Positions 1 to 64,000 of a DNA stretch of 64,000 nt are shown one piece after another; position 1 is the stretch's first letter, and every line of letters starts with the position of its first letter. Where the stretch lies: the NCBI GenBank assembly GCA_020634875.1, contig JACKAX010000003.1, positions 1 through 64,000 of the forward strand. The letters run 5' to 3'. Source of the stretch: Anaerolineales bacterium (GTDB lineage: Bacteria; Chloroflexota; Anaerolineae; Anaerolineales; JABWBV01). The notes beneath the pieces were generated by a model. The model ran no database searches. It saw only the letters and a program-made list of their open reading frames with translations, and had not been told where the DNA came from. The position numbers were made by a program, and so were the translations under genes.

Positions 1-267
1 TTGTTCGGGGTCAAAGGGGGTTTGTTTTTCGAGATCAGCATACCCGTACCCTTTGGAGAAGAAGACTTCGCCATCCTTGACGAAAGTGATCACCACGCCA
101 GGGATGTGGTGGGTGTCCATCTGTTCGGCCAGATAGCCATCGAGAAAAGTTTCCAGTTCAGCCGGATCATTGGGGCCATACCCCTGCGCGGCGGCAGGCC
201 GGGCAACGGAGAACAGCACGAGGCAGGCTAACAGGATAAGGATTGTTTTGCGAAAAGTGGTAAACAT
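1..267 (-). CDS. Serine hydrolase, beta-lactamase class C-like (N-terminal 89 codons)
   Basis: The first 89 codons of a gene that runs off the left edge. The ATG at 267 has an AGGAG six bases upstream. Residues 1-27 form a signal peptide (KTILILLACLVLF core, then ARPAAAQ), so the product is exported. The mature part has an HIPGVVITFVKDGEVFFSKG stretch and then GYADLEKQTPF, which is the classic start of the PF00144 beta-lactamase / D-alanyl carboxypeptidase-like fold. The catalytic SxxK should lie just past the edge and cannot be checked. Substrate unknown. Family call is good; exact activity cannot be assigned. Confidence 0.75.
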   Translation of the reverse strand, partial: MFTTFRKTILILLACLVLFSVARPAAAQGYGPNDPAELETFLDGYLAEQMDTHHIPGVVITFVKDGEVFFSKGYGYADLEKQTPFDPEQ

Positions 268-474
268 GATTTACTCCTGATTGTTTGATGTCTCCCACAG
301 GATAGCCATCAGGAGTAATTTTGTAATCGGGCGTTCAGATAAAATGCGGGTGGGTTGAGGATAGTTTCGGGATAGCTATCTGGTGGATACGGAGACCAAC
401 CAGTCGGATGAGCATTCCCTTGCAGGATAGCACATCGTTGTCGTCAACATTTTCCCGAATTGCTTTCAGTTGGT

Positions 475-603
475 CAGAAAATCAATATATCCCATGAGAA
501 GATGGAGACGAATATTGCGCTGTACAAGCGCGTGGGGTATGAGGAAACGGGGCGGGGTGGGTATTTAGGCGGGGTGGTGGTGCATATAGCGAAGAGGGTG
601 TGA
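475..603 (+). pseudogene. 3' remnant of a GNAT acetyltransferase
   Basis: Reading the frame that ends in TGA at 601-603 gives a tail with HEKMETNIALYKRVGYEETG near its end. This is the typical C-terminal beta-strand/helix signature of GNAT N-acetyltransferases (NIxLYxxxGY). No start codon or upstream acetyl-CoA-binding part is found, so it appears to be a leftover fragment. The rest of 268-734 holds no gene I can support, and 604-734 is AT-rich leader sequence for the next gene. Confidence 0.5.
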
Positions 604-734
604 ATTTCTTGCCAAAAAATATTACAGCAGAAAGGTTAACATAAATCTTTTTCTTGCCTTTGTAATAATAATGTTGTAGGATATTTTCAATTGGGTTTTA
701 TTGATCCAAATTTCTCTAACGTAGGTAAATACAG

Positions 735-1577
735 ATGGCTGACACCAAAATTGCAAGTGATGGGTTACCGGCTTTGGTTATAAAGCAACATTCGCTGGAA
801 AAGTTACACTATTTTCAGAGATATATCTATCAATTTACAACAGCGCTTAAGTCAAAATTTAATGAACGAAATTATATTGACTTGTTTAGTGGAACGGGTC
901 TATGCATAGTTAATGAAACAAACGAAGAAGTAAATGGATCTTCCCTGATTGCTTTAACTGCTACAGCGCCGTTTACCAATTATTATTTTATTGAACTTGA
1001 CCAGCAACACCACTCAGCATTAAAAACTCGTGCTGACTCAATTATTTCTCATCAACCAACAACAAGACGTTATTTTCAAGGGGACTGTAATAATAAAGCC
1101 TACGATGTCCTGAAATATATTAACAAAAGATACAGCGTAAATTTAGCAATAATCGATGGGTTCGGAATTGAATGTCATTGGTCAACAATTGAAGCTCTGG
1201 CTAGTTGTCAGAGAATGGATCTAATTATTCTATTTCCCCAAGGAATGAATATCAATCGCAATTTAAAATTTTGGGTTGATTCTGAAGCTAATTCTCTGGA
1301 TTTGTTTTTTGGAACTGATGAGTGGAGAAATATTTATGAACAGGCCCACGGAATTGCAAGTCAATGTATCCGCCCGTTTTTGGATTTATATCAAAGTAAT
1401 TTAAAAAAATTAGGATATGGAGGAGAAAATCAGGTTAGAGAACAACTAATTCGTAGTAGCGGGGGGCAAAAATTGTATTATCTTATTTTTGCATCTCGCC
1501 ATCCCTTGGGTGACAAATTCTGGGCACAAGCAACCGATAAAACTTTAGGTGGACAAAGAAAGCTAAAAGGATTTTAA
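735..1577 (+). CDS. tcmP: Three-Cys-motif partner protein TcmP
   Basis: A 280-residue protein resembling the TcmP family, which is normally found beside a protein carrying a three-cysteine motif, as here. YIDLFSGTG at 47-55 resembles methyltransferase motif I, FIELD at 85-89 an acidic motif II, and IIDGFGIECHW lies near residue 140 where family members have a DPFG-like motif. This suggests a Rossmann methyltransferase-like fold, but the enzymatic role is not established. The gene is much more AT-rich than the core genes, a sign of transfer. It converges on the partner gene and overlaps it by four bases at the stop codons. Confidence 0.75.
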   Translation: MADTKIASDGLPALVIKQHSLEKLHYFQRYIYQFTTALKSKFNERNYIDLFSGTGLCIVNETNEEVNGSSLIALTATAPFTNYYFIELDQQHHSALKTRADSIISHQPTTRRYFQGDCNNKAYDVLKYINKRYSVNLAIIDGFGIECHWSTIEALASCQRMDLIILFPQGMNINRNLKFWVDSEANSLDLFFGTDEWRNIYEQAHGIASQCIRPFLDLYQSNLKKLGYGGENQVREQLIRSSGGQKLYYLIFASRHPLGDKFWAQATDKTLGGQRKLKGF

Positions 1578-2704
1578 ATCAAACAATTACAATCCGCATT
1601 GCACAAAGCTAAAGCCCGTCTAACAGAATGTGTCTCTTTGCATAAACTCACCCGCGCTTGGGGAAATTCACGCCGGATAATGGCTGTCACTTTTTGATAA
1701 ATTTCAACCCTTCTTTTTTCAGACAAATGGCGATGGGTTCCATCTTTCACCATTTCATGATCTTCAGGCTGCCATTCCATTTCGGGTAGTCCCCATCGGG
1801 CACGCCAGGCATCGAGTTGTGCGTTCTTTTCACGATAAGTTCCAAGCGTCCAGTAGCGAAAATCAATTTTTTTCTTCTTCACTTGTGATACGAAGTGAGC
1901 ATAGTCATCTTCCCAACCAGAGGGAGTCAAAATGGGGTCAACCCGAACACGAACTTCAAAGCCTAAACCTTGAGCATACTTCACTGCATCCAATCTTTCT
2001 GGAATAGAAGGCGTAATACGTTCGCCATTATCCGGCCATTTTCCTTCCCATAAATCAGCAATCGACTCAGGATTCAAGCTGAAACTGGCAACAATATTCT
2101 TGCGATGGGCAGACTTTATATCAAGAAGATAATTTGTATTTGCTGTTTTTGTAAGCAGAATAAGTTTATTATTATTTTGATTGATTAGGGGATTGGCAAA
2201 GAGTGGCGCGAGATTTCTCACATGCGGAGCTATACCTTCATAAAGCAATGAATCTGAACGATCAATCCCCACACCCAGCGTATGAGGACGCCGCCGTTTG
2301 GTATCAGTTAGCCATTTCTCCGCCGCTTTTTCAAAATCACTCAGATTATCATATAACAGGTGTCGTAAAGGGTCGCGTCGTATTCGGTGAGTGAGCATCA
2401 AAAAACAAGCCCGACAGCCCAAACCGCATGCTCCAGAGCCAATCGCCAAATCCCACCACATTGGAGGACAGAAGGTATTGGTATCCCCATGCCAATCATA
2501 AGCAATATGATTTGTTTTTCGGGATGCCCGATACACCACAACGGGACGACTTAAGCCAACAACATTCGCAGGGATAACTTCTTCTTTCCAATCCCCCTCT
2601 GCAATTTGCTGGTCAACATACCAGGTCATTGAACGACCTGCCGAGGTATCCTGTACGCTTCGGTAGGTTGGTTGTTTCAAAGTAGTAATCAGTTGAGTAG
2701 TCAT
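1574..2704 (-). CDS. Three-Cys-motif radical-SAM-like protein (Gp37/Gp68, DUF5131-like)
   Basis: A 376-residue partner of TcmP. C93, C97 and C100 (CGLGCRAC) make a CxxxCxxC pattern as in radical SAM enzymes, which bind a 4Fe-4S cluster and S-adenosylmethionine. Later blocks such as VSFSLNPESIADLWEG and VRVRVDPILTPSGW resemble spore-photoproduct-lyase-like proteins. The C-terminus has a further cysteine cluster (LCNADCNCL). I chose the ATG at 2704 because GGAG precedes it; an in-frame ATG at 2728 would add eight residues. Substrate unknown. AT-rich like tcmP. Confidence 0.7.
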   Translation of the reverse strand: MTTQLITTLKQPTYRSVQDTSAGRSMTWYVDQQIAEGDWKEEVIPANVVGLSRPVVVYRASRKTNHIAYDWHGDTNTFCPPMWWDLAIGSGACGLGCRACFLMLTHRIRRDPLRHLLYDNLSDFEKAAEKWLTDTKRRRPHTLGVGIDRSDSLLYEGIAPHVRNLAPLFANPLINQNNNKLILLTKTANTNYLLDIKSAHRKNIVASFSLNPESIADLWEGKWPDNGERITPSIPERLDAVKYAQGLGFEVRVRVDPILTPSGWEDDYAHFVSQVKKKKIDFRYWTLGTYREKNAQLDAWRARWGLPEMEWQPEDHEMVKDGTHRHLSEKRRVEIYQKVTAIIRREFPQARVSLCKETHSVRRALALCNADCNCLI

Positions 2705-2982
2705 TTTAGCTCCAACTCGCCCGGACACAGAACGAGTGTTCTAATTTTATCTTCTATCAGTTTGGATCGCAATAACAAATCAAACGGAATATTTTGATCC
2801 AATTTGGTTCGATTATATATGCGATCTGTTTTTTCCGTTAATTGGTTCGATAAACAAAAATCAACGGTAAGGTATCTACTCTATCAGATACAATCCTCCC
2901 CCATGTTCAAACCCATCCGCTGGAACACTTTCCCCGCGACTTTCTCGTCATCGAAGTGGGCTTTAGAACACTATTGCACTCA

Positions 2983-3140
2983 TCATTGTCGCATGAGATA
3001 GCCCAACCAAATCAGTCCGATACTCAGTGCAGTGATGCCGACCGAGCGGATGTACACCTGCCACTCGCCAAACATCGCGCCCATCATAAAAAGTAGCGCA
3101 CCCCCAGGCGAAGAAGTGCCCAGGCGGGATAAAGACCTGT
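2983..3140 (-). pseudogene. C-terminal remnant of a small membrane protein
   Basis: On the minus strand a hydrophobic reading (ALLFMMGAMFGEW, then RSVGITALSIGLIWLGYL) ends at a TGA at 2983-2985. A second hydrophobic stretch (YPAWALLRLG) sits just upstream in another frame, suggesting a frameshift near 3085-3095. There is no plausible start. It looks like the decayed end of a two-helix membrane protein of unknown family. The remainder of 2705-3156 shows no gene I can support. Confidence 0.35.
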
Positions 3141-3156
3141 TAGGGTGTACCCTAAT

Positions 3157-3196
3157 AAAAAAACCGTGTGGATGTTCAAATCCACACGGTTTTTTG
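3157..3196. terminator. Bidirectional rho-independent terminator
   Basis: An 11-bp stem (AACCGTGTGGA and its complement) is flanked by an A-run on the left and a T-run on the right. It lies just after the ABC-2 permease stop, so it would end the minus-strand ABC operon. Confidence 0.8.
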
Positions 3197-3219
3197 TCAT
3201 AAAGGCTTGGTTTGGCAAG

Positions 3220-4029
3220 TTAGAAAATCAACATCCCAACGGCAAAGGGCAGCAGGGAGAGCAAGGCCATCAACGGGTGCCCACGGCGGGTGGTGTTTTT
3301 GCTGTCCCAACTGAAGAGATAGATTGCCAGAGCGAAAGCGACCAATCCAGCCAGCGCCAGTACCGTCAGCGAACCCCAGGGGGTGAAGTCGGCTACTTTG
3401 CCCATCGCCAGACTCTTGAGGGCGTTCATGGCGTGGGTGGCAGGGAGCAGTTGGGCGAACTTGCCAGCGGTTTCGGGCAACATGCTGTAGGGGAGCATTA
3501 ACCCGCCGAGCATCATCGAAGGAACAAAGACAACCTGGGACCACAAGACCGTCATCCGGGAGTTGGGGGAGATAACCCCGATCAGGACGCTCATCCCGGC
3601 ACAGGTCAGGATGAAGGTGAAGATGGTGAGGATGAACGTGCCCCAATTGGTTGGGAGGGGGGCATCAAACAGCATCGGGGCAGTGAAGGTGATGATGGCG
3701 GCGACGATGGTCAGGTGCAGGGCCGTGGTCAGGGCCGGAATCAGGAGCAGGGAAAATGCGGGGATGCCGTTGATCTTGTAGTTGCGGAAAATCCCTTTTT
3801 CACGGGCATTGACCAGGGGGTCGGGGATACCCAAAAAGCTGGAGGCCAGCACGGCGAAGACAATCATTGCGGGGATCATGTCTTCCAGGAAGCCAGGGTT
3901 GATGCCGGGCATGATGGCGCCCATCATCAGGTAAAAACCAAGCGGGAATAGATAGTTCATGAGCAGCAACTGTTTGTTGCGGATGCCGGTACGAAATTCA
4001 AACGTGAAGTGGTGAGCAAAGGCGTTCAT
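3220..4029 (-). CDS. ABC-2 type transporter permease
   Basis: A 269-residue membrane protein with about six hydrophobic segments, typical of the ABC-2 exporter permease family (PF01061/PF12698-like). The conserved late segment (SVLIGVISPNSR, MMLGGLMLPYSMLPE, LPATHAMNALKSL) is characteristic of drug or lipid exporters of this type. The ATG at 4029 is chosen because GGAG lies upstream; an in-frame ATG at 4068 lacks one. It follows the ATPase gene in the same direction and both probably form one exporter. Substrate unknown; the adjacent two-component system suggests stress- or antibiotic-responsive export. Confidence 0.85.
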   Translation of the reverse strand: MNAFAHHFTFEFRTGIRNKQLLLMNYLFPLGFYLMMGAIMPGINPGFLEDMIPAMIVFAVLASSFLGIPDPLVNAREKGIFRNYKINGIPAFSLLLIPALTTALHLTIVAAIITFTAPMLFDAPLPTNWGTFILTIFTFILTCAGMSVLIGVISPNSRMTVLWSQVVFVPSMMLGGLMLPYSMLPETAGKFAQLLPATHAMNALKSLAMGKVADFTPWGSLTVLALAGLVAFALAIYLFSWDSKNTTRRGHPLMALLSLLPFAVGMLIF

Positions 4030-4116
4030 TGTGAAACTCCATAAAGATTTATCTGATTTCTGTAGCATAGCCCCTTGTGGGCGTCTTCGGGAACAGGCCC
4101 CTAGGCTACGAGTGTT

Positions 4117-5019
4117 CTAGCTGGCAGTAATTTCCAGAAAACGATCTTCCAGCGAAGGTCGTTCGACCCGCAGGTCGATGAGGGCGTCAGCCCGTTGTTC
4201 GACATGGGAGATGATGGCGGACACGGTCGGACCGATGTCGGTGCTGAAATAAATGTCGTAGGCATCCTTTGTCACATGATGCTGGACACTCGGGAACACA
4301 ACGTTGTTGGCGGTCAGGATGGAGTCCCGTGTCCGCACGGAGACTTTCGTCAGGCCCGCGCCGGTGGCGGTGATTTCCATCGGGGTGCCGGATGCGGCGA
4401 TTTTTCTGTTCAGCAGAATGGCAACCCGGCTGGACATTTCTTCGGCTTCGGCCATATCGTGGGTAGCCAGGATGATGGTGGTGCCGTTGGCTTGCAGTTC
4501 ACGCATCAGGTTGTGCAGTTCCACGCGGGATTCCACGTCCAGGCCCGCGGTAGGCTCATCGAGGAAGAGAACCTGGGGGGCGTGTGCCACGGCCAGAGCC
4601 AGGGCGAGGCGGCGTTGTTGTCCAGTCGAGAGTTCGTAAAACTGCGTCTTGCGTTTCTTTCCCAATCCGAGGCGGTCGAGCAAATCGAAACGGGGCGCAA
4701 CCTGATGATAGGCACAGAAAAACTTCATGGCTTCGTCCGGGGTGATGCTTTCGGGCAGTCCCGAGGACTGTAACTGTACGCCGATCAGGTTGCGGAGTTT
4801 GTGCGGTTCTCTGGCGGGGTCAACCCCTGCGACACGGAGCGTACCGCCGCTTGGGGCACGCAACCCTTCCAGACTTTCCAGGGTGCTGGTTTTTCCGGCA
4901 CCGTTGGGGCCAAGGAGACCGAAGATCTCGCCCTGCTGGACTTCAAAACTGATGTCTTCAACGGCAACATACTCGCCGTAGGTTTTTCGGAAGTTTTTGA
5001 CTTCAATCATTGTGTTCAT
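4117..5019 (-). CDS. ABC transporter ATP-binding protein
   Basis: A 300-residue ATPase. Walker A is GPNGAGKT at 37-44, the signature is LSTGQQRR near 135, Walker B is VLFLDEPTAGLD near 160, and an H-loop follows in ILATHD. The roughly 80-residue C-terminal extension after the nucleotide-binding domain is common in ABC-2 exporters. An AGGAG precedes the ATG at 5019. It drives the permease encoded downstream and is divergent from the histidine kinase gene. Confidence 0.92.
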   Translation of the reverse strand: MNTMIEVKNFRKTYGEYVAVEDISFEVQQGEIFGLLGPNGAGKTSTLESLEGLRAPSGGTLRVAGVDPAREPHKLRNLIGVQLQSSGLPESITPDEAMKFFCAYHQVAPRFDLLDRLGLGKKRKTQFYELSTGQQRRLALALAVAHAPQVLFLDEPTAGLDVESRVELHNLMRELQANGTTIILATHDMAEAEEMSSRVAILLNRKIAASGTPMEITATGAGLTKVSVRTRDSILTANNVVFPSVQHHVTKDAYDIYFSTDIGPTVSAIISHVEQRADALIDLRVERPSLEDRFLEITAS

Positions 5020-5197
5020 CGGATAACTCCTGTTTCAGTATGCTCACAGTTTATTCGTTTTCCCCATGTGTCATCATGTCCCAAAGGGCGCGCCCGAATT
5101 GCCCTTTCGTACATTGTCCATCCGGTCAATGGCGTACAGGGTAAAGTGAACTACAATAGTTGAAGTTAAATCAGGCCAGGAGAAATGAATGATTTCC

Positions 5198-5246
5198 GAA
5201 AAAAAGGTGTGTGCGGGGGAGCTCCCCCGCACACACCTTTTTTTCG
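5198..5246. repeat. Strong palindromic hairpin between divergent genes
   Basis: A perfect stem of about 20 bp (AAAAAGGTGTGTGCGGGGG, AGCT loop, complement, T-run) lies between the divergent ABC ATPase and kinase starts. It has the form of an intrinsic terminator but follows no gene on either strand. It could act as an attenuator or insulator, or be a mobile palindrome. Confidence 0.6.
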
Positions 5247-5274
5247 GGCTATTCTCCCCTCTTTAGATTACCCC

Positions 5275-6498
5275 ATGCCCACCAACTCTTCCCCTCCCCC
5301 CTCCACCGTTGAACGGGACCCGCGCCTCTTTATGGGGTTCATGACCCTGGTCGTCATCGCCATCTCCCTCGTCACCCTCAACAACCACCCCTCCCTGCGC
5401 GAACTGGGTATCCTCATCCCCTTCGGCATCCTCGTCATCCTCCATCTGGTTTTGCACTGGCAACTGGAAACCATCACCCAGCAAGCCAACCGGATCATGG
5501 GCTACATTCTTGTACAAGGCGTCTTGGCCTTCATCCTTTCCTGGATAGGGAACGAAAATGGTCTGACCTTTGCCCTGTTCATGGCCTTGATTGGGGAAGT
5601 GGTCGGCTTGTTTGGCCTGACGCGTCGGGGTTCGCTCGCGGGGGGCTTTTATCTCTTGCTTATGGTGCTCATCCTGCTCCGCACTTTAGGCTGGGGCTCG
5701 GCGGGTTGGGTTTTTCTGGGAACATTCCCCCTCGTCATCTTTGTCGTCATCTACGTCGCCCTCTACATGCGGCAGAACGACGCCCGCGAACACGCCCAAC
5801 GCCTTGCCGCCGAACTCGAAACCGCCAACCGCCAACTCACCACCTACGCCACCCAGGTCGAAGACCTCACCCTCGCCAACGAACGCCAACGCATGGCCCG
5901 TGAATTGCACGATACCCTTGCACAAGGCGTGGCTGGATTGGTTCTCCAACTCGAAGCGGTCAAAGCCCATCTCGAAGCCGGACGGGGCGAACGGGCGGCG
6001 GCGATCATTGACCAATCCCTCGCGCGTGCCCGCGCCACCCTCGCCGACGCCCGCGCCGCCATTGACGATCTTCGTGCCACCCCGAACAACCTCCCCGAAG
6101 CGGTGCGAACCAAAATCGAGCGCTTCACCCAAGCCACCGGCATTCCCTGTCATCTCGATCTCGCCCTGGAAACCCCCATCCTGGAAGGCGTCAGTGACCA
6201 TGCCCTGCGCGTCCTCAGCGAAGCCCTCACCAACATCACCCGCCACGCCCAGGCCACCGAAGTCAACGTCCGGTTCGTCAACCAAAACCACCAACTTGAA
6301 CTGGATATCCGCGACAACGGACGCGGCTTCGACCCGGAAACGGCTACCCGATCCGGGCACTATGGTCTGCTCGGCATGCGTGAACGCGCCCGGCTGGTTA
6401 ACGGAACCCTAAACATAGAATCCGAACCCGGACAGGGCACGCGTATCCACCTGCAAATCCCCCTCCACGATAGCACCCTGAGCGGAGGCTTTGCGTAG
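5275..6498 (+). CDS. NarL-family sensor histidine kinase
   Basis: A 407-residue sensor. About five membrane segments occupy residues 15-165, followed by a coiled coil (AQRLAAELETANRQL) and a HisKA_3 domain with the phospho-accepting His212 in ELHDT. The HATPase_c domain has the N-box (EALTNITRHAQ), DNGRGFD and GLLGMRERA. I start it at the ATG at 5275, because earlier in-frame starts lie inside the hairpin at 5198-5246. No Shine-Dalgarno is seen; TTAGATT sits a few bases before the ATG. It precedes its response regulator and probably controls the divergent ABC exporter (inference). The last six residues (LSGGFA) are encoded by a dispersed repeat. Confidence 0.9.
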   Translation: MPTNSSPPPSTVERDPRLFMGFMTLVVIAISLVTLNNHPSLRELGILIPFGILVILHLVLHWQLETITQQANRIMGYILVQGVLAFILSWIGNENGLTFALFMALIGEVVGLFGLTRRGSLAGGFYLLLMVLILLRTLGWGSAGWVFLGTFPLVIFVVIYVALYMRQNDAREHAQRLAAELETANRQLTTYATQVEDLTLANERQRMARELHDTLAQGVAGLVLQLEAVKAHLEAGRGERAAAIIDQSLARARATLADARAAIDDLRATPNNLPEAVRTKIERFTQATGIPCHLDLALETPILEGVSDHALRVLSEALTNITRHAQATEVNVRFVNQNHQLELDIRDNGRGFDPETATRSGHYGLLGMRERARLVNGTLNIESEPGQGTRIHLQIPLHDSTLSGGFA

Positions 6499-6514
6499 TC
6501 GAAAGGTGTGGGTT
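6474..6514 (+). repeat. Dispersed repeat copy (GAGCGGAGGCTTTGCGTAG type)
   Basis: The stretch around GAGCGGAGGCTTTGCGTAG is repeated almost identically at 59750-59782. Here it supplies the last codons and the TAG stop of the kinase gene. Confidence 0.75.
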
Positions 6515-6579
6515 CAGTTGACAACCTTTGCATATACACCAGACTTCCGAAGTTTTTCGCATATTGAAGGAGACCCTAC

Positions 6580-7233
6580 ATGACCCCCATCCGCATCCTG
6601 ATCACCGACGACCATTTCATCGTGCGCGAAGGTATGCGCCTGATCCTGGAAACCGCCGAAGGTTTTGAAGTTATCGGCGAAGCGGTTGACGGGGCGGAAT
6701 GTCTGGACCTTGTCCCCCAACTGAACCCCGATGTCATTCTGATGGACCTGCAAATGCCCCGCATGGACGGTATCACCGCCATCGGTCATCTCCGCCGCGA
6801 ACATCCTCATGTCGCCATCGTCATCCTCACCACCTTCAACGAAGACGAATTGATGCTCCGCGGCCTGCAAGCCGGGGCACGCGGCTACCTGCTCAAGGAC
6901 ACCGACCGCCAAACCCTACTCGACACCATCACCGCCGCCGCCAGGGGAGAAACCTTGCTCAAACCGGAAATTCTCAGCCGCGTCCTCGCCCTGCAACAAG
7001 CCCCCGCCGCCGCACCCACCCCACCCCCCTCTACCGATGACTCCACCCTCACCGACCGCGAACTCGAAGTCCTCCGCGCCACTGCACGAGGGGAACGCAA
7101 CAAAGAAATCGCCTACAAACTCGGCATCAGCGAACGCACAGTCAAAGCCCACCTGACCAGCATCTACAACAAATTCGGTGTGGATTCCCGCGCCGCCGCG
7201 GTGGCGATTGCGACACAGCGGGGGATGTTGTAA
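6580..7233 (+). CDS. NarL/FixJ-family response regulator
   Basis: A 217-residue regulator. The N-terminal receiver domain has acidic residues near 9-10, phospho-acceptor Asp56 in LMDLQMP, and the conserved Lys in YLLKD. After a proline/alanine-rich linker the LuxR helix-turn-helix begins at LTDRELEVLRA and ends with SERTVKAHLTSIYNKFGV. AAGGAGA precedes the ATG. It pairs with the kinase 81 bp upstream, and the likely target is the neighbouring ABC exporter. Confidence 0.93.
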   Translation: MTPIRILITDDHFIVREGMRLILETAEGFEVIGEAVDGAECLDLVPQLNPDVILMDLQMPRMDGITAIGHLRREHPHVAIVILTTFNEDELMLRGLQAGARGYLLKDTDRQTLLDTITAAARGETLLKPEILSRVLALQQAPAAAPTPPPSTDDSTLTDRELEVLRATARGERNKEIAYKLGISERTVKAHLTSIYNKFGVDSRAAAVAIATQRGML

Positions 7234-7248
7234 GGGGCTTTAACTTCC

Positions 7249-7298
7249 AAGAATAAAGGAGTGGGCGGCGTGTACACGCCGCCCACTCCTTTATTCTT
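7249..7298. terminator. Perfect 50-bp palindrome, bidirectional terminator
   Basis: AAGAATAAAGGAGTGGGCGG and its exact complement meet at GTGTACAC. It lies between the convergent response regulator and ackA stops, so it can end both transcripts. Confidence 0.85.
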
Positions 7299-7314
7299 GA
7301 GTGTTTTCTTTCAT

Positions 7315-8520
7315 TCACCCCTTCAGCACGGCCTCCGTTTGCAAGGCGATTTCCAACTCCTCATTGGTGGGAACGATCAGAATTTTCGTATGGCTATCTT
7401 CGGTTTGAATTTCCGTGACCTTGCCTTGTTTCCCTTTCATATTTTTGACAAAATCGAGGGTATACCCTAGATTTTCCAGCCCGGTGCAGGTTTGCTGGCG
7501 GACGAGTGCGCTGTTTTCGCCGACACCCGCGGTGAAAACTAGGGCATCTACATGCCCCAAAACCGCGGTGTACATGCCGATGTATTTTTTGATCCGGTAG
7601 GTGTACATCTCAAAGGCAAGTTCGGCGACCGGGTCACCCTCGCTCAGGCGGCGTTCGATGTCGCGGAGGTCGTTGTCGCCGGAAAGGCCGAGGAGACCGC
7701 TCTTTTTGTTGAGCATTTTGTCAATTTCAGGGATGCTCATGCCCTGTTGCGCGAGGTGGAAGATGATGGCGGGGTCCAGATCGCCACTGCGGGTGCCCAT
7801 GATCAGGCCGGGGAGGGGGCTGAAGCCCATCGAGGTGTCCACGGATTTTCCACCGGAGACGGCGGTGATGCTGGCGCCGTTGCCCAGGTGGGCGGTGATC
7901 AGGTTCGTTTCTTCGGGGCGTTTGCCCAGGTGGGCGGCGGCGGCTTTGGAGACGTAAAGGTGTGAGGTGCCGTGAAAGCCGTACACGCGGATATGCTCGC
8001 GTTCGTACAAAGCGGTGGGGATGGCGTACCGGTAGGCGTAGGCGGGCATGGTTTGGTGAAAGGCGGTGTCAAAGATGGCAACCTGCGGGGCCTGGGGGAA
8101 GAGGTTCATCGCGACGCGGATGCCGGACAGGTTTGCGGGGTTGTGCAGGGGGGCGAGGGCGGACAGGGTTTCGATCACCGCAAGCACTTCATCATTGATG
8201 ACGGTGGGAGCGCTGAATTTTTCGCCCCCGTGAACGACGCGGTGCCCGACTGCGGTGATTTCTTCGGGGGCAGCGATCACGCCTGTGTTGGCGTCCAGCA
8301 GGAGGGCGGCGACCGCGCGGAGTCCGGTTTGATGATCGGGAATGGACATTTCCCGGTTAACGGGAGGAATGGCGGGGTTCAGCAGGTTGTTGTGTTTAAT
8401 CCGGCCCACTTCTTCCCCGATGCGTTCAACCAGCCCGGCGGCGAGGACGGACTGGTCGGTCATGTCGAAGAGTTGGTATTTGATGGAAGAACTTCCAGCG
8501 TTGATGACAAGAATTTTCAT
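7315..8520 (-). CDS. ackA: Acetate kinase
   Basis: A 401-residue enzyme that interconverts acetyl phosphate + ADP with acetate + ATP in the cytoplasm. The N-terminal phosphate-binding NAGSSSIKYQLFD, FDTAFHQTMP, GFHGTSHLYVS, HLGNGAS and GTRSGDLDP motifs and the C-terminal TAGVGENS all match the family, and the length is standard. It lies downstream of pta on the same strand, the usual fermentative acetate module. The gap to pta holds an inverted-repeat element. Confidence 0.97.
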   Translation of the reverse strand: MKILVINAGSSSIKYQLFDMTDQSVLAAGLVERIGEEVGRIKHNNLLNPAIPPVNREMSIPDHQTGLRAVAALLLDANTGVIAAPEEITAVGHRVVHGGEKFSAPTVINDEVLAVIETLSALAPLHNPANLSGIRVAMNLFPQAPQVAIFDTAFHQTMPAYAYRYAIPTALYEREHIRVYGFHGTSHLYVSKAAAAHLGKRPEETNLITAHLGNGASITAVSGGKSVDTSMGFSPLPGLIMGTRSGDLDPAIIFHLAQQGMSIPEIDKMLNKKSGLLGLSGDNDLRDIERRLSEGDPVAELAFEMYTYRIKKYIGMYTAVLGHVDALVFTAGVGENSALVRQQTCTGLENLGYTLDFVKNMKGKQGKVTEIQTEDSHTKILIVPTNEELEIALQTEAVLKG

Positions 8521-8536
8521 GTTAATCCTGCTGGGC

Positions 8537-8607
8537 AGAAACCGGGTTTTTGGTTGATTTGCGAGTAGCCTTTGTGGACAGGAAAAACCCGGTTTCTCAT
8601 TTATAGA
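8537..8607. mobile_element. 71-bp MITE/REP-like inverted-repeat element with 15-bp target duplication
   Basis: The 15-mer TTAATCCTGCTGGGC occurs at 8522-8536 and again at 8608-8622, where it encodes the last residues and stop of pta. Between the copies lie inverted repeats AGAAACCGGGTTTTT (8537-8551) and AAAAACCCGGTTTCT (8583-8597). This is what insertion of a small palindromic element with target-site duplication would leave. No transposase is encoded. Confidence 0.7.
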
Positions 8608-10707
8608 TTAATCCTGCTGGGCCTGGACGGCGGTGATGACGACGGTGTTGATGATGTCTTCCACCGTACAGCCGCGGCTGAGGTCGTTGACTGGTTTGTT
8701 TAGCCCTTGCAAGACGGGACCGATGGCGATGGCTCCGGTTTCACGTTGGACGGCTTTGTAGGTGTTGTTGCCTGTGTTGAGGTCGGGGAAGATGAAGACG
8801 GTGGCTTGCCCGGCGACTTTGGAACCAGGCATCTTTTGGGCGGCGACTTCTTTGGACACGGCGGCGTCGTATTGCATCGGGCCTTCCAGGAGCAGGTCGG
8901 GGCGGCGGGCGTGGGCGAGTTCGGTGGCTTTGCGGACTTTTTCGACTTCCTCGCCGGAGCCAGATTCGCCGGTGGAGTAGGAGAGCATGGCGACGCGGGG
9001 TTCGATGCCGAAGGTTTGGGCGGTATCGGCGGAGGAGATGGCGATTTCGGCGAGTTGTTCGGCGGTGGGGTTGGGGTTGACCGCGCAATCGCCGTACACA
9101 AGCACCCGGTCGTCCAGGGCCATGAAAAAGACGGAGGAAACGACGGAAAAGCCGGGTTTGGTTTTGACAAATTGCAGGGAGGGGCGGATGGTGTGGGCGG
9201 TGGTGTGGGCCGCGCCGGAGACCATACCGTCCGCGTGGCCTTTGAAGACCATCATCGTGCCGAAGTAGGATACGTCCTGGATGAGATCCTGCACCATTTC
9301 CAATTGCACGCCTTTGTGTTTGCGGAGGTCGTAGAGGGTTTGGGTGTATTCGTCCAGCAGGTTGGAGGTTTGCGGGTCAATGATCTGGCATTTCGTGGGA
9401 TCAATATTCCGCAGACCGAGACGCTGAATCAGCCCTTGTACTTCTTTGGGATCACCCAGCAAGATCAGGTCTACGACTTCCCGACTCAGCAGTTGATCGG
9501 CGGCGCGCAAAATCCGTTCATCGGTGGCCTCGGGGAGAACGATGCGTTGTTTGTTCGCTTTGGCTTTTTGAACGAGCGTGTAAATGAACATGCGGGGGGT
9601 CATCCCGCGCGTTTGCACCTGGCCTAAAATCTTTTCCAGCACGGAAGTATCGAGATGTCGCTCGAACAATTTCAGGCTGAGTTCGATTTTTTTGGGGTTG
9701 TCGGAGGTGATATAGGAGCGGAGCGCCATCGTTTTGGTGGCGGTGGGGTAGGTGGGGGTCTTGACCGAGAGCACCGGAATGATGTCTTTTAGCCCATCAA
9801 TCAGGCGGTTGACCGTTTCGGGGGGTTGCAAATCTCCGGTCAGGATGATGCCGGAAAGGCGGGGGTAGTTGCGGGATTGGTGGGCTTGAATGGCGCTGAG
9901 CAAAATGTCATCCTGATCTCCCGCGGTGATGAGCAGGGCGTTCTCTTTGAGATGGAGCAGGTAGTTGCGGATACTCATCGAGATGATCAGGTAGTGATAG
10001 GCCAAATTATCAAGATGATCCTGCCCGTACAGCACTTCGGCGTCCAACTGCTCGGCGACCTCGCGGATGGTGGGGCTGCTGAGACGTTCGTCCGCGGGCA
10101 GGACGGAGACGAAGGTGTTGCCATTGTCGAGACATCCCGGCAGGGCACCGCGCAACGCATCCAGGTTAGCGGGGTCCGCGCGGTTGACAATAACCCCGAC
10201 GACCTCGCACCCGGCGTGTTTGAAGGTGTCATATGCGACCCGCACCACGTTTTGCACATCGGACACTTCGCGTTTGTCACCCCGGCTGACGATCAGCACT
10301 GGTGCGCCGAGATTTTTGGCGATTTGGGCGTTGAGTTCCACTTCAAAAGCGCTTTCTTCGCCCTCAAAGTCGGACCCGATGATCAGGATGAAGTCGTAGC
10401 GGGATTCCAGGGCTTTGTATTTTTGGATGACCGTGTCAATGATTTCCTCCATTTTGCCCTGGCCCATGAGGTCAATTGCTTCGCGCTCAAAATATGCGAA
10501 GGTGTCTTCGTAGTCCATTTTGAGGCCGAAGTGTTTGACGAGCAGTTCGATGTTTTTGTCGTGGTCGTCAACATCTTTCCGGTCAATGATGGGGCGGAAG
10601 ACGCCGACGCGTCCGGTTTTACGCAGCAGTAAGTTACAAATCCCCAGCGAAACCAGCGATTTTCCACAGCGGGGTTCTGTGGTGGTTAAGTAAAGTGAAT
10701 TGGTCAT
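8608..10707 (-). CDS. pta: Phosphate acetyltransferase (long form)
   Basis: A 699-residue enzyme converting acetyl-CoA + phosphate to acetyl phosphate + CoA. It has the three-domain long form: an N-terminal P-loop/dethiobiotin-synthetase-like domain (TTTEPRCGKSLVSLG near residue 10, so a P-loop variant), a central DRTGG domain, and the C-terminal catalytic PTA_PTB domain from about 375, with NPNPTAEQLAEIAI, LSYSTGESGSG and GNNTYKAVQRETGA. An AAAGG lies upstream of the ATG. It pairs with ackA for acetate formation with substrate-level ATP synthesis. Its stop region was duplicated by the downstream element. Confidence 0.96.
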   Translation of the reverse strand: MTNSLYLTTTEPRCGKSLVSLGICNLLLRKTGRVGVFRPIIDRKDVDDHDKNIELLVKHFGLKMDYEDTFAYFEREAIDLMGQGKMEEIIDTVIQKYKALESRYDFILIIGSDFEGEESAFEVELNAQIAKNLGAPVLIVSRGDKREVSDVQNVVRVAYDTFKHAGCEVVGVIVNRADPANLDALRGALPGCLDNGNTFVSVLPADERLSSPTIREVAEQLDAEVLYGQDHLDNLAYHYLIISMSIRNYLLHLKENALLITAGDQDDILLSAIQAHQSRNYPRLSGIILTGDLQPPETVNRLIDGLKDIIPVLSVKTPTYPTATKTMALRSYITSDNPKKIELSLKLFERHLDTSVLEKILGQVQTRGMTPRMFIYTLVQKAKANKQRIVLPEATDERILRAADQLLSREVVDLILLGDPKEVQGLIQRLGLRNIDPTKCQIIDPQTSNLLDEYTQTLYDLRKHKGVQLEMVQDLIQDVSYFGTMMVFKGHADGMVSGAAHTTAHTIRPSLQFVKTKPGFSVVSSVFFMALDDRVLVYGDCAVNPNPTAEQLAEIAISSADTAQTFGIEPRVAMLSYSTGESGSGEEVEKVRKATELAHARRPDLLLEGPMQYDAAVSKEVAAQKMPGSKVAGQATVFIFPDLNTGNNTYKAVQRETGAIAIGPVLQGLNKPVNDLSRGCTVEDIINTVVITAVQAQQD

Positions 10708-10881
10708 GGAATGCCTTTGATTTTGAGAACCATGAAGGTTTTGTTATCTTGTTATCAGGAAACCGTTTTGCGTCCCTGAGTCGGAGTATTGTACCTAATC
10801 TTGTCTATATTTTCAGGGGCATTTGTTACATTTTTCACTATCAAAGGGGGGACATCTGTCCAGATTAATATTTGTGAAAAT

Positions 10882-11970
10882 TTACTCCCCCAACACCTCC
10901 CGATAAACCCTCTGCGTCCTCTCCAACAACTTCTCTGGTGTGAACTCCGCCAACACCCTCGCGCGACCTCCCGCTCCCATCGTTTTCCGTAATTCAACAT
11001 CCTCCAACAACCGCCTGAGCGCGGCCCCCAACGCTTCCGGGTTCTCCGGCGGGACAACGAACCCCGTCACCCCATCCTGTACGACAAACGAAGTGCCCGT
11101 CCCTAATTCAGTCGTGACACAGGGCAACCCCGTTGCCATCGCCTCCAGCAACACCTTCCCAAACGCCTCCGCGCGGGAATTGGCGGGTAACACGAAAACA
11201 TCCCCACTTGCGAAAAATCCCGGCAAATCATCATCGCTGACCTCGCCGAGAAACCGCACCCGATCAGAGACGCCCAACTCGCTCGCGAGGGTTTGCCACG
11301 CGGCGCGCATGGGGCCATCCCCACCGACGAGCAGACGCGCGTTCAGGTTGGGCATGGCTTGAATCAGGGTGTCCAGCCCCTTGTAATAGCGATGGCGTCC
11401 GATGAAGACGAGCGTGGGGCGATCGGTGGGGGGCACGAGCGGGGTGGGGTTCGCAAAGGGTTCGGGGTCCACGGAGAGGGGGACAACGGTGCATTTGTCG
11501 GCGAGGGGTTTCAGGTAGGGAGAGGAAGCGATGTACCGGTCACTGGTGGGGAGAATCCGGGCCGCGCCGCGTAAGACGCGCTGCATCAACGGACGGTAAA
11601 AACGCAAGATGCTTTGTTGGCGGACGACATCACTGTGGTAGGTGATGATGTAGGGCTTTTTCCCCACGAGGAGTTGACTCACTTCGCCGATGGGGTAGGG
11701 GAAGTGCAGGTGGGTGATGTCCGGTTTGAGCCGGGGAATTTCGGTAAGGAACGCGGCGGTGAGGGGAGTGGAGGCGACCGTTGTCAGTCGCCACGTGCGG
11801 ATCAGGTGAACGCCGTTGAGCGTCTCGCGTGAGGGGAGGTTGGAAGGGTTGGTAACCAGGACGGTGACGTGGTGGCCGCGCGCGGCTTCGAGTTCGGCCA
11901 GGGTTTTGACATGGTTTTCGATCCCGCCGAGTATGGGGGAGTAGTCTTTGTAGAGGTGGAGGATACGCAT
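10882..11970 (-). CDS. Glycosyltransferase family 4
   Basis: A 362-residue GT-B enzyme. The N-terminus (HLYKDYSPILGGIENHV) is the acceptor-side signature. The C-terminal donor half has LVFIGRHRYYKGLDTLI, VRFLGEVSDDDLPGFFASG and the EAFGKVLLEAMATGLP motif with the conserved glutamates. It should transfer a sugar from a nucleotide donor in cell-envelope glycan synthesis; donor and acceptor are unknown. It is divergent from the flippase gene with only 68 bp between. No Shine-Dalgarno is seen; TAGACT lies six bases before the ATG. Confidence 0.9.
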   Translation of the reverse strand: MRILHLYKDYSPILGGIENHVKTLAELEAARGHHVTVLVTNPSNLPSRETLNGVHLIRTWRLTTVASTPLTAAFLTEIPRLKPDITHLHFPYPIGEVSQLLVGKKPYIITYHSDVVRQQSILRFYRPLMQRVLRGAARILPTSDRYIASSPYLKPLADKCTVVPLSVDPEPFANPTPLVPPTDRPTLVFIGRHRYYKGLDTLIQAMPNLNARLLVGGDGPMRAAWQTLASELGVSDRVRFLGEVSDDDLPGFFASGDVFVLPANSRAEAFGKVLLEAMATGLPCVTTELGTGTSFVVQDGVTGFVVPPENPEALGAALRRLLEDVELRKTMGAGGRARVLAEFTPEKLLERTQRVYREVLGE

Positions 11971-12038
11971 GGGGCGAGTCTATCACGCATCCCGTCCCAC
12001 GTTGCGATTTTGTCTCCCATCGGTTAAGATACCCCGCG

Positions 12039-13529
12039 ATGTCCGAAGAGAAGCCCACTCCCCCGTCTGGTGAGGTTGTTCAGGGGATTGCCCGCCACAC
12101 CGTCAAAGGTTCGGCGTACAGTGTTTCCGCCTCGGTGGTAACGTTGGGGCTGGGGGTGGCACGAAAAATTTTGATGGTGCGCTGGTTGTTCCCGGATGTG
12201 GTGGGGCTGGGGTCGGTGGGGTTGCTGTGGCTGGACCTGGTCACGCAGATTGGGACGATTGGGATTCACAATGCGTTTGTTCACCGGAAAGAGGTGGATG
12301 ACAACGTCCGGGCTACCTATTTCACGATGAATTTGGGGCTGACGGCGGTCAGTTTGCTGGTGTTGGGGGCTTTGCTCCCCGTGATTACGCGGTTTTACCC
12401 GCAATATCCGCAATTGGTTTGGGTGATTCTGGCGTATATGGGTGTGGAGGTGATCAAAACCCTGAACTTGCCCCAAATGACGATGATGAGTAAAAATCTG
12501 GCTTTTGGGCGGTTGGCACTCATTGATGTGGTCAGTTCGGTGGTGATGACGTTGGTCGGGCCGATGATGGCCTGGATGGGGTTTGGGGTGTGGAGTATTC
12601 TCGGTGAGACGTTGAGCGGGGTGCTGGTGCGGGGCTTTATGTTATGGGTGGTGTACCGCCCGTGGAAACCGCGCCTGGGTTGGGATCGGGACGTGGTGCG
12701 CTGGTTTTGGGATTATGGCATCAAGGCGTGGTGGAGCACGAACCTGACCTACGTGCTGAACAATTTCGACGAGTTGTGGACGAGTTCGTTTTTGGGGCTG
12801 GACCGCTACGGGCTATATGCAAACGCGTACGATTTCGCGACCTATTCCCGGAAGGTGGTCGCGACGCCGATCCTGTCGGTTTTCTTCCCGACGTTTGCCC
12901 ACCTGCAAACTGACAAACTGCGCCTGTCCCGCGCCTTTTTCCGGGCGACGAGCCTGATGGTGCGAATGGGCGGGCTGTTTTCCCTGTTATTCATTTTGAC
13001 TGCGCCGGAATTCATCCGCCTGTTTTTGAAACCGCAATGGATACCCATGCAGTTGACCTTTCAACTGATGATCGTGTACACGCTCTTTGACCCCCTCTCG
13101 CTGGCCGCACAGAATCTCCTCATGGCGACGGGGCTGCCTGGCGCGGTGCTGCGTGCCCGTATCATCCAGACCGCGATCTTCATCCCCGCGGTGATTGGCC
13201 TGTCCATCGTCGCGGACATCGAAGGCGTGGCACTGGCGACGGATTTGATGATCCTGGTCGGCGCGGTTTTACTCTTCCGCGACACCTACCGCGTGGCCGC
13301 CTACTCCTCCCGCGCCCTCTGGCTTTGGCCGTTGGTGGGGATAGGCCTCTCCGCCGGGATTGTTTTCGCCCTCAACCCGCTCTGGGCCGGTCTCAGTTTA
13401 TGGGTCGCATTCGCGGCCAAACTTGTGCTCATTCCCCTCTTGTACGGAGGGTTTCTTTTTCTCACCGAACGGGAGCAATTGCTCACCGGCTGGAACATGC
13501 TCTGGGGCATGGTGAAACGTAAAGCGTAA
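12039..13529 (+). CDS. Lipopolysaccharide/oligosaccharide flippase (Wzx/MOP superfamily)
   Basis: A 496-residue protein with about 12 to 14 hydrophobic segments, of the polysaccharide transporter type (PF01943/PF13440). Early residues (TVKGSAYSVSASVVTLGLG) match the usual first segment, and a central NFDELWTSSFLG motif fits the family. It should move lipid-linked glycan across the membrane. It opens the plus-strand glycan cluster. The ATG at 12039 has no Shine-Dalgarno; TTGCGA-17-TAAGAT upstream could start a leaderless transcript. The stop codon begins a GTAAAACGTAGAAC repeat. Confidence 0.88.
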   Translation: MSEEKPTPPSGEVVQGIARHTVKGSAYSVSASVVTLGLGVARKILMVRWLFPDVVGLGSVGLLWLDLVTQIGTIGIHNAFVHRKEVDDNVRATYFTMNLGLTAVSLLVLGALLPVITRFYPQYPQLVWVILAYMGVEVIKTLNLPQMTMMSKNLAFGRLALIDVVSSVVMTLVGPMMAWMGFGVWSILGETLSGVLVRGFMLWVVYRPWKPRLGWDRDVVRWFWDYGIKAWWSTNLTYVLNNFDELWTSSFLGLDRYGLYANAYDFATYSRKVVATPILSVFFPTFAHLQTDKLRLSRAFFRATSLMVRMGGLFSLLFILTAPEFIRLFLKPQWIPMQLTFQLMIVYTLFDPLSLAAQNLLMATGLPGAVLRARIIQTAIFIPAVIGLSIVADIEGVALATDLMILVGAVLLFRDTYRVAAYSSRALWLWPLVGIGLSAGIVFALNPLWAGLSLWVAFAAKLVLIPLLYGGFLFLTEREQLLTGWNMLWGMVKRKA

Positions 13530-13573
13530 AACGTAGAACAAAACCGTTTTACGTTTTATTGTTCTACGTTTCC
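13516..13573. repeat. CGTAAAACGTAGAAC-type intergenic repeat
   Basis: Direct and inverted copies of CGTAAAACGTAGAAC form a possible hairpin (AACGTAGAACAA with TTGTTCTACGTT). The first copy contains the flippase stop codon (GCG TAA). Relatives lie at 42385-42415 and 59488-59520. Confidence 0.7.
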
Positions 13574-13585
13574 AAAGGAGTTTCA

Positions 13586-15238
13586 ATGTCAAAAGTCCTC
13601 ATTGTCGGCTGGGATGGCGCGACGTTTGATGTCATCCGCCCGCTGATTGCCGCGGGGAAACTGCCGAATATCGCCAAAATGATGCAAAACGGAAGTTGGG
13701 GGACGCTCCGTTCGATTGTGCCGCCCGTCACGCCCGCCGCGTGGACTTCGTTTTTTACCGGTAAAAATCCCGGCAAACACGGCATTTACGATTTTCAAGA
13801 CCTCAATCCCGAAACCTACGAATTCAGAACCGTCCGCACCGACCGTCACAAAGAAAAAACGTTGTGGCAAATTTTGGGGGAACAAGGTCTGCGCTCGCTC
13901 GTGATAGATGTCCCGTTCACGTACCCGCCCAAACCGCTCAATGGGTGGATGCTGACCGGGTACGGCACCCCGCGGACGCCGGAAACGATCTTCACCTACC
14001 CCGAAAATCTCGCCGACCTCCTCCCCGCGGCATTGCGCGGCGAAGTCCACGTCGCCCTCCCGAAAAACAAATTTGACCGGAGCCAGGAATTCATTGACGA
14101 ATGGACAGAAGTGATGAACGGGCGGCAAAAACTCCTGCGTCACCTCATCACCACCCAAAACTGGGATTTGTTCATGGTCGTTTTTTCCATCACCGACAAC
14201 ATGGCCCACGTCTTTTGGACTTACCTCGACTCCGAACACCCCAACTACCACAAACCCGAAGGCGAAAAATTCCGCAACGCTTTCCTCAACGCCTACATCA
14301 CCTGCGACACCCTTCTCGGTCAGTTGATGGAAGCCGCCGGGCCAGACGCCACCACCCTCGTCGTGTCCGATCATGGCTTTGGCAGTGTGCGTCCCCGGCA
14401 ATATGTCTTCCAGCGGCTCATGCAAGGCGGTTATCTCTCCTCCGCCACCGGACAAAGCCGCTCGCTCAAATCCCGCGCCATGCAGTACGCCACCGAAATT
14501 TACATGCGGTTCCCGTTCCTGCGCGAGTGGGTCAAAAGTCTGCGCCCCCAACAACTCAAAGCGGTGCAAAAATCGGTCAAACGCGCCAGCCTCATGCCCA
14601 CCAAAGGCGAAGATTTTGTCAATTCCAAAATCATCGTCACCAACTTTGGCCTTCGTATGTGGGTGAATGACACGGAACGCTTCGCCCAGGGCAAAGTCCC
14701 CCCCGCCGAAAAAGACGCTCTTATCACCGAACTTGCTACCTACCTCAAAGCGGATCGCGACCCGATCAACGGCCTGCCCATCATCGCCAACGTCTACCGG
14801 GGCACCGACCTCTATCATGGCCCCTTCGCCGACCGCGGCCCCGACCTCGTGATCGAATACGCCAACCACTACCGTCCCAATCCCCAAAAACCCGGCGCAA
14901 ACCCCTACACCGAAGGCGGCCACACCCTCGACGGCATCTTCCTTGCTTCAGGCACGGGCGTTCGCGCCAGTCAAGGAACCGAGATGGCCTCCGCACAGGG
15001 CCTCCCCAGCCTGATTGACCTCGCCCCGACCATTTTGCACCTCCTCGACTTCCCCATTCCGCCCGACATGGATGGCCGCGTGATGACCGAAATCTTCGAC
15101 CCCGCGTGGTTCGCCTCCCATCCCATTCGTCCGGGCACCGAACCCGCGCGCTTTGCCGACGCCGGCGCGAGCCAGGAACTCTCCTCGGCAGAAGAGGCCT
15201 CCGTCGAGGATCAATTGCGGCGGTTGGGATATATTTGA
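13586..15238 (+). CDS. Alkaline-phosphatase-superfamily phosphodiesterase/transferase
   Basis: A 550-residue enzyme of the type I phosphodiesterase / nucleotide pyrophosphatase group. The N-terminus shows the metal-binding Asp (IVGWDGATFDV) and the nucleophile region TPAAWTSFFTGK. Further metal ligands appear in FSITDNMAHVFW, VVSDHGFG and EGGHTLDGIF. I start it at the ATG at 13586, which has AAGGAG upstream. No signal peptide is seen. It lies in the glycan cluster and could hydrolyse or transfer a phospho-substituent of a lipid or sugar intermediate, but the substrate is unknown. It overlaps the next gene by one base. Confidence 0.85.
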   Translation: MSKVLIVGWDGATFDVIRPLIAAGKLPNIAKMMQNGSWGTLRSIVPPVTPAAWTSFFTGKNPGKHGIYDFQDLNPETYEFRTVRTDRHKEKTLWQILGEQGLRSLVIDVPFTYPPKPLNGWMLTGYGTPRTPETIFTYPENLADLLPAALRGEVHVALPKNKFDRSQEFIDEWTEVMNGRQKLLRHLITTQNWDLFMVVFSITDNMAHVFWTYLDSEHPNYHKPEGEKFRNAFLNAYITCDTLLGQLMEAAGPDATTLVVSDHGFGSVRPRQYVFQRLMQGGYLSSATGQSRSLKSRAMQYATEIYMRFPFLREWVKSLRPQQLKAVQKSVKRASLMPTKGEDFVNSKIIVTNFGLRMWVNDTERFAQGKVPPAEKDALITELATYLKADRDPINGLPIIANVYRGTDLYHGPFADRGPDLVIEYANHYRPNPQKPGANPYTEGGHTLDGIFLASGTGVRASQGTEMASAQGLPSLIDLAPTILHLLDFPIPPDMDGRVMTEIFDPAWFASHPIRPGTEPARFADAGASQELSSAEEASVEDQLRRLGYI

Positions 15239-16050
15239 TGTCTGATCTCCCTGGCTTCCCGGCCTCGCCTCCCCTCATTGTCCTCGGAATGCACCGCTCT
15301 GGCACGACGTTGTTCACCCGCATTTTGTCCGACCTGGGCGTGTTTGTTGGGCCGGAAGTCAGCGCCAACTTTGAAGATGTCAACTTCCAAAACATCAACC
15401 GGAAACTGTTAGCCACCGCGGGCGCACACTGGGCCAATCCCGCCCCTTTTGTCGCGCGGTTGTCCGATCCCCAATTTGTCGAAAAGACCGCTCACCTCGC
15501 CGCTACCCTCCTCGCGGATTACGCCCCCCAATACGCCCTCGCCCCCGACCGCCTTTGGGGGTGGAAAGACCCGCGCAATACCCTCACTCTCCCCGTGTGG
15601 CTTCACCTCTTCCCCGAAGCCCGCGTCGTCCACATCATCCGTAATGGTATCGAAGTCTCCCTCAGCCTGCAACGTCGCGAATTGCGCCGCTTCTTCCGCC
15701 TGAAAACCGCCGACCGCCGCATGGTTCCCCCCACGCTTTCCCGCGCCTTCCGTTTGTGGGAAACCTACGTGCAAACCGGAATGTCCTGGCAACCCCAGTG
15801 CCCATACTGGTGGCAGACGCACTTTCGCGCCCTCCGCGCCGCGCCCCTTCAACAGTTGGAAACCGCCGCACAAACCCTTCACATCCCCCTCCCTGCCGAA
15901 AAATTTGCCCAGGCCACCGCCCAAATCCGCGACGCCACCCACGCCACCCCCCGCGAAAAATGGTGGACCCGCCTTTTGTGGAACACTCACCGCCTCGACC
16001 ACCGCCTGATGACCGAATTCGGCTACACCCTCCCGTTTGACGAAGCATGA
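15238..16050 (+). CDS. Sulfotransferase family protein
   Basis: A 270-residue protein. IVLGMHRSGTTLFTRIL near residue 15 is the 5'-phosphosulfate-binding P-loop of PAPS-dependent sulfotransferases, and VVHIIRNGIEVSLSLQRR is the 3'-phosphate loop with Arg and Ser. It should transfer sulfate from PAPS to a glycan or lipid hydroxyl, implying sulfated surface glycans (inference). The start ATG overlaps the preceding TGA by one base, and its stop overlaps the next ATG by four. Confidence 0.85.
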   Translation: MSDLPGFPASPPLIVLGMHRSGTTLFTRILSDLGVFVGPEVSANFEDVNFQNINRKLLATAGAHWANPAPFVARLSDPQFVEKTAHLAATLLADYAPQYALAPDRLWGWKDPRNTLTLPVWLHLFPEARVVHIIRNGIEVSLSLQRRELRRFFRLKTADRRMVPPTLSRAFRLWETYVQTGMSWQPQCPYWWQTHFRALRAAPLQQLETAAQTLHIPLPAEKFAQATAQIRDATHATPREKWWTRLLWNTHRLDHRLMTEFGYTLPFDEA

Positions 16051-17195
16051 TCCGCCGCATTTCCATCCTCGCCCCCAACCTTTCCAGCAACAGCCTGGGC
16101 CGGGCCTATTTACTGGCGCGGGTCTTACAACGCAAGTACGAAGTCGAGATTCTCGGTCCGGCGTTTAAGGGCAAACTTTGGGAACCCGTCCTCGATGGGG
16201 GCGTGCCTTTTTTCGCGGTGCCGGGCCGCAATTTCCCCATGTTCCTCGGCCCGGCGCGGCAACTGCTCAAACACGTTTCCGGCGACTTAATCTACGCCGT
16301 CAAGCCCCGCCTGACCAGTTTTGGCCTGGGCTTGTGGCATCAACGTACTTCGCACCTCCCGCTGATTCTGGACATTGACGATTGGGACGCGGAAGGCGAA
16401 TACGGCATCTCCCCCTTCAAACGTTTTGCACGCGCCCTCTGGCGTCTACCCGACCCGTACAACAACCTCTACCTCTCCCTGACCCAACGCTACATCCCTC
16501 GCGCGGACGCTATCACCGTCGTCTCCTCGGAACTCCAACACCAGTTTGGCGGCATCCTGCTCCCCCACGGGCGGGATACCCAGGCGTTAGACCCCTCCCG
16601 TTTTGACTCCGCCGCCCTCAAAGCCAAACACGACCTGACCGGCAAATTTGTCCTGATGTTTTTCGGCACCCCCCGCCCTCACAAAGGGCTGGAAGATGTC
16701 CTGCAAGCCCTCCAAACCCTCGCCCTCCCGGACGTGTGTTTTGCCATTGTTGGCGTCAAATGGGACGACCCTTACACCCAAACGCTACAAAAATATGAGG
16801 GTCAGCAGTTACGTTTGTTCGGAATGCAACCCTGGCACAAAGTCCCCGAATTTTTGGCAATGGCGGACGCGATTGTGTTGGCGCAACGCGCGGGCAGTTT
16901 TGGGCACGCGCAGGTTCCGGCAAAAGTCTTCGACGCGATGGCGATGGCAAAACCGGTCATCGCCACCGAAGTGGGCGATTTGCCCGCCATCCTGAAAGAT
17001 TGTGGATACATCGTGCCCCCGAACGATCTCCCCGCCCTGGCGGATGCGATCCGGTACGTCCATGCCCACCCCGCCGAGGCTGCCGAAACCGGTCGCCGCG
17101 CCCGCCTCCGTTGTCAAGCCGAGTACAGTTGGGATGTGATGGAAACAATTCTCGACACCCTGATCGAAAAAGTGGACCAAGCCCGTGGACGTTGA
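16047..17195 (+). CDS. Glycosyltransferase family 4
   Basis: A 382-residue GT-B glycosyltransferase. The N-terminal domain begins ISILAPNLSSNSLGRAY. The donor-binding half has LMFFGTPRPHKGLEDVLQ, VLAQRAGSFGHAQVPAKVFD and AMAMAKPVIATEVGDLP, where an EAMA-like block normally lies. It overlaps the sulfotransferase by four bases and the next gene by eleven, so translation is probably coupled. Donor and acceptor unknown. Confidence 0.88.
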   Translation: MIRRISILAPNLSSNSLGRAYLLARVLQRKYEVEILGPAFKGKLWEPVLDGGVPFFAVPGRNFPMFLGPARQLLKHVSGDLIYAVKPRLTSFGLGLWHQRTSHLPLILDIDDWDAEGEYGISPFKRFARALWRLPDPYNNLYLSLTQRYIPRADAITVVSSELQHQFGGILLPHGRDTQALDPSRFDSAALKAKHDLTGKFVLMFFGTPRPHKGLEDVLQALQTLALPDVCFAIVGVKWDDPYTQTLQKYEGQQLRLFGMQPWHKVPEFLAMADAIVLAQRAGSFGHAQVPAKVFDAMAMAKPVIATEVGDLPAILKDCGYIVPPNDLPALADAIRYVHAHPAEAAETGRRARLRCQAEYSWDVMETILDTLIEKVDQARGR

Positions 17196-18387
17196 CGCCC
17201 TACCCTTTTTCCCTGCGGTGTTAGATGCCCTGCGCCAGTTGCCGGATGTCGCCGCGATTTATCTAATTGGGTCGGCGGCGCGCGGGGAGTTGAGTGCCCG
17301 GTCCACGTCCGCCGGGCTGGAGTTGTTCAGTGACCTGGAATTTTTTGTCGTCACTGAAAAGACACTGCCCGCCTCCGTTCGCCAACCAGTTTTCGCCCGC
17401 CTCGCGGAAATCGAACGGGATATGGCAAACCCGAACCCCCTCTTTCACCTCGACGTGGGTCTGCGCGAAAAATTTCGCCTTCCTCAAATGCTCCCCACCA
17501 TCTTTACGTTTGAACTCAAGCAAAACGGCAAATTGCTATTTGGGGAAGACCTCCGTACCCGCCTCCCGGAAATCACCCTCCGCAACCTGGATACCCGCGA
17601 CGCCAACGAAATTCTCTACAAACGTCTGTGGGCTTTGCTTTTGCACCTCCCCAAACGCTGTACCGCCGATCTGACTCCCGCCGAACACCGCGTCGCCGGA
17701 TACATCTTCGCCCGCAACGCGTTGGATATCCCCACCGTTTTACTTCCCCAGGCGGGAATCCTCCTCCCCACCTACCGCCAGCGCGTCGAAAAACTCGCCG
17801 AAATCTACCCCTCCCTGCCCTTTGCCCCCTCCTTCGGCCCGGAATTCCCCGCCTTTCTGCAAACCTGTCTCCAGCGCCGTCTCGACCTGGCCTTTGAACA
17901 GACCGACATGGCGATCCTTTATGCTCAAACGATCCAGTACCTGGAACTCGCGTTGGCGTGCGTTTCTCGGCACGATGCCCGCGCGCTGCCCGGTTCCACG
18001 CGCGGGTTCAACGAACGTCCGGTCGCGCCGCGTCAGTGGCTCAGCCTTGCCCGGATGGGGGGGCAATTTGCCCGGCGACACGGCCCCCGCGCGGGGTGGG
18101 CTTGGGTTCGTCTCCCGAAAAAAGAAGTGCTCACCCAGGGCTTGCTCGCCATGCACCTTGCTTTGTTGTCCTGGCACCGTGGCGAACCCGCAGAAGCGAC
18201 GTCGCACCTCCAGGCCTCCCAAACACACCTTCGCCGCTTGACCGGGCAGGTACCCGCACTCCCGCCCGCGTTCCCTGACCAGTGGCAGGTTTTACGTAAG
18301 GCTTGGGGCGGCTTTTGGGGGGCGTTCATCCGGCTGGGCCAAAATCTCACCCCCTACGACGCCATTATGGAGTGGCAACATGAATGA
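17185..18387 (+). CDS. Nucleotidyltransferase-domain protein
   Basis: A 400-residue protein starting at GTG 17185 inside the preceding gene. IYLIGSAARGE near residue 25 followed by FSDLEFFVV is the Gly-Ser...Asp-x-Asp/Glu pattern of the polymerase-beta-like nucleotidyltransferase fold. The long C-terminal part is alpha-helical and unrecognised. It sits inside the glycan operon beside two phosphatase-superfamily genes, so modification of a glycan or lipid intermediate is possible. Activity is untested and could be degenerate. Confidence 0.7.
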   Translation: MDVDALPFFPAVLDALRQLPDVAAIYLIGSAARGELSARSTSAGLELFSDLEFFVVTEKTLPASVRQPVFARLAEIERDMANPNPLFHLDVGLREKFRLPQMLPTIFTFELKQNGKLLFGEDLRTRLPEITLRNLDTRDANEILYKRLWALLLHLPKRCTADLTPAEHRVAGYIFARNALDIPTVLLPQAGILLPTYRQRVEKLAEIYPSLPFAPSFGPEFPAFLQTCLQRRLDLAFEQTDMAILYAQTIQYLELALACVSRHDARALPGSTRGFNERPVAPRQWLSLARMGGQFARRHGPRAGWAWVRLPKKEVLTQGLLAMHLALLSWHRGEPAEATSHLQASQTHLRRLTGQVPALPPAFPDQWQVLRKAWGGFWGAFIRLGQNLTPYDAIMEWQHE

Positions 18388-19507
18388 AACCCTGATTATT
18401 TTTGTGGACAGCCTGCCCTACACCCTGCTGCCCCACACCCCCTTTCTCAACAGCCTGCGCGACAAGTGGGCCATCGAACCCGGTTTTGGGTACAGTGTCA
18501 ACATCCACGCGGAGTTATTCGCCGGACTTTTGCCCGATGACGTGGGCTTTTTTGGCGAGTGGTTGTACAACCCCGCCCAAGCGCCGGGCCGCCTGCTCAA
18601 ACCCGTTCTGCCGTTGATGGATCGAGTTTTCCGTCCCTATGTGCTGAACCGGGGCGTGCAACACCTCCTAACCCTGTGGTATTCCCGCGGCCACCCGATG
18701 CCCAACATTCCCCTGCGCCACCTGGACAAATTCGCCCTCAACGGTTTCCACATCCTCTCCCCGAAATTCCCGTTCCCAACCATTTTTACCCAAAACCCGC
18801 AAATCCGTGTCCTCAACTATCGGGGCAACGACATGAAAAAAGGCGAGCGCGACCCCCTTCTTTTCGAGCGCGGCATGGCCGCCATTCCCCAATCCCCCGC
18901 GTTGTTCGTTCCCCTCCCGGATTTGGACGGGTACGGGCACCGCTACGGCGTCGACGGGCCTGCGTACCTCCAGCACCTCGCCCGCGTGGACGGGTGGTGC
19001 CGCCAGTTAAGCGAAACCTTCACCGCCCAATACCCCACCGGGCACGTCTTTTTCCTGTCCGATCACGGCATGGCAAACGTTTCGAAGGGCGTATATCTCG
19101 ACATCGAAGAAAAACTCGGCCCGGCAAACGCCAAACGCTATCTGTATTTCAGCGATGCGAACCTGCTTCGCGTTTGGGTGTTTGACCCGACCCTGATGGC
19201 CCCCATCCGCCAATACCTGGAAAACTACCCCCACGGGAACATCCTTTCCCCCGAAGACCGCGCCGAATACGGTCTGACTTCGCCCAAATTTGGCGATTTT
19301 ATTTATGTTTTGCACGAAAATCTGGCGTTTGAACCCAGCACCTTCGCCCGCCACATCCCGAAGGGGATGCACGGTTATCATCCCACCGTGCCCAGCCAAC
19401 AGGGAATTGCCCTGCACATCGGCGCGCCCTGGCCGGACACCCCGCCCCACCGGATGAAAGACGTTTATCACCTCCTCACCACCGCCGTCGGGGGTACATG
19501 GCCCTAG
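18380..19507 (+). CDS. Alkaline-phosphatase-superfamily protein
   Basis: A 375-residue protein. Metal-ligand motifs of the superfamily are visible: IIFVDSLP at the N-terminus, PLPDLDGYGHRYG in the middle, FLSDHGMA, and GMHGYHPTVP near the end. It differs in sequence from the one at 13586-15238, so this is not a recent duplicate. It overlaps the nucleotidyltransferase by eight bases and the next glycosyltransferase by ten. Likely a phosphodiesterase or phosphotransferase acting on a cluster intermediate (inference). Confidence 0.8.
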   Translation: MNETLIIFVDSLPYTLLPHTPFLNSLRDKWAIEPGFGYSVNIHAELFAGLLPDDVGFFGEWLYNPAQAPGRLLKPVLPLMDRVFRPYVLNRGVQHLLTLWYSRGHPMPNIPLRHLDKFALNGFHILSPKFPFPTIFTQNPQIRVLNYRGNDMKKGERDPLLFERGMAAIPQSPALFVPLPDLDGYGHRYGVDGPAYLQHLARVDGWCRQLSETFTAQYPTGHVFFLSDHGMANVSKGVYLDIEEKLGPANAKRYLYFSDANLLRVWVFDPTLMAPIRQYLENYPHGNILSPEDRAEYGLTSPKFGDFIYVLHENLAFEPSTFARHIPKGMHGYHPTVPSQQGIALHIGAPWPDTPPHRMKDVYHLLTTAVGGTWP

Positions 19508-20643
19508 CCCCGCTCCTGTTTCTCGATCACGCCACTGCAATGGGCGGGGCGGAAGGAAGTTTGTTGCTCCTCCTTCAGCATCTTTCCCGGCCTCATGCGC
19601 TGGCTTGCCCGCCCGGCCCGCTTGCCGAAAAAGCCCAGGGGTTGGGGATTTCCGTTCATTTAACCGAACTCCCACGTTTGCGCCGTTCCCCGCGGTTTGT
19701 GTTGGATTGGGCGCGGGGGGCGAATGAGATTGCCCAACTCGCGCGGGGGACCGGTGCCCGCGCGTTGTACGGTAACACCGTCCGGGCGGCGTTGTACGCG
19801 GCTCCGGCGGCGCGGCTCGCGCGGGTGCCGTTCATTTGGCATATGCGCGATTTTTGGCTGTCCGAATCCCGTCCCCGCGCGCTGTGGGCGGACACATTCG
19901 GGAAACGGATGTTGATCCGGGCGGCGCGGCGGGTGATTACGAATTCGCACGCGGTCGCGGCGGAGTTGCCCGCTTCGGCGAAGATTTCAGTGGTGCATAA
20001 TGGGATCGAGGTGGCGCGCTTTGACCCGGCGATGGACGGGGGGGCGTTTCGGGCGCAGTACGGGATACCGGGGGACGCGCCCGTGGCGGGGGTGGTGGGA
20101 CGGCTGCGTCCGTGGAAGGGGCAGGATCGGTTTGTGCGGGCGATGGCGCACGGGGCGGCGCGGGTGGCAGAGAATTTGCCCGAGGCGCGGTTTTTGATCG
20201 TGGGCGGGGAGATTTTTGGGGTGCAGGATGCTTTTGAACGGGATTTGCACGCGCTCGTGGAAGCGTTGGGGTTGACGACGCGGGTGATTTTTACCGGGCA
20301 GTTGGCGGATGTGCGTCCGGCGTTGGCGGCGATGGAGGTGTTTGTTCATCCGGGGGAGCCGGAGCCGTTTGGGCTAGTCAATATCGAGGCGATGGCGATG
20401 GGCAAGCCCGTGGTGGCGTTCGGGCATGGGGCGTTGCCGGAGATTGTGGTGGATGGAGAGACGGGGGTGCTGGTTCCGCCGGGGGATGAGGAAGCGTTAG
20501 CGGAGGCGGTGCTAGGTTTGTTGCGTGACCCGGCGCGGGTGCGGCAAATGGGGGCCGCGGGACGGGCGCGGGTGGAAGCACATTTTACGGTTCAGCAAAC
20601 GGTGGCGGGGGTGGAACGGATTTTGGATGAGGTATTGCGATGA
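19498..20643 (+). CDS. Glycosyltransferase family 4
   Basis: A 381-residue GT-B enzyme beginning LLFLDHATAMGGAEGSLLLL, the acceptor-side GGAE motif. Donor-side motifs are VAGVVGRLRPWKGQDRFV, HPGEPEPFGLVNIEAMAMGK and PEIVVDGETGVLVPPGDEE. It overlaps its neighbours at both ends. Probably adds a sugar to a membrane glycan. Confidence 0.9.
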   Translation: MALAPLLFLDHATAMGGAEGSLLLLLQHLSRPHALACPPGPLAEKAQGLGISVHLTELPRLRRSPRFVLDWARGANEIAQLARGTGARALYGNTVRAALYAAPAARLARVPFIWHMRDFWLSESRPRALWADTFGKRMLIRAARRVITNSHAVAAELPASAKISVVHNGIEVARFDPAMDGGAFRAQYGIPGDAPVAGVVGRLRPWKGQDRFVRAMAHGAARVAENLPEARFLIVGGEIFGVQDAFERDLHALVEALGLTTRVIFTGQLADVRPALAAMEVFVHPGEPEPFGLVNIEAMAMGKPVVAFGHGALPEIVVDGETGVLVPPGDEEALAEAVLGLLRDPARVRQMGAAGRARVEAHFTVQQTVAGVERILDEVLR

Positions 20644-21731
20644 GATTTTGTTTGGACGCTCGGACGGCGACGGATCATTTTCCCGGCATTGGACGGTATG
20701 TGAGCAATCTGGCGCGGGCGATGGTGGATCAACTAGCAGGGGGGGAGGAGTTGATCGTGTTTCATGATCCCGCGCAAGCCAGCCGGTGGACGCTTCCCGC
20801 ATCCCGCGCGGGGGTGAAGGTGATCGAGACGCCGGTTTCCCCGTTCGGGTTCGTTCAGCAGACCGCGATTCCCCGGTTGTTGCGGGGGGTGGAGGTTTAT
20901 CACAGTCCGTATTATTTGATGCCGTATTTTCCCGGTGTGCCGACGGTGGTGACGCTGTACGATTTGATCCCGCAGTTGTTCCCGCAGGTGGTTTCGGCGC
21001 GGGCGCGGGTTTTGTTTCAGGTGACGACGCGGTTGGCGTTGCGGGCGGCGCGGCAAGTGGTGACGATTTCGGAAGCGTCGCGGCGGGATTTGCTGGCGGT
21101 GTACAAGTTGGACCCCGTGCGGGTAACGGCGATCCCGCTGGCCCCCGATCCGGTGATGCGTCCCCAACCGGACGCGGAGACCGCGCGGGTGCGGGAGAAG
21201 TTCGGGTTGCCGGAACGGTTTGGACTGTATTTGGGGATCAATAAGCCGCATAAAAATCTGGCGCGGTTGGTGGAGGCGTGGGGGCAGGTGCGGACGGAGG
21301 CGCCGTTGGTGATCGCGGGGGCGTGGGATGAGCGGTATCCAGAGGTGAAGGCACAGGCGGCGTTGGGGGCGCGGGTGCGATTTTTGGGGCCGGTGTCGAA
21401 TGCGGATCAGCCGGGGTTGTATGCGGCGGCGACGGTGTTTGTGTTTCCGAGTTTGTATGAGGGGTTTGGCCTGCCGGTGATCGAGGCGATGGCGTGCGGG
21501 ACGGCGGTGGTGTGTGCGAATACGTCCAGCCTGCCGGAGGCCGCGGGGGACGCGGCGGTGTTGTTTGAGCCGACGCGGGTGGAGGCGATTGCAGAGGCGT
21601 TGGGGCGGGTGTGGGAAGATGAGGGGCTGCGGGCGTCGTTGCGGGAGAAGGGGCTGGCGCAGGCGCAGCGGTTTACGTGGGAGCGGGTGGGGAAGGAGAC
21701 GTTGGAGATTTATCGGGCGATCGGGGAATAA
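20640..21731 (+). CDS. Glycosyltransferase family 4
   Basis: A 363-residue GT-B enzyme. It starts MRFCLDARTATDHFPGIGRY, typical of the mannosyltransferase-like branch, and has LYLGINKPHKNLARLVEAW, FPSLYEGFGLPVIEAMACG and SSLPEAAGDAAVLF. It overlaps the preceding gene by four bases (ATGA) and is the last gene of the glycan operon, followed by a terminator. Very GC-rich third positions; the antisense strand therefore stays open but is not coding. Confidence 0.9.
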   Translation: MRFCLDARTATDHFPGIGRYVSNLARAMVDQLAGGEELIVFHDPAQASRWTLPASRAGVKVIETPVSPFGFVQQTAIPRLLRGVEVYHSPYYLMPYFPGVPTVVTLYDLIPQLFPQVVSARARVLFQVTTRLALRAARQVVTISEASRRDLLAVYKLDPVRVTAIPLAPDPVMRPQPDAETARVREKFGLPERFGLYLGINKPHKNLARLVEAWGQVRTEAPLVIAGAWDERYPEVKAQAALGARVRFLGPVSNADQPGLYAAATVFVFPSLYEGFGLPVIEAMACGTAVVCANTSSLPEAAGDAAVLFEPTRVEAIAEALGRVWEDEGLRASLREKGLAQAQRFTWERVGKETLEIYRAIGE

Positions 21732-21732
21732 A

Positions 21733-21763
21733 AAAACGGGAGCCATTTTCTGACTCCCGTTTG
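21733..21763. terminator. Bidirectional terminator
   Basis: AAACGGGAG and CTCCCGTTT form a stem with A/T flanks between the convergent glycosyltransferase and FG-GAP genes. Confidence 0.75.
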
Positions 21764-21779
21764 GAATTATAGGGGCTTA

Positions 21780-24383
21780 TTATTGCAAACATTCCCACCA
21801 AAGGGTACAGTTTTTCACAAGGGGTAGAAAGAGATAGAAGGTGAAAGGGGCGGGTTCGGTGACATGGACGAGGAGGGTATCCATGCCGATACCGCTGTCG
21901 TCGTCGGTGATGGTGAGGGTGACTGTATAGGTATTTGGGATGGTGTAGAGGTGGAGCGGCGTGAGGGTTCCTGTTGTATTTGTGCCATCGCCGAAATCCC
22001 AAAAGATTGTGTGCGTGTCGAGTGGACCTGGGTCGGTGAATGAACCGGCAAGAGTGATAGGGCTTCCTGCTTCAAGGGTGAGGTCAGGCCCGGCGTTCGC
22101 CAGGGGCGGAAGGTTGACAACTTCCACATTCGTGGTGGCCGCTGTGAAGCCGCTGTCATCATCCCAAAGGTTGAGGGTTATGGAGTAGGTATCGAGCGGA
22201 GTGCCTGAGGGGTTATCATCGAGATAAAGGTGAGATGTAGCAAAGCTTTGTGTGCCTGCCGGGTACGTATAAGTGAGGGTTGCACCATCGCCCCAGGCCA
22301 CAACCAGGGTGAAGCTGTCTTGCGATGAAGGGTCGGTCAAAGTACCAGTGAGGGTGGCGATTGCATTTTCATCCACCGTGAAAACAGGAAGATTAGTGAG
22401 CAAGGGGGCAACGTTGTTGACTGTGAGGGGGAGGGTGTTCGAGACGGTGACGAATGCATCGGATAGGAAAACGGTCAGCGTGTATATGTCGGAAGGGGTC
22501 ACGGTAGGGTTGTCGTCCGGGTAAGAATGGGTGGCGAGGAAGTAATAGGCACCAGTTTGTAGATTGAGCGTGTCTGTGAAGCCATCTCCCCAGGCCAGGG
22601 TGAGAATATGGGCGTCGTTTAGATCCATATCGGTGATATTTCCGGATAGTGTGACGGCATTATTTTCGTTGATTTCGGGTGGATTGAGTGTGACGACATC
22701 GAGCGCAGGGGCATCGTTCACGCCCAGGATGGTGATTGTGACATTGGCGGTGGCGGTCAGACCATAGGTGTCTGCGATGGTGTAGGAAAAGGTATCGAGG
22801 GCTTGTTCGCCAGATGCCAGGAATTCAAATTGTCCATCAGGATCGTAGTTGAAAGTGCCATCGCCGTTGGAAGTGAGCAGGCCGAGGAGATTAGTTGTAT
22901 CCACGGCGGCAAGAGAGAGGGAATTGTTTTCCGGATCGGTATCATTGTCCAGCACGTTGCCAGTGGTGAAGGGGGTATCCTCGTCGGTGGTGAAGGCTGC
23001 CCCGGTGTCGTCCACGGCGTGAGGGGCGGCGTTGTCTAGGTAGAAGTACACCGCGCCCTGATCGGCTCCCGCCTGGGCATCGTGAAATCTTGCACCGACA
23101 ACGATTTCCTGGCCTTGAAAATCTAGTTTGAAGCCAAAGGCATCTCCGGGTTGGGCGTCGCTGGCGGTCAATTGGGTGAGTTCCCCCCAGTTTTCGGTTC
23201 CGCCCAGATTGCGCTCAAAGATGTATGCCGCGCCCGCGTCGAGGCCCGCGGCGTCATTTCCAGTCGCGCCGATGCCGATCCAGTCGCCATGAATTTGGGG
23301 TTCCCGATCTCCGAACTCATCGCCCGCGGCGGTATCGTGCCCAACCAACTTTTTAACTTCTCCCCAGGTGTTGGGGCCGCCCCAATCGCGCTCAAATACG
23401 TAAGCAGCGCCAGAATCCATGTTATGGCGTGCGCTGATTACAAGCGTATTTTCGTCAATGGCGACACCATCTCCGAAAGTGTCTCCATTCGTGCCATCAC
23501 TGGGCAGGAGTTTTCGGACCTCACCCCAATTATTTGCCCCGCCAGAATCACGCTCAAAAACATAAGCCGAACCTGAGCCACTACCCAAATCATCATCGCC
23601 GATTGACCCAACAATCACTGTATCCTGAAAAATATCGAGTCCCCATGAAAAATTGTCATCTCTGGCTTTATCACTGGCGGTGAGCTTTTTGACTTCGCCC
23701 CAATTGTTTGTGCCCCCGGCGTTCCGTTCAAAGATGTAGGCCGCACCGGAGTTGCACATCACGTCAGAGGGGCAGGCATCGTCGTTTTGGTAGGCACCTA
23801 CGATGACAGTATCGCCACTAATAGCGACGCGCCAGCCAAAACGATCTTGAAGAGAGTTATCAGATGAAACGAGATGTTTAACTTCACCCCAGTTGTTAAC
23901 GCCACCCTGGTTGCGTTCAAAGATAAAAGCTGAACCGGACGTTTCCCCGTTAGGATCGTCATAATAACTGCCCGCGACTAAGGTGTCCCCTTCCAGGTCA
24001 ATGTGCGAGCCAAATTGATCGCCTGTGCTTGTGGTAGAGCCATAAATTTTCGTGACCAGTCCCCATTGATTCGGGCCGCCTGTGTTGCGGTCAAAAATAT
24101 AGACTGAACCAGAATCCACGCCCAGATCGTCATCATACGTTACACCAACCACTAACGTATCGCCTTTCAAAAGTACGGATTGTCCAAAACGATCCCCGGC
24201 TCCGGCATCGTTTGCCAGGATTTGAAGGAATTCGTAGAAATTATTGGTTGTGGTATTAATGTTGAGGGAGGGTAACTGGTCGCTGGGTGATTCTGCGCTT
24301 ATTTTCGGGCGCACAGCCAAAATCATCCCAAGTAAAAGAATCAGGGACATGAAAAGGGCTTTGAAAACAATATTCTTTAACAT
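21780..24383 (-). CDS. Secreted FG-GAP-like / cadherin-like / PKD repeat protein
   Basis: An 867-residue exported protein. The ATG at 24383 follows AGAGG; residues 1-30 form a signal peptide (LFMSLILLLGMILAV core). Residues about 50-480 hold around seven repeats of 56-60 residues of the form GDTLVVGxxxDD...GSAYIFERN, an FG-GAP-like beta-propeller. Then comes a Big/VCBS-type domain with DEDTPFTTGNVLDNDTDPEN and FSYTIADTYGLTATANVTI, several PKD-like modules with WGDG, and a final PKD with FWDFGDGT. The C-terminus ends LFLPLVKNCTLWWECLQ; an LPLVK tail is common on Chloroflexota surface proteins and may be a sorting signal (inference). Likely an adhesin or sheath protein; no enzyme motif seen. 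Confidence 0.85.
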   Translation of the reverse strand: MLKNIVFKALFMSLILLLGMILAVRPKISAESPSDQLPSLNINTTTNNFYEFLQILANDAGAGDRFGQSVLLKGDTLVVGVTYDDDLGVDSGSVYIFDRNTGGPNQWGLVTKIYGSTTSTGDQFGSHIDLEGDTLVAGSYYDDPNGETSGSAFIFERNQGGVNNWGEVKHLVSSDNSLQDRFGWRVAISGDTVIVGAYQNDDACPSDVMCNSGAAYIFERNAGGTNNWGEVKKLTASDKARDDNFSWGLDIFQDTVIVGSIGDDDLGSGSGSAYVFERDSGGANNWGEVRKLLPSDGTNGDTFGDGVAIDENTLVISARHNMDSGAAYVFERDWGGPNTWGEVKKLVGHDTAAGDEFGDREPQIHGDWIGIGATGNDAAGLDAGAAYIFERNLGGTENWGELTQLTASDAQPGDAFGFKLDFQGQEIVVGARFHDAQAGADQGAVYFYLDNAAPHAVDDTGAAFTTDEDTPFTTGNVLDNDTDPENNSLSLAAVDTTNLLGLLTSNGDGTFNYDPDGQFEFLASGEQALDTFSYTIADTYGLTATANVTITILGVNDAPALDVVTLNPPEINENNAVTLSGNITDMDLNDAHILTLAWGDGFTDTLNLQTGAYYFLATHSYPDDNPTVTPSDIYTLTVFLSDAFVTVSNTLPLTVNNVAPLLTNLPVFTVDENAIATLTGTLTDPSSQDSFTLVVAWGDGATLTYTYPAGTQSFATSHLYLDDNPSGTPLDTYSITLNLWDDDSGFTAATTNVEVVNLPPLANAGPDLTLEAGSPITLAGSFTDPGPLDTHTIFWDFGDGTNTTGTLTPLHLYTIPNTYTVTLTITDDDSGIGMDTLLVHVTEPAPFTFYLFLPLVKNCTLWWECLQ

Positions 24384-24555
24384 ATAGACCTCTCTAAAGT
24401 TACGGAAATGTGTTCTGCTTTGGAAGATCCCCCAGGGGATCCCCACAATCGATACTTATTATTTTATGATGAAATATTGGATGTCCCAATTACAAATTCC
24501 CTTATTTATGTAGGACAAATGTCAACCACTCCCTTCTATGATTCTCATCAAAAAC

Positions 24556-24584
24556 TTGACACACCCTCCTCTTTTGCGTACAAT
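24556..24584 (+). promoter_or_regulatory. Sigma-70-type promoter of tRNA-Asn
   Basis: TTGACA at 24556-24561 and TACAAT at 24579-24584 are 17 bp apart, a near-consensus promoter, with the tRNA starting 29 bases after the -10 box. Confidence 0.85.
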
Positions 24585-24612
24585 AGCCCCCGCTATCTAG
24601 CAGATAGAGTAT

Positions 24613-24685
24613 TCCTCGATAGCTCAATCGGCAGAGCGAGCGGCTGTTAACCGCTAGGTTCCTGGTTCGAGTCCAGGTCGAGGAG
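24613..24685 (+). tRNA. tRNA-Asn (GTT)
   Basis: A 73-base cloverleaf. The acceptor strands TCCTCGA and TCGAGGA pair, the D-arm has AGCTCAATCGGCAGAGC, the anticodon loop CTGTTAA carries GTT at 24646-24648, and the T-arm has GGTTCGAGTCC. CCA is not encoded (CAA follows the discriminator). It has its own promoter and terminator. Confidence 0.95.
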
Positions 24686-24687
24686 CA

Positions 24688-24719
24688 AGCCCACTCACAT
24701 AGAGTGGGCTTTTTCTTTT
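24688..24719 (+). terminator. tRNA terminator
   Basis: AGCCCACT and AGTGGGCT form an 8-bp stem followed by TTTTCTTTT, directly after the tRNA. Confidence 0.85.
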
Positions 24720-24727
24720 GGGGCATC

Positions 24728-24756
24728 TTTACGCGATTTCCATCCTCTACTATACT
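24728..24756 (+). promoter_or_regulatory. Candidate promoter of argF-pyk
   Basis: TTTACG, a 17-bp spacer and TATACT lie 45 bases before the argF ATG. The -35 box matches consensus at four of six positions. Confidence 0.45.
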
Positions 24757-24800
24757 CCTCTCAACGAAATTACTCATTACTTATTATCCAGGATATTCCC

Positions 24801-25724
24801 ATGAACCACTTCCTTGACATCGAAAATCACTCTCCCGCAGAACTCCAAGCCCTGCTGGATTTAGCCGTCACCCTCAAAAAAGAACACGAAGCTGGGGGCA
24901 ACGCCCCGCTGCTGAAAGGCAAAGCCCTCGCGATGGTCTTCCAAAAACCCAGTCTGCGAACCCGTGTCTCCTTCGAGATGGGGATGCAGCACCTCGGCGG
25001 ACATGCCCTCTATCTGTCCCCTGCGGAAATCGGCCTGGGCAAACGTGAATCCATCGCCGACGTGGCCCGCGTCCTCTCCGGGTACGTGGACGTGATCATG
25101 GCCCGCGTGTTTGAACATGATCACATCCGCCAACTCGCAGAGTGGGCCACGGTTCCGGTCATCAACGGCCTCAGCGATTACAGTCACCCTTGCCAGGCGA
25201 TGGCTGACGCGCTCACTATTCAAGAAGAATTCGGCTCCCTGAAAGGGTTGAATGTCGTCTATGTGGGCGATGGAAATAATGTCGCTGTCTCCCTCCTGCA
25301 CATCGCCGCCAAACTGGGCGCGAACTTCACTATTGCCAACCCCGCAGGGTACGCTATGCCCGATCACGCCATCGCCCTCGGACAGCAATTCGCCACCGAA
25401 AGTGGCGGCACTGTCCGTCTCCTCTCCGACCCCCACGAAGCAGTCAAAAACGCGGATGTCATCTATACTGACACCTGGACGAGCATGGGGCAAGAAGAAG
25501 AAACTGCTAAACGCGAAAAGTTTTTCCCGCCCTATCAGGTGAACACGGCCCTCGTCGGGGAAGCGAACCCGCGCGTCATCGTTCTCCACTGTCTCCCCGC
25601 CCACCGCGGACAAGAGATCACGGATGAGGTAGCGGATGGTCCGCACTCGCGTTTGTTCCCCGAAGCAGAGAATCGACTGCACGCACAGAAAGCGATTTTG
25701 GCGAGGGCATTAGGAGTGGCATAA
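24801..25724 (+). CDS. argF: Ornithine carbamoyltransferase
   Basis: A 307-residue enzyme making citrulline from ornithine and carbamoyl phosphate in arginine synthesis. The carbamoyl-phosphate motif SLRTR is at 51-55 (Leu in the variable position). Family markers include [25 protein letters not shown] domain linking, [11 protein letters not shown] in the ornithine-binding loop, and the catalytic HCLPAHRG. Length is standard. Its stop overlaps the pyk start by one base, an unusual pairing with glycolysis. Confidence 0.95.
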
Positions 25725-27163
25725 TGAAACGTCGCGCAAAGATTGTTGCTACCATTGGCCCTGCTAGCCGGGATAAACATATTCTTCGTAATCTTGTACA
25801 AGCGGGCATGAACGTGGCCCGCTTAAATTTTTCTCACGGGGTTTATGAAGATCATATCCAAACGATCCAAGACCTCCGCTACCTTTGCGAGCGTTTAGGG
25901 CATCCGGTCACGATTTTACAAGATCTGCAAGGCCCGAAAATTCGGACAGGAGAACTGGAAAACAAACAAATTGAACTGGTCGTCGGAAAAAACCTTACCC
26001 TCACCACGGAATCCATTGTAGGGAATCTCGACCGTGTCTCCGTTGATTTTCCCGACTTGCCTTTCTTCGTCCGCCCTGGAAGCCGTATTTTGCTCGCCGA
26101 TGGGAAAATGGAATTGATCGTCCGGCAGTGCAGTGGGAACGAGATTGAAACCGAGGTGGTTTTTGGCGGGACTCTGACTCCGCACAAAGGGGTCAATCTG
26201 CCGGGGGCACGGTTAAACATCCCGGGTTTCACCGAAAAAGACGAACATGATCTCGCCTTCGGGTTGGAAAATGGGGTGGATATGATCGCCATTTCCTTTG
26301 TGCGAACCGCCCAAGACGTGGGCCGCGTCCGCCAGGCCATCGCCCGTCTCAACCCTGACCGGGTGGACACCCCCATCATTGCCAAGCTCGAACGCCCCGA
26401 AGCCCTCGAAAACCTGGATGAAATCATTCACACGGCTGACGGTGTGATGGTTGCCCGCGGTGATTTGGGCGTCGAAATGTCCCCCCAACAAGTACCCATT
26501 GCCCAAAAGCGCATCATCGAAGCAGCAAATCGACAAGGAAAAGCTGTAATCACGGCTACGCAAATGCTCGAATCAATGATGGACTCGCCGCGCCCCACCC
26601 GTGCGGAAGCCTCCGACGTGGCGAACGCTATCTTTGACGGAACTGATGCAGTGATGCTTTCTGGGGAAACGGCCGCGGGGCGGTTTCCGGTCGAAACTGT
26701 GCAGATGATGGATGCTATTGTTCATGAGGCGGAAGAGCATCTTACAGAGTGGGGGCATTGGGGAAAACAGCCCACCAACACAGAGCCTGAGACTGATACA
26801 CTCTATCTCTGCCGTGCCGCTGCAGAACTGGCCCATGACCGGAATGTCGCGGCGGTTGCTATTTTTACAAATTCGGGGAAAACTGCCCTGGTTATGTCAA
26901 AAACCCGTCCAGGTGTTCCCATTCTGGCTTTTACCTCTAAAGAACGGACTTATAAACGGATGGGCTTGTATTGGGGCGTTGTGCCGCATCTCATTCCTAT
27001 GGTGGATACTATGGAGGGGATGTTGGCACATGTTGAGGCAGCCCTTCTTGCTGAGACCCCTGTCCAGCGCGGGCAGCAGGTGGTGTTGATTTGTGGCTTT
27101 CCAGTTAACGAGATTCGCCCGTCGAATACGGTAATGTTGCACACAGTAGGGCAAAGTTCGTGA
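25724..27163 (+). CDS. pyk: Pyruvate kinase
   Basis: A 479-residue enzyme converting phosphoenolpyruvate + ADP to pyruvate + ATP. Motifs: KIVATIGPASRDK, GMNVARLNFSHG, the barrel with an inserted B domain (GPKIRTGELENKQ), the catalytic-lysine region (PIIAKLERPEALENLDEII), VARGDLGVEM and ITATQMLESM. The C-terminal domain is complete. It is translationally coupled to argF through TAATG. Confidence 0.96.
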   Translation: MKRRAKIVATIGPASRDKHILRNLVQAGMNVARLNFSHGVYEDHIQTIQDLRYLCERLGHPVTILQDLQGPKIRTGELENKQIELVVGKNLTLTTESIVGNLDRVSVDFPDLPFFVRPGSRILLADGKMELIVRQCSGNEIETEVVFGGTLTPHKGVNLPGARLNIPGFTEKDEHDLAFGLENGVDMIAISFVRTAQDVGRVRQAIARLNPDRVDTPIIAKLERPEALENLDEIIHTADGVMVARGDLGVEMSPQQVPIAQKRIIEAANRQGKAVITATQMLESMMDSPRPTRAEASDVANAIFDGTDAVMLSGETAAGRFPVETVQMMDAIVHEAEEHLTEWGHWGKQPTNTEPETDTLYLCRAAAELAHDRNVAAVAIFTNSGKTALVMSKTRPGVPILAFTSKERTYKRMGLYWGVVPHLIPMVDTMEGMLAHVEAALLAETPVQRGQQVVLICGFPVNEIRPSNTVMLHTVGQSS

Positions 27164-27182
27164 GATGAAATAACCTATTCCG

Positions 27183-28343
27183 ATGCTCAAACGATTATTT
27201 TTGGCTATTTTGAGATTGACTTTGGGAGTTATATTAGGAGGAGTTTTGTTAGAAGGGGTTTTGCATGTCAATACAAGCCTATTACTTAGGGGAATGGCAG
27301 TACCTGCTCCTGTAGATGCGCCCCTGACAGAGTCTGAATATGATGTTTTTACTTCAGATGCCGATCTTTTTTATTGGCATGCCGATCTGATTCATCCCAT
27401 TCCTGAGCAAGAAGACGAATTCGAAGCCCATGTGCGATTTGAAACTGATGAATTCGGGTTTCCGAATGCGGCTCCGCTTCCGGCCACGGTAGATGTCGCG
27501 ATTCTTGGCCGTTCATACTCGCTTGGTGCTCAGGCGTCAGAACCATGGCCGATAAAATTATCTGCAACATACCATTTTCAGGTACTGAATCTTTCACAAA
27601 CGGGGAGTGGGATTGATACAAAAATTTCTTATTTAGAACGGTTTGGTTGGTTAAGAAAGCCCCGGTGGGTGATTCTCGAAGTTTTACCAAGCATGGATAT
27701 TCTGGGGTATGCGCCCTCTATACCTAGTGTAGTTCAGCAACTGCCCTCCCCTATTATCCGTGCCTTATGGAAATCGTATGGTAATCATGCGGAAGGCTTA
27801 TCAGACCGGATTTACCCTATTGATGTAGATATTCCAGGGCAAACTGTGCCCTTGACCTTTTTCTCATACTATCTATCAGCACTTACAGTGGGGCAAGAAA
27901 GGCTTAAAGTTAGTGAGCAATGGTCTGCTTATAGTGCACAAGTATTAGCATTGCAGGCAGCGGCGCAAATACATTCTGCGTGTGTAGTCTTACTCTATGT
28001 TCCCACTAAAGAAGATATTTATTTTTCGTTGGCCACACAGCCCGCTCAATTAGAACCGCTCTTGCCCCTTGTAACGCCATGGGTTTTGGGTAAAAACGAA
28101 AATACGTCTCAAACATTCTCAATTGCTGCAATGCAAGCCAATGTCTACGGCGCGCGCGATGTGCTTAGAGATTTTGCGGTACAGCATCATATTGTCCTTG
28201 TTGATCCAACCGTGCAGTTAGAAGAAGCCGCTTTGAAAGGAACCTCTCCTTATATGCGGTATGACACCCATTGGAGTGATTTAGGACATTCAATCATTGC
28301 TAATATGGTTGCCGAAACACTTCAACAATCGTCCTGTCCATAA
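27183..28343 (+). CDS. SGNH-hydrolase-like protein of an O-acylation pair
   Basis: A 386-residue protein with one N-terminal membrane segment (LFLAILRLTLGVILGGVLL), so probably membrane-anchored with an external domain. DVAILGRSYSLGAQ holds the likely nucleophile Ser (GRS in place of GDS), and MRYDTHWSDLGHSI carries the Asp-x-His-Trp motif of AlgJ/AlgX-like SGNH enzymes. It is directly followed by an MBOAT acyltransferase with no intergenic base, the standard layout for extracytoplasmic polysaccharide O-acetylation. AT-rich compared with pyk. The target polymer is unknown. Confidence 0.75.
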   Translation: MLKRLFLAILRLTLGVILGGVLLEGVLHVNTSLLLRGMAVPAPVDAPLTESEYDVFTSDADLFYWHADLIHPIPEQEDEFEAHVRFETDEFGFPNAAPLPATVDVAILGRSYSLGAQASEPWPIKLSATYHFQVLNLSQTGSGIDTKISYLERFGWLRKPRWVILEVLPSMDILGYAPSIPSVVQQLPSPIIRALWKSYGNHAEGLSDRIYPIDVDIPGQTVPLTFFSYYLSALTVGQERLKVSEQWSAYSAQVLALQAAAQIHSACVVLLYVPTKEDIYFSLATQPAQLEPLLPLVTPWVLGKNENTSQTFSIAAMQANVYGARDVLRDFAVQHHIVLVDPTVQLEEAALKGTSPYMRYDTHWSDLGHSIIANMVAETLQQSSCP

Positions 28344-29777
28344 ATGTTCCTCCATACCCCACAATATCTTCTTTTTCTTGCTGTAACCGTCATTTTGTAT
28401 TGGATGATTCCAGGGGGTAAGGCCCGTAAGGTTCTATTGCTTTTAGCTAGCTACTTTTTTTATGTTCAGTTTGATTTTCGTTTTGCATTATTACTTTTTG
28501 TATTAACAGGGTGTGTGTTTTTTATTGGACGAACCATATCCATCAGCACCCATGCAAAACAATGGATGTGGGGAGGCGTAATCCTCAATTTAGCAATTTT
28601 AAGCATTTTCAAGTTTAGTAACTTTTTCCTGGCAAGTATGGAAAAATTAGGCTCGGGAATAGATGGTACCGTTTTTCTATCTGGCCTATTGCTCATTCTC
28701 CCGATTGGTATTTCGTTTTATTCCTTTCAAGGGATATCCTATGTGGTCGAAATTTATCGTGGAAAACTCCAGCCTAATGAAAGTTTCCTGGATTTTGCCC
28801 TCTACATGGCCTTTTTTCCAAAACTCATTGCCGGCCCTTTTGTGCGACCAAGCCTGTTTATGACTGAATTGGCGAAACCACAGCAACTTCCTCAGCGCAA
28901 TATTATTCGCCAGGCAATACTGCTTTTGGTGCTAGGTTTATTTAAGAAAATTGTTATTGCAGACAGCCTGGGGGCACTTTCTCAGACTGCTTTTAAGGCG
29001 GCTAACTACACCTCAGCCACTCTTTTTCCTTCGCCACTTTATCTTCAGGGGTTTTATCTATATGCCATTCAGATTTATGCCGACTTTTCAGGATACACTG
29101 ATTTAGCCCGTGCCTCTGCAATGCTTTTCGGATTTTTTCTTCCAGAAAATTTCTACCACCCATATCTTGCAGGAACGATTTCAGAGTTTTGGAATCGCTG
29201 GCATATAACCTTGACCCAATGGTTTCGCGATTATCTATTCAATCCGCTTACCCGCGTCCTCCTCAAGAAAACCAACCGTCGTTATCCAATTGCTATTCAA
29301 ATCTTAGTGAACCTAATCACTATGTTGTTAATCGGTTTATGGCATGGAGCTTCTTGGCCTTTTCTTATTTGGGGCGGATGGCATGGCCTATTATTGTCTG
29401 TTGAACGTTTGTTCAACATCAAACCTAAAAAGTGGTGGCAGCTTTTATATGGAATTTTGACATTCCACCTTATCGGTATTGGATGGATCTTTTTTAATGC
29501 CGGATCAGTGAGCAGCGCTATACGTTTTTTAGTCGGAGTAATCTCCTTTTCGCAAATGGGCTGGACGGCGCGCTTTATCTGGCCTGTTCTTCTCGCGGGG
29601 GTATTGAGTTTTGGATTAGATCTCGTAATGCTTGGAAAATTGTTCTCAAATTCCCGCTTTTTGCGAAATTTCCAGTCTGTATTTATTCCTCTCGCAGTTG
29701 TTATTGTTGTAAGTTTATGGTTGTTGAGTGCTGCGCGGGGCGGGGATACCAGGCCATTCATCTATGGACAATTCTAA
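28344..29777 (+). CDS. MBOAT family O-acyltransferase (AlgI/DltB-like)
   Basis: A 477-residue multi-spanning protein. The N-terminal HTPQYLLFLAVTVILYWMIP and FFYVQFDFRFALLL blocks, SFYSFQGISYVVEIYRG, and FNPLTRVLL match AlgI-type enzymes. The catalytic His is in IGLWHGASWPFLIWGGWHG. It would carry acyl groups across the membrane for the adjacent SGNH protein. The ATG follows the upstream TAA immediately. AT-rich, so the pair may have been acquired together. Confidence 0.9.
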   Translation: MFLHTPQYLLFLAVTVILYWMIPGGKARKVLLLLASYFFYVQFDFRFALLLFVLTGCVFFIGRTISISTHAKQWMWGGVILNLAILSIFKFSNFFLASMEKLGSGIDGTVFLSGLLLILPIGISFYSFQGISYVVEIYRGKLQPNESFLDFALYMAFFPKLIAGPFVRPSLFMTELAKPQQLPQRNIIRQAILLLVLGLFKKIVIADSLGALSQTAFKAANYTSATLFPSPLYLQGFYLYAIQIYADFSGYTDLARASAMLFGFFLPENFYHPYLAGTISEFWNRWHITLTQWFRDYLFNPLTRVLLKKTNRRYPIAIQILVNLITMLLIGLWHGASWPFLIWGGWHGLLLSVERLFNIKPKKWWQLLYGILTFHLIGIGWIFFNAGSVSSAIRFLVGVISFSQMGWTARFIWPVLLAGVLSFGLDLVMLGKLFSNSRFLRNFQSVFIPLAVVIVVSLWLLSAARGGDTRPFIYGQF

Positions 29778-29783
29778 TAATCG

Positions 29784-30662
29784 TTAAGTTCCTTTCACTG
29801 TACCCGCCAACCATACCCCCACCCCGATCAACACCCCACCGATAAAAAACCACCCGCTCAGCCGCTCCCCCAATAACCACGCGCTTAATGCCACCCCGAC
29901 CACCGGTTGAGCAAAAAACGTCAGCGAAGCTACACTCGCCTCCAGTTCGACAAAAGCCCGCGCCCACAGCGCGGTTGCCACTGCCGTCGAAACCACGCCC
30001 AAATAAAATGCACCTGCGCTCACTCCCGGTGTCACGATCCCAATCCCCATGGTTTGCAACTCCCATCCCATTGCTGGAATAGTTGCAGGCAACCCGCCTA
30101 AAATTGCAACCACGGCTATTGTCCACACGGGGATTTCTTGTGCGATTTTCCGCAACAGGACAGAGTACAACGCCCAAGTTAACCCCGCCCCCACCAGGGC
30201 CACGTTCCCCCAAAACAAATCCGGGGCCAGGCGGACGGCCCGGATATCCAACACCGCCACCACCCCCAACGTGGATAGGATCAGTGCCCCCACGCGCCGC
30301 GGGGTGATCGGCTCCTTCAATATCCACGCGGCAAACAACAACACAAACGCCGGGGCCGTGGAAGTCAGCAACGCCCCATTCGCCGCCGTCGAAAGCCGCG
30401 TCCCCACAAATTGTAAACCTAAAGAAACGCCGTATCCAATCACCCCCGCGCCCGCCACCTGAAAAAACTGTTTGCGGGATAAATTAAGCCCTCCCTGCCA
30501 GGATGCCATCGTCCATGCCGCCAAAGCCCCTAACCCTAAGCGAATCGTGAGCAACGTGAACGGGGGAATCACCTCCAGCACCACATCGCTCACAACATAC
30601 ATACCTCCCCAGATCGCCGCCGCGCTTAAACCACATAGAAGACCAATCCAGGACTTTCGCAT
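29784..30662 (-). CDS. EamA/DMT-family transporter
   Basis: A 292-residue protein with about ten membrane segments in two EamA repeats (LLCGLSAAAIWGGMYVVSD and ALYSVLLRKIAQEIPVWTIA start them). The family exports metabolites or amino acids; the substrate is unknown. TATAAT lies nine bases before the ATG without a Shine-Dalgarno, so the mRNA may be nearly leaderless. Convergent with the MBOAT gene, six bases apart. Confidence 0.88.
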   Translation of the reverse strand: MRKSWIGLLCGLSAAAIWGGMYVVSDVVLEVIPPFTLLTIRLGLGALAAWTMASWQGGLNLSRKQFFQVAGAGVIGYGVSLGLQFVGTRLSTAANGALLTSTAPAFVLLFAAWILKEPITPRRVGALILSTLGVVAVLDIRAVRLAPDLFWGNVALVGAGLTWALYSVLLRKIAQEIPVWTIAVVAILGGLPATIPAMGWELQTMGIGIVTPGVSAGAFYLGVVSTAVATALWARAFVELEASVASLTFFAQPVVGVALSAWLLGERLSGWFFIGGVLIGVGVWLAGTVKGT

Positions 30663-30743
30663 CGGCAGGCAATTATAGCCGGAAAGAAATACAATCCTCT
30701 CGTTTATTGTCCCAAAATTTAATGGCTGGATTGTTGCAGATGC

Positions 30744-30787
30744 AAAAAAAAAGAGGTTTACCCGGAAAAGGTAAACCTCGTTTTTTT
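30744..30787. terminator. Bidirectional terminator
   Basis: GAGGTTTACC and GGTAAACCTC form a stem with a 9-base A-run and an 8-base T-run on its flanks. It would end the minus-strand Cys-rich gene at 30805. Confidence 0.85.
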
Positions 30788-30804
30788 GCGATCCGGGCTT
30801 AAGC

Positions 30805-31188
30805 CTATTTAATGCCTAACAAATGGATGAGCAATCCCACCATACCTGTTAGTGAACGGGGGGCTAGTCCGTTTGTTCCCCGTTCTGCTCGTTCGTGGGC
30901 CTTCACCTCTGCCGTCATCCTTTTCAAGAAGATAGGGCACCGTGTGTAGCCAAAAAGGCAATACATCTGTTGATGATCCAGTGGCACAGAGCGGGGGTGG
31001 CCTTTACAGTGACAAAAATTATCTTCAGAAGCGAAATTTGTAAGTGTCTCTGGGTCATTTTTGAGACCCAATAATGGGCACGTCAAGGTCGGTTCACTGT
31101 TAATCAACATGCGAAATCGGGCTGTCGTGTTGGATGATGCTGGAGGAATAATGCTGAAATTACTGTTGGGGATTGCACTGTTTGTCAT
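30805..31188 (-). CDS. Small Cys-rich domain protein (Chloroflexota-type)
   Basis: A 127-residue protein; the ATG at 31188 follows GGAG. The C-terminal half has CPLLGLKNDPETLTNFASE, then NFCHCKGHP, SVPLDHQQMYCL and RCPIFLKR: regularly spaced cysteines and one His that could bind metal. I recall this CPxLGLxxDPxT...HQxxxCL...CPxF module from Chloroflexota proteins, but it has no function I know. The C-terminus is hydrophobic. Monocistronic with its own terminator. Confidence 0.6.
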   Translation of the reverse strand: MTNSAIPNSNFSIIPPASSNTTARFRMLINSEPTLTCPLLGLKNDPETLTNFASEDNFCHCKGHPRSVPLDHQQMYCLFGYTRCPIFLKRMTAEVKAHERAERGTNGLAPRSLTGMVGLLIHLLGIK

Positions 31189-31339
31189 TTCATACTCCGT
31201 CAACAGGGAAAAGAAAGATAAAAATAGAAAATATCTCAATACAAAATTGTTTGCACATACAAATCTTTGTTGACCCTCTGAATTTAACATATACCAATCC
31301 CTGCATAAGTTTCAAAACGGTTACTTTTACGGAATATTT

Positions 31340-31376
31340 AAAACAAGTACCCCGCGCACATCGTGCACGGGGTACT
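31340..31376 (-). terminator. Terminator of the OFOR operon
   Basis: On the minus strand AGTACCCCGTGCAC pairs with GTGCGCGGGGTACT (one mismatch) and is followed by TTGTTTT, about 40 bases after the beta-subunit stop. Confidence 0.7.
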
Positions 31377-31413
31377 GAGGTACTAAACTTTAAGTACTAC
31401 CAAAAATGCTGGG

Positions 31414-32460
31414 CTAGAACATCATATCGTTGATCTTTGCCAAAGCCTCACGCGAAGGGCGAATTTGTTCGGGTGTTAGACGATTGAGGGGCATATCGGT
31501 TAAGTTGTATAGATCGGTCAGGACAGGGCGATTGGGGTCTACGTAAATCAACCCGGTGAGCAGGATATTGTCATCCGCAGCAGCATCCAAAACGTTGAAG
31601 GCAGCACGGCGATTGGTGGGGTCATAATCTCGGTCAAGTTTTTTCAGCCGGACGACCGATCCGTCATGCAGGGTTACATCCTGATATGTTCCTTCCTCAA
31701 ACTCTTCCGCGAGCATAATCTCATCGCGAAAAGGCACATACATGAGATCGTGAATGGGTGTTTCGTTTTCCTTACTCCACGCATACGAGTGATGAGACCC
31801 AATCGCATCGTTGAAGGTCACGCACGGACTGATGATGTCCAGCACCGCAATTCCGCGGTGGCTGATCGCAGCCTTGATCAAATCTTTGACTTGTTTCGCA
31901 TCCCCCGCAAACGACCGAGCGATGAACGTTGCCCCAGACACCAACGCCTCCAGACAGATGTCTACCGCTTTGTACTGGTTGACACCTTGCCCTTTGAGCT
32001 TAAGCCCCTCTTCCGCGGTTGCCGAGAACTGACCTTTAGTCAACCCGTACACGCCATTATTTTCGACAATATACATCATATTCACGTTGCGGCGCATAAT
32101 GTGTTTGAACTGGCCCATACCGATGTTAGCCGTGTCACCATCGCCAGAGACCGCAAGAGGTTTTAGATGATAGTCGCCGAACGACGCCCCAGTTGCAACG
32201 GAGGGCATCCGTCCATGCAGACTGTTGAACCCGAACGAGCGGCTGAGGAAGTAAGTCGGACTTTTGCTCGAACAGCCAATCCCGCTGAATTTCATCACGG
32301 TTTCGGGAGCGAGATCGAGTTCATAACACGCGGCGATGATCTGGTTGGCGATTGAGTTGTGGCCGCACCCCGCGCACAGGGTGGAATTCGCACCGCGATA
32401 ATCATTTTTGGATAAACCAACGCCATTGACGTTGGTTGAGCGAGTAGGTTGGTTAGTCAT
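31414..32460 (-). CDS. 2-oxoacid:ferredoxin oxidoreductase, beta subunit
   Basis: A 348-residue TPP-binding subunit. CAGCGHNSIANQI opens the family domain, the TPP/Mg motif is GDGDTANIGMGQ followed by ENNGVYGLTKGQ, and three to four conserved cysteines (CAGCG, CSSKS) should hold a 4Fe-4S cluster. GGAG lies before the ATG, one base after the alpha stop. With the alpha subunit it oxidises a 2-oxoacid (pyruvate or 2-oxoglutarate) to acyl-CoA with reduction of ferredoxin. Which substrate is not clear from motifs. Confidence 0.93.
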   Translation of the reverse strand: MTNQPTRSTNVNGVGLSKNDYRGANSTLCAGCGHNSIANQIIAACYELDLAPETVMKFSGIGCSSKSPTYFLSRSFGFNSLHGRMPSVATGASFGDYHLKPLAVSGDGDTANIGMGQFKHIMRRNVNMMYIVENNGVYGLTKGQFSATAEEGLKLKGQGVNQYKAVDICLEALVSGATFIARSFAGDAKQVKDLIKAAISHRGIAVLDIISPCVTFNDAIGSHHSYAWSKENETPIHDLMYVPFRDEIMLAEEFEEGTYQDVTLHDGSVVRLKKLDRDYDPTNRRAAFNVLDAAADDNILLTGLIYVDPNRPVLTDLYNLTDMPLNRLTPEQIRPSREALAKINDMMF

Positions 32461-32461
32461 G

Positions 32462-34360
32462 TTATTTCTCCTCGGAAGCGTTTAGGTGCGGACGCAAGTG
32501 TGTGGGGAGTTTTTCGAGCAGGCTGCCGGTAATCCAGCGGGCGGTTAAGGGCAGACCATCATTCCAGGCTAGCGAGGTCATTTGCCCGGCCAGTTCGGCG
32601 TATTCCATGCGTAAAAGCTGGTGCATCTGCCCATCGTGGTTCATTTCGACGACGAAGTTCAAATCATGCTTTTGGATAAATTCAGGAATATCCGGGTGGA
32701 ACGGCAAGGCGCGGATCCGCATATAGTCAGTTTCGATGCCCTGTTTGGCGAGCCGGTCGCGTGCCTCTTCAATGGCCGGATCGGTGGAACCATAGCTGAT
32801 AAGGCCCACCCGCGAGGGTTTCGGGCTGGAGCCATTTTTCGAAATGTTATGGGCCATTTCAATGACCGGGGCGGGGAGCTGGGTTCGTGCAGTAACAAAC
32901 TTCTTCGCAACCCGATCCATGTTTTTGAGCCAGTCTTCGGGGGTTTCGGTGTAACGGGTGTATTCGTCGTGCCCGGTGCCACGCGCGAACCATGCAGCGG
33001 TCGGGTGGGTGTTGCCCGGTACGGTCCGGTAAGGGATGCCATCGCCATCCACATCCAGATAACGGCCCCATTTGGCGGTCAGGTTTTGGATATCTTCTTC
33101 CCAATAAATTTTGCCCCGGTTGATGGGGGTTTCGGGATAGTTGAAAGGTTTGGTCATCCAGGTGTTCATGCCCAAATCCAGATCGCTGAGGACAAAGACA
33201 GGGGTTTGGAACTGTTCGGCAATGTCAAACGCACGCCAGCCAAATTCAAAACATTCATTAACCGAGCCGGGGAGCAGGAGAATTTGTTTGGTGTCGCCGT
33301 GTCCGAGAACGTAAATGCTCAACAGGTCACCCTGCGAGGTGCGGGTGGGAAGCCCAGTAGATGGCCCCATGCGTTGTACATCCCATACAACAATCGGCGT
33401 TTCGGAATAGTACGCTAGCCCGGCAAATTCCGTCATTAGGCTGATCCCAGGCCCTGAGGTGCTGGTCATGGCTCGGAGGCCTGCCCACCCCGCCCCGACT
33501 GCCATCCCAATGGCCGCGAGTTCATCTTCAGCCTGGACTACGGCAAAGGTGTTTTTACCGGTTTCGGGGTCTTTGCGGAGTTGAGGCAGATATTCCCCCA
33601 CTTTTTCGCCGACACTGGTTGCAGGGGTGATGGGATACCAGGCGAGGAAGTGCACACCGCCAAACACGGAACCGAGCGCGGCGGCGGTGTTCCCGTCGGC
33701 CATGATATAGCCTTCGGTTCCGTTCATTGGCTCGACACGGAAGCGGTTTTGGGTTTCGAGATTTTCGACAGCCCAATCATAGGCAGCTTTGATTACCCCG
33801 TAGTTCAAATCAATAGGTTTTTGTTTGCCTTTGAAGTGAAAATCTAGCGCGGCATAAATGGCTTGCATGTCAATCCCAATAACGTGCGCCAACACACCTA
33901 CGTAGGCCATGTTGACAACATAATCGCGCAAATCGGCAGAGGCCCCCGACTCACGGGCGAATTTGTTGGCTGGGAATTGGTATACGAGAATATCGGTCCG
34001 GTCTACAGCCAGTTTGATATGGTCGCCATACATAAAAATGCCACCCGGTTCGACTGATGTCAGGTCTTTGGCGAACGAGTCGGGGTTCATGGCGATGACG
34101 ATTTCCTGTGTGGCGCGGCGGGCCAGGAAGCCTTCACTGCTCAGACGGATGGTGTACCAGGTGGGGAGGCCCTGGATGTTGGAGGGAAAAACGTTTTTTC
34201 CGGCAACGGGAATGCCCATTTTAAATAGGGCACGCATGATGGTCAGGTTGGAAGTTTGGCTCCCGGAGCCGTTCTTCGTGCCAACGGTGATCGCAAAATC
34301 GTTGACGTTGGTTTCCTGATCTTGTACCGGGGAGGGGTGTTCCTTATCAGAAACGGTCAT
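32462..34360 (-). CDS. 2-oxoacid:ferredoxin oxidoreductase, gamma-alpha fusion subunit
   Basis: A 632-residue subunit. Residues about 20-200 are the gamma domain (TVGTKNGSGSQTSNLTIMR, GLPTWYTIRLSSEGF). Residues about 225 to the end are the pyrimidine-binding alpha domain (ADGNTAAALGSVFGGV, YPITPATSVGEKV, SGPGISLMTEFAGLAYYSE). This two-subunit KorAB-like form lacks a separate ferredoxin-type delta subunit. AAGGAGC precedes the ATG. Functions in central carbon metabolism together with acetate formation by Pta-AckA. Confidence 0.93.
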   Translation of the reverse strand: MTVSDKEHPSPVQDQETNVNDFAITVGTKNGSGSQTSNLTIMRALFKMGIPVAGKNVFPSNIQGLPTWYTIRLSSEGFLARRATQEIVIAMNPDSFAKDLTSVEPGGIFMYGDHIKLAVDRTDILVYQFPANKFARESGASADLRDYVVNMAYVGVLAHVIGIDMQAIYAALDFHFKGKQKPIDLNYGVIKAAYDWAVENLETQNRFRVEPMNGTEGYIMADGNTAAALGSVFGGVHFLAWYPITPATSVGEKVGEYLPQLRKDPETGKNTFAVVQAEDELAAIGMAVGAGWAGLRAMTSTSGPGISLMTEFAGLAYYSETPIVVWDVQRMGPSTGLPTRTSQGDLLSIYVLGHGDTKQILLLPGSVNECFEFGWRAFDIAEQFQTPVFVLSDLDLGMNTWMTKPFNYPETPINRGKIYWEEDIQNLTAKWGRYLDVDGDGIPYRTVPGNTHPTAAWFARGTGHDEYTRYTETPEDWLKNMDRVAKKFVTARTQLPAPVIEMAHNISKNGSSPKPSRVGLISYGSTDPAIEEARDRLAKQGIETDYMRIRALPFHPDIPEFIQKHDLNFVVEMNHDGQMHQLLRMEYAELAGQMTSLAWNDGLPLTARWITGSLLEKLPTHLRPHLNASEEK

Positions 34361-34379
34361 AATAGTAGCTCCTTGAAAT

Positions 34380-34455
34380 TTGTGATTGGGTGATGTGTGA
34401 TTTTGTGAATGCGCGATTGATTTTCAATCACCCAATCACGAAATCACGCATTCAC
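34380..34455. repeat. CAATCACCCAATCAC-type simple repeat
   Basis: GTGATTGGGTGATG, GATTTTGTGAATGCG and their near-complements ATCACCCAATCACG and AAATCACGCATTCAC alternate in the space between regulator and alpha subunit. The same vocabulary occurs inside the deacetylase gene at 50070-50100. Confidence 0.65.
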
Positions 34456-35121
34456 TCAATGAGGTCTGTGGCGTAAAAGGGTTGTGTGGGCGACAAATAT
34501 TTGTTTGCTGGCTTCCAGCTCGCCTTGTATGATGGCCTCAACCATCTGTTGATGATGGCCCCAAACCTCTTGCAGATAGGTGTAATCCGCATACGAATCG
34601 AGTTCTGCAGCTTCGTATCCTTCCCAATAGGCTTCGAGCAGGCCGCGCACGAAGGGATTTCCGAGGCGGGAAAAGATGGTGAGATGCAGAGCGCGGTGTT
34701 CGGGGTGAGGAATGCGGACGGGGGTGCCGTTGAGTTTTTCCCAGGCCAGGGTGATGCAATTTTGGAGTTCGGTGTGATCTTCAGGGGTGAGGGCGGCAAC
34801 AGCTTCGCACCAAAACGCGGCCTCGAGTTGGTTACGCAGTTCGGAAAACGCCTGAAAATTCGTAGGATCAAGCGCGACAGCATAAAGCAAACTGGGGGTG
34901 ACCGAGAAGGTATACGGTTTGCGCCGGATGCCAGTACGCGGTTTGGCTTCGACTAGTCCTAATTGCCGGGCCGCTTCCATTTGCTCACGCAACTTGGGTA
35001 CGCTGATGCCAATTTCGGCGCTGAGTTCCTCAAGCGCGGGGAGGCGGTCGGGATCAGCGTTGTCGTTTTGGCGTGTAGCGAGGTATTGCAAAAAGTCGGA
35101 GGGGAGGGGTTTTCGAGACAT
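34456..35121 (-). CDS. GntR-family transcriptional regulator (FadR/FCD type)
   Basis: A 221-residue DNA-binding regulator. The N-terminal winged helix is visible in RLPALEELSAEIGISVPKLR and AARQLGLVEAKPRTGI. The FCD effector domain follows, with FQAFSELRNQLEAAFW, RALHLTIFSRLGNPF and WGHHQQMVEAIIQGE, whose His and Asp residues usually bind a metal and carboxylate ligand. It lies immediately upstream of, and co-directional with, the OFOR genes, so it probably senses a carboxylic acid and controls them (inference). Confidence 0.88.
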   Translation of the reverse strand: MSRKPLPSDFLQYLATRQNDNADPDRLPALEELSAEIGISVPKLREQMEAARQLGLVEAKPRTGIRRKPYTFSVTPSLLYAVALDPTNFQAFSELRNQLEAAFWCEAVAALTPEDHTELQNCITLAWEKLNGTPVRIPHPEHRALHLTIFSRLGNPFVRGLLEAYWEGYEAAELDSYADYTYLQEVWGHHQQMVEAIIQGELEASKQIFVAHTTLLRHRPH

Positions 35122-35228
35122 AAGACCTTCGCCGATCTGGGCTTAATCATCTTAATATTCATATTAATTCGATTATTCAGATGGAAGGCGGATTCTACCT
35201 CTTGGGAGGAGGGAGGTCAAGAGTAGTA

Positions 35229-35277
35229 AAGTGATGAAGTGATAATAAGTGAAACTTCACCTATCACTTCATCACTT
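35229..35277. repeat. Inverted repeat, GTGATGAAGTGATA type
   Basis: GTGATGAAGTGATA (35231-35244) pairs with TATCACTTCATCAC (35262-35275), with an inner GTGAAACTTCAC. It lies between the receptor stop and the GntR start. No T-run follows, so it is not a classic terminator. Confidence 0.65.
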
Positions 35278-35314
35278 ATCACGGGTTATTGCGTTTTCGG
35301 TGAGAGGGGGAAAA

Positions 35315-36232
35315 CTACCCGCCAAAAAATCCCGGCAATTCCTGTATGGCGCGGGCGAGGCGGGTGCCGTGCCAGGTGAGGAGACTGCCGTCTACCAGGA
35401 CAATGCGATCATTTTGGACGGCGGGGGTTTCGGGGAGGAGGGCGCGGAGTTGCTGGCGGTGTTCTTCGGTGAAGAGGTAGGGTTCGTTGGGGAGGATGAT
35501 CAGGTCGGGGTTGGCGGCGCGGATTTCTTCGAGAGGGAGACGGGGATAGCGGGTGTCACGCGCAGGGTTGGAATCACTTTCGGGGGCAGGTTCATCCGCG
35601 GGGGTCGGGTTGGCGGGGGCGGATTCTGCTGGCGCAAGGTCGGCGCTGAGAGGATAGCGCCGTTCACGGTCTGCGAAGACGTTTTCGCCTCCAAAGATGG
35701 AGAGAAGGTCGTGGGGGTAGGTGTGGCGGTTGAAGGTCATCCACCAGGGTTGGTTATCAGTTGTCTCATGCCAAATGGGACAGAAGTAGCTGGTACGTGT
35801 GCGGTAGGCGAGTTGTGCCCATTCCAGGGATTGTTCCAGGGTTTTGACGATCAGATAGGCCGATTGGCTTCGGAAGAATTCGCCGAGATGATATAGTACC
35901 TCGATCGCCTCATGCACAGTTTTTGGAAATGTAACCCAGACGGAGATGCCTGCGGCTTGCAGGCTCTCGATGACTGGACGCGGGTTCTCCTCCTGATTGG
36001 CGAGAACAAGGTCAGGGCGAAGGGCAAGGATGTCGTTGACGCGGGGGTTTTTCGTGCCGCCGATGCGTGGGAGATGTCCCAGTTTTGTGTCAGGGCGGAC
36101 GCAGTAGTCGGTGACGCCGACGAGTGCACTACCTAAACCCAGGTCAAACATGCTCTCAGTGAGCGAAGGCACGAGTGAGACAACGCGTTGTGGGTGGAGG
36201 GTAATTTGGGCGATATGTCCGTTTCCGAGCAT
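35315..36232 (-). CDS. Helical-backbone metal/cobalamin receptor (BtuF-like)
   Basis: A 305-residue protein of the type III periplasmic-binding family (PF01497): RVVSLVPSLTESMFDLGLG, LVGVTDYCVRPDTKL, LALRPDLVLANQEENP and NPDLIILPNEPYLFT. No signal peptide is seen and no ABC permease is adjacent, so it may not work in standard uptake. A low-complexity Ala/Pro/Asp/Glu insertion (about residues 205-230) interrupts the second lobe. It is one base from the M20 gene, indicating one operon. Ligand unknown. Confidence 0.8.
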   Translation of the reverse strand: MLGNGHIAQITLHPQRVVSLVPSLTESMFDLGLGSALVGVTDYCVRPDTKLGHLPRIGGTKNPRVNDILALRPDLVLANQEENPRPVIESLQAAGISVWVTFPKTVHEAIEVLYHLGEFFRSQSAYLIVKTLEQSLEWAQLAYRTRTSYFCPIWHETTDNQPWWMTFNRHTYPHDLLSIFGGENVFADRERRYPLSADLAPAESAPANPTPADEPAPESDSNPARDTRYPRLPLEEIRAANPDLIILPNEPYLFTEEHRQQLRALLPETPAVQNDRIVLVDGSLLTWHGTRLARAIQELPGFFGG

Positions 36233-36233
36233 G

Positions 36234-37424
36234 TTAAGACAAGAATTCCGCAGCGACTGTTGCCATCATACCGGCAGCACGAGACAGGGTGCGCTCGTCA
36301 AAGTCGAATTTGGGGTGGTGGTGCGGGGCATTTAGATGGGCTTCGGCATTGTTCGAGCCGATGAAGAAGTAACAACCAGGAACATCCTGCATCATGTAGG
36401 CCATATCTTCCGAACCCATGGTACGTTCTTCGGGGTCAATAACAGCATCGGGGAACAGGCGGGCGGCGATGGCTTGGATTTTGGCAGTAAGGGTGGGATC
36501 GTTATCTACGGTGGGGGTGATCTCCCAAAATTCGATTTCGGTGGAACAGCCCATCGCTTCTGCGATGCCTACAGCGATTTTTTTCATGCGTTCTTTAAGC
36601 AGACCATGCACCGCGGGGCGGTAAGTACGGAAAGTGCCTTTCATTGTAGCCGTGGAAGGGATGACGTTGAATGCTTCTCCGGCTTCGATCGCGGTGACAC
36701 TCACGACGGCAGAATCGAGCGGGGGAACGTTCCGGGCGACAATAGTTTGGAAGGCGGTGATGATCTGGGTCGCGGCGATGATGGGGTCGCGGGTGGTGTG
36801 CGGGGCCGCGCCGTGTCCGCCGCTCCCGGTGACGGTGATCTGAAACCGCCCGGACGCGGCCATCGCCGGGCCGGGGGTGATGCCCAACCAGCCGAACGGT
36901 TTGTCGTTCCACAGGTGGAGGGCGAAGGACATATCGGGGCGCGGGTTGGAGAGGACACCTTCTTTGACCATGCGCGCCGCGCCGCCCAGCCCTTCTTCGG
37001 CGGGTTGGAAGACGAGTTTGACCGTTCCGGCAAGCTCGTCACGGTGGGCGTGGAGCATTTTGGCGACGGTGAGGCCGATGGCAGTATGCCCGTCGTGCCC
37101 GCAGGCGTGCATGACGCCGGGAGTTTGGGAGGCGTAGGGCGCGCCGGTTTCTTCGTGGATGGGGAGGGCGTCCATGTCAAAGCGGAGGAGGGCGACCGGG
37201 CCTGGTGTGCCATCGGCTCGATGGCCGCCGCCTTCGATGATGGCGACGACACCGGTTTCGGCGATGCCAGTGCTGACTTCGAGACCGAGGTCGCGCAGTT
37301 CACGGGCAACGATGCCTGCGGTGCGGACTTCCTGAAAACCAAGTTCCGGGTGTTGGTGGAAGTCGCGGCGGAGCGTTTGCGTGTATGGGAAGAGCGTTTG
37401 GGCTTCGGAGAGGAAGTCGGGCAT
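36234..37424 (-). CDS. M20-family amidohydrolase
   Basis: A 396-residue metallopeptidase-like hydrolase of the hippurate hydrolase / N-acyl-L-amino-acid amidohydrolase group. Metal-binding motifs: HACGHDGHTAIGL, FQPAEEGLGGA with the catalytic Glu pair, and GSEDMAYM followed by HHPKFDFDE. I start it at the ATG at 37424, where AGGAG precedes it. Cytoplasmic; it should remove an acyl group from an acylated amino acid. Forms an operon with the receptor gene. Confidence 0.92.
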   Translation of the reverse strand: MPDFLSEAQTLFPYTQTLRRDFHQHPELGFQEVRTAGIVARELRDLGLEVSTGIAETGVVAIIEGGGHRADGTPGPVALLRFDMDALPIHEETGAPYASQTPGVMHACGHDGHTAIGLTVAKMLHAHRDELAGTVKLVFQPAEEGLGGAARMVKEGVLSNPRPDMSFALHLWNDKPFGWLGITPGPAMAASGRFQITVTGSGGHGAAPHTTRDPIIAATQIITAFQTIVARNVPPLDSAVVSVTAIEAGEAFNVIPSTATMKGTFRTYRPAVHGLLKERMKKIAVGIAEAMGCSTEIEFWEITPTVDNDPTLTAKIQAIAARLFPDAVIDPEERTMGSEDMAYMMQDVPGCYFFIGSNNAEAHLNAPHHHPKFDFDERTLSRAAGMMATVAAEFLS

Positions 37425-37508
37425 GGGAGGCTCCTGATGAATTGCCAATTGTGAATGGTTAATTCTTAATGATTATTGGGTGAGTTAGTTTGTGGGTTTG
37501 TATGTTGG

Positions 37509-38651
37509 TTATTCGCCCAGTTTGATGATTTTGCGGTCGGCGAGGGCGGTGATTTCTTCGGATGGGTATCCGGCGGCGGTGAGGATGGCGCGGGTGTCGC
37601 GCCCAAGGATGGGGGCGGGACCTTCACAGGGGGGATAAGGAAATGGGGATTCCAGGCGGGCAGGTTGACCGGAATCGGGATTTCGCGCGAGGTTGCGATG
37701 GATGACTTGGGGGTGTTGGAAAGTTTCGGGGAGGGTGAGGACGAGTTCGAGGGGGCAATCTATGCCGTCGAACTGGGCGAGCCATGCATCAGCCGTTTTT
37801 TGGCGGAAGATTTCGGCGACGGCGGGGATATGGGCGGGGTTGAAGGCGTGGGGGAGGAGGTCATTCCGCTCCGTAATGCGACAGAACTCGCTCCAAAATG
37901 GAGGTTCGAGGGCGCCGAGGGTGAGGTGGCGTCCGTCGGCGGTGGGGTAAACGTTGTTGCAGGGCCAGCCGCCGGTGAGGGGCATTTGACCGCGTTGGGG
38001 ATTTTGTGCGCCAAAGAATGCGGCTCCGGCGGTGGGGAGAAGCCACTGGACAACGGGGTCAATCATTGCAACGTCAATGTATTGGCCTTCGCCGGTTTGG
38101 TGGCGCTTGAGGAGCGCGGCGAGGATGTGCAGCGCGGCGAAGGTCGCCCCCCCCAGGTCGGCGATTTGTGCGCCGGGGGGGACAGGGCCGCTTTCGGGCG
38201 TGCCGGTGAGGCCGAGCAGGCCACCGATGGCGATGTAATTGAGGTCGTGGCCGGGGCGGGTGGCGTAGGGGCCGGTTTGTCCGTAGCCGGAGAGGGAACA
38301 GTAAATGATGCCGGGGTTGATCGCTTTGACCGCTTCGTAGCCGATGCCCCATTTGTCCACACTGCCAGGTTTAAAAGTTTCGATGATGATGTCGGCGGTG
38401 GAGGCGAGTTTGAGGAAGATTTCGCGGCCTAATTTGTTGCGGTAGTTGAGGGCAAGGGATTGTTTGCCGCGGTTGAGCATGTCAAACATCGCCATGCCGC
38501 CGAATTCGGGCGGGGCTTCGCGGGCGTAGTCGCCGAGGAGGGGGGTTTCGACTTTGATGACTTCTGCGCCGAGGTCAGCAAGAAGGCGCGTGGTGTACGG
38601 GCCGGGGAGGAGGCGGGAGAGGTCGAGGATGCGGAGGGAGGTGAGGGGCAT
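37509..38651 (-). CDS. CoA-transferase family III (CaiB/BaiF)
   Basis: A 380-residue enzyme. It begins LRILDLSRLLPGPYTTRLLADLGAEVIKVE, the family's opening block with the catalytic Asp expected downstream (GYGQTGPYATRPGHDLNYIA contains it). It transfers CoA between carboxylic acids. Alternative family activity is an alpha-methylacyl-CoA racemase, which has the same fold. No Shine-Dalgarno is seen. Same direction as the M20 gene, separated by repeat-like DNA. Confidence 0.9.
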   Translation of the reverse strand: MPLTSLRILDLSRLLPGPYTTRLLADLGAEVIKVETPLLGDYAREAPPEFGGMAMFDMLNRGKQSLALNYRNKLGREIFLKLASTADIIIETFKPGSVDKWGIGYEAVKAINPGIIYCSLSGYGQTGPYATRPGHDLNYIAIGGLLGLTGTPESGPVPPGAQIADLGGATFAALHILAALLKRHQTGEGQYIDVAMIDPVVQWLLPTAGAAFFGAQNPQRGQMPLTGGWPCNNVYPTADGRHLTLGALEPPFWSEFCRITERNDLLPHAFNPAHIPAVAEIFRQKTADAWLAQFDGIDCPLELVLTLPETFQHPQVIHRNLARNPDSGQPARLESPFPYPPCEGPAPILGRDTRAILTAAGYPSEEITALADRKIIKLGE

Positions 38652-38697
38652 ATTTGTTATTTGGGATTTGTTATGGGGTGGTTGCTGGTTTGTTGAA

Positions 38698-39174
38698 TTA
38701 TAGCGGATGTGAGGCTTGTTTTTGTATGTCTATTCGCCAATCTATGAGGTGGAGGATGAGGAGAAAAAGGACAAACGCTTCAACGAGAGCGAGGATGATC
38801 GTGGCCCAGGTGAGGTCGCCGAGGAGGAGGAAACGGTTTCCGGCGAGGTTGGAGGTTTCGGGATCGTCGGGGAGGTAGCGGATGGTGACAGGGTCGCCGG
38901 GGATGGTGAAGTAGCCGCGGGAGACGAAGTGGGTTTGCTGGTAGGTTTGCAGCGTGCCATCCGGGCCGGGGGCTTCAAATTGATAGGTGATTTGTTTGTC
39001 CCCTTTGGCGGTTGCGGCCCGATCAATGATGATGCCTTCGACGGTCACGCCGTGATTTTGCAGGGTGAGGTAATCTATCCAGCCTTTGACCAGCGCGCCG
39101 GTTCCGAGGAAGAAGAGGCCTGCCAGCAGGAGGATGTACCCTAAGCGTTCGAGGGGTTTTATCTGAAATCTCAT
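38698..39174 (-). CDS. DUF3592 membrane protein
   Basis: A 158-residue protein with one membrane segment near each end (LGYILLLAGLFFLGTGALV and TIILALVEAFVLFLLILHL) and an external middle with VEGIIIDR and GDPVTIRYLPDDPETS, typical of DUF3592. The ATG at 39174 overlaps the endonuclease V stop (ATGA). Function unknown. Confidence 0.75.
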   Translation of the reverse strand: MRFQIKPLERLGYILLLAGLFFLGTGALVKGWIDYLTLQNHGVTVEGIIIDRAATAKGDKQITYQFEAPGPDGTLQTYQQTHFVSRGYFTIPGDPVTIRYLPDDPETSNLAGNRFLLLGDLTWATIILALVEAFVLFLLILHLIDWRIDIQKQASHPL

Positions 39175-39836
39175 GTGTTTTGGGTAGTCAGGCGGTGGGC
39201 CAGCCGCAGCGGTTCGGGCAAACGCATCCCGCGCCCGCACGCCAGCACCAGCCGGACGGCTGAGTCCAAATCCGCGCGGTGCCCGACAGAGACGAACACG
39301 GGGCTGACGTTGGCGCGGGTTCGCACGGCCATGCCGATGGTTTCGTCGCGGTCAGTGAGGGGGGAGGTGTTGCCCCGTTCGGGGGCAGGCATAGTATATT
39401 GGCCGGTCAATACGGATTTTGCACAGCCAAGGGTGGGCATTTCCAGCAACACGCCGAGGTGGCTCGCCAGACCAAAGCGGCGCGGGTGAGCTATGCCCTG
39501 TCCGTCGCACAACCATGTATCGGGGAGGGTTTCGAGGCGGGCGATGGCAGTTAGGAGCGGGGGCACTTCGCGGAAGGAAAAAAGGCCGGGGATGTATGGA
39601 TACAAAACGGGTTCTTCTACGACAGTTTGTTCTACCACTTTCATTGTCGGAAAATCAAAGACAACGGCGGCCGCTCGTGCACATCCATTTTCGTAGCGGA
39701 CATCCAGTCCGCCGACACGTTCGATTTTATCGGGAAGGGGTTGGAGAATGATTTCTTTTTTTAGTTGGTTTTGAAGCGCAATGGCGGCTTCAGGAGAGAG
39801 ATTCCAGGGATGTTCGTGGTGGAGGGTCAAGGGCAT
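39171..39836 (-). CDS. nfi: Endonuclease V
   Basis: A 221-residue DNA repair enzyme that cuts near deaminated bases, notably inosine. GGLDVRY near residue 45 carries the first catalytic Asp, AAAVVFDFPTM follows, and YIPGLFSFREVPPLL, DGQGIAHPRRFGLASHLG and PVFVSVGHRADL are signature blocks. I start it at the ATG at 39836; a longer open frame upstream is the end of the GNAT gene. It overlaps the DUF3592 gene by four bases and starts eight bases after the GNAT stop. Confidence 0.93.
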   Translation of the reverse strand: MPLTLHHEHPWNLSPEAAIALQNQLKKEIILQPLPDKIERVGGLDVRYENGCARAAAVVFDFPTMKVVEQTVVEEPVLYPYIPGLFSFREVPPLLTAIARLETLPDTWLCDGQGIAHPRRFGLASHLGVLLEMPTLGCAKSVLTGQYTMPAPERGNTSPLTDRDETIGMAVRTRANVSPVFVSVGHRADLDSAVRLVLACGRGMRLPEPLRLAHRLTTQNT

Positions 39837-39844
39837 GAGAAGTA

Positions 39845-40333
39845 TTATAACGCCCGTTCCATAAACACAATCTCCCCCGTTTCTTCTTCCATTTCCATGA
39901 AGGTGAAGCCAACTTGCATGTAAAACTGGACGGCTCGCTCTTGTTGCAGACTGGTGTTCAGTTCGATGCGCGAGTATCCGGCCCACCGCGCAAAGGCGAA
40001 TAATTCCTGGATGATCCGGTAACCAATGCCCTGTCCGTGATAATTTTCGTCGAGCCACATCCGTTTGAGTTCGCAGGATTTAGCGCTCATTTGCCGCACC
40101 GCGCCGGAGCCGATGAGTTGGTCGCCATCCAATGCGATGAGGAACATGCCCCGGTTTTCAAAATAGTGGTCGCCCGCGTCGTCAATGTCGTAGAAATCGT
40201 GGTTTTCGTCGGCTTCTGCGAGAATTTCTTCCACCGGGCGTTCCCAACCGAAAATGTTGCAGGCGACGCGGATGATGAGGTGTTTGAGTTCGGGGATATA
40301 TTGGGGTTCCAGGGGTTGAATAGTGATGGGCAT
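39845..40333 (-). CDS. GNAT-family N-acetyltransferase
   Basis: A 162-residue acetyltransferase. Motif A is KRMWLDENYHGQGIGYRI with the acetyl-CoA loop, and the end shows the RIELNTSLQQERAVQFYMQVG block. Substrate unknown. There is no Shine-Dalgarno; TACAAT lies six bases before the ATG, consistent with a leaderless transcript. It heads a small operon with nfi and the DUF3592 gene. Confidence 0.88.
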   Translation of the reverse strand: MPITIQPLEPQYIPELKHLIIRVACNIFGWERPVEEILAEADENHDFYDIDDAGDHYFENRGMFLIALDGDQLIGSGAVRQMSAKSCELKRMWLDENYHGQGIGYRIIQELFAFARWAGYSRIELNTSLQQERAVQFYMQVGFTFMEMEEETGEIVFMERAL

Positions 40334-40468
40334 GGGGAAATTGTACGCGGGTTTATTCGGAAGGGGGAGATGTTTCTATTGATACACTCAAGTGCTTGCC
40401 TTTTTCAAAAAGATCGAATAAAGTTGCCCAAGCAATGAACGATTTCCTTACTACCTTTTGAGGGCCAA

Positions 40469-42034
40469 ATGAAAATACCTTTTCCCCGTCTGTTGATTTT
40501 TGTGCTTGTTTTAGGGTGGGTCTTTGACCTAATGTTTTGGAACGCTGGTTTCGGCGTGAACTTTCCACTCTTTGTGTTGCTGGTATTGGCGGGAGGCTAT
40601 CTTTTGCTTCGCCAAAGTGAGATTTTCCCGGCGAAAGCGGCCTGGTGGCTGGTTATTCCGATTGCCCTGTTGGGCGCGGCAACCCTTTTCCGGGCAGAAC
40701 CGCTCTCTCGATCTTTGGCGGTGACTGCCGTCTTATTATCTTTGAGCATTCTGGCTGTAACTTATCAGGGTGGGCGTTGGCTTTCTTATGGGTTGGCGGA
40801 CTATTTCGGCAAATCGCTTGACCTTTTTGGTACGGTGATGGTACGAACCATTGAGCATTTTGTGAAATGGCGCAAGGAGCCGCGGGAAGTCCCCGCGTCG
40901 AAAGGGAGTTTCCCATGGATGCCCATTCTGCGCGGGGTGGCGATTGCCGTGCCGGTGGTGGGAATATTTCTGGCGTTGCTCACTTCCGCGGACGTGATTT
41001 TTTATGAGCGGGTGGTTCATTTCTTCGACCTTTTTAGCTTTGACAAATCCGTGGAATATTTTTTCCAGTTACTGCTTATCCTGTTTGTGGCCTTCGTTCT
41101 GGCAGGGGTATTTCTCCACGCGGGGATGCGGAGCGGGGACGCAAAACTGTATGGGGAACAGGAACCGCTCGTCAAGCCCTTTTTCGGGTTCATCGAAACT
41201 TCCATCGTGTTGGGCAGTGTCACGCTGTTATTCCTGGCGTTTGTCGTCATCCAATTCCAATATTTCTTCGGTGGGAACGCCAATATCGGGGTTGCCGGGT
41301 ATACGTATTCGGAATATGCCCGGCGGGGGTTCAGCGAGTTGGTTACGGTTGGGCTGATCAGCCTGTTTATGATCATGGGGTTCAGCACGGTGACGAAGCG
41401 GGAAAACGATCTGCAAAAACGGGTGTACTCCATTTTGAGTACCGCGATTGTCGCGCTGGTCGTAGTGATGTTGATTTCCGCCTACCAACGCCTGACGCTG
41501 GCGATTTCGTGGCATGGGTATTCCCGGTTACGGCTGTATCCGAAGGTGTTTATGATTTGGGTAGGGATTTTATTTGTGGCGGTGGTGATTTTGGAATGGT
41601 TCCACAAAGAACGGCACTTTGCCCTGGCTTTTTTGCTTGCCGCAATGGGGTTTGTCGTTACGCTGAATGTGATCAACGTGGATGCGGAAATTGTTCGGGT
41701 CAACGTGCAGCGCGCCACCGCTGGATTCCATTTCAACCCCGAATATCTTGCTTCGCTCTCGTGGGACGCCATGCCCGCGCTGACGGACGCCTTTCAAACC
41801 ACTTCCCAGACCGATGTCCGCGAGGGCATCGGCGCGGCGATCATCTGCCTGGGGTACGAGGAAGCCCAACGCCCCCCAATGGATTGGCGCTCGTTCACCT
41901 TTGCCCGCTGGCGTGCTCAATTAGCTTACGATACAGTGGAAGGACAATTGCAGGCTTACACGTTGAACAAAAGCTACGATCCTCCCAGAGTGCGGACGCC
42001 AAGCGAGGTATATATCTTTTGTCCGTACAGGTAG
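40469..42034 (+). CDS. DUF4173/DUF4153-like integral membrane protein
   Basis: A 521-residue protein with about twelve hydrophobic segments. The ending (ASLSWDAMPALTDAFQ, then MDWRSFTFARWRAQ) and the GYTYSEYARRGFSELV block are typical of the DUF4173 family, whose role is unknown. No signal for an enzyme. A weak GAGG precedes the ATG. It is followed by a 370-bp repeat-rich gap. Confidence 0.75.
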   Translation: MKIPFPRLLIFVLVLGWVFDLMFWNAGFGVNFPLFVLLVLAGGYLLLRQSEIFPAKAAWWLVIPIALLGAATLFRAEPLSRSLAVTAVLLSLSILAVTYQGGRWLSYGLADYFGKSLDLFGTVMVRTIEHFVKWRKEPREVPASKGSFPWMPILRGVAIAVPVVGIFLALLTSADVIFYERVVHFFDLFSFDKSVEYFFQLLLILFVAFVLAGVFLHAGMRSGDAKLYGEQEPLVKPFFGFIETSIVLGSVTLLFLAFVVIQFQYFFGGNANIGVAGYTYSEYARRGFSELVTVGLISLFMIMGFSTVTKRENDLQKRVYSILSTAIVALVVVMLISAYQRLTLAISWHGYSRLRLYPKVFMIWVGILFVAVVILEWFHKERHFALAFLLAAMGFVVTLNVINVDAEIVRVNVQRATAGFHFNPEYLASLSWDAMPALTDAFQTTSQTDVREGIGAAIICLGYEEAQRPPMDWRSFTFARWRAQLAYDTVEGQLQAYTLNKSYDPPRVRTPSEVYIFCPYR

Positions 42035-42052
42035 GTTTTTGAGGGGTACACG

Positions 42053-42300
42053 TGTGCATTTGGGGAAGAACCCCGGTTTTTTCGTACTGGATGGGAGGTT
42101 TTTTCGCCAGTCATCTTTTGCTTTCGATCTTCAAAGTCCATCATGCAATAACCGGGTTTCGCTGTTTTATGGGGGTCTCTTTTCTGCAACATTGAAACCG
42201 AGTTTTTGCCCGCCAAGACGATCTCTTTTTATGTATCTATCTCATAGAACGTTCACTGTCTCTCTTCGCGCGGAGAAACCCGGTTTCTCCCCGCCTGAAC
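42053..42300. repeat. Cluster of AAACCGGGTTT-type repeats
   Basis: At least four partial or full copies occur: AGAACCCCGGTTTTTTC (42067), ATAACCGGGTTTCG (42149), GAAACCGAGTTTTTG (42194) and the palindrome GGAGAAACCCGGTTTCTCC (about 42276). They resemble the arms of the element at 8537-8607. No gene is seen in 42035-42408. Confidence 0.65.
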
Positions 42301-42384
42301 GCCTCCTCGACGAACAGCGTTCCTTCGGTGAGGTCTTTACAGGAGGAGACATGCGGTAGGAACGCCGTTCGTGAAGAGAGATGT

Positions 42385-42415
42385 ACCTCTCGTTCTACGT
42401 TCTGCGTTTTACGCT
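42385..42415. repeat. CGTAAAACGCAGAACGTAG repeat at a stop codon
   Basis: On the minus strand GCGTAAAACGCAGAACGTAG begins with the last codon and TAA stop of the DinB gene. It is the same family as at 13516 and 59488. Confidence 0.65.
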
Positions 42416-42906
42416 TCCCCCACCCACGCCCGCACTTTATCCAAATGCTCCTGGTGATGGTCGTACGTTGCCAGCAAAATGACCACGACGGGCGGCCCGT
42501 CCAGCCACGCGTAACGGTGCCACGCCAGCAAATGGGGTTCCGGCAAAGCTTTTGCGACTTCCAATAACTGTAAAAACCCTTCGCGCCATTGCGCGTGGAT
42601 CGTCGTCCAGGGTTGGGGATGGTAGGTTGTATGAACCCAGGCATTTGTCCGGTTCGCGTCTGCTTCCCAGCCGCGGTGCAACGCCGCCACCCAGTTGGGG
42701 AACTCCGGCTCCTGATGGTTGACCGCCGCTTTCATCCGGGCCAGGGAAATCTGCTGCCACGCCCACAAATGGGCGATGACATCTTTGATCCCCCACTCAG
42801 CCGACCTCGGCGCGGTGATTTGTGCTTCATCCAGACGGTTTAGCAGCGTTTCCCAGGCATCAAATTGTTCTTGCAACGCCGCGAGAATATGTTCTTTCAT
42901 GCTCAT
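42409..42906 (-). CDS. DinB/ClbS-DfsB family four-helix protein
   Basis: A 165-residue protein. The helices contain WETLLNRLDEAQITAPR, WGIKDVIAHLWAWQQ and VVILLATYDHHQEHL; conserved His residues in HLWAW and DHHQEH are the usual metal or active-site positions. The nearest named relatives (ClbS, DfsB) give colibactin or stress self-protection, but function here is unknown. GGAGA lies upstream of the ATG at 42906. Next in a minus-strand row after the SdpI and solenoid genes. Confidence 0.8.
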   Translation of the reverse strand: MSMKEHILAALQEQFDAWETLLNRLDEAQITAPRSAEWGIKDVIAHLWAWQQISLARMKAAVNHQEPEFPNWVAALHRGWEADANRTNAWVHTTYHPQPWTTIHAQWREGFLQLLEVAKALPEPHLLAWHRYAWLDGPPVVVILLATYDHHQEHLDKVRAWVGEA

Positions 42907-42919
42907 GATATCTCTCCTT

Positions 42920-43243
42920 TTATTTCCTCGTTTCTTTGCGGATGATCCCAAGACTTACGAACAATGCCCCTATAAACACAATGATATGGATCAACCACCT
43001 GCCAAAATCCGTCTGTCCGTTCATGTTGCTTGGAAACACCGCCGCAATCAACAGGTAGATCAGACTGGAAAGCACCAATGCCGAACCACCTACCCGATTG
43101 GTCCGGTACCACACATCTCGGTGGTCAAGGGATCGCCGATCGCGAATGCCATAAAATTTGTTTGGGGGAACCAGCCCCAGGATAAGGGGCAGGGCAAACA
43201 GCAGAAAAAGCAGGGCCGGGATGGTAAAGGGTTGGGAGAGCAT
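42920..43243 (-). CDS. SdpI-family membrane protein
   Basis: A 107-residue protein with three membrane segments. LVPPNKFYGIRDRRSLDHRD and WYRTNRVGGSALV are the SdpI/YhfL signature. In Bacillus, SdpI gives immunity to a killing peptide, but most homologues are unassigned. Its start codon overlaps the solenoid gene stop region by one base. Confidence 0.85.
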   Translation of the reverse strand: MLSQPFTIPALLFLLFALPLILGLVPPNKFYGIRDRRSLDHRDVWYRTNRVGGSALVLSSLIYLLIAAVFPSNMNGQTDFGRWLIHIIVFIGALFVSLGIIRKETRK

Positions 43244-44289
43244 TATTGTATCTCCGCCAAAATTTCATCCAAAATGGCCGGGCGGGTCTCTTCGGGGAGA
43301 TCGCTCAGGAGAACACATAACATGGTCGCCCGGCGAAAACCTTCGATTTGGCGCACGGCAGTGAGCACTTCCTGCCAGACTTCGTTTTTCTTATCTTTGG
43401 GGGCGAAGCGCGCCAGCATACGCATGGGGCCTGCTTTAAAAGCGGGGTCTTCGATTTCCTCAACGATCTTGCTTAATTGAGCCAGGGTTGCGGCCTTTTC
43501 CGGCTCTGGCAAATGGCTGAGGAGGCTCATCAGCGTGTACATGCGATCCATTTCGTCTGTGATCCCTTGTGTGAGGGCGAGGGCTTCTTGCACAAATGCT
43601 TCTTTGTGGTCGGAAAAATGCTGGCTCAATCCGGTCAGTGCTTGAATGCGGGGTGCAGTCTGTTTGACCTCGGGAAGCCATGTCAAGGCTAGATTTTTTT
43701 CTTCATCGGGCAGGTGCGGGAGAAAAGCCAACATGGTGCTGACCCGCGCGGCTTCATCTACGATTTCCGGAACCTGTTGGAAGGTGGCGAGGCGTTCTTC
43801 TTCGGATAAAACGCGGGCATATCGGGAAAATACTTCGGTACGGGTTTGGGGGTCTTCAATCGTTTGTGCCATTTCCGCAGCTTGTGCGGCCTGTTCTTCC
43901 GATAAAAATCTTGCCAGGGGAGCCAGCGCTCGGCGCTTGTGCCAGTCATTGGTAATTTCCGCCACGGAGGTTAAAGCCAGTTCCAAAAACCGGTCCTTGT
44001 GTGCGGGCGGTAGAACATCGTATACCTCGCTCAACGAACGGACGCGCACCCAGGGGTTTTCGATTTGTCCGGCCAGGGCATACGCTTCGTTACACAAGGC
44101 GGTCATCTCCGGTTCCGGGAAAACGGACGCGAGGCTGAGCAACGCAGCCACCCGCGCCCCAAAATCTAGGAGTTGGCGCGCGCGGGCTAACATTTTGCCT
44201 TTGTACGAATCTGGCAAATAGGCGGTCGAGAAAATGAGAATGTCCGCGACATCCCAATCATTTGAGGCTTGTTGTTCGGTTGTGTTCAT
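43243..44289 (-). CDS. Alpha-solenoid repeat protein
   Basis: A 348-residue protein made of about nine helical repeats near 38 residues, of the form ALxxLxxxLPEPEKxxxLAQLxxIxExIxDPxxR. The repeats resemble those at the C-termini of Chloroflexota STAND NTPases, but no ATPase domain is present here. AGGAG six bases before the ATG at 44289 decides the start over GTG at 44292. It is probably a protein-binding scaffold; the partner is unknown. Confidence 0.65.
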   Translation of the reverse strand: MNTTEQQASNDWDVADILIFSTAYLPDSYKGKMLARARQLLDFGARVAALLSLASVFPEPEMTALCNEAYALAGQIENPWVRVRSLSEVYDVLPPAHKDRFLELALTSVAEITNDWHKRRALAPLARFLSEEQAAQAAEMAQTIEDPQTRTEVFSRYARVLSEEERLATFQQVPEIVDEAARVSTMLAFLPHLPDEEKNLALTWLPEVKQTAPRIQALTGLSQHFSDHKEAFVQEALALTQGITDEMDRMYTLMSLLSHLPEPEKAATLAQLSKIVEEIEDPAFKAGPMRMLARFAPKDKKNEVWQEVLTAVRQIEGFRRATMLCVLLSDLPEETRPAILDEILAEIQ

Positions 44290-44365
44290 CACAGGCTCCT
44301 GGGAGGGGATGGGCTGATTATATCCTCCAAGCCCTCAAATTCCCTCTTTTTTTGAAGTTCTCGGG

Positions 44366-45301
44366 TTATGGCTTTGGATGAGCAGCGAAAAATTCCCAGA
44401 TTAATTCCGACGCTTTGATCGTTTGCGTAGGGGCATCGGCCTCGGGACGCCCACGTTCCCCACCGGGCCAGGCGTGGCCGCCACCAACGATGGTATACAG
44501 TTCGACGGCGGCCGCGCAGCCCGTCCACGTTTCGTGTTGAATATCGTCATGGGATTCCATTTGCGGCGTAGGATCGCAACCATTTGCCGCCGTCCAAACC
44601 GCAAGCGAATCCGCTACTGAGACAAAATTCACGCCCGCGAGGGAATCCGGCCCGACGCCGCCCTCGTAGGGCAGATTCTGGTCATCCTTCCCGTGAAACT
44701 CAATCACCGCGACAGGCTCGGACGGGGTACACGGTGAAAAATTCAGTGTGCCCGAAACGGGGGCAATCGCCGCGAACAAATCCGCCGCTTCGCACCCCAG
44801 GCGGTGGGACAAAATCCCGCCATTCGACATGCCGGTCGCGTAAATGCGTTTCGGGTCCACTGTCACCAATGTTTGCAAGTCGGCCACAATAGCCCGGACA
44901 AATCCGACATCGTCCACGTTTTCTTGTTGCGCATACCCGCAACATGTGCCGCCGTTCCAGGTCAGGATGATTTCATCGCTCAAACGGCCTGTTCCGTTGG
45001 GGTAGACAACGAGAAAGCCGTGCTGGTCGGCAACGGCGTTGAACCCGCTCATCCGAACCGCGCTTTCCGCGTTGCCTGTCCCCCCGTGGAAGACGAACAC
45101 GACGGGCACAGGCTGATTCCAATCTACCGAGGTGGGGGTGTAGAGCAGATAGCTTCGTTCCCGCGCGTCATGGGTGAGCATGCGAGTAGTTTGTCCGATA
45201 GGGAGACCGCTCACCGCGGGGGTTGGGTTCCCACGCCGGGCACAGGCCAACGCCGCGAGGATCAGGATGAGGATGGGAAGGAGATGTTTGATGCGTTTCA
45301 T
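44366..45301 (-). CDS. Depolymerase/esterase-like lipoprotein (LpqC, PHB depolymerase family)
   Basis: A 311-residue alpha/beta hydrolase. Residues 1-20 are a lipoprotein signal with lipobox LAALAC and Cys20 as lipid anchor. FVFHGGTGNAESAVR is the oxyanion region, IYATGMSNGGILSHRL has the nucleophile Ser in GxSxG-like GMSNGG, EFHGKDDQNLPYEGG holds the acid, and GGGHAWPGG the catalytic His. Probably cleaves polyesters or feruloyl-type esters at the cell surface. Its start lies inside the 3' end of the methyltransferase gene. Confidence 0.88.
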   Translation of the reverse strand: MKRIKHLLPILILILAALACARRGNPTPAVSGLPIGQTTRMLTHDARERSYLLYTPTSVDWNQPVPVVFVFHGGTGNAESAVRMSGFNAVADQHGFLVVYPNGTGRLSDEIILTWNGGTCCGYAQQENVDDVGFVRAIVADLQTLVTVDPKRIYATGMSNGGILSHRLGCEAADLFAAIAPVSGTLNFSPCTPSEPVAVIEFHGKDDQNLPYEGGVGPDSLAGVNFVSVADSLAVWTAANGCDPTPQMESHDDIQHETWTGCAAAVELYTIVGGGHAWPGGERGRPEADAPTQTIKASELIWEFFAAHPKP

Positions 45302-45971
45302 ATTTTTCCCAAACGAGTGAATATCGGAACAACAAATGCCGCGTGATCTTAGCGTGGGGAAGGAGGCCGGAACATACGGCGCGTACCTCGGATAGGGGGA
45401 GATACACATCCGTGTGTCCGTGTTCTTCCCACGCCGCGCGAGCTTCTGCCGATGCCCGAATCCGGCCATTTTTGAGCCACTTGAGGGCAAGATTAACCGG
45501 AATGGCAACTGCGCTGGTCGCATAGTCGGCCAGGGTTTCAGCCCTGTATAAATCCAATATCAACAATACTCCGCCAGGGGCGAGGGCTTGTTTGATTTTC
45601 GTGAGGATCGGCTCGAAAGGTATATGATGGAGGGTAGCAATCGAAACCACACACCCAAATTGCGCCGGGAGTGGATACTCCATTACTTCGCCAACTTGAT
45701 AATCAATATTGGGATACTCCTTTGACCGTTCTTTCGCCACCTCGATCATCCGCGGGGATAAATCGAGTGCCAGCACCCGCCGGAACCGTTGCGCCAACAG
45801 GCGGGTAATCGTCCCCGTGCCGCACCCGATGTCGAGCGCGTCCGCGTCACTCTGCGTGGGAAGGTGGCGTAAAAGGTAGGGATGGTAATGATGGTTGTGG
45901 TTCCATCCCTCATCGGGTAGGTTAGCGATGCGGTCGAAGTCTTGGCGGATTTTGGAAGAGTAGATGTTCAT
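45168..45971 (-). CDS. SAM-dependent methyltransferase with read-through C-terminal tail
   Basis: A 267-residue class I methyltransferase. Motif I is ALDIGCGTGTITRLL, ALDLSPRMIEVAKE follows, and SIATLHHIPFEPILTKI is the post-II region. Relatives usually end near HLLFRYSLVWEK; here the frame continues about 36 codons (His, Pro and Ser rich), reading through the whole signal-peptide region of the downstream lipoprotein gene in another frame (134 bp overlap). The tail is probably non-functional and follows loss of a stop codon or a frameshift. Substrate unknown. Confidence 0.85.
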   Translation of the reverse strand: MNIYSSKIRQDFDRIANLPDEGWNHNHHYHPYLLRHLPTQSDADALDIGCGTGTITRLLAQRFRRVLALDLSPRMIEVAKERSKEYPNIDYQVGEVMEYPLPAQFGCVVSIATLHHIPFEPILTKIKQALAPGGVLLILDLYRAETLADYATSAVAIPVNLALKWLKNGRIRASAEARAAWEEHGHTDVYLPLSEVRAVCSGLLPHAKITRHLLFRYSLVWEKYETHQTSPSHPHPDPRGVGLCPAWEPNPRGERSPYRTNYSHAHP

Positions 45972-46122
45972 TATTCAGCAACTTGGCGTTCTTCGAAAAA
46001 GAAATCTTGGTGATTATTTTACACGCGCATTCAATCAGGTCTTGCTTTTTCATGCTTTATCGAATAAAGTCACGTAACCGGCTTTTTTAGAAAGCGGAAA
46101 AAACTTTTCATGAGGAATCCCC

Positions 46123-46593
46123 ATGCACCCAAATGCCCAACTGATCCAAAAATTCTATAATTCCTTCCAAACCCTTGATGCCCAAGGGATGGCCGAATGC
46201 TATCACTCCAACGTGGTCTTCACTGACCCGGCGTTCGGACGGCTGGAGGGAGACCGTGCCCGCGCGATGTGGGCGATGCTTTGTGGGCGCGCCACCGATC
46301 TCAAAGTTACGTTCGACCGCGTGCAGGCAGATGACCGGGCGGGTTCGGCACATTGGGAGGCGTGGTACAGCTTTGGCAAGGAAAAGCGCAAGGTGCATAA
46401 CATTATCGAGGCTTCGTTCAAATTCCAGGATGGATTGATCATCGAACATACCGACAATTTCGACGCGTGGCGCTGGAGCCGGATGGCGTTGGGGCCGGTC
46501 GGTGTGCTGTTGGGGTGGACACCATTTTTGCAGGCGGGGATTCGGAAGAATGCGCTGGCGGGGTTGGAAAAATATTTGGCGAAAAATTCTTAG
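46123..46593 (+). CDS. NTF2-like / SnoaL-like protein
   Basis: A 156-residue protein with the SnoaL-like cone fold: LIQKFYNSFQTLDAQGMAEC, VVFTDPAFG, and AHWEAWYSFGKE. Relatives are often polyketide-cyclase-like, limonene-epoxide-hydrolase-like or of unknown function. A GAGG lies upstream of the ATG. It is followed seven bases later by the AviRa-like gene. Confidence 0.75.
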   Translation: MHPNAQLIQKFYNSFQTLDAQGMAECYHSNVVFTDPAFGRLEGDRARAMWAMLCGRATDLKVTFDRVQADDRAGSAHWEAWYSFGKEKRKVHNIIEASFKFQDGLIIEHTDNFDAWRWSRMALGPVGVLLGWTPFLQAGIRKNALAGLEKYLAKNS

Positions 46594-46600
46594 TTTCCCC

Positions 46601-47350
46601 ATGCCTTATCGTTTCGTAACCGAAAAAGAAGACTATTCCGACTTTGCCAGTGGGTGCGTCTTTTATAACGCGCCGGGGCATCCCGCGTTTCCCGTGCGGC
46701 TGGTGGATGAAATTTTCCAGCGCTGTCTGGCGCTCCGAGGCGGGGAAACATCCCCAGTTCATTTGTACGATCCATGTTGTGGCGCGGCCTATCATCTAGC
46801 GGTTTTGGGCTATTTGCATTCCAGGCGGATTGCCTCTCTCACAGCTTCGGATGTGGATACGGCCATTCTGGAGGTTGCCCGGCGCAATCTGTCGTTGTTG
46901 ACCCCCTCCGGGTTGGTGCAACGTCAGATCGAACTTGAAACAATGGCAACACAGTTCGGCAAAGAGTCGCATGTTGCTGCGCTGGCGTCAGTGGAAAGGT
47001 TTAGGGGCCGATGGAAGGAAAGATCTTCCTCGTTCCCCATGCATCTTTTCCGTGCGGATGCGACACACTCTCACGAAATCGCCGCTCAACTTCCTGTCCA
47101 GCCGGTGGATGTCGTTCTCTCCGATGTGCCTTATGACCAGCACTCTGCCTGGCAACTTCACGAAACGCTACACGCCTCTCCATCTCCTCCACTCTGGCAC
47201 CTACTGGACGCGCTGATCCCCTTCCTTTCCCCCCAATCCGTCGTTGCCATTGCCGCGGACAAAGGACAGAAAATTCAACACGAAGCATATCGGCGGGCTG
47301 AACGATTTCAAGTGGGCAAGCGGCAGATTGCTTTGTTGCAACTTCTTTGA
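46601..47350 (+). CDS. AviRa-like rRNA methyltransferase
   Basis: A 249-residue protein matching the AviRa family (PF11599), a 23S rRNA guanosine methyltransferase that gives resistance to orthosomycins such as avilamycin. FASGCVFYNAPGHPAFPVRL opens the match, VHLYDPCCGAAYHLAVLGYL is the SAM-binding motif, and DVVLSDVPYDQHSAW the catalytic segment. I start at ATG 46601, because an earlier in-frame start lies inside the preceding gene. Whether it truly confers resistance cannot be judged here. Confidence 0.8.
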   Translation: MPYRFVTEKEDYSDFASGCVFYNAPGHPAFPVRLVDEIFQRCLALRGGETSPVHLYDPCCGAAYHLAVLGYLHSRRIASLTASDVDTAILEVARRNLSLLTPSGLVQRQIELETMATQFGKESHVAALASVERFRGRWKERSSSFPMHLFRADATHSHEIAAQLPVQPVDVVLSDVPYDQHSAWQLHETLHASPSPPLWHLLDALIPFLSPQSVVAIAADKGQKIQHEAYRRAERFQVGKRQIALLQLL

Positions 47351-47466
47351 TTCGTCGCATCTCCCTGTTTTTGTGGGGCTTTTTCTAAACCGTAATCCCT
47401 GTTTTTCTCGTAAATAAATGAGGACGTTTATTCATACGTTCTATTTCACCTGTCAAGGAGCCTCCC

Positions 47467-48273
47467 ATGAATTTCCTCTCCAGTTTATTAACTTTTGGCA
47501 CCTTTGTCGTCTTCGTAGCTTTTGTGCTTTGGTTTATCTCCGGGCTGCGGGTTGCCCAGGAATATGAACGTGCCATCGTATTCCGGCTCGGACGCTATTC
47601 AAGAGTCAAAGGTCCCGGTTTGTATTGGAATATTCCCTGGCTGGAATGGCAAAAGAAAGTGGACATTCGCACGATGACCGTTGCCGTTGAACGGCAGGAG
47701 ACGATCACCAAAGACAGTGTCAGCGTAAAAATTGACGCGGTGCTCTGGTATCGCATCATCAGTCCGTCGAAAGCGATCATTTCAGTGGCCGATTATCATT
47801 CTGCCGTCCATCAAGTTGCTCTCACCAGTTTGCGGAACATCATCGGCCAGCACGTGTTAGATGAAGTGCTGAAGGAGCGCGACACCATCAACCACACCTT
47901 GCAAAAGATTGTGGACACCGCCACCGAACCCTGGGGCATTCAGGTTGAAGCCGTCGAAATGAAAGATGTCGAAATTCCCACCTCGATGCAACGGGCGATG
48001 GCGCAGGAAGCCGAAGCCATGCGGGAAAAACGTGCCCGCATCATCAAAGCCGAAGCGGAACTGGAAGCCTCCACCAAACTCTCCCTCGGGGCCAAGCAAA
48101 TTGCCGAAAACCCCGTTGCCCTCGAACTTCGCCGGATGCAAATGATCTCCGAAGTCGGCGCAGAGCAAAACACCACCACCATCATCCTCATGCCCTCGGA
48201 CTTCGTGAACCTGGCGCGTGACCTGTCCAACCGGCTGGCCCCCGCGCCTGCAAAGCCGAAACCGGCAAACTAA
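47467..48273 (+). CDS. Slipin (stomatin/SPFH-Band 7 family)
   Basis: A 268-residue membrane protein. One N-terminal membrane segment (VVFVAFVLWFISGL) is followed by the SPFH core: QEYERAIVFRLGRYSRVKGP, VDIRTMTVAVERQETITKD and VEAVEMKDVEIPTSMQRAM, then an Ala/Glu-rich coiled coil. AAGGAG precedes the ATG. The usual NfeD-type partner is not adjacent. Roles in the family include membrane microdomain organisation; specific role unknown. Confidence 0.92.
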   Translation: MNFLSSLLTFGTFVVFVAFVLWFISGLRVAQEYERAIVFRLGRYSRVKGPGLYWNIPWLEWQKKVDIRTMTVAVERQETITKDSVSVKIDAVLWYRIISPSKAIISVADYHSAVHQVALTSLRNIIGQHVLDEVLKERDTINHTLQKIVDTATEPWGIQVEAVEMKDVEIPTSMQRAMAQEAEAMREKRARIIKAEAELEASTKLSLGAKQIAENPVALELRRMQMISEVGAEQNTTTIILMPSDFVNLARDLSNRLAPAPAKPKPAN

Positions 48274-48290
48274 ATCCCCATTCCACCCCA

Positions 48291-48327
48291 AAGAAGCGCA
48301 CGAGACCCTCGTGCGCTTCTTTTTTTC
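48291..48327 (+). terminator. Slipin terminator
   Basis: GAAGCGCACGAG and CTCGTGCGCTTC form a 12-bp stem followed by a T-run, shortly after the slipin stop. Confidence 0.85.
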
Positions 48328-48385
48328 TTGCTGAATTCCTCGAAACGTTTTATAGTTCAAGCACTCGATCCCTCGGAAGGTGCTG

Positions 48386-49258
48386 ATGATGAAAAGATAC
48401 TATACGCTTTTATTTCTCTTTCTCCTCCCCCTCGCGGCCTGTGCGGCCCCTGTTGTTCCAACACCCACCCCCTCGCCCATCCTCCCCACCCCGGAACCTA
48501 CTCCTATCTACGTTGAAGCAGGCGGCTACTACCTCCCTCCGTTGGATGGGTACGATGTCCAGGTGAATGGCACCCAACTGGGGCTCCTGAATATTTCCAA
48601 AACCCTCATCATCTCCATCTCCGGCGTTACCTCCCCCCAACGGGATGAAGACCCCGACGCGATCCTCACCCGGTACCTCGCCGCGATTATCGCCGATGGA
48701 AACGGTTCCCACGAAAAAGGAGCGGCGATCCCCATCCAAATTGATGGCAAAGCAGGCATCAGTGCGCCGATTACCGGGACGATTTACGGCTTCACCTTTG
48801 AAGGCGAAGCGTTTGTCGTGCCGGATACCCCCCAGCATTTTCTCTTTGGCTTTGGCATCTCCAACCTCAGCAAGGAACCGACCAACTGGGAAACCGAAGG
48901 GATGACCGTTTTTCATGCCTTACAGGACACCATCCGCTTTCTGACGCCTAGTGCGGCGGGCTGTTTCCTTTCGATGGATGAAACCTACGGCAGTCTCGCC
49001 AACCCAATCAAGGTGGGTGGCGGTCCGCTGGATGGCCCTACGCGGGAAGACGTTTACCTGTCTACCCTCCGCGCTCCAACCGGAGATATGTTAACTTACG
49101 AAAGCATGGGGGCAACCGCTTCCGGGGAGTTGGACATCTTTCAAATACAGGGCTTGGAAGCACCCATCCTTCTATTTATAGATAAATACAACTTCGAATC
49201 CCTTCGCGCCCCGACGGGATTTTCTTGCGCGAGCGCGTTTCCGCTGGTCGCGCCGTAA
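48386..49258 (+). CDS. Lipoprotein of unknown function
   Basis: A 290-residue protein with a lipoprotein signal (LLFLFLLPLAACA, Cys19). A Pro/Thr-rich linker (VVPTPTPSPILPTPEPTP) follows, then a globular region of beta-rich appearance (GKAGISAPITGTIYGFTFEG, QHFLFGFGISNLSKE). No family is recognised. Either ATG 48386 or 48389 fits the GGAAGG site. Monocistronic, terminators on both sides. Confidence 0.7.
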   Translation: MMKRYYTLLFLFLLPLAACAAPVVPTPTPSPILPTPEPTPIYVEAGGYYLPPLDGYDVQVNGTQLGLLNISKTLIISISGVTSPQRDEDPDAILTRYLAAIIADGNGSHEKGAAIPIQIDGKAGISAPITGTIYGFTFEGEAFVVPDTPQHFLFGFGISNLSKEPTNWETEGMTVFHALQDTIRFLTPSAAGCFLSMDETYGSLANPIKVGGGPLDGPTREDVYLSTLRAPTGDMLTYESMGATASGELDIFQIQGLEAPILLFIDKYNFESLRAPTGFSCASAFPLVAP

Positions 49259-49262
49259 ATAA

Positions 49263-49298
49263 AAAAAAGAGGATGGCTATTCAGCCATCCTCTTTTTT
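49263..49298. terminator. Bidirectional terminator
   Basis: AAGAGGATGGCT and AGCCATCCTCTT with an ATTC loop and A/T flanks, between convergent lipoprotein and holin-like genes. Confidence 0.9.
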
Positions 49299-49312
49299 AT
49301 CAATAAATAGGG

Positions 49313-49687
49313 TTACTTCCGCTTTTTGCCATCCTTAATAACCAGACTCAATACCACACTTACGATGCTGATCACCAGCGCACCCAGGAAAGCAGGCCAG
49401 AAACCACTCAGCGTAAACCCAATATTGAAGAACCCGGCAACCCACTCGGTCAGGTAAAGCATCCCCGTATTTAAGATCAGCGTGCCCAATCCGAGCGTAA
49501 GAATGATCAACGGGCAGGTCAATAAAGCTATCAGGGGCCGTACGAGTGCGTTTAACAAACCAAAGATCAACGCCAGCCAGATGAACCCAACATAATCTTG
49601 GGAGGCTAAGTTTACGCCAGGAACCAACCACACTGCCGCATACAAAGCTACAGCATTGACTGCCCAGCGAAGAATAAATTTAGTCAT
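49313..49687 (-). CDS. Phage-holin-family / YvlD-like membrane protein
   Basis: A 124-residue protein with four membrane segments (FILRWAVNAVALYAAVWLV, LALIFGLLNALVRPLIALLT and others). The NALVRPLIALLTCPLIILTLG block is the hallmark of PF04020. AAGGAG precedes the ATG at 49687. The 'holin' name is by homology only; no phage genes surround it. Confidence 0.85.
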   Translation of the reverse strand: MTKFILRWAVNAVALYAAVWLVPGVNLASQDYVGFIWLALIFGLLNALVRPLIALLTCPLIILTLGLGTLILNTGMLYLTEWVAGFFNIGFTLSGFWPAFLGALVISIVSVVLSLVIKDGKKRK

Positions 49688-49809
49688 GGAAAATCTCCTT
49701 TTGGAAACATAAAAAGTAAAACATAGAATGAGCGCTAAAGTCAATAACGCAAATATGGAGGGAAGGTTTCAAATTTCGCGATTTTTTCAATCGCGTTATA
49801 CTGCATTTT

Positions 49810-50868
49810 ATGATGCCTGTCCCGAATTATCCCTTCAAAATATTAGCGAAATTCAAGCGTCGCCTTGCTCCACACCTTCCGCTCGCCGTGTACCGCCGCG
49901 CGATGCCGCGTAACCCCGTCGGATTCTTCTATCATGCGGTATCCGATACCCCGCTCCCTCACCTCCAACACCTCTACCCCTCCAAAACCGCCGCGGAATT
50001 TGAACAAGACCTCCTCTGGCTCAAACAAAACTACACTCTCCTCGACTACTCCGTCCTTCAAGCCCTCGCTCAATCACCCAATCACCCGATCACCCAATTG
50101 CCTAATTCCTCCGCCTTTCTCTCCTTTGACGATGGCTTCACCGAGTGCTACACCGTCGCCCGCCCGCTCCTTCTCAAACATCGCATCCCCAGCCTTTTCT
50201 TCCTCGCCACCGACTGGATAGACAACCAATCCATGTACTATCGCGGCAAAATGTCGCTCATCCTCGACAAACTCACTGCCCTTGACCCCGACGCTCAAAC
50301 CGAAACCCTCCACCGTCTCACCACTCTCCACCCGCCACTCCCTACTTCCCACTTATCACTCGCCACTTTCTCCTCCTGGCTGCTCGCCCACCAGCAATCC
50401 GCCGAACCCCTCATAGACCAACTCTGTGACACCCTCGAACTCGATATCCCCAGCTATCTTCGCACGCATCAACCTTTCCTCACCCGCGCCCAAATCCGCG
50501 AAATGCAAGCGGAAGGTTTCGTCTTTGGCGCACACACCCGCCGCCATCCAAAACTCAACACTCTCCCCCAAGAAGAACAAACTGCCGAAATCATCGAATC
50601 TTGCCGGATCGTCTGCGAAATCACCGGGCAGGCTCAAGTCCCCTTCGCCTTCCCCTTCTCCGGCAGTGGCGTGGACCGAGACTTCCTCGCAAATTTACGC
50701 GCCCAACATCCCCATATAGGCTTAATCTTTGACACCCAAAAACTCCGCCGCGACCGCCCCTTCATCTTCCACCGCATCTGGGCCGACAAACCCCTCCTCA
50801 ACGTTCCCCCGCCAAACAACCTCGCGCACTGGCTCCATGATGCTTATATTCGTGAACTAAGCCGCTAA
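49810..50868 (+). CDS. Polysaccharide deacetylase (NodB-like)
   Basis: A 352-residue protein. SAFLSFDDGFTE near residue 98 is the first NodB motif with two Asp residues; GAHTRRHPKL is the H-x3-H metal site. It should remove N- or O-acetyl groups from envelope glycans. Two inserts (PNHPITQLPNSS and PPLPTSHLSLATFSS) are encoded by low-complexity DNA of the intergenic-repeat type. No Shine-Dalgarno is seen; TATACT eight bases before the ATG suggests a leaderless start. Confidence 0.85.
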   Translation: MMPVPNYPFKILAKFKRRLAPHLPLAVYRRAMPRNPVGFFYHAVSDTPLPHLQHLYPSKTAAEFEQDLLWLKQNYTLLDYSVLQALAQSPNHPITQLPNSSAFLSFDDGFTECYTVARPLLLKHRIPSLFFLATDWIDNQSMYYRGKMSLILDKLTALDPDAQTETLHRLTTLHPPLPTSHLSLATFSSWLLAHQQSAEPLIDQLCDTLELDIPSYLRTHQPFLTRAQIREMQAEGFVFGAHTRRHPKLNTLPQEEQTAEIIESCRIVCEITGQAQVPFAFPFSGSGVDRDFLANLRAQHPHIGLIFDTQKLRRDRPFIFHRIWADKPLLNVPPPNNLAHWLHDAYIRELSR

Positions 50869-50947
50869 TCGCTTTTGATCGTTAAGCACAGAATGGAGAA
50901 TCACGAATTTTGCATTCGCAGTCTGTTCTCATCCCTTTAATCTCTAC

Positions 50948-50982
50948 AAAAAAGCGGAAGTCCTCAAGGACTTCCGCTTTTT
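50948..50982. terminator. Bidirectional terminator
   Basis: AAGCGGAAGTCC and GGACTTCCGCTT with a TCAA loop and A/T flanks between convergent genes. Confidence 0.9.
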
Positions 50983-51001
50983 ATGACCTGATACTCTTCG
51001 A

Positions 51002-52483
51002 TTACAGCCCCAAACCCAATTTGTCTCCATACGTCAAAATTAACCAACTTAACCCCACCGCCAGCAACACCAGCAATGCCACCACAATAGCCCAGATTCC
51101 AAATACCTTTGCCTTATCCTTAGGCTTTCCGCCCCCCACTTTTTGTGTCTGTCCGTTGACCAACACATGAAACTCATCTCCTTTATAGTGATAGGTACCT
51201 ACCCAAAGAGGCAGAAGGACATATTTATATGTCATCCCTGACCACCCCCCTGCCCCAATTCGTACATTTCGTTTTTTGTGCCCTGGCTCGATCATCCCAT
51301 ACATACGCGGTCGCAATTCCCGTATCACTTTCTCCCGTGCCACCAATGACGCGTCCGACATGGCACGGTCGTAAGAAAGCGTAGGCCATCCGGCTAAATG
51401 CTCAGGCTCAAACTGCAACACCTCCTTCAAGTTGAACGGTTCAATACTGGTCACATCTTCCTTATTCAATACAGAAACCCCCGACACCAACACATCATCA
51501 AAAAATTCCGAATAAATGCCTTCCCGTGGTAACCACATTGGATTGCGGCTATTGTGGCTCACATCCACTTCACAGGACCATCGGGCCTCAATTGCACCAT
51601 CAAAAGTCCAAAAAGGATAGTAAGCAGGCCGCATTTTCAGCCCTTTTGCCCCCTCACCGAGATCATCGGGCGCGAACAACCCACTGTTCAACCAGTCACG
51701 GGCCAACTTGTGTGCCTGCTTCTCTTTTACTTTGAACAATGCGATTACTTGAGGATCTAACAATTCTCGCAACTCTGTCGAATCAACTAGCTGATTATGC
51801 CCGCAGAAGGGACAATGCCCACTTTTCTGCACGGTTTCTTGCACAGTTACGGCCCCACACTTGGTACACTCCACCCGATGTTGGCGCGCCGCCCACAAAT
51901 GTGCCGCCGCCGTATGCATCACCCCTACCATCGGCGTTTCGGCAGAATCAGCAGCCAGCACATCCTGAACCTCCGTGGTATAGCCGCACGATTCGCAATA
52001 CATTTGATTTTGGTCTGGCTCAAAACTCATGCGCCAGCCACATTGCGGACATTCAAATATCTCTGTTTCCGCGTCGATCATCTCTTCTCTTTGTGCGGAA
52101 ACCGTTTCCCTAAACGTCCTCTGATCCCGATCAGGATCAAAATCACCCCGCGCGGATCCCTGGCTGCCCCGCACATAAGCCGCCTCTTCTGGGTTGATGC
52201 CCAATTGCTCGTTCAGTTTCTCCAGGCCGCGTCGTGCAACCTCAAGATTTGGATCGCACGCCAATGCTTTATCCAAATAATCACGTTGTTCGTAAGGATC
52301 ATCTGTTGTTGCCGAAAGCCACAAATAGGGCCGTGCGTCGTTCGGTTGGAGCGTATTTGCCCGCAGAAGTAAGCGCCGCGCCAGCGCTCGGCTGCCCCCT
52401 TTGGCGGCGGTAATGCCCTCGCGAACTAGGTTATCGTATTCGCGCTGGCTGATATGGCTGGGAGGATTACTGGAGGGGAACAT
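51002..52483 (-). CDS. TPR / zinc-ribbon membrane protein
   Basis: A 493-residue protein. Residues 10-95 are TPR-like (AKGGSRALARRLLLRANTL, WLSATTDDPYEQRDYLDKAL). Three zinc-ribbon pieces follow: FECPQCGWRM with MYCESCGY, VECTKCGAV, and GHCPFCGHNQ. The C-terminal third has a beta-rich domain and one membrane segment at the end (IWAIVVALLVLLAVGLSWLI). It is probably a cytoplasmic domain anchored to the membrane at its C-terminus. Such proteins occur widely without a known function. Confidence 0.7.
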   Translation of the reverse strand: MFPSSNPPSHISQREYDNLVREGITAAKGGSRALARRLLLRANTLQPNDARPYLWLSATTDDPYEQRDYLDKALACDPNLEVARRGLEKLNEQLGINPEEAAYVRGSQGSARGDFDPDRDQRTFRETVSAQREEMIDAETEIFECPQCGWRMSFEPDQNQMYCESCGYTTEVQDVLAADSAETPMVGVMHTAAAHLWAARQHRVECTKCGAVTVQETVQKSGHCPFCGHNQLVDSTELRELLDPQVIALFKVKEKQAHKLARDWLNSGLFAPDDLGEGAKGLKMRPAYYPFWTFDGAIEARWSCEVDVSHNSRNPMWLPREGIYSEFFDDVLVSGVSVLNKEDVTSIEPFNLKEVLQFEPEHLAGWPTLSYDRAMSDASLVAREKVIRELRPRMYGMIEPGHKKRNVRIGAGGWSGMTYKYVLLPLWVGTYHYKGDEFHVLVNGQTQKVGGGKPKDKAKVFGIWAIVVALLVLLAVGLSWLILTYGDKLGLGL

Positions 52484-52500
52484 GATTAAAGTTTAACATA

Positions 52501-52548
52501 AAAAAAGAGCCGGATGAACGATGCCTATTGTTCATCCGGCTCTTTTCG
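52501..52548. terminator. Bidirectional terminator
   Basis: AAAGAGCCGGATGAAC and GTTCATCCGGCTCTTT around a short loop. It would end trxB on the minus strand and lies upstream of the TPR gene. Confidence 0.85.
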
Positions 52549-52570
52549 TTAGGAATTTTTACGCAATGCG

Positions 52571-53545
52571 CTATTGTGCTTGCTCTTGTAACCAGCGATT
52601 GGCCTGTATCGCCGCCGCCGCGCCCATCCCGGCGGAGGTGATCACCTGACGGAAGTGGGGGTCAGCCGCTTCCCCGGCAGCAAACACGCCCGGAACGCTG
52701 GTGCTCATCAGGTTGTTGATAATGATGTAGCCACCTGCGTCCATCTCCAAATGGCCCTGGAAGATTTCCGTGTTGGGCGTATGTCCGATGAAAACGAACA
52801 CGCCATCAATCGGCTGGGTTTTGGCTTCTCCAGTTTTTAGGTTTTTGAGTTCCACTTTTTGGACTTCTCCATTTCCAGCAATGTTTTCCACAACGGTGTC
52901 GAACATGAATTGGATTTTGGGGTTTTCGCGGGCATGTTTTTGCAGCAGCACCCCTGCGCGGAATTCATCGCGGCGGTGGACAATAGTCACGTTGTTGGCA
53001 AACCGAGTGAGGAACTCCCCTTCTTCCAACGCACTGTCCCCGCCTCCAACTACAATCACCTCTTTGCCTTTGAAGAACCAACCGTCACACGTCCCACAGT
53101 AGGACACGCCGCGCCCGGTGAATTCCACCTCGCCCGGAACCTGGAGTTTTCGCGAGGTTGCGCCAGTCGCCACGATGACGGTTTCCGCTTCATAAATGGC
53201 GTTGTACCCTTTGACCCGGTAGGGGCGTTGGGAAAAGTCTACATCCACGGCAGAGTCAAATTCCAGCACCGCGCCAAAGCGTTCGGCCTGTTTTTGGAAC
53301 AGATCAACCAGTTCAGTCCCCCCCACCCCATCGGGGAAACCGGGGTAGTTGTCCACGGAGTGGGTAAGTGCCACCTGTCCGCCGATTTGTAACCCGGTCA
53401 GCACCAGGGGATTCAACTCGGCGCGGGCGGCGTAGAGGGCAGCGGCGAGGCCGGTGGGGCCACCGCCTAAAACAAGTACTTTGTATGGGCCTTTGGTTTC
53501 CAGGCCCTCATCATCAAAGGGAAGGGGTTTGTTTTCTAAAGTCAT
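52571..53545 (-). CDS. trxB: Thioredoxin reductase
   Basis: A 324-residue flavoprotein that passes electrons from NADPH to thioredoxin. FAD-binding GGGPTG is at 27-32, the redox-active disulfide is C150 and C153 (CGTC), the NAD(P)H motif is VVGGGDSALEEGEFL, and VPGVFAAGEAADPHFRQV ends the FAD domain. The 20-residue N-terminal extension is slightly longer than usual. Monocistronic, terminators on both sides. Confidence 0.94.
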   Translation of the reverse strand: MTLENKPLPFDDEGLETKGPYKVLVLGGGPTGLAAALYAARAELNPLVLTGLQIGGQVALTHSVDNYPGFPDGVGGTELVDLFQKQAERFGAVLEFDSAVDVDFSQRPYRVKGYNAIYEAETVIVATGATSRKLQVPGEVEFTGRGVSYCGTCDGWFFKGKEVIVVGGGDSALEEGEFLTRFANNVTIVHRRDEFRAGVLLQKHARENPKIQFMFDTVVENIAGNGEVQKVELKNLKTGEAKTQPIDGVFVFIGHTPNTEIFQGHLEMDAGGYIIINNLMSTSVPGVFAAGEAADPHFRQVITSAGMGAAAAIQANRWLQEQAQ

Positions 53546-53594
53546 GTGAGTCTCTCTAATTGTAATTATTCATAGTGTAGATGGAAAATCCCCG

Positions 53595-53641
53595 AAAAAA
53601 AGGATGGATAGGGAGATGCATCCCCCTATCTATCCTTTTTT
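53595..53641. terminator. Terminator-like palindrome upstream of trxB
   Basis: AAAGGATGGATAGGG and its near-complement CCCTATCTATCCTTT, with A- and T-runs, lie 50 bases upstream of the trxB ATG. No plus-strand gene precedes it. Confidence 0.7.
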
Positions 53642-53796
53642 TGGAAATCTCTAGACTGTGTGAGTAGTTACCTCTAATTTGTCCGCGGGGCGGAGAAATG
53701 AATTTTTTGGAATATTTGGGTCGGTTCCCAAGTCTCTCTTTAGACGCAGGATGGGCTGTTTCGTTACACATTTCCCGCGATGGGGATTTCATAAAA

Positions 53797-53836
53797 AGTG
53801 ACAGTCTGGTTGGACTGTCACTGGTCTTCTTTTTTT
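53797..53836 (+). terminator. Terminator-like hairpin
   Basis: AGTGACAGTC and GACTGTCACT pair and are followed by GGTCTTCTTTTTTT. No gene is seen between 53642 and here, so the transcript it ends is unknown. Confidence 0.65.
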
Positions 53837-53896
53837 AAGATGCGTTGAGCGAACAAAATTTTACCTTAAGAATTGTCTTGAAGCAGAAATCGCCAC

Positions 53897-53926
53897 TTGA
53901 CCCGCTTCAAAAGCCTGTGGTACACT
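53897..53926 (+). promoter_or_regulatory. Promoter of the small Cys ORF
   Basis: TTGACC (53897-53902), an 18-bp spacer and TACACT (53921-53926). Expected start near 53933, leaving about 42 bases of leader with a CTGGC/GCCAG mini-hairpin and AAAGGAG (53957-53963). Confidence 0.65.
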
Positions 53927-53974
53927 GACCTCACTGGCACAAAAGCCAGAATTTTTAAAGGAGACGCGCCGAAA

Positions 53975-54073
53975 GTGAATTATTGTATGTTCAACAACCC
54001 TAACATGCCTACTAAATCCGCAGTTGGTTTTGGCGGAAATAAACCTTGTCGTAGTGCGTCTGCTTGCCGGTAA
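53975..54073 (+). CDS. Candidate 32-residue Cys-containing peptide
   Basis: A short ORF between a good promoter and a strong terminator. GTG 53975 lies 11 bases after AAAGGAG; an in-frame ATG is at 53987. The peptide begins NYCMFNNPNMPTK, continues with a Gly-rich AVGFGGN segment and ends PCRSASACR, giving Cys at 4, 25 and 31 and Arg at the end. It has no signal peptide and no family I recognise. It could be a leader or regulatory peptide, a modified-peptide precursor, or a fortuitous ORF in a structured RNA. Confidence 0.45.
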   Translation: MNYCMFNNPNMPTKSAVGFGGNKPCRSASACR

Positions 54074-54093
54074 CGGAAACTTTTAGCCCCACC

Positions 54094-54131
54094 AGCCACG
54101 GACGCCCCTACGACGCTCCGTGGCTTTTTTG
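54094..54131 (+). terminator. First of two related terminators
   Basis: AGCCACGGA and TCCGTGGCT with a CGCCCCTACGACG inner part and a six-T run, 20 bases after the small ORF stop. Confidence 0.85.
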
Positions 54132-54181
54132 TTTAAATTTGGGAACGCTTAAGAACGCTTAGCGTTTACAAGAACACCCTC

Positions 54182-54214
54182 AAAGCCACGGTTTCAAAAT
54201 CCCGTGGCTTTTTC
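54182..54214 (+). terminator. Second terminator with the same stem
   Basis: AAAGCCACGG and CCGTGGCTTT, then TTTCG. The stem repeats that of 54094-54131. The sequence between (54132-54181) has the palindrome AACGCTTAGCGTT but no gene. Confidence 0.75.
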
Positions 54215-54351
54215 GTTAAAACTTGTAGGAAGCAAAATGAACCACATAGGAATTAATAGCAAAGCATAACTTCAGGATTCAATGAACTAGAATCCTCACA
54301 CATTTTTACTTATTACTCATCACTTATTATGATCCTTCAGGAATCCAAACC

Positions 54352-57300
54352 ATGAATACTCCTTCCGACCCCACCTATACCCTCCATCTGTACGACCACC
54401 GCTTTGACGCGGGCCTCGCACAGATGTGGAACGAATCCGATGACCAATGGCCCGGCACCTTCACCGACGGCGTTCCGATGACCGAAGAACGCATCCACGA
54501 TTGGATGGATCGCGTCGAAGCCATTGTCAAGTTCATCATCGTCAAAAATGGCGGTGACGAACCTGAAAAAGTGGTCGGGTACGGCGACCTTTGGAATACC
54601 GCCACTCGCCCCGGCTCGGCCTACGTCGCCCTGCTCAACGTTTCCCCCGCTCATCAAGGCAAATCCCTCGCCCGCCGGATGCTGCACCGAATGGTGGATT
54701 GGGCGGTCGAAAACAAATATGACCGCGTCACCATCGGCACCTGGCCCGCCAACCTGAAAGCGATGCCGCTTTACAAAAAAGTCGGCTTTTTCTGGGAACC
54801 GGGCACCAGTGTTCACATGGAAAACTACCTCCCTGCTGTGCGTCTACACCCGCTCGCACAACCGTACTTTAACAAACATGATTGGTACAAAACCTACCGC
54901 CGCGACCTCAGCCAGGTCGAAGATGACATGCGCCACCCTTGCACGGGCGACACGAAAGTGTACATCCTCCGTTGGGAGGAAGATGGCGACCAACTCGAAA
55001 CCGTCTTTGACCGGAACGCCCAGGCCCTGACGGGGTTCGCCACCAGCGGGTTTGACGGCGCTCCGGCCTGGGCCGCGTTTGCTCGCGCCGGGGAAAGCGA
55101 ACCCGCGCAGGGTATCGCCTACCCGATGGAGTGGGAAGTGATCAACCGGAGCAATGTCCCGCTGACCGTCAAAATCTCGGTAAAGGCCGATGAAGGGATC
55201 AGCATCCGTCATCATACTTCGTACACCCTCCAACCGGGCGAGCGCAAAATGACCACCGCCAACTTCCGCGTGGCCCCCGATGCCCCCAAGTATCACGGCG
55301 AGCATCACGACCTGCCCAAACCCAAAATTACCACGCACCTGGAGATCAACGGGCAAAAACTGGAATTCGGCACGGGGCTGCGTTACCGGCCCGCCGTCGA
55401 ATTCAGTCTGCATCCCAGTATCGTGAGCCTGCTTCCCGGCGTGGCGCAAACCGTGCACCTGCAACTTCGCAGTCGTGCCAAGCGCGCCCTCACCGGAACG
55501 GTCAAACTCAACCTTCCCGATGGCTTGACCGCTGAATGGCAAACGACATCTTTCGAGACTCCCTCCGAAGGTTACGCGGGTATTCCGCTCACGCTCACGG
55601 CGCAGAAAGGCGGCTTTTACCCCCTGGAACTCTGTGCGGAATTTGACGACGCAGGCACCACCGTCACCACCCAGCCCAAACGCTTACCTGTGGTTGCCGT
55701 CAATCCTGGCGGATACGCGGCAGGGTTGGGCGATGAAGAACTCATCCTCGAAAATGACTACTTCCGCATTACCGCTAAAGCCAAAAGTGGCGAGGCAAAA
55801 ATCTGGAACAAAGACCTGCAACGTGAAGAAGCCCTCTTCCGTGAAGAAATCGGCCCCGCGTTTGTGCCGCTGGATTTGTACGAACAGGAATATAACCTGG
55901 ATGTGCATCAAACCGATGGCACCGCGAAAGCGATCCTGACCGTGCGCTCAACCCGTTTCCCTGGCCTCGTCGTCGGGCGGGAGATTGCCGTCAACGCTTC
56001 CCCGCTTATTCGTATCCGGGGCTGGGTCAGCAACAACACCGATGAAACTTCGCGAAGGATTGCAACAGCGTCTGCTCGTTTACACTGAAGCGGATCGGAA
56101 CAACCTGATCACCGTGCCCCTCAAAGACCGGCTTGTTCGAGAGCACCTGTCGCAATTTGCCATCGCCGAGGGTGACTTACCGAAACAACTCGACCGGTAT
56201 GCGGAAGAATGGCTCTCCTACGAAAGCCTCGGTAATGTCTTTGGCCTGGTTTGGCCGTTGAAGGGCTTGAAAGAATTTGACGCCGAATTTGGCCGTCACT
56301 TCTTCTACTTTGACCTGCCTTCGCTGGCCCCTTCCGAGACCCGCCAAATTGCCCCGCTCTATCTTTACGCTGGTCCGGGCGACTGGCAAACCATCCAACG
56401 AACCTGGCGGCGTCTGCATGGCACAACCCACGAACGTCGGTCTCAGAAACCTTCTGACGAGACCCAATCGCACCTTGACATCTCTTTCAATAAACCGTTG
56501 ATCACCCTCACCGATCATCTAACTGCTGAGCTGCAAATCAACACCACCCGCGAGTACAAACTCGACGGGCAACTCACCATCCAACCCCCGACCGGATGGC
56601 ACTCAGAACCCGAACAGGTTACTGTCTCCGGCTTGGTTCACGAGACCCCCGCAGAATCCCCTGTTCTCTTCGATGGTACAGCTCCCCGCGTGGGCGCGTA
56701 TGCAGGCGAACTCCACCTGAATACCCAACTGTTTGACCGGGTTCAGCCCTTCACGATTTTCCGTCTGGGCGACAACGCCAAAACCGTCGAAACCGCCCAA
56801 ACCGCGCGGGAAGGTCACGTTCTCTGGACGCTGTCCAACGGTCACAGCGAGTGGACGATTGCCCCTGACTATCACGGCGGCATCATCTCCTGGCAGGAGG
56901 TTGGAAAGGATACTAATCATTTCCTCACCGCCTTCCCGCAAGATGGCGAACTGAGTTGGATGAAGCCCTTCTTCGGTGGACTTCGCCCCATTCTTCACGA
57001 ATCTGGCGAAAGTGGCTGGCCCGGAAAACTGCACAAGGAAACGTTCACCGTATCCCCGATCACTATCCCGGATGCGCGAGCACTTCCCTGGCAAGGTCTC
57101 CGCCTATCCACCGAACTGACTCGTGAAGCCTTCCGGGGAATGAACCTCGAACTCGATTACCTGACTCTGCCCGGTAGCAATGTGCTGAAATCCACCATTC
57201 GGTTGGTGAACCAGACTTCGATCTACCGCAAGGCCGATCCCGGTTTCCTAGCCTTTGTCCAGGTAGACGGCACCCACAAAAACGGCACCGCCCACACGCC

Positions 57301-57577
57301 GGACTTCCAGCGCAAACGCACGCCGCACATGACCTGGGCAGTGACCAGTCCCTGGGCCGCCATCGAAAACCCAGAGACGGGACGCACAATGGTTGCCGTC
57401 AACCCGACCGGTTGGCAACAACTCATGGCGATGGACTGGGGCATGCACGGCGTTCACTTCAACATCTTTGAATCGGTGAGTGTCCCCCCGCAAGGTGTCT
57501 ACGAACTCACGACTTACCTTGCCCTGGCCGGCTCGGTGGATGAAGCAAAACGATATGGCGAATTGGTAAAAAGGTAA
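54352..57577 (+). pseudogene. GNAT N-acetyltransferase fused to NEW3/CARDB-like region, frameshifted
   Basis: A long gene broken by one frame change near 56051-56058. The first frame (54352-56088) has an N-terminal GNAT domain (residues 1-160, VALLNVSPAHQGKSLARRML), then beta-sandwich segments resembling NEW3/CARDB domains (LTVKISVKADEGISIRHH, VAQTVHLQLRSRAKR). The second frame continues to 57577 (LQQRLLVYTEADRNN onward), ending in an alpha-mannosidase/galactosidase-like beta-rich region. Removing one base at the CGCGAAGG site rejoins them to about 1075 residues. Both frames keep coding-like composition, so it is a recent mutation or a sequencing error. Function unknown. Confidence 0.75.
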
Positions 57578-57735
57578 ACAGGGTACACAGACAAAGTAGA
57601 CAGGTGCATGCGTAATTTGTTTGCGCTGCATATCTACCTGTGTACGCTTCCTTGTCACAAATTATCCTGCCGCACCATTAATACTGCCTCCACACCCTGT
57701 GTACTTGGTTACTTTGTTTACCTGTCTACTTACAT
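57576..57735. repeat. GTAAACAGG/GTACACAG/GTAGACAGG-type repeat
   Basis: From the stop codon of the preceding gene (AGG TAA ACA GGG) the sequence runs through GTACACAG, AGTAGACAGG and complementary TACCTGTGTACG, CCTGTGTAC, TTTACCTGTCTACTT pieces. It may fold on itself. No gene is seen in 57578-57747. Confidence 0.65.
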
Positions 57736-57747
57736 ACGGAAAACACT

Positions 57748-59493
57748 ATGAAAATCCCCCTACGAGAATATTGGTCCCTCCTCGGAACCTACCTCCGCCC
57801 GCAATGGAAAAGGGCGACGGTTATGCTCGTCCTTCTGCTCACCGCTATCGGTTTGCAGTTGTACGTCCCACAGATCGTCCGCTCGTTCATTGATGGCGCG
57901 ACGGCAGGTACCCCGGTCAGTGAACTGACCCGTTTGGCCGTTCTCTTCCTTGCGCTGGCATTGGTCAAAGAAATTACCAGTGCCGCAACCACCTATGTCG
58001 GGCAGGATGTCCGCTGGCGGGCCACCAACGCGCTCCGGCGCGATCTGGCTCTCCACAGCCTCCGCCTCGACATGCGCTTTCACAACCTAAAAACCCCCGG
58101 TGAGATGATCGAGCGGATCGACTCCGATGTGGATGAACTTTCCAACTTCTTCTCGCACTTCGTCGTGGAGATTATGGGCAACGCCATCTTGCTTGTCGGC
58201 GTGCTGGTTTTGCTCTTCCGCGAAGACCTCCGCATCGGGTTGGCATTCCTGGGCTTTTGCTTCGTCACCGTGCTCATTCTCATCCGCGTCATCCCCTTTG
58301 CCGTCGGACAATGGGAAAAAGCCCGCGAAGCGAACTCCGAACTCTTCGGGTTTCTCGAAGAACGCCTCGCCGGAACAGAAGACATCGCCGCCCTGGGCGC
58401 TGGCCCGTACATCCTCCGTCGCTTTTCTCAGGCCCTCACGGTGTTCTTGAACGACACCCGCAAAGCCTGGGTCAAAGGCAGCGTGATCTGGCTCGCCTCG
58501 CTCATCACCTTCACGTTTGGGAACATCACCGCCCTCGCGATGGGCGCGTGGCTCTTCCAAAAAGGTGTGATTACCATCGGCGCGGTGTACATCATCTTCC
58601 ACTACAACGAGATGCTCCGCCGCCCGCTAGAGACCATCACCCGCCAGATGCAAGACCTGCAACGCGCGGGGGGCAGCATCGCCCGGATCAAAGAACTCTT
58701 CGGGATGGAATCTTCCACCCAGGATGGCGCGGGCGAACCACTGCCTGACGGGGCACTGGCCCTGGCATTTGACGGTGTCACCTTCAGCTACAACGGCGAT
58801 GATGTCACCCTCGAAAACGTGGACTTCCGCCTCCAACCGGGGCAGGTGCTTGGCTTGCTCGGACGAACGGGGAGCGGCAAAACGACCATCGCCCGCCTGC
58901 TCTTTCGGTTGTACGACCCCACGCAGGGCAGCATCCGCCTGAACGAGGTGGACCTCCGCGAACCGAAACTGGACGATGTCCGCACCCGCGTCGGGATGGT
59001 CACGCAAGATGTCCAGTTGTTCCGGGCCACCGTGCGTGACAATCTCACCTTCTTCGACCGGAGCATCCCCGATGCCCGCGTAGAGGAAGTGCTCAAAGAC
59101 CTCGGCCTCTGGCACTGGGTTGAATCCCTCCCGGACGGCCTGAACACCGAACTTGAATCGGACGGCGGCGGCCTGTCCGCGGGCGAAGCACAATTGTTGG
59201 CTTTCACCCGCGTCTTCCTCCGCAATCCTGGCCTGGTGATCCTGGACGAAGCCTCCTCCCGGCTTGATCCAGCCACCGAACAGCTCATTGAACGAGCCGT
59301 AGATAAACTTTTTGAAAACCGTACCGCCATCATCATCGCACACCGTCTTGCAACGGTTCAGCGGGCGGACTACATCATGATCCTTGAAAATGGGCACATC
59401 GTCGAACACGGCCCCCGCGAATACCTCGCCACCAACGCCACTTCCCGCTTCTTCCAACTGATGCAAACGGGAATGCAGGAGGTTCTAGCGTAG
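57748..59493 (+). CDS. ABC exporter (fused permease-ATPase), first of a pair
   Basis: A 581-residue exporter half. Six membrane segments occupy residues 20-310; the ATPase has Walker A GRTGSGKT near 373, Q-loop VTQDVQLF, signature LSAGEAQL (Ala for Gly), Walker B GLVILDEASSRLD, and H-switch IIAHRLATVQ. The pair is likely a heterodimer with the gene at 59911. Substrate unknown. Its stop codon opens another repeat. Confidence 0.92.
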   Translation: MKIPLREYWSLLGTYLRPQWKRATVMLVLLLTAIGLQLYVPQIVRSFIDGATAGTPVSELTRLAVLFLALALVKEITSAATTYVGQDVRWRATNALRRDLALHSLRLDMRFHNLKTPGEMIERIDSDVDELSNFFSHFVVEIMGNAILLVGVLVLLFREDLRIGLAFLGFCFVTVLILIRVIPFAVGQWEKAREANSELFGFLEERLAGTEDIAALGAGPYILRRFSQALTVFLNDTRKAWVKGSVIWLASLITFTFGNITALAMGAWLFQKGVITIGAVYIIFHYNEMLRRPLETITRQMQDLQRAGGSIARIKELFGMESSTQDGAGEPLPDGALALAFDGVTFSYNGDDVTLENVDFRLQPGQVLGLLGRTGSGKTTIARLLFRLYDPTQGSIRLNEVDLREPKLDDVRTRVGMVTQDVQLFRATVRDNLTFFDRSIPDARVEEVLKDLGLWHWVESLPDGLNTELESDGGGLSAGEAQLLAFTRVFLRNPGLVILDEASSRLDPATEQLIERAVDKLFENRTAIIIAHRLATVQRADYIMILENGHIVEHGPREYLATNATSRFFQLMQTGMQEVLA

Positions 59494-59545
59494 AACGTAG
59501 ACCGTAAAACGTAGAACGAAAAATTTACGCAATACGAAATACTAA
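59488..59545. repeat. CGTAGAACGTAGACCGTAA repeat at a stop codon
   Basis: Starting at the last codons and TAG of the ABC gene, CGTAGAACGTAG, CCGTAAAACGTAGAACG and ACGCAATACGAAATAC follow. Same family as 13516 and 42385. Confidence 0.7.
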
Positions 59546-59601
59546 CTTCCGACACCGTGTTCGGGAATTACCGCCCTTACAAACGCCCCCGAGGTGTCAC
59601 C

Positions 59602-59733
59602 ATGATTACGATTACGATGCCCGAAGAGATGGATGCGCCGAGACCCAAAAAGCGGCCCAATCCATCCTGGTGGAAGAGATTGTTAGATAAGCTCTTCCAC
59701 CGCGAAAGAAAAGATAATGCTCAAGTTACCTGA
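59602..59733 (+). CDS. Small basic protein of unknown function
   Basis: A 43-codon ORF with GAGGTG seven bases before the ATG. It encodes an acidic start (MPEEMDAP), then PRPKKRPNPSWWKRLLDKLF, an amphipathic basic helix with two Trp, and ends RERKDNAQVT. It lies between the two ABC exporter genes in the same direction. Membrane association through the Trp/Lys helix is possible. No family recognised. Confidence 0.5.
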   Translation: MITITMPEEMDAPRPKKRPNPSWWKRLLDKLFHRERKDNAQVT

Positions 59734-59743
59734 GACTAGCGGA

Positions 59744-59860
59744 ATAAGCACCCTGAGCGGAGGCTTTGCGTAGTCGAAGGGTGCTTATGAAGCGGCACTG
59801 CTTGTGCCACCCCGCATCCTTCGACTTCACTCCCAAAACCTCGTTCCGCTCAGGATGCTT
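59744..59860. repeat. Two inverted copies of the GAGCGGAGGCTTTGCGTAG repeat family
   Basis: The first copy (59744-59788) has stem ATAAGCACCCT / AGGGTGCTTAT around GAGCGGAGGCTTTGCGTAG. The second, inverted, lies at 59815-59860 (GCATCCTTCGACTTC ... CGCTCAGGATGC). A near-identical copy of the first ends the kinase gene at 6474-6514. Confidence 0.75.
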
Positions 59861-59910
59861 TCGCCCGAAATGTACTTGATCAATGAACCTAACACATTCT
59901 GGAGAAAGAA

Positions 59911-61871
59911 ATGCAAAACACAAAAGCACAAGATACCATCTCCACCTACGCCCTCACGTTCCGGCTGGTGATGATGGAAGCCCGCGTCTTCCTCCTCAAC
60001 GCGGCGGCCTGGTTTGTAATGTTTATCGTCCCCCTCGGGGTCGGGTTGGTGATCCGTTCCTATTTCGATACGCTGACGGGGGACGCACCCGCGACTATCG
60101 GCTTGTGGGGGTTGCTCGCCCTGATCGGCGGGCTGACCCTGGGCCGGGTGGTTGCCATCCTTGGGGGGATTTGGGCCAACGCGACGATTTTGAACAAATC
60201 TTCTGGGCGACTGCGCCGGAATCTCCTCGCGCGGGTGCTTGCCCGTCCGGGGGCCGACGCCCTGCCGGGTTCGAGCGGGGAAGCGATTTCCCGGTTTGGT
60301 GGCGATGTCCGCGAGTTGGAGTGGGCGGTTGAATGGTGGGGGGATTTGCCCGGCATCGTCGGCGTGACGATTATGAGTCTGGTCGTGATGGGAAGTATCA
60401 ACCTGACCATCACCGCCGCGATCTTTGCCCCGATGGTGATCATCCTGCTCGTGGTGATCTCTTTGCGGACGAAGATTTTGGCTTACCGCGCCGCCGCTCG
60501 GAAAGCGCACGCCCGCGTCATCGGCTTTATCGCCGAGACGTTTGGTGCGGCGCAAGCGATCAAAGTCGCCACCGCCGAGGAAAACGTGACCCGCCGTTTC
60601 GATGAACTGAACGAAGCCCGGCGCGTCGCCTCGCTCAAAGATACGATGTTGAGCGAGATGATGACGACGATCTTCCGCAGTACGATCAACGTGGGCATCG
60701 GGCTGACCCTGCTCCTGGCTGGACAGGCGATGGAAAAGGGCACGTTCACGATTGGCGATTTCGCGCTGTTCATCATGTACATGTGGCCGCTGACCGACTC
60801 GATGTTTGGGTACGGGCACATGATCGCCCGCCACAACCAGGCAAAAGTCTCGCTCGACCGGCTGACGTACTTGCTGATGGGCGAGTCCCCGCGGGAGTTG
60901 ATCCAACCCCATCCCGTTCACATGGACGGAACCCTGCCGGATGTGCCTGCGTTCGTCAAAACCGAAGCCGACCGTCTCGACACCCTCGAAGTCCGCGACC
61001 TGTCGTATGTGTACCCGGAAAGCGGGCGCGGCGTGCGGGAGGTCAGTTTCGATGTGCAACACGGCACAATCACCGTTATCACGGGGCGGATCGGGTCGGG
61101 GAAAACAACATTGCTCCGTGCCCTGCTGGGGCTGCTCCCTGCGGAAGGTGAACGGTTTTGGAACGGCGCGCGGGTGGCGGAACCCCATCGGTTTTTCATC
61201 CCCCCGCGGGCGGCGTACACCCCGCAGGTGCCGCGCCTGTTCAGCGAAACGCTCCGGGACAACATCTTGATGGGGCAGCCGAACACGAGCGAGGAAGTGC
61301 AACACGCGCTTCGCACGGCAGTCTTCGAGCAAGACCTGGGCACGATGGAACAGGGTCTGGATACGCTCATCGGCCCGCGCGGGGTGCGGCTTTCGGGCGG
61401 GCAGGTGCAACGGACGCCGCCGCCCGCATGTTCGTCACCGGCGCGGAATTGCTGGTGTTCGATGATCTGTCGTCAGCGCTGGATGTGGAAACGGAGCGGA
61501 CGTTGTGGGCGCGGATTTTTGGGCAGGAAAGTGCTGGGAAAGCCAACGGAACGCAGGGGAATTCAAGGGAACTTGAGGAAGCTTATGGGAACTCAGGGGA
61601 TTTTATGGGAACTCAGCGGAATTTGAGGGAACTCAAAGGAAGCAATGGAAATTCCCACAAGTTCCAACCAATTCCCACAAACTCCCATCATGCCCCTACC
61701 TGCCTCGTCGTTTCCCACCGCAAATCTGTCCTGCAACGGGCCGATCATATCGTTGTGTTGAAAGATGGGCACGTCGAAGCGCAGGGGAAGCTGGATGAAC
61801 TGCTGGTAACGTGTGAGGAGATGCGGAAGTTGTGGGAAGGGGATTTTGGGGAAGAGAAGTCCACAAAATAA
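59911..61871 (+). pseudogene. ABC exporter (fused permease-ATPase), second of a pair, frameshifted
   Basis: Six membrane segments and Walker A (GRIGSGKTTLLRALLG near residue 395) read in the first frame from 59911 to about 61412. The signature LSGGQVQR then needs one extra base (ACGCCGCC where AC(G)GCCGCC is expected) to continue into [27 protein letters not shown] in the second frame, which runs to 61871. Between this Walker B and the H-switch ([20 protein letters not shown]), about 50 residues of low-complexity sequence rich in Asn, Gly and Ser are inserted, encoded by GGGAACTCAGGGG-type repeats. Whether the protein works is doubtful. Confidence 0.8.
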
Positions 61872-61912
61872 AAGGAAAGCCCGGAGTGTTGAATGCTCCG
61901 GGCTTTCCTTTT
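61870..61912 (+). terminator. Terminator of the ABC operon
   Basis: AAAAGGAAAGCCCGGAG and CTCCGGGCTTTCCTTTT form a 17-bp stem directly at the end of the second exporter gene. Confidence 0.85.
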
Positions 61913-61974
61913 ATGTGCTATTCAAAATGCTCAATGCCCGGTGGTGACGGGGTGAGATCACTTTTTGGACTCAG

Positions 61975-62049
61975 AACTAACTTCTGGATTTCTGAGCCCG
62001 TTTTTACCTGCAGAATCCCCAAAGGTTGGTAAGCAGCCGGTTGTTAGGC
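61975..62049 (-). other. attC-like recombination site (integron type), tentative
   Basis: On the minus strand GCCTAAC (62049-62043) matches the attC R'' core, and 75 bases on GTTAGTT (61981-61975) nearly matches the R' core GTTRRRY. Between are imperfectly paired arms (AACCGGCTGCTTACC with GGTAAAAACGGG). It begins five bases after the stop of the gene at 62055, as attC sites do. Confidence 0.35.
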
Positions 62050-62054
62050 CTTTT

Positions 62055-62747
62055 TTATATTTCAACCCATTCTGAGAATTGCTTCATGTTTGTATTGGGA
62101 AGACTAAAATGTTTCACCCGTTTACCACGAAGCCAGTCCGGTTCAAATTTACATTTGCTGAAAATGTTATGATAAAAATAAGCGTGTAGTTGGTGTTGCT
62201 CCCAATCCTCAAAGATAGATACTATTGCACTAAGAGTGGTGTTGTAATCTGGTGCAACCTTTCTTTTTCCGCCAAACTGAACATTAGCTACATATGGTGG
62301 CGCTGAAGGGTTATCGGGAAAAACAATTTGAAATATTTCTTCGCCATACATCCCTTCAAGGATATGATGTGGCTCAATATATCGACCATCAAGTGGTAAA
62401 TTGCTATAAATAAAGATGAGGCCGGGTATATCTTTATTTGTCCATTTGTTTAATTGCGGCATTGCATCGCTTATTTTTCGCCGTATTCTTTGCGCCACTT
62501 TTCCTTCATAAACCTCAGTGATACCCATTTCGTCTAACTGCCTTTGATGTTCTTTGTCATCCGGACTAACAGGATCTAGTTGTTTTACTTCAAGGATGAC
62601 TCTCTTGCTATTAACTATAATTTCATAGTCTGGGGTTTTTGAATTCCTCTGACGGTGGAGCAAGGAATGCGAAGAAAAAGGAACCTTGTTCTCAGTGCAA
62701 AATCGTTCAAATAATTCTTCAGAAATTGTTAAGTCGTTGGTATTCAT
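62055..62747 (-). CDS. PD-(D/E)xK nuclease-like protein
   Basis: A 230-residue protein. KTPDYEIIVNSKRVILEVKQ near residue 37 gives the PD...ExK catalytic pattern (Asp, then Glu-Val-Lys after a strand), typical of restriction-endonuclease-like nucleases. The rest is unrecognised. It is AT-rich, unlike core genes. It begins seven bases after the stop of the decayed zinc-ribbon/VSR-like gene, so the two were probably one operon. It is likely a defence or mobile-element nuclease (inference). Confidence 0.6.
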   Translation of the reverse strand: MNTNDLTISEELFERFCTENKVPFSSHSLLHRQRNSKTPDYEIIVNSKRVILEVKQLDPVSPDDKEHQRQLDEMGITEVYEGKVAQRIRRKISDAMPQLNKWTNKDIPGLIFIYSNLPLDGRYIEPHHILEGMYGEEIFQIVFPDNPSAPPYVANVQFGGKRKVAPDYNTTLSAIVSIFEDWEQHQLHAYFYHNIFSKCKFEPDWLRGKRVKHFSLPNTNMKQFSEWVEI

Positions 62748-62754
62748 TCGTTTG

Positions 62755-63226
62755 TTATTTCAAATTGGGATTTTCCTGAAACAAGATTGATAATTTCCTT
62801 TCGAATTTTTTCTGGTCAGTCAAATCCTTAGGGTAAATCGCAATAAGCTCGATTTTATGTTTCTTGCACAAACGAATCTTTTCTTTTGTCTTGGCATCAT
62901 ATTCTGGATTTCAGTTAATCCAAAATATTCAATAAAAAAATCATGAACCAACCTTGAAATCTCCCCGATAATTTCCTTCTGGATATCTTGGTTCTTTTCA
63001 TGACCAACTCCGTGAGCATAGAGATAGTCGTCAATGGTTTTTTCGCCTAATGAAAGACAAACGTGACCATCTTTAGCGAGACTATGAATACCCCTTCTGG
63101 TCTTTCTAGTACCGTCCTCGAGAATACCCGCTTGTATTAGCGCATTAAACTTCAGGAACCAAATACTTCTTTTTTAGTCGCTCAACAGAAGGCCTATCTT
63201 TTAATATTCTAAGAAAGGCCAGTCTT
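62755..63226 (-). pseudogene. Decayed VSR-like endonuclease part
   Basis: Pieces in different minus-strand frames make one coherent protein: MSIDERLAFLRILKDRPSVE, WFLKFNALIQAGILEDG, TRRGIHSLAKDGHVCLSLGE, RYPEGNYRGDFKVG, FFIEYFGLT, PEYDAKTKEKIRLCKKH, KIELIAIYPKDL. The DFKV...FIEYFGL...EYDAKTKEK pattern is that of VSR/PD-(D/E)xK-type nucleases. At least four frame changes are needed, most at A-runs (near 62910, 62990 and 63175). It continues the protein begun at 63808. Confidence 0.6.
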
Positions 63227-63808
63227 TCATCGATACTCATATTCGACCAATCGGTCATCCCAACTCCAAAAATTTTGTGGGGGAACACGTCCCAATAAAT
63301 TGGCTAATCCTTGTAGGTATCTTAATATATTTTCCTTGGGCATAGTCACACTGCCTATTCCTTGGAAAAAGGTTTCACTAAGACATGGAGCGCAAAAATC
63401 AAGCCGTTCGATACCCTGTATTGCAACTAGAGACATTGGCAGTGAATCTTCGACAAATTCGTTATTACACAAAGGGCAGGTCTTTTTTATTGGAGCCCTT
63501 ATAGATTTTGTAAACCCTAATTCATCTGCGCGTGCAATCGCAAAATACATCAAAATGTTGTACCAAGCGTATTTTGAACATAGCGGATCAGTATTTTTCC
63601 AATTTTCAATAACATCCGATGGGGTACTTTTGAGAATTTCGTCAGTAATAGTCCAATACCAAACCCATTGCCACAGAGAAATCTGGGTTTTTAACAATTC
63701 ATCCAGGCGCGAATTCCACCATTTCAATATATGCCGATTTTTGGCATAGTGGGGTTCAGTTCTATCAATCCTATATGCAGGTTTATCTCTATAGTCATAA
63801 ATGCTCAT
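63227..63808 (-). CDS. Zinc-ribbon protein, N-terminal part of the decayed nuclease
   Basis: A 193-residue open frame. A helical start (HYAKNRHILKWWNSRLDELL, ISLWQWVWYW) precedes a zinc ribbon: KTCPLCNNEFV and LDFCAPCLSE (CxxC ... CxxC). The frame ends at FWSWDDRLVEYEYR, where the next piece, MSIDERLAFLRI, continues in another frame, so this is likely the N-terminal part of the gene above. There is no Shine-Dalgarno and no promoter, as in cassette genes. AT-rich. Confidence 0.55.
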   Translation of the reverse strand: MSIYDYRDKPAYRIDRTEPHYAKNRHILKWWNSRLDELLKTQISLWQWVWYWTITDEILKSTPSDVIENWKNTDPLCSKYAWYNILMYFAIARADELGFTKSIRAPIKKTCPLCNNEFVEDSLPMSLVAIQGIERLDFCAPCLSETFFQGIGSVTMPKENILRYLQGLANLLGRVPPQNFWSWDDRLVEYEYR

Positions 63809-63849
63809 ATAAGGTAATTTGAAATCACGTTATCACTTCGCAAACAAGG

Positions 63850-63885
63850 GCCTAACTATTAATTCAACGGACCACATTAATACAT
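63850..63885 (-). other. Second attC-like core boundary, tentative
   Basis: On the minus strand GTTAGGC (63856-63850) follows TGGTCCGTTGAATTAATA, the form of an attC right end. The matching left end would lie in or beyond 63900-64000. The last 140 bases hold no gene I can see. Confidence 0.3.
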
Positions 63886-64000
63886 TCCTTAGGGAACTCA
63901 ACTCACGGAACCCATCCATTATTACCGCTAAATGGGGGCAATAGGCGGAAATGCACTTCTGGATAATCAATTTATAGATACAATCCGGTTTCAATTTCTC

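What the first reader, a model, noticed from the sequence alone, without database searches (positions are those of the whole stretch)
53897..54214. Self-contained transcription unit with a 32-codon Cys peptide and twin terminators
A promoter (TTGACC-18-TACACT), a leader with mini-hairpin, AAAGGAG, a GTG-started ORF of 32 codons with Cys at 4, 25 and 31 and a Gly-rich centre, and two terminators with the same GCCACGG stem occur in 320 bp that has no other gene. It is neither a leader attached to a downstream gene (terminators separate it) nor a known RNA I recognise. It may be a new peptide, a peptide toxin or precursor, or a structured small RNA.
Basis: partly seen in the sequence, partly recalled or inferred. 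Interest (0 to 1): 0.7.

Follow-up and report, generated by a model that had tools for sequence, protein, structure and literature searches.

The report
Ribosome-sensing switch for drug-resistance genes
This stretch looks like an RNA switch that lets an environmental bacterium make drug-pump and acetyltransferase proteins only when its ribosomes stall, and copies of the same switch stand before similar genes in many related bacteria.

Summary
Promoter, AAAGGAG, 32-codon GTG ORF and two GCCACGG terminators are there, and the unit recurs in a related genome before the same gene. A covariance model of its 3' half matched 257 of 400 genomes of that order; a second model matched 3 of 276 newly drawn genomes of the phylum. 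What is conserved is RNA: a box at the ORF's end (CCTTGTCGnAnTGCGYCTG) can pair with the ribosome-binding-site leader or, instead, with the 5' arm and loop of terminator 1. Cognate pairings beat all 2000 swaps in both cases. The peptide is barely constrained. Of 72 next genes, 27 match ABC_tran, 18 ABC_membrane and 10 Acetyltransf_1; seven are ABC-F. Best reading: a ribosome-mediated transcription attenuator. A ribosome slowed early in the ORF frees the box, which disarms the terminator and turns on the genes behind. It works like Bacillus vmlR and bmrCD leaders. No Rfam match; no paper found. The drug trigger is inferred, not shown.

The parts
53897..53926 (+). promoter TTGACC-18-TACACT
   Evidence: in the family a TTGACA-like (>=5/6) promoter with 16-19 nt spacing was found upstream in 84 of 90 instances with an ORF (no chance control was run)
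53934..53949 (+). mini-hairpin in the leader (not general to the family)
   Evidence: loop and part of the stem seen in G001 too
53957..53970 (+). region 1: ribosome-binding site AAAGGAG plus GACGCGC, able to pair with region 2 (anti-antiterminator)
53975..54073 (+). leader-peptide ORF, GTG start, 32 codons, TAA
   Evidence: frame kept in G001 with a one-codon indel; in the family an ORF reaches the box in 73 of 76 instances with a strong SD, 37.9 expected
54044..54064 (+). region 2: conserved RNA box CCTTGTCGTAGTGCGTCTGCT at the end of the ORF
   Evidence: position counts over 91 instances
54095..54130 (+). terminator 1 (region 3 = 5' arm and loop GCCACGGACGCCCCTACGACG; region 4 = TCCGTGGC then T6)
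54185..54213 (+). terminator 2, same GCCACGG stem; its 5' arm can pair with the freed 3' arm of terminator 1
54352..57577 (+). first gene behind the switch: GNAT-domain fusion protein, here split over two overlapping frames (54352-56088 and 55985-57577)
   Evidence: one 1065-aa ORF in G001
57748..59493 (+). ABC exporter half-transporter, probably co-regulated
   Evidence: no NCBIfam cut-off reached; same order in G001
59911..61626 (+). second ABC exporter half-transporter, possibly in the same transcript
   Evidence: no NCBIfam cut-off reached

Best explanation
A ribosome-mediated transcription attenuator for translation-stress and drug-resistance genes. A constitutive promoter makes a leader RNA. 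With no ribosome, the leader/SD (1) pairs with the box and terminator 1 (3:4) forms: OFF. When a ribosome reads the ORF quickly to its stop, it covers the box and the terminator forms: OFF. When a ribosome is held at the start or early codons (by an antibiotic or other translation stress), it opens 1:2 while the box is free. The box then captures the 5' arm and loop of terminator 1 as that arm is made (2:3), terminator 1 fails, and RNA polymerase goes on into the GNAT and ABC-exporter genes: ON. Terminator 2 is a second barrier. Its 5' arm matches the 3' arm that terminator 1 leaves free, so it may be disarmed by relay. Supported by sequence comparison: ORF, box, competing pairings, terminators, kind of downstream gene. 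Inferred: that the ORF is translated, that termination is regulated, that antibiotics are the signal.
For: Competing pairings in the window and its first three relatives (duplex -17.1 to -21.4 kcal for 1:2, -22.8 to -25.0 for 2:3). Cognate 2:terminator-loop pairing -13.8 against -11.1 (sd 0.40) for swapped partners, one instance per distinct box, n = 37; cognate leader:2 -14.8 against -12.4 (sd 0.36), n = 41; 0 of 2000 swaps reach either. Box position 16 covaries with the leader base (A-T 8, A-C 8, G-T 1, G-C 30, Fisher p 3e-4) and with the terminator arm base (5, 1, 6, 41, p 9e-4). Window fold: P(terminator 1) 0.84 free, 0.003 with a ribosome on the start, 0.89 with one at the stop. RNA made only as far as the loop: box paired to region 3 by 0.56 on average when stalled early, 0.39 free, 0.05 at the stop; stalled exceeds stop by >0.1 in 76 of 78. 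ORF 73 of 76 against 37.9 expected. Downstream genes: of 72, ABC_tran 27, ABC_membrane 18, Acetyltransf_1 10; of 20 further loci, ABC_membrane 9, ABC_tran 4, Acetyltransf_1 5. In the 30 upstream neighbours neither ABC_tran nor any GNAT family is among the 25 families shown of 48, so at most one member each. Genome G107, its 4.1 Mb nearly all in one contig, has four copies, before two ABC half-exporters, a GNAT and an ABC-F.
Against: At full equilibrium an early ribosome lowers terminator 1 (by >0.05) in only 20 of 78 instances; it stays favoured in the rest, so the model needs co-transcriptional kinetics. With RNA cut at the loop, the stalled state raises 2:3 over free by >0.1 in only 33 of 78; in the window itself it is 0.75 free, 0.76 stalled and still 0.38 at the stop. 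At the tested position 8 of 47 leaders with GNCGC have an A:C mismatch, and 35 instances with an SD show no GNCGC; for the terminator arm, 26 of 91 lacked the pattern and 12 have C or T there. A terminator-2-like hairpin was found in 62 of 91 only. Instances are related by descent, so swap and Fisher tests are not independent trials. No expression data. Of 20 downstream proteins scanned singly, 11 had no Pfam family.
Confidence: 0.8

Rival explanations
1. A functional small peptide (toxin, RiPP precursor or metal-binding peptide) in its own transcription unit; the RNA structures are incidental.
For: Window and G001 peptides are 81% identical with changes mostly at third positions (3/5/14 by codon position; 8 synonymous codons, counting the stop, to 6 non-synonymous).
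Against: Over 11 independent pairs of other copies (equal ORF length, same frame, 65-98% identical DNA), changes fall evenly on codon positions (33/40/43) and are 25 synonymous to 64 non-synonymous codons. The C-terminal frame differs between copies while the RNA box is fixed. No candidate in the protein search and no Pfam match. The next genes are largely of a few kinds.
Confidence: 0.07
2. A trans-acting small RNA, about 200 nt ending at terminator 1.
For: Own promoter, terminator, conserved box. Released attenuator products act in trans in one known case (peTrpL, PMC7298713: title and start of abstract seen in search listings).
Against: In 72 of 76 instances with a downstream gene the first such gene is on the same strand and many are ABC or GNAT. 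The conserved box is explained by cis pairing. No Rfam family in the window or in 12 loci tested.
Confidence: 0.07
3. A leader attenuator of the same architecture, sensing amino-acid starvation or general growth rate rather than drugs.
For: The architecture is the same as for amino-acid attenuators (own knowledge); nothing in the sequence names the signal.
Against: No single amino acid dominates the ORF bodies: Ala 10.5%, Gly 10.4%, Val 9.9%, Trp 0.2%, His 0.7%. The named downstream genes are ABC proteins, ABC-F and GNATs.
Confidence: 0.15
4. Ordinary tandem terminators of an upstream transcript plus a chance ORF.
For: Intrinsic terminators with similar stems are common (own knowledge).
Against: ORF enrichment and conservation of a box outside the terminators; matches largely confined to one order in the draws made.
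Confidence: 0.01

Closest known systems
vmlR leader of Bacillus subtilis (PMC9226507, abstract and section list read)
   Same: uORF, anti-antiterminator, antiterminator and intrinsic terminator before an ABC-F resistance gene; stalling on the uORF gives read-through. Some copies here also precede ABC-F genes.
   Different: Sequences were not compared. Bacillota. Here one box recurs before many operons in Chloroflexota, often with a second terminator (62 of 91), and the ABC-F copies read out look leaderless.
bmrB leader of bmrCD, Bacillus subtilis (PMC4191407, abstract and section 15 read)
   Same: Leader peptide (GTG start) and attenuation of a multidrug ABC transporter gene pair; needs translation of the leader.
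   Different: There the terminator lies within the bmrB ORF; here both terminators follow it. Different phylum; no demonstrated drug response here.
toiL uORF of Escherichia coli (PMC12121999, abstract and section list read)
   Same: A generic uORF that senses several classes of ribosome drugs by where ribosomes stall.
   Different: Acts on translation and Rho-dependent termination, not on an intrinsic terminator.
ABC-leaders of Naville and Gautheret 2010 (PMC2965389, passages read)
   Same: Predicted attenuators before ABC-transporter genes.
   Different: Word search of that main text finds no 'Chloroflex'; no leader ORF shared with this family was seen in the passages read.

Membership tests
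ribosome-mediated transcription attenuator (vmlR/bmrB type) | short ORF with ribosome-binding site in the leader | tested here: met
   73 of 76 instances with a strong SD against 37.9 expected; 15 of 91 lack a strong SD. Translation itself not testable.
ribosome-mediated transcription attenuator (vmlR/bmrB type) | intrinsic terminator between ORF and gene | tested here: met
   segment folding energy median -21.0 kcal over 79; two terminators in the window
ribosome-mediated transcription attenuator (vmlR/bmrB type) | antiterminator that excludes the terminator | tested here: met
   cognate pairing beats all 2000 swaps; window fold. Computation only.
ribosome-mediated transcription attenuator (vmlR/bmrB type) | anti-antiterminator disrupted by the ribosome | tested here: met
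   leader:box pairing; no SD leader in the leaderless copies
ribosome-mediated transcription attenuator (vmlR/bmrB type) | switching of the terminator by ribosome position | tested here: inconclusive
   clear for window and G001 at equilibrium, 20 of 78 overall; 76 of 78 stalled above stop in truncated RNA, but only 33 of 78 above free
ribosome-mediated transcription attenuator (vmlR/bmrB type) | induction by ribosome-targeting drugs, dependent on ORF translation | not testable with these tools
   needs reporter or RNA-seq
amino-acid attenuator (trp/his type) | excess of one cognate amino acid's codons in the ORF | tested here: not met
   pooled body composition over 90 ORFs; runs in single ORFs were only looked over by eye
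functional peptide / toxin | conserved amino-acid sequence and frame | tested here: not met
   (the window/G001 pair alone would pass)
known Rfam RNA family | match above gathering score | tested here: not met
   window and 12 loci

The most novel reading that the evidence does not exclude
An order-wide resistance regulon without a transcription factor: one RNA switch, copied before ABC exporters, ABC-F and GNAT genes in Anaerolineales, is the lineage's general translation-stress sensor. It has a relay of two same-stem terminators in which the 3' arm freed from terminator 1 disarms terminator 2 (cognate T1 3' arm: T2 5' arm -14.9 against -12.9 swapped, 0 of 2000 reach, n = 60; simple duplication of the terminator would give the same signal).
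Probability: 0.35. Interest if true: 0.75.

Novelty: new variant of a known kind. Interest (0 to 1): 0.62.

Why it matters
Leader attenuators for drug resistance are known mainly as single cases in Bacillota and a few other groups (own knowledge and the papers above). This would be a family held by most sampled genomes of one Chloroflexota order (257 of 400), with one sequence signature usable as a search model. It would predict a set of drug-responsive genes, some without a Pfam family, in bacteria that are mostly uncultured. The fixed box with a changing reading frame is also a natural hint that the act of translation, not the peptide, is the signal.

Tried and rejected
Peptide as the conserved entity: the protein search with the 58-aa frame, residues 19-58, found no candidate; tblastn in plasmids gave nothing. 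The peptide in 301 genomes of the order gave only G001 clearly; the other 6 matches, at E 0.007-0.043, show no such unit when read out. The only other genome held of G001's family, G002, has no match to the two-peptide profile. Same place in L001 (upstream of TrxR): a different gene, no unit; the G001 copy is on another contig. Rfam at E <= 1: two matches far below gathering score. A genome scan with the GNAT protein found nothing. Own script errors: the first ORF/motif script demanded a strict T-run and missed 11 of 91 instances that are plainly of the family when read out, and misplaced L146. One search, and so the tally, rest on the 79 kept, of which 3 had no gene and 4 a first gene on the other strand, leaving 72. 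In one search four ORF starts (L062, L066, L093, L110) were mis-picked and L101 had none. The ORF test (78 of 78 against 34.5) chose the SD by the ORF and is biased; one search repeats it with SDs chosen blind.

Full report
1. The observation. The described parts are all in the sequence. The ORF VNYCMFNNPNMPTKSAVGFGGNKPCRSASACR is 53975-54073. The two terminators lie at 54095-54130 and 54185-54213. Rfam at its gathering scores finds only a tRNA elsewhere in the window.

2. Finding relatives. No whole genome is held for the window. The neighbour protein 51002-52483 led, through an 11-sequence alignment, to 26 loci in named genomes. The closest is L001, Anaerolineales bacterium MAG_39, 74% identical. 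In that genome (G001) the peptide has a match at E 1.1e-10 on another contig, and the whole unit stands there before the same GNAT gene (63% identical): promoter, GTG ORF with a one-codon indel, both terminators. Using the G001 DNA in 61 relatives gave weak hits; two on one segment, in G024 and G023, proved real. Of the other weak hits outside G001 I read out two, L045 and L048, and saw no such unit. Read out, G024 and G023 had the same architecture but different peptides.

3. The family. Model R1 (86 positions, box to end of terminator 1) matched 257 of 400 genomes of the order at E <= 0.01. That search scored 11 candidates per genome with strict filters, and its E-values are rough. I took 91 instances: the window, the 30 loci that search gave, and 60 more that I chose down its list, skipping some second copies and contig ends. 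All 91 match R1, as they must, since R1 picked them; 12 that my own script had missed or misplaced I checked by eye. Neither leader nor most of the ORF is in R1, and it encodes no 1:2 or 2:3 pairing, so the tests below are not circular in that respect. Model R2 from these 91 matched 26 of 301 genomes drawn over the phylum at E <= 1e-4. By handle numbers, 25 of the 301 had been met in earlier calls, nearly all through the order draws, and 23 of these match; 3 of the 276 new handles match. Some of the 276 may belong to the order; kinship was not told. Two unrelated genomes gave none; one Ardenticatenales genome gave three weak matches, which I did not read out.

4. What is conserved. Over 91 instances 14 of the 19 box positions show one base in 86-91; positions 5, 9, 11, 16 and 19 vary. 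The ORF ends mostly 23-36 nt after the box starts: +30 in 52 of 90, +27 in 11, +23 in 10 (the extremes 22 and 43 are mis-picked ORFs). It is read in two main frames, giving P[CS]R[SIN]AP..R or LS.C[AV]C. Length median is 31 residues, start ATG in 86 and GTG in 4 of 90. With SDs chosen blind (>=6 of 7 in 76 of 91), an ORF runs from the SD to the box in 73 of 76, against 37.9 when the interior is shuffled. The peptide body is not conserved: 11 independent pairs, changes 33/40/43 by codon position, 25 synonymous to 64 non-synonymous codons. The window/G001 pair is an exception (3/5/14; 8 to 6). So the open frame matters, and the peptide mostly does not.

5. Competing pairings. In the window the leader AAAGGAGACGCGCC pairs with the box, and the box also pairs with GGACGCCCCTACGACG of terminator 1. 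Cognate pairings beat swapped ones for both helices. Using unique instances: -17.9 against -15.4 (n = 67) for 1:2, and -17.7 against -15.4 (n = 73) for 2:3, 0 of 200 swaps each. With one instance per distinct box: -14.8 against -12.4 (n = 41) and -13.8 against -11.1 (n = 37), 0 of 2000 each. Loop bases of terminator 1 have no partner in its stem, so their agreement with the box is the most telling part. The base opposite box position 16 agrees in both helices, with exceptions (see the Against line).

6. Switching. For the window and G001 an equilibrium fold switches fully (terminator 0.84/0.98 free, 0.003/0.009 with a ribosome on the start, 0.89/0.98 at the stop). Most other copies do not switch at equilibrium (20 of 78 lowered by >0.05). 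With RNA made only as far as the loop, the box pairs with region 3 at 0.56 on average when a ribosome is held early and 0.05 when it is at the stop codon (76 of 78 in that direction by >0.1), but also at 0.39 with no ribosome; for the window 0.76, 0.38 and 0.75. So the ribosome at the stop as OFF state is better supported by these folds than 1:2 as OFF state.

7. What it controls. Of 79 instances, 76 have a gene of >= 90 codons downstream; in 72 the first is on the same strand, median start 153 nt after the box. Pfam on these 72 (first 300 residues each): ABC_tran 27, ABC_membrane 18, ABC_tran_Xtn 7, Acetyltransf_1 10, MFS_1 1. ABC_tran and ABC_membrane sum to 45 if no protein has both; an ABC exporter model in NCBIfam matches 45. 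L107 and L116 pass NCBIfam's ABC-F ribosomal-protection cut-off, and L099, L109, L110, L121 and L126 carry two ABC_tran stretches with ABC_tran_Xtn. These seven ORFs start a few nt after a TATAAT-like box with no SD, that is they look leaderless. Twenty further loci that I chose, most from genomes with several copies: ABC_membrane 9, ABC_tran 4, Acetyltransf_1 5. In genome G107 four copies on one contig precede two ABC half-exporters, a GNAT and an ABC-F. Control: the 30 nearest upstream genes are mixed; neither ABC_tran nor a GNAT family is among the 25 of 48 families shown. In the window the order is GNAT fusion, ABC exporter, ABC exporter; G001 has the same first two before its contig ends.

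8. Mechanism. See Best explanation. Supported by comparison: parts, pairings, gene kinds. Inferred: translation of the ORF, regulated termination, drug signal. The drug signal rests on gene kinds (ABC-F ribosomal protection above all), the absence of a dominant amino acid, and analogy with vmlR and bmrCD.

9. Literature. Searches with leader peptide/attenuation/ABC transporter/Chloroflexi, ribosome-mediated attenuation/bmrCD, uORF attenuator terms, Anaerolineales + leader peptide, Chloroflexi RNA-motif terms (79, 12 of 15 listed), Chloroflexi + transcription attenuation + antibiotic, leader peptide/ABC-F/antiterminator/uORF and attenuator + Anaerolineae + terminator listed no paper that, by title and start of abstract, describes this element. 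Searches listed 15 of 123 and 12 of 19. Only open-licence PMC papers were searched.

10. Verdict. A conserved attenuator-like family, new variant of a known kind.

Noticed in passing
window 54352-57577: The GNAT fusion gene is split over two overlapping frames (54352-56088, 55985-57577), while G001 has one ORF of 1065 aa (L033 10315-13512). Sequencing error or decayed gene; left as it is.
   Followed up: partly
window 53797-53822 and 53607-53630, - strand; L001 about 1679-1712: Two hairpins with T-runs stand in the leader of the divergent TrxR gene; a similar hairpin followed by TTTTTTATG lies before TrxR in L001. Possibly a second, different attenuator.
   Followed up: partly
L027 1668-1705: A short repeat (GGAATTCGTAGGAATTC and the like) between the two terminators has 12 further matches in G001 at E <= 0.1.
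   Followed up: no
L099, L107, L109, L110, L116, L121, L126, L170, L181: Copies before ABC-F genes (L181 by eye only) have a TATAAT-like box a few nt before the ATG and no SD: apparently leaderless uORFs, so region 1 is missing and the switch must work differently. L120 and L143 look leaderless too.
   Followed up: partly
L064, L074, L084, L098, L123, L128 (first gene after the element): Proteins of 137-162 aa without a Pfam match at E <= 1e-3 follow the element; behind L064, and in the kindred loci L077 and L090, a further ORF resembles by eye the GNAT of L168. Candidates for unknown resistance functions.
   Followed up: partly
window 3137-3213: Weak R2 matches on both strands (14.5-14.9 bits), probably an ordinary terminator.
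   Followed up: no
L163-L166 (genomes G661, G410, G480): Three phylum genomes with handles outside the earlier draws carry recognisable copies: before a GNAT (L163) and an ABC protein (L164); the other two genes look like ABC proteins by eye only.
   Followed up: partly
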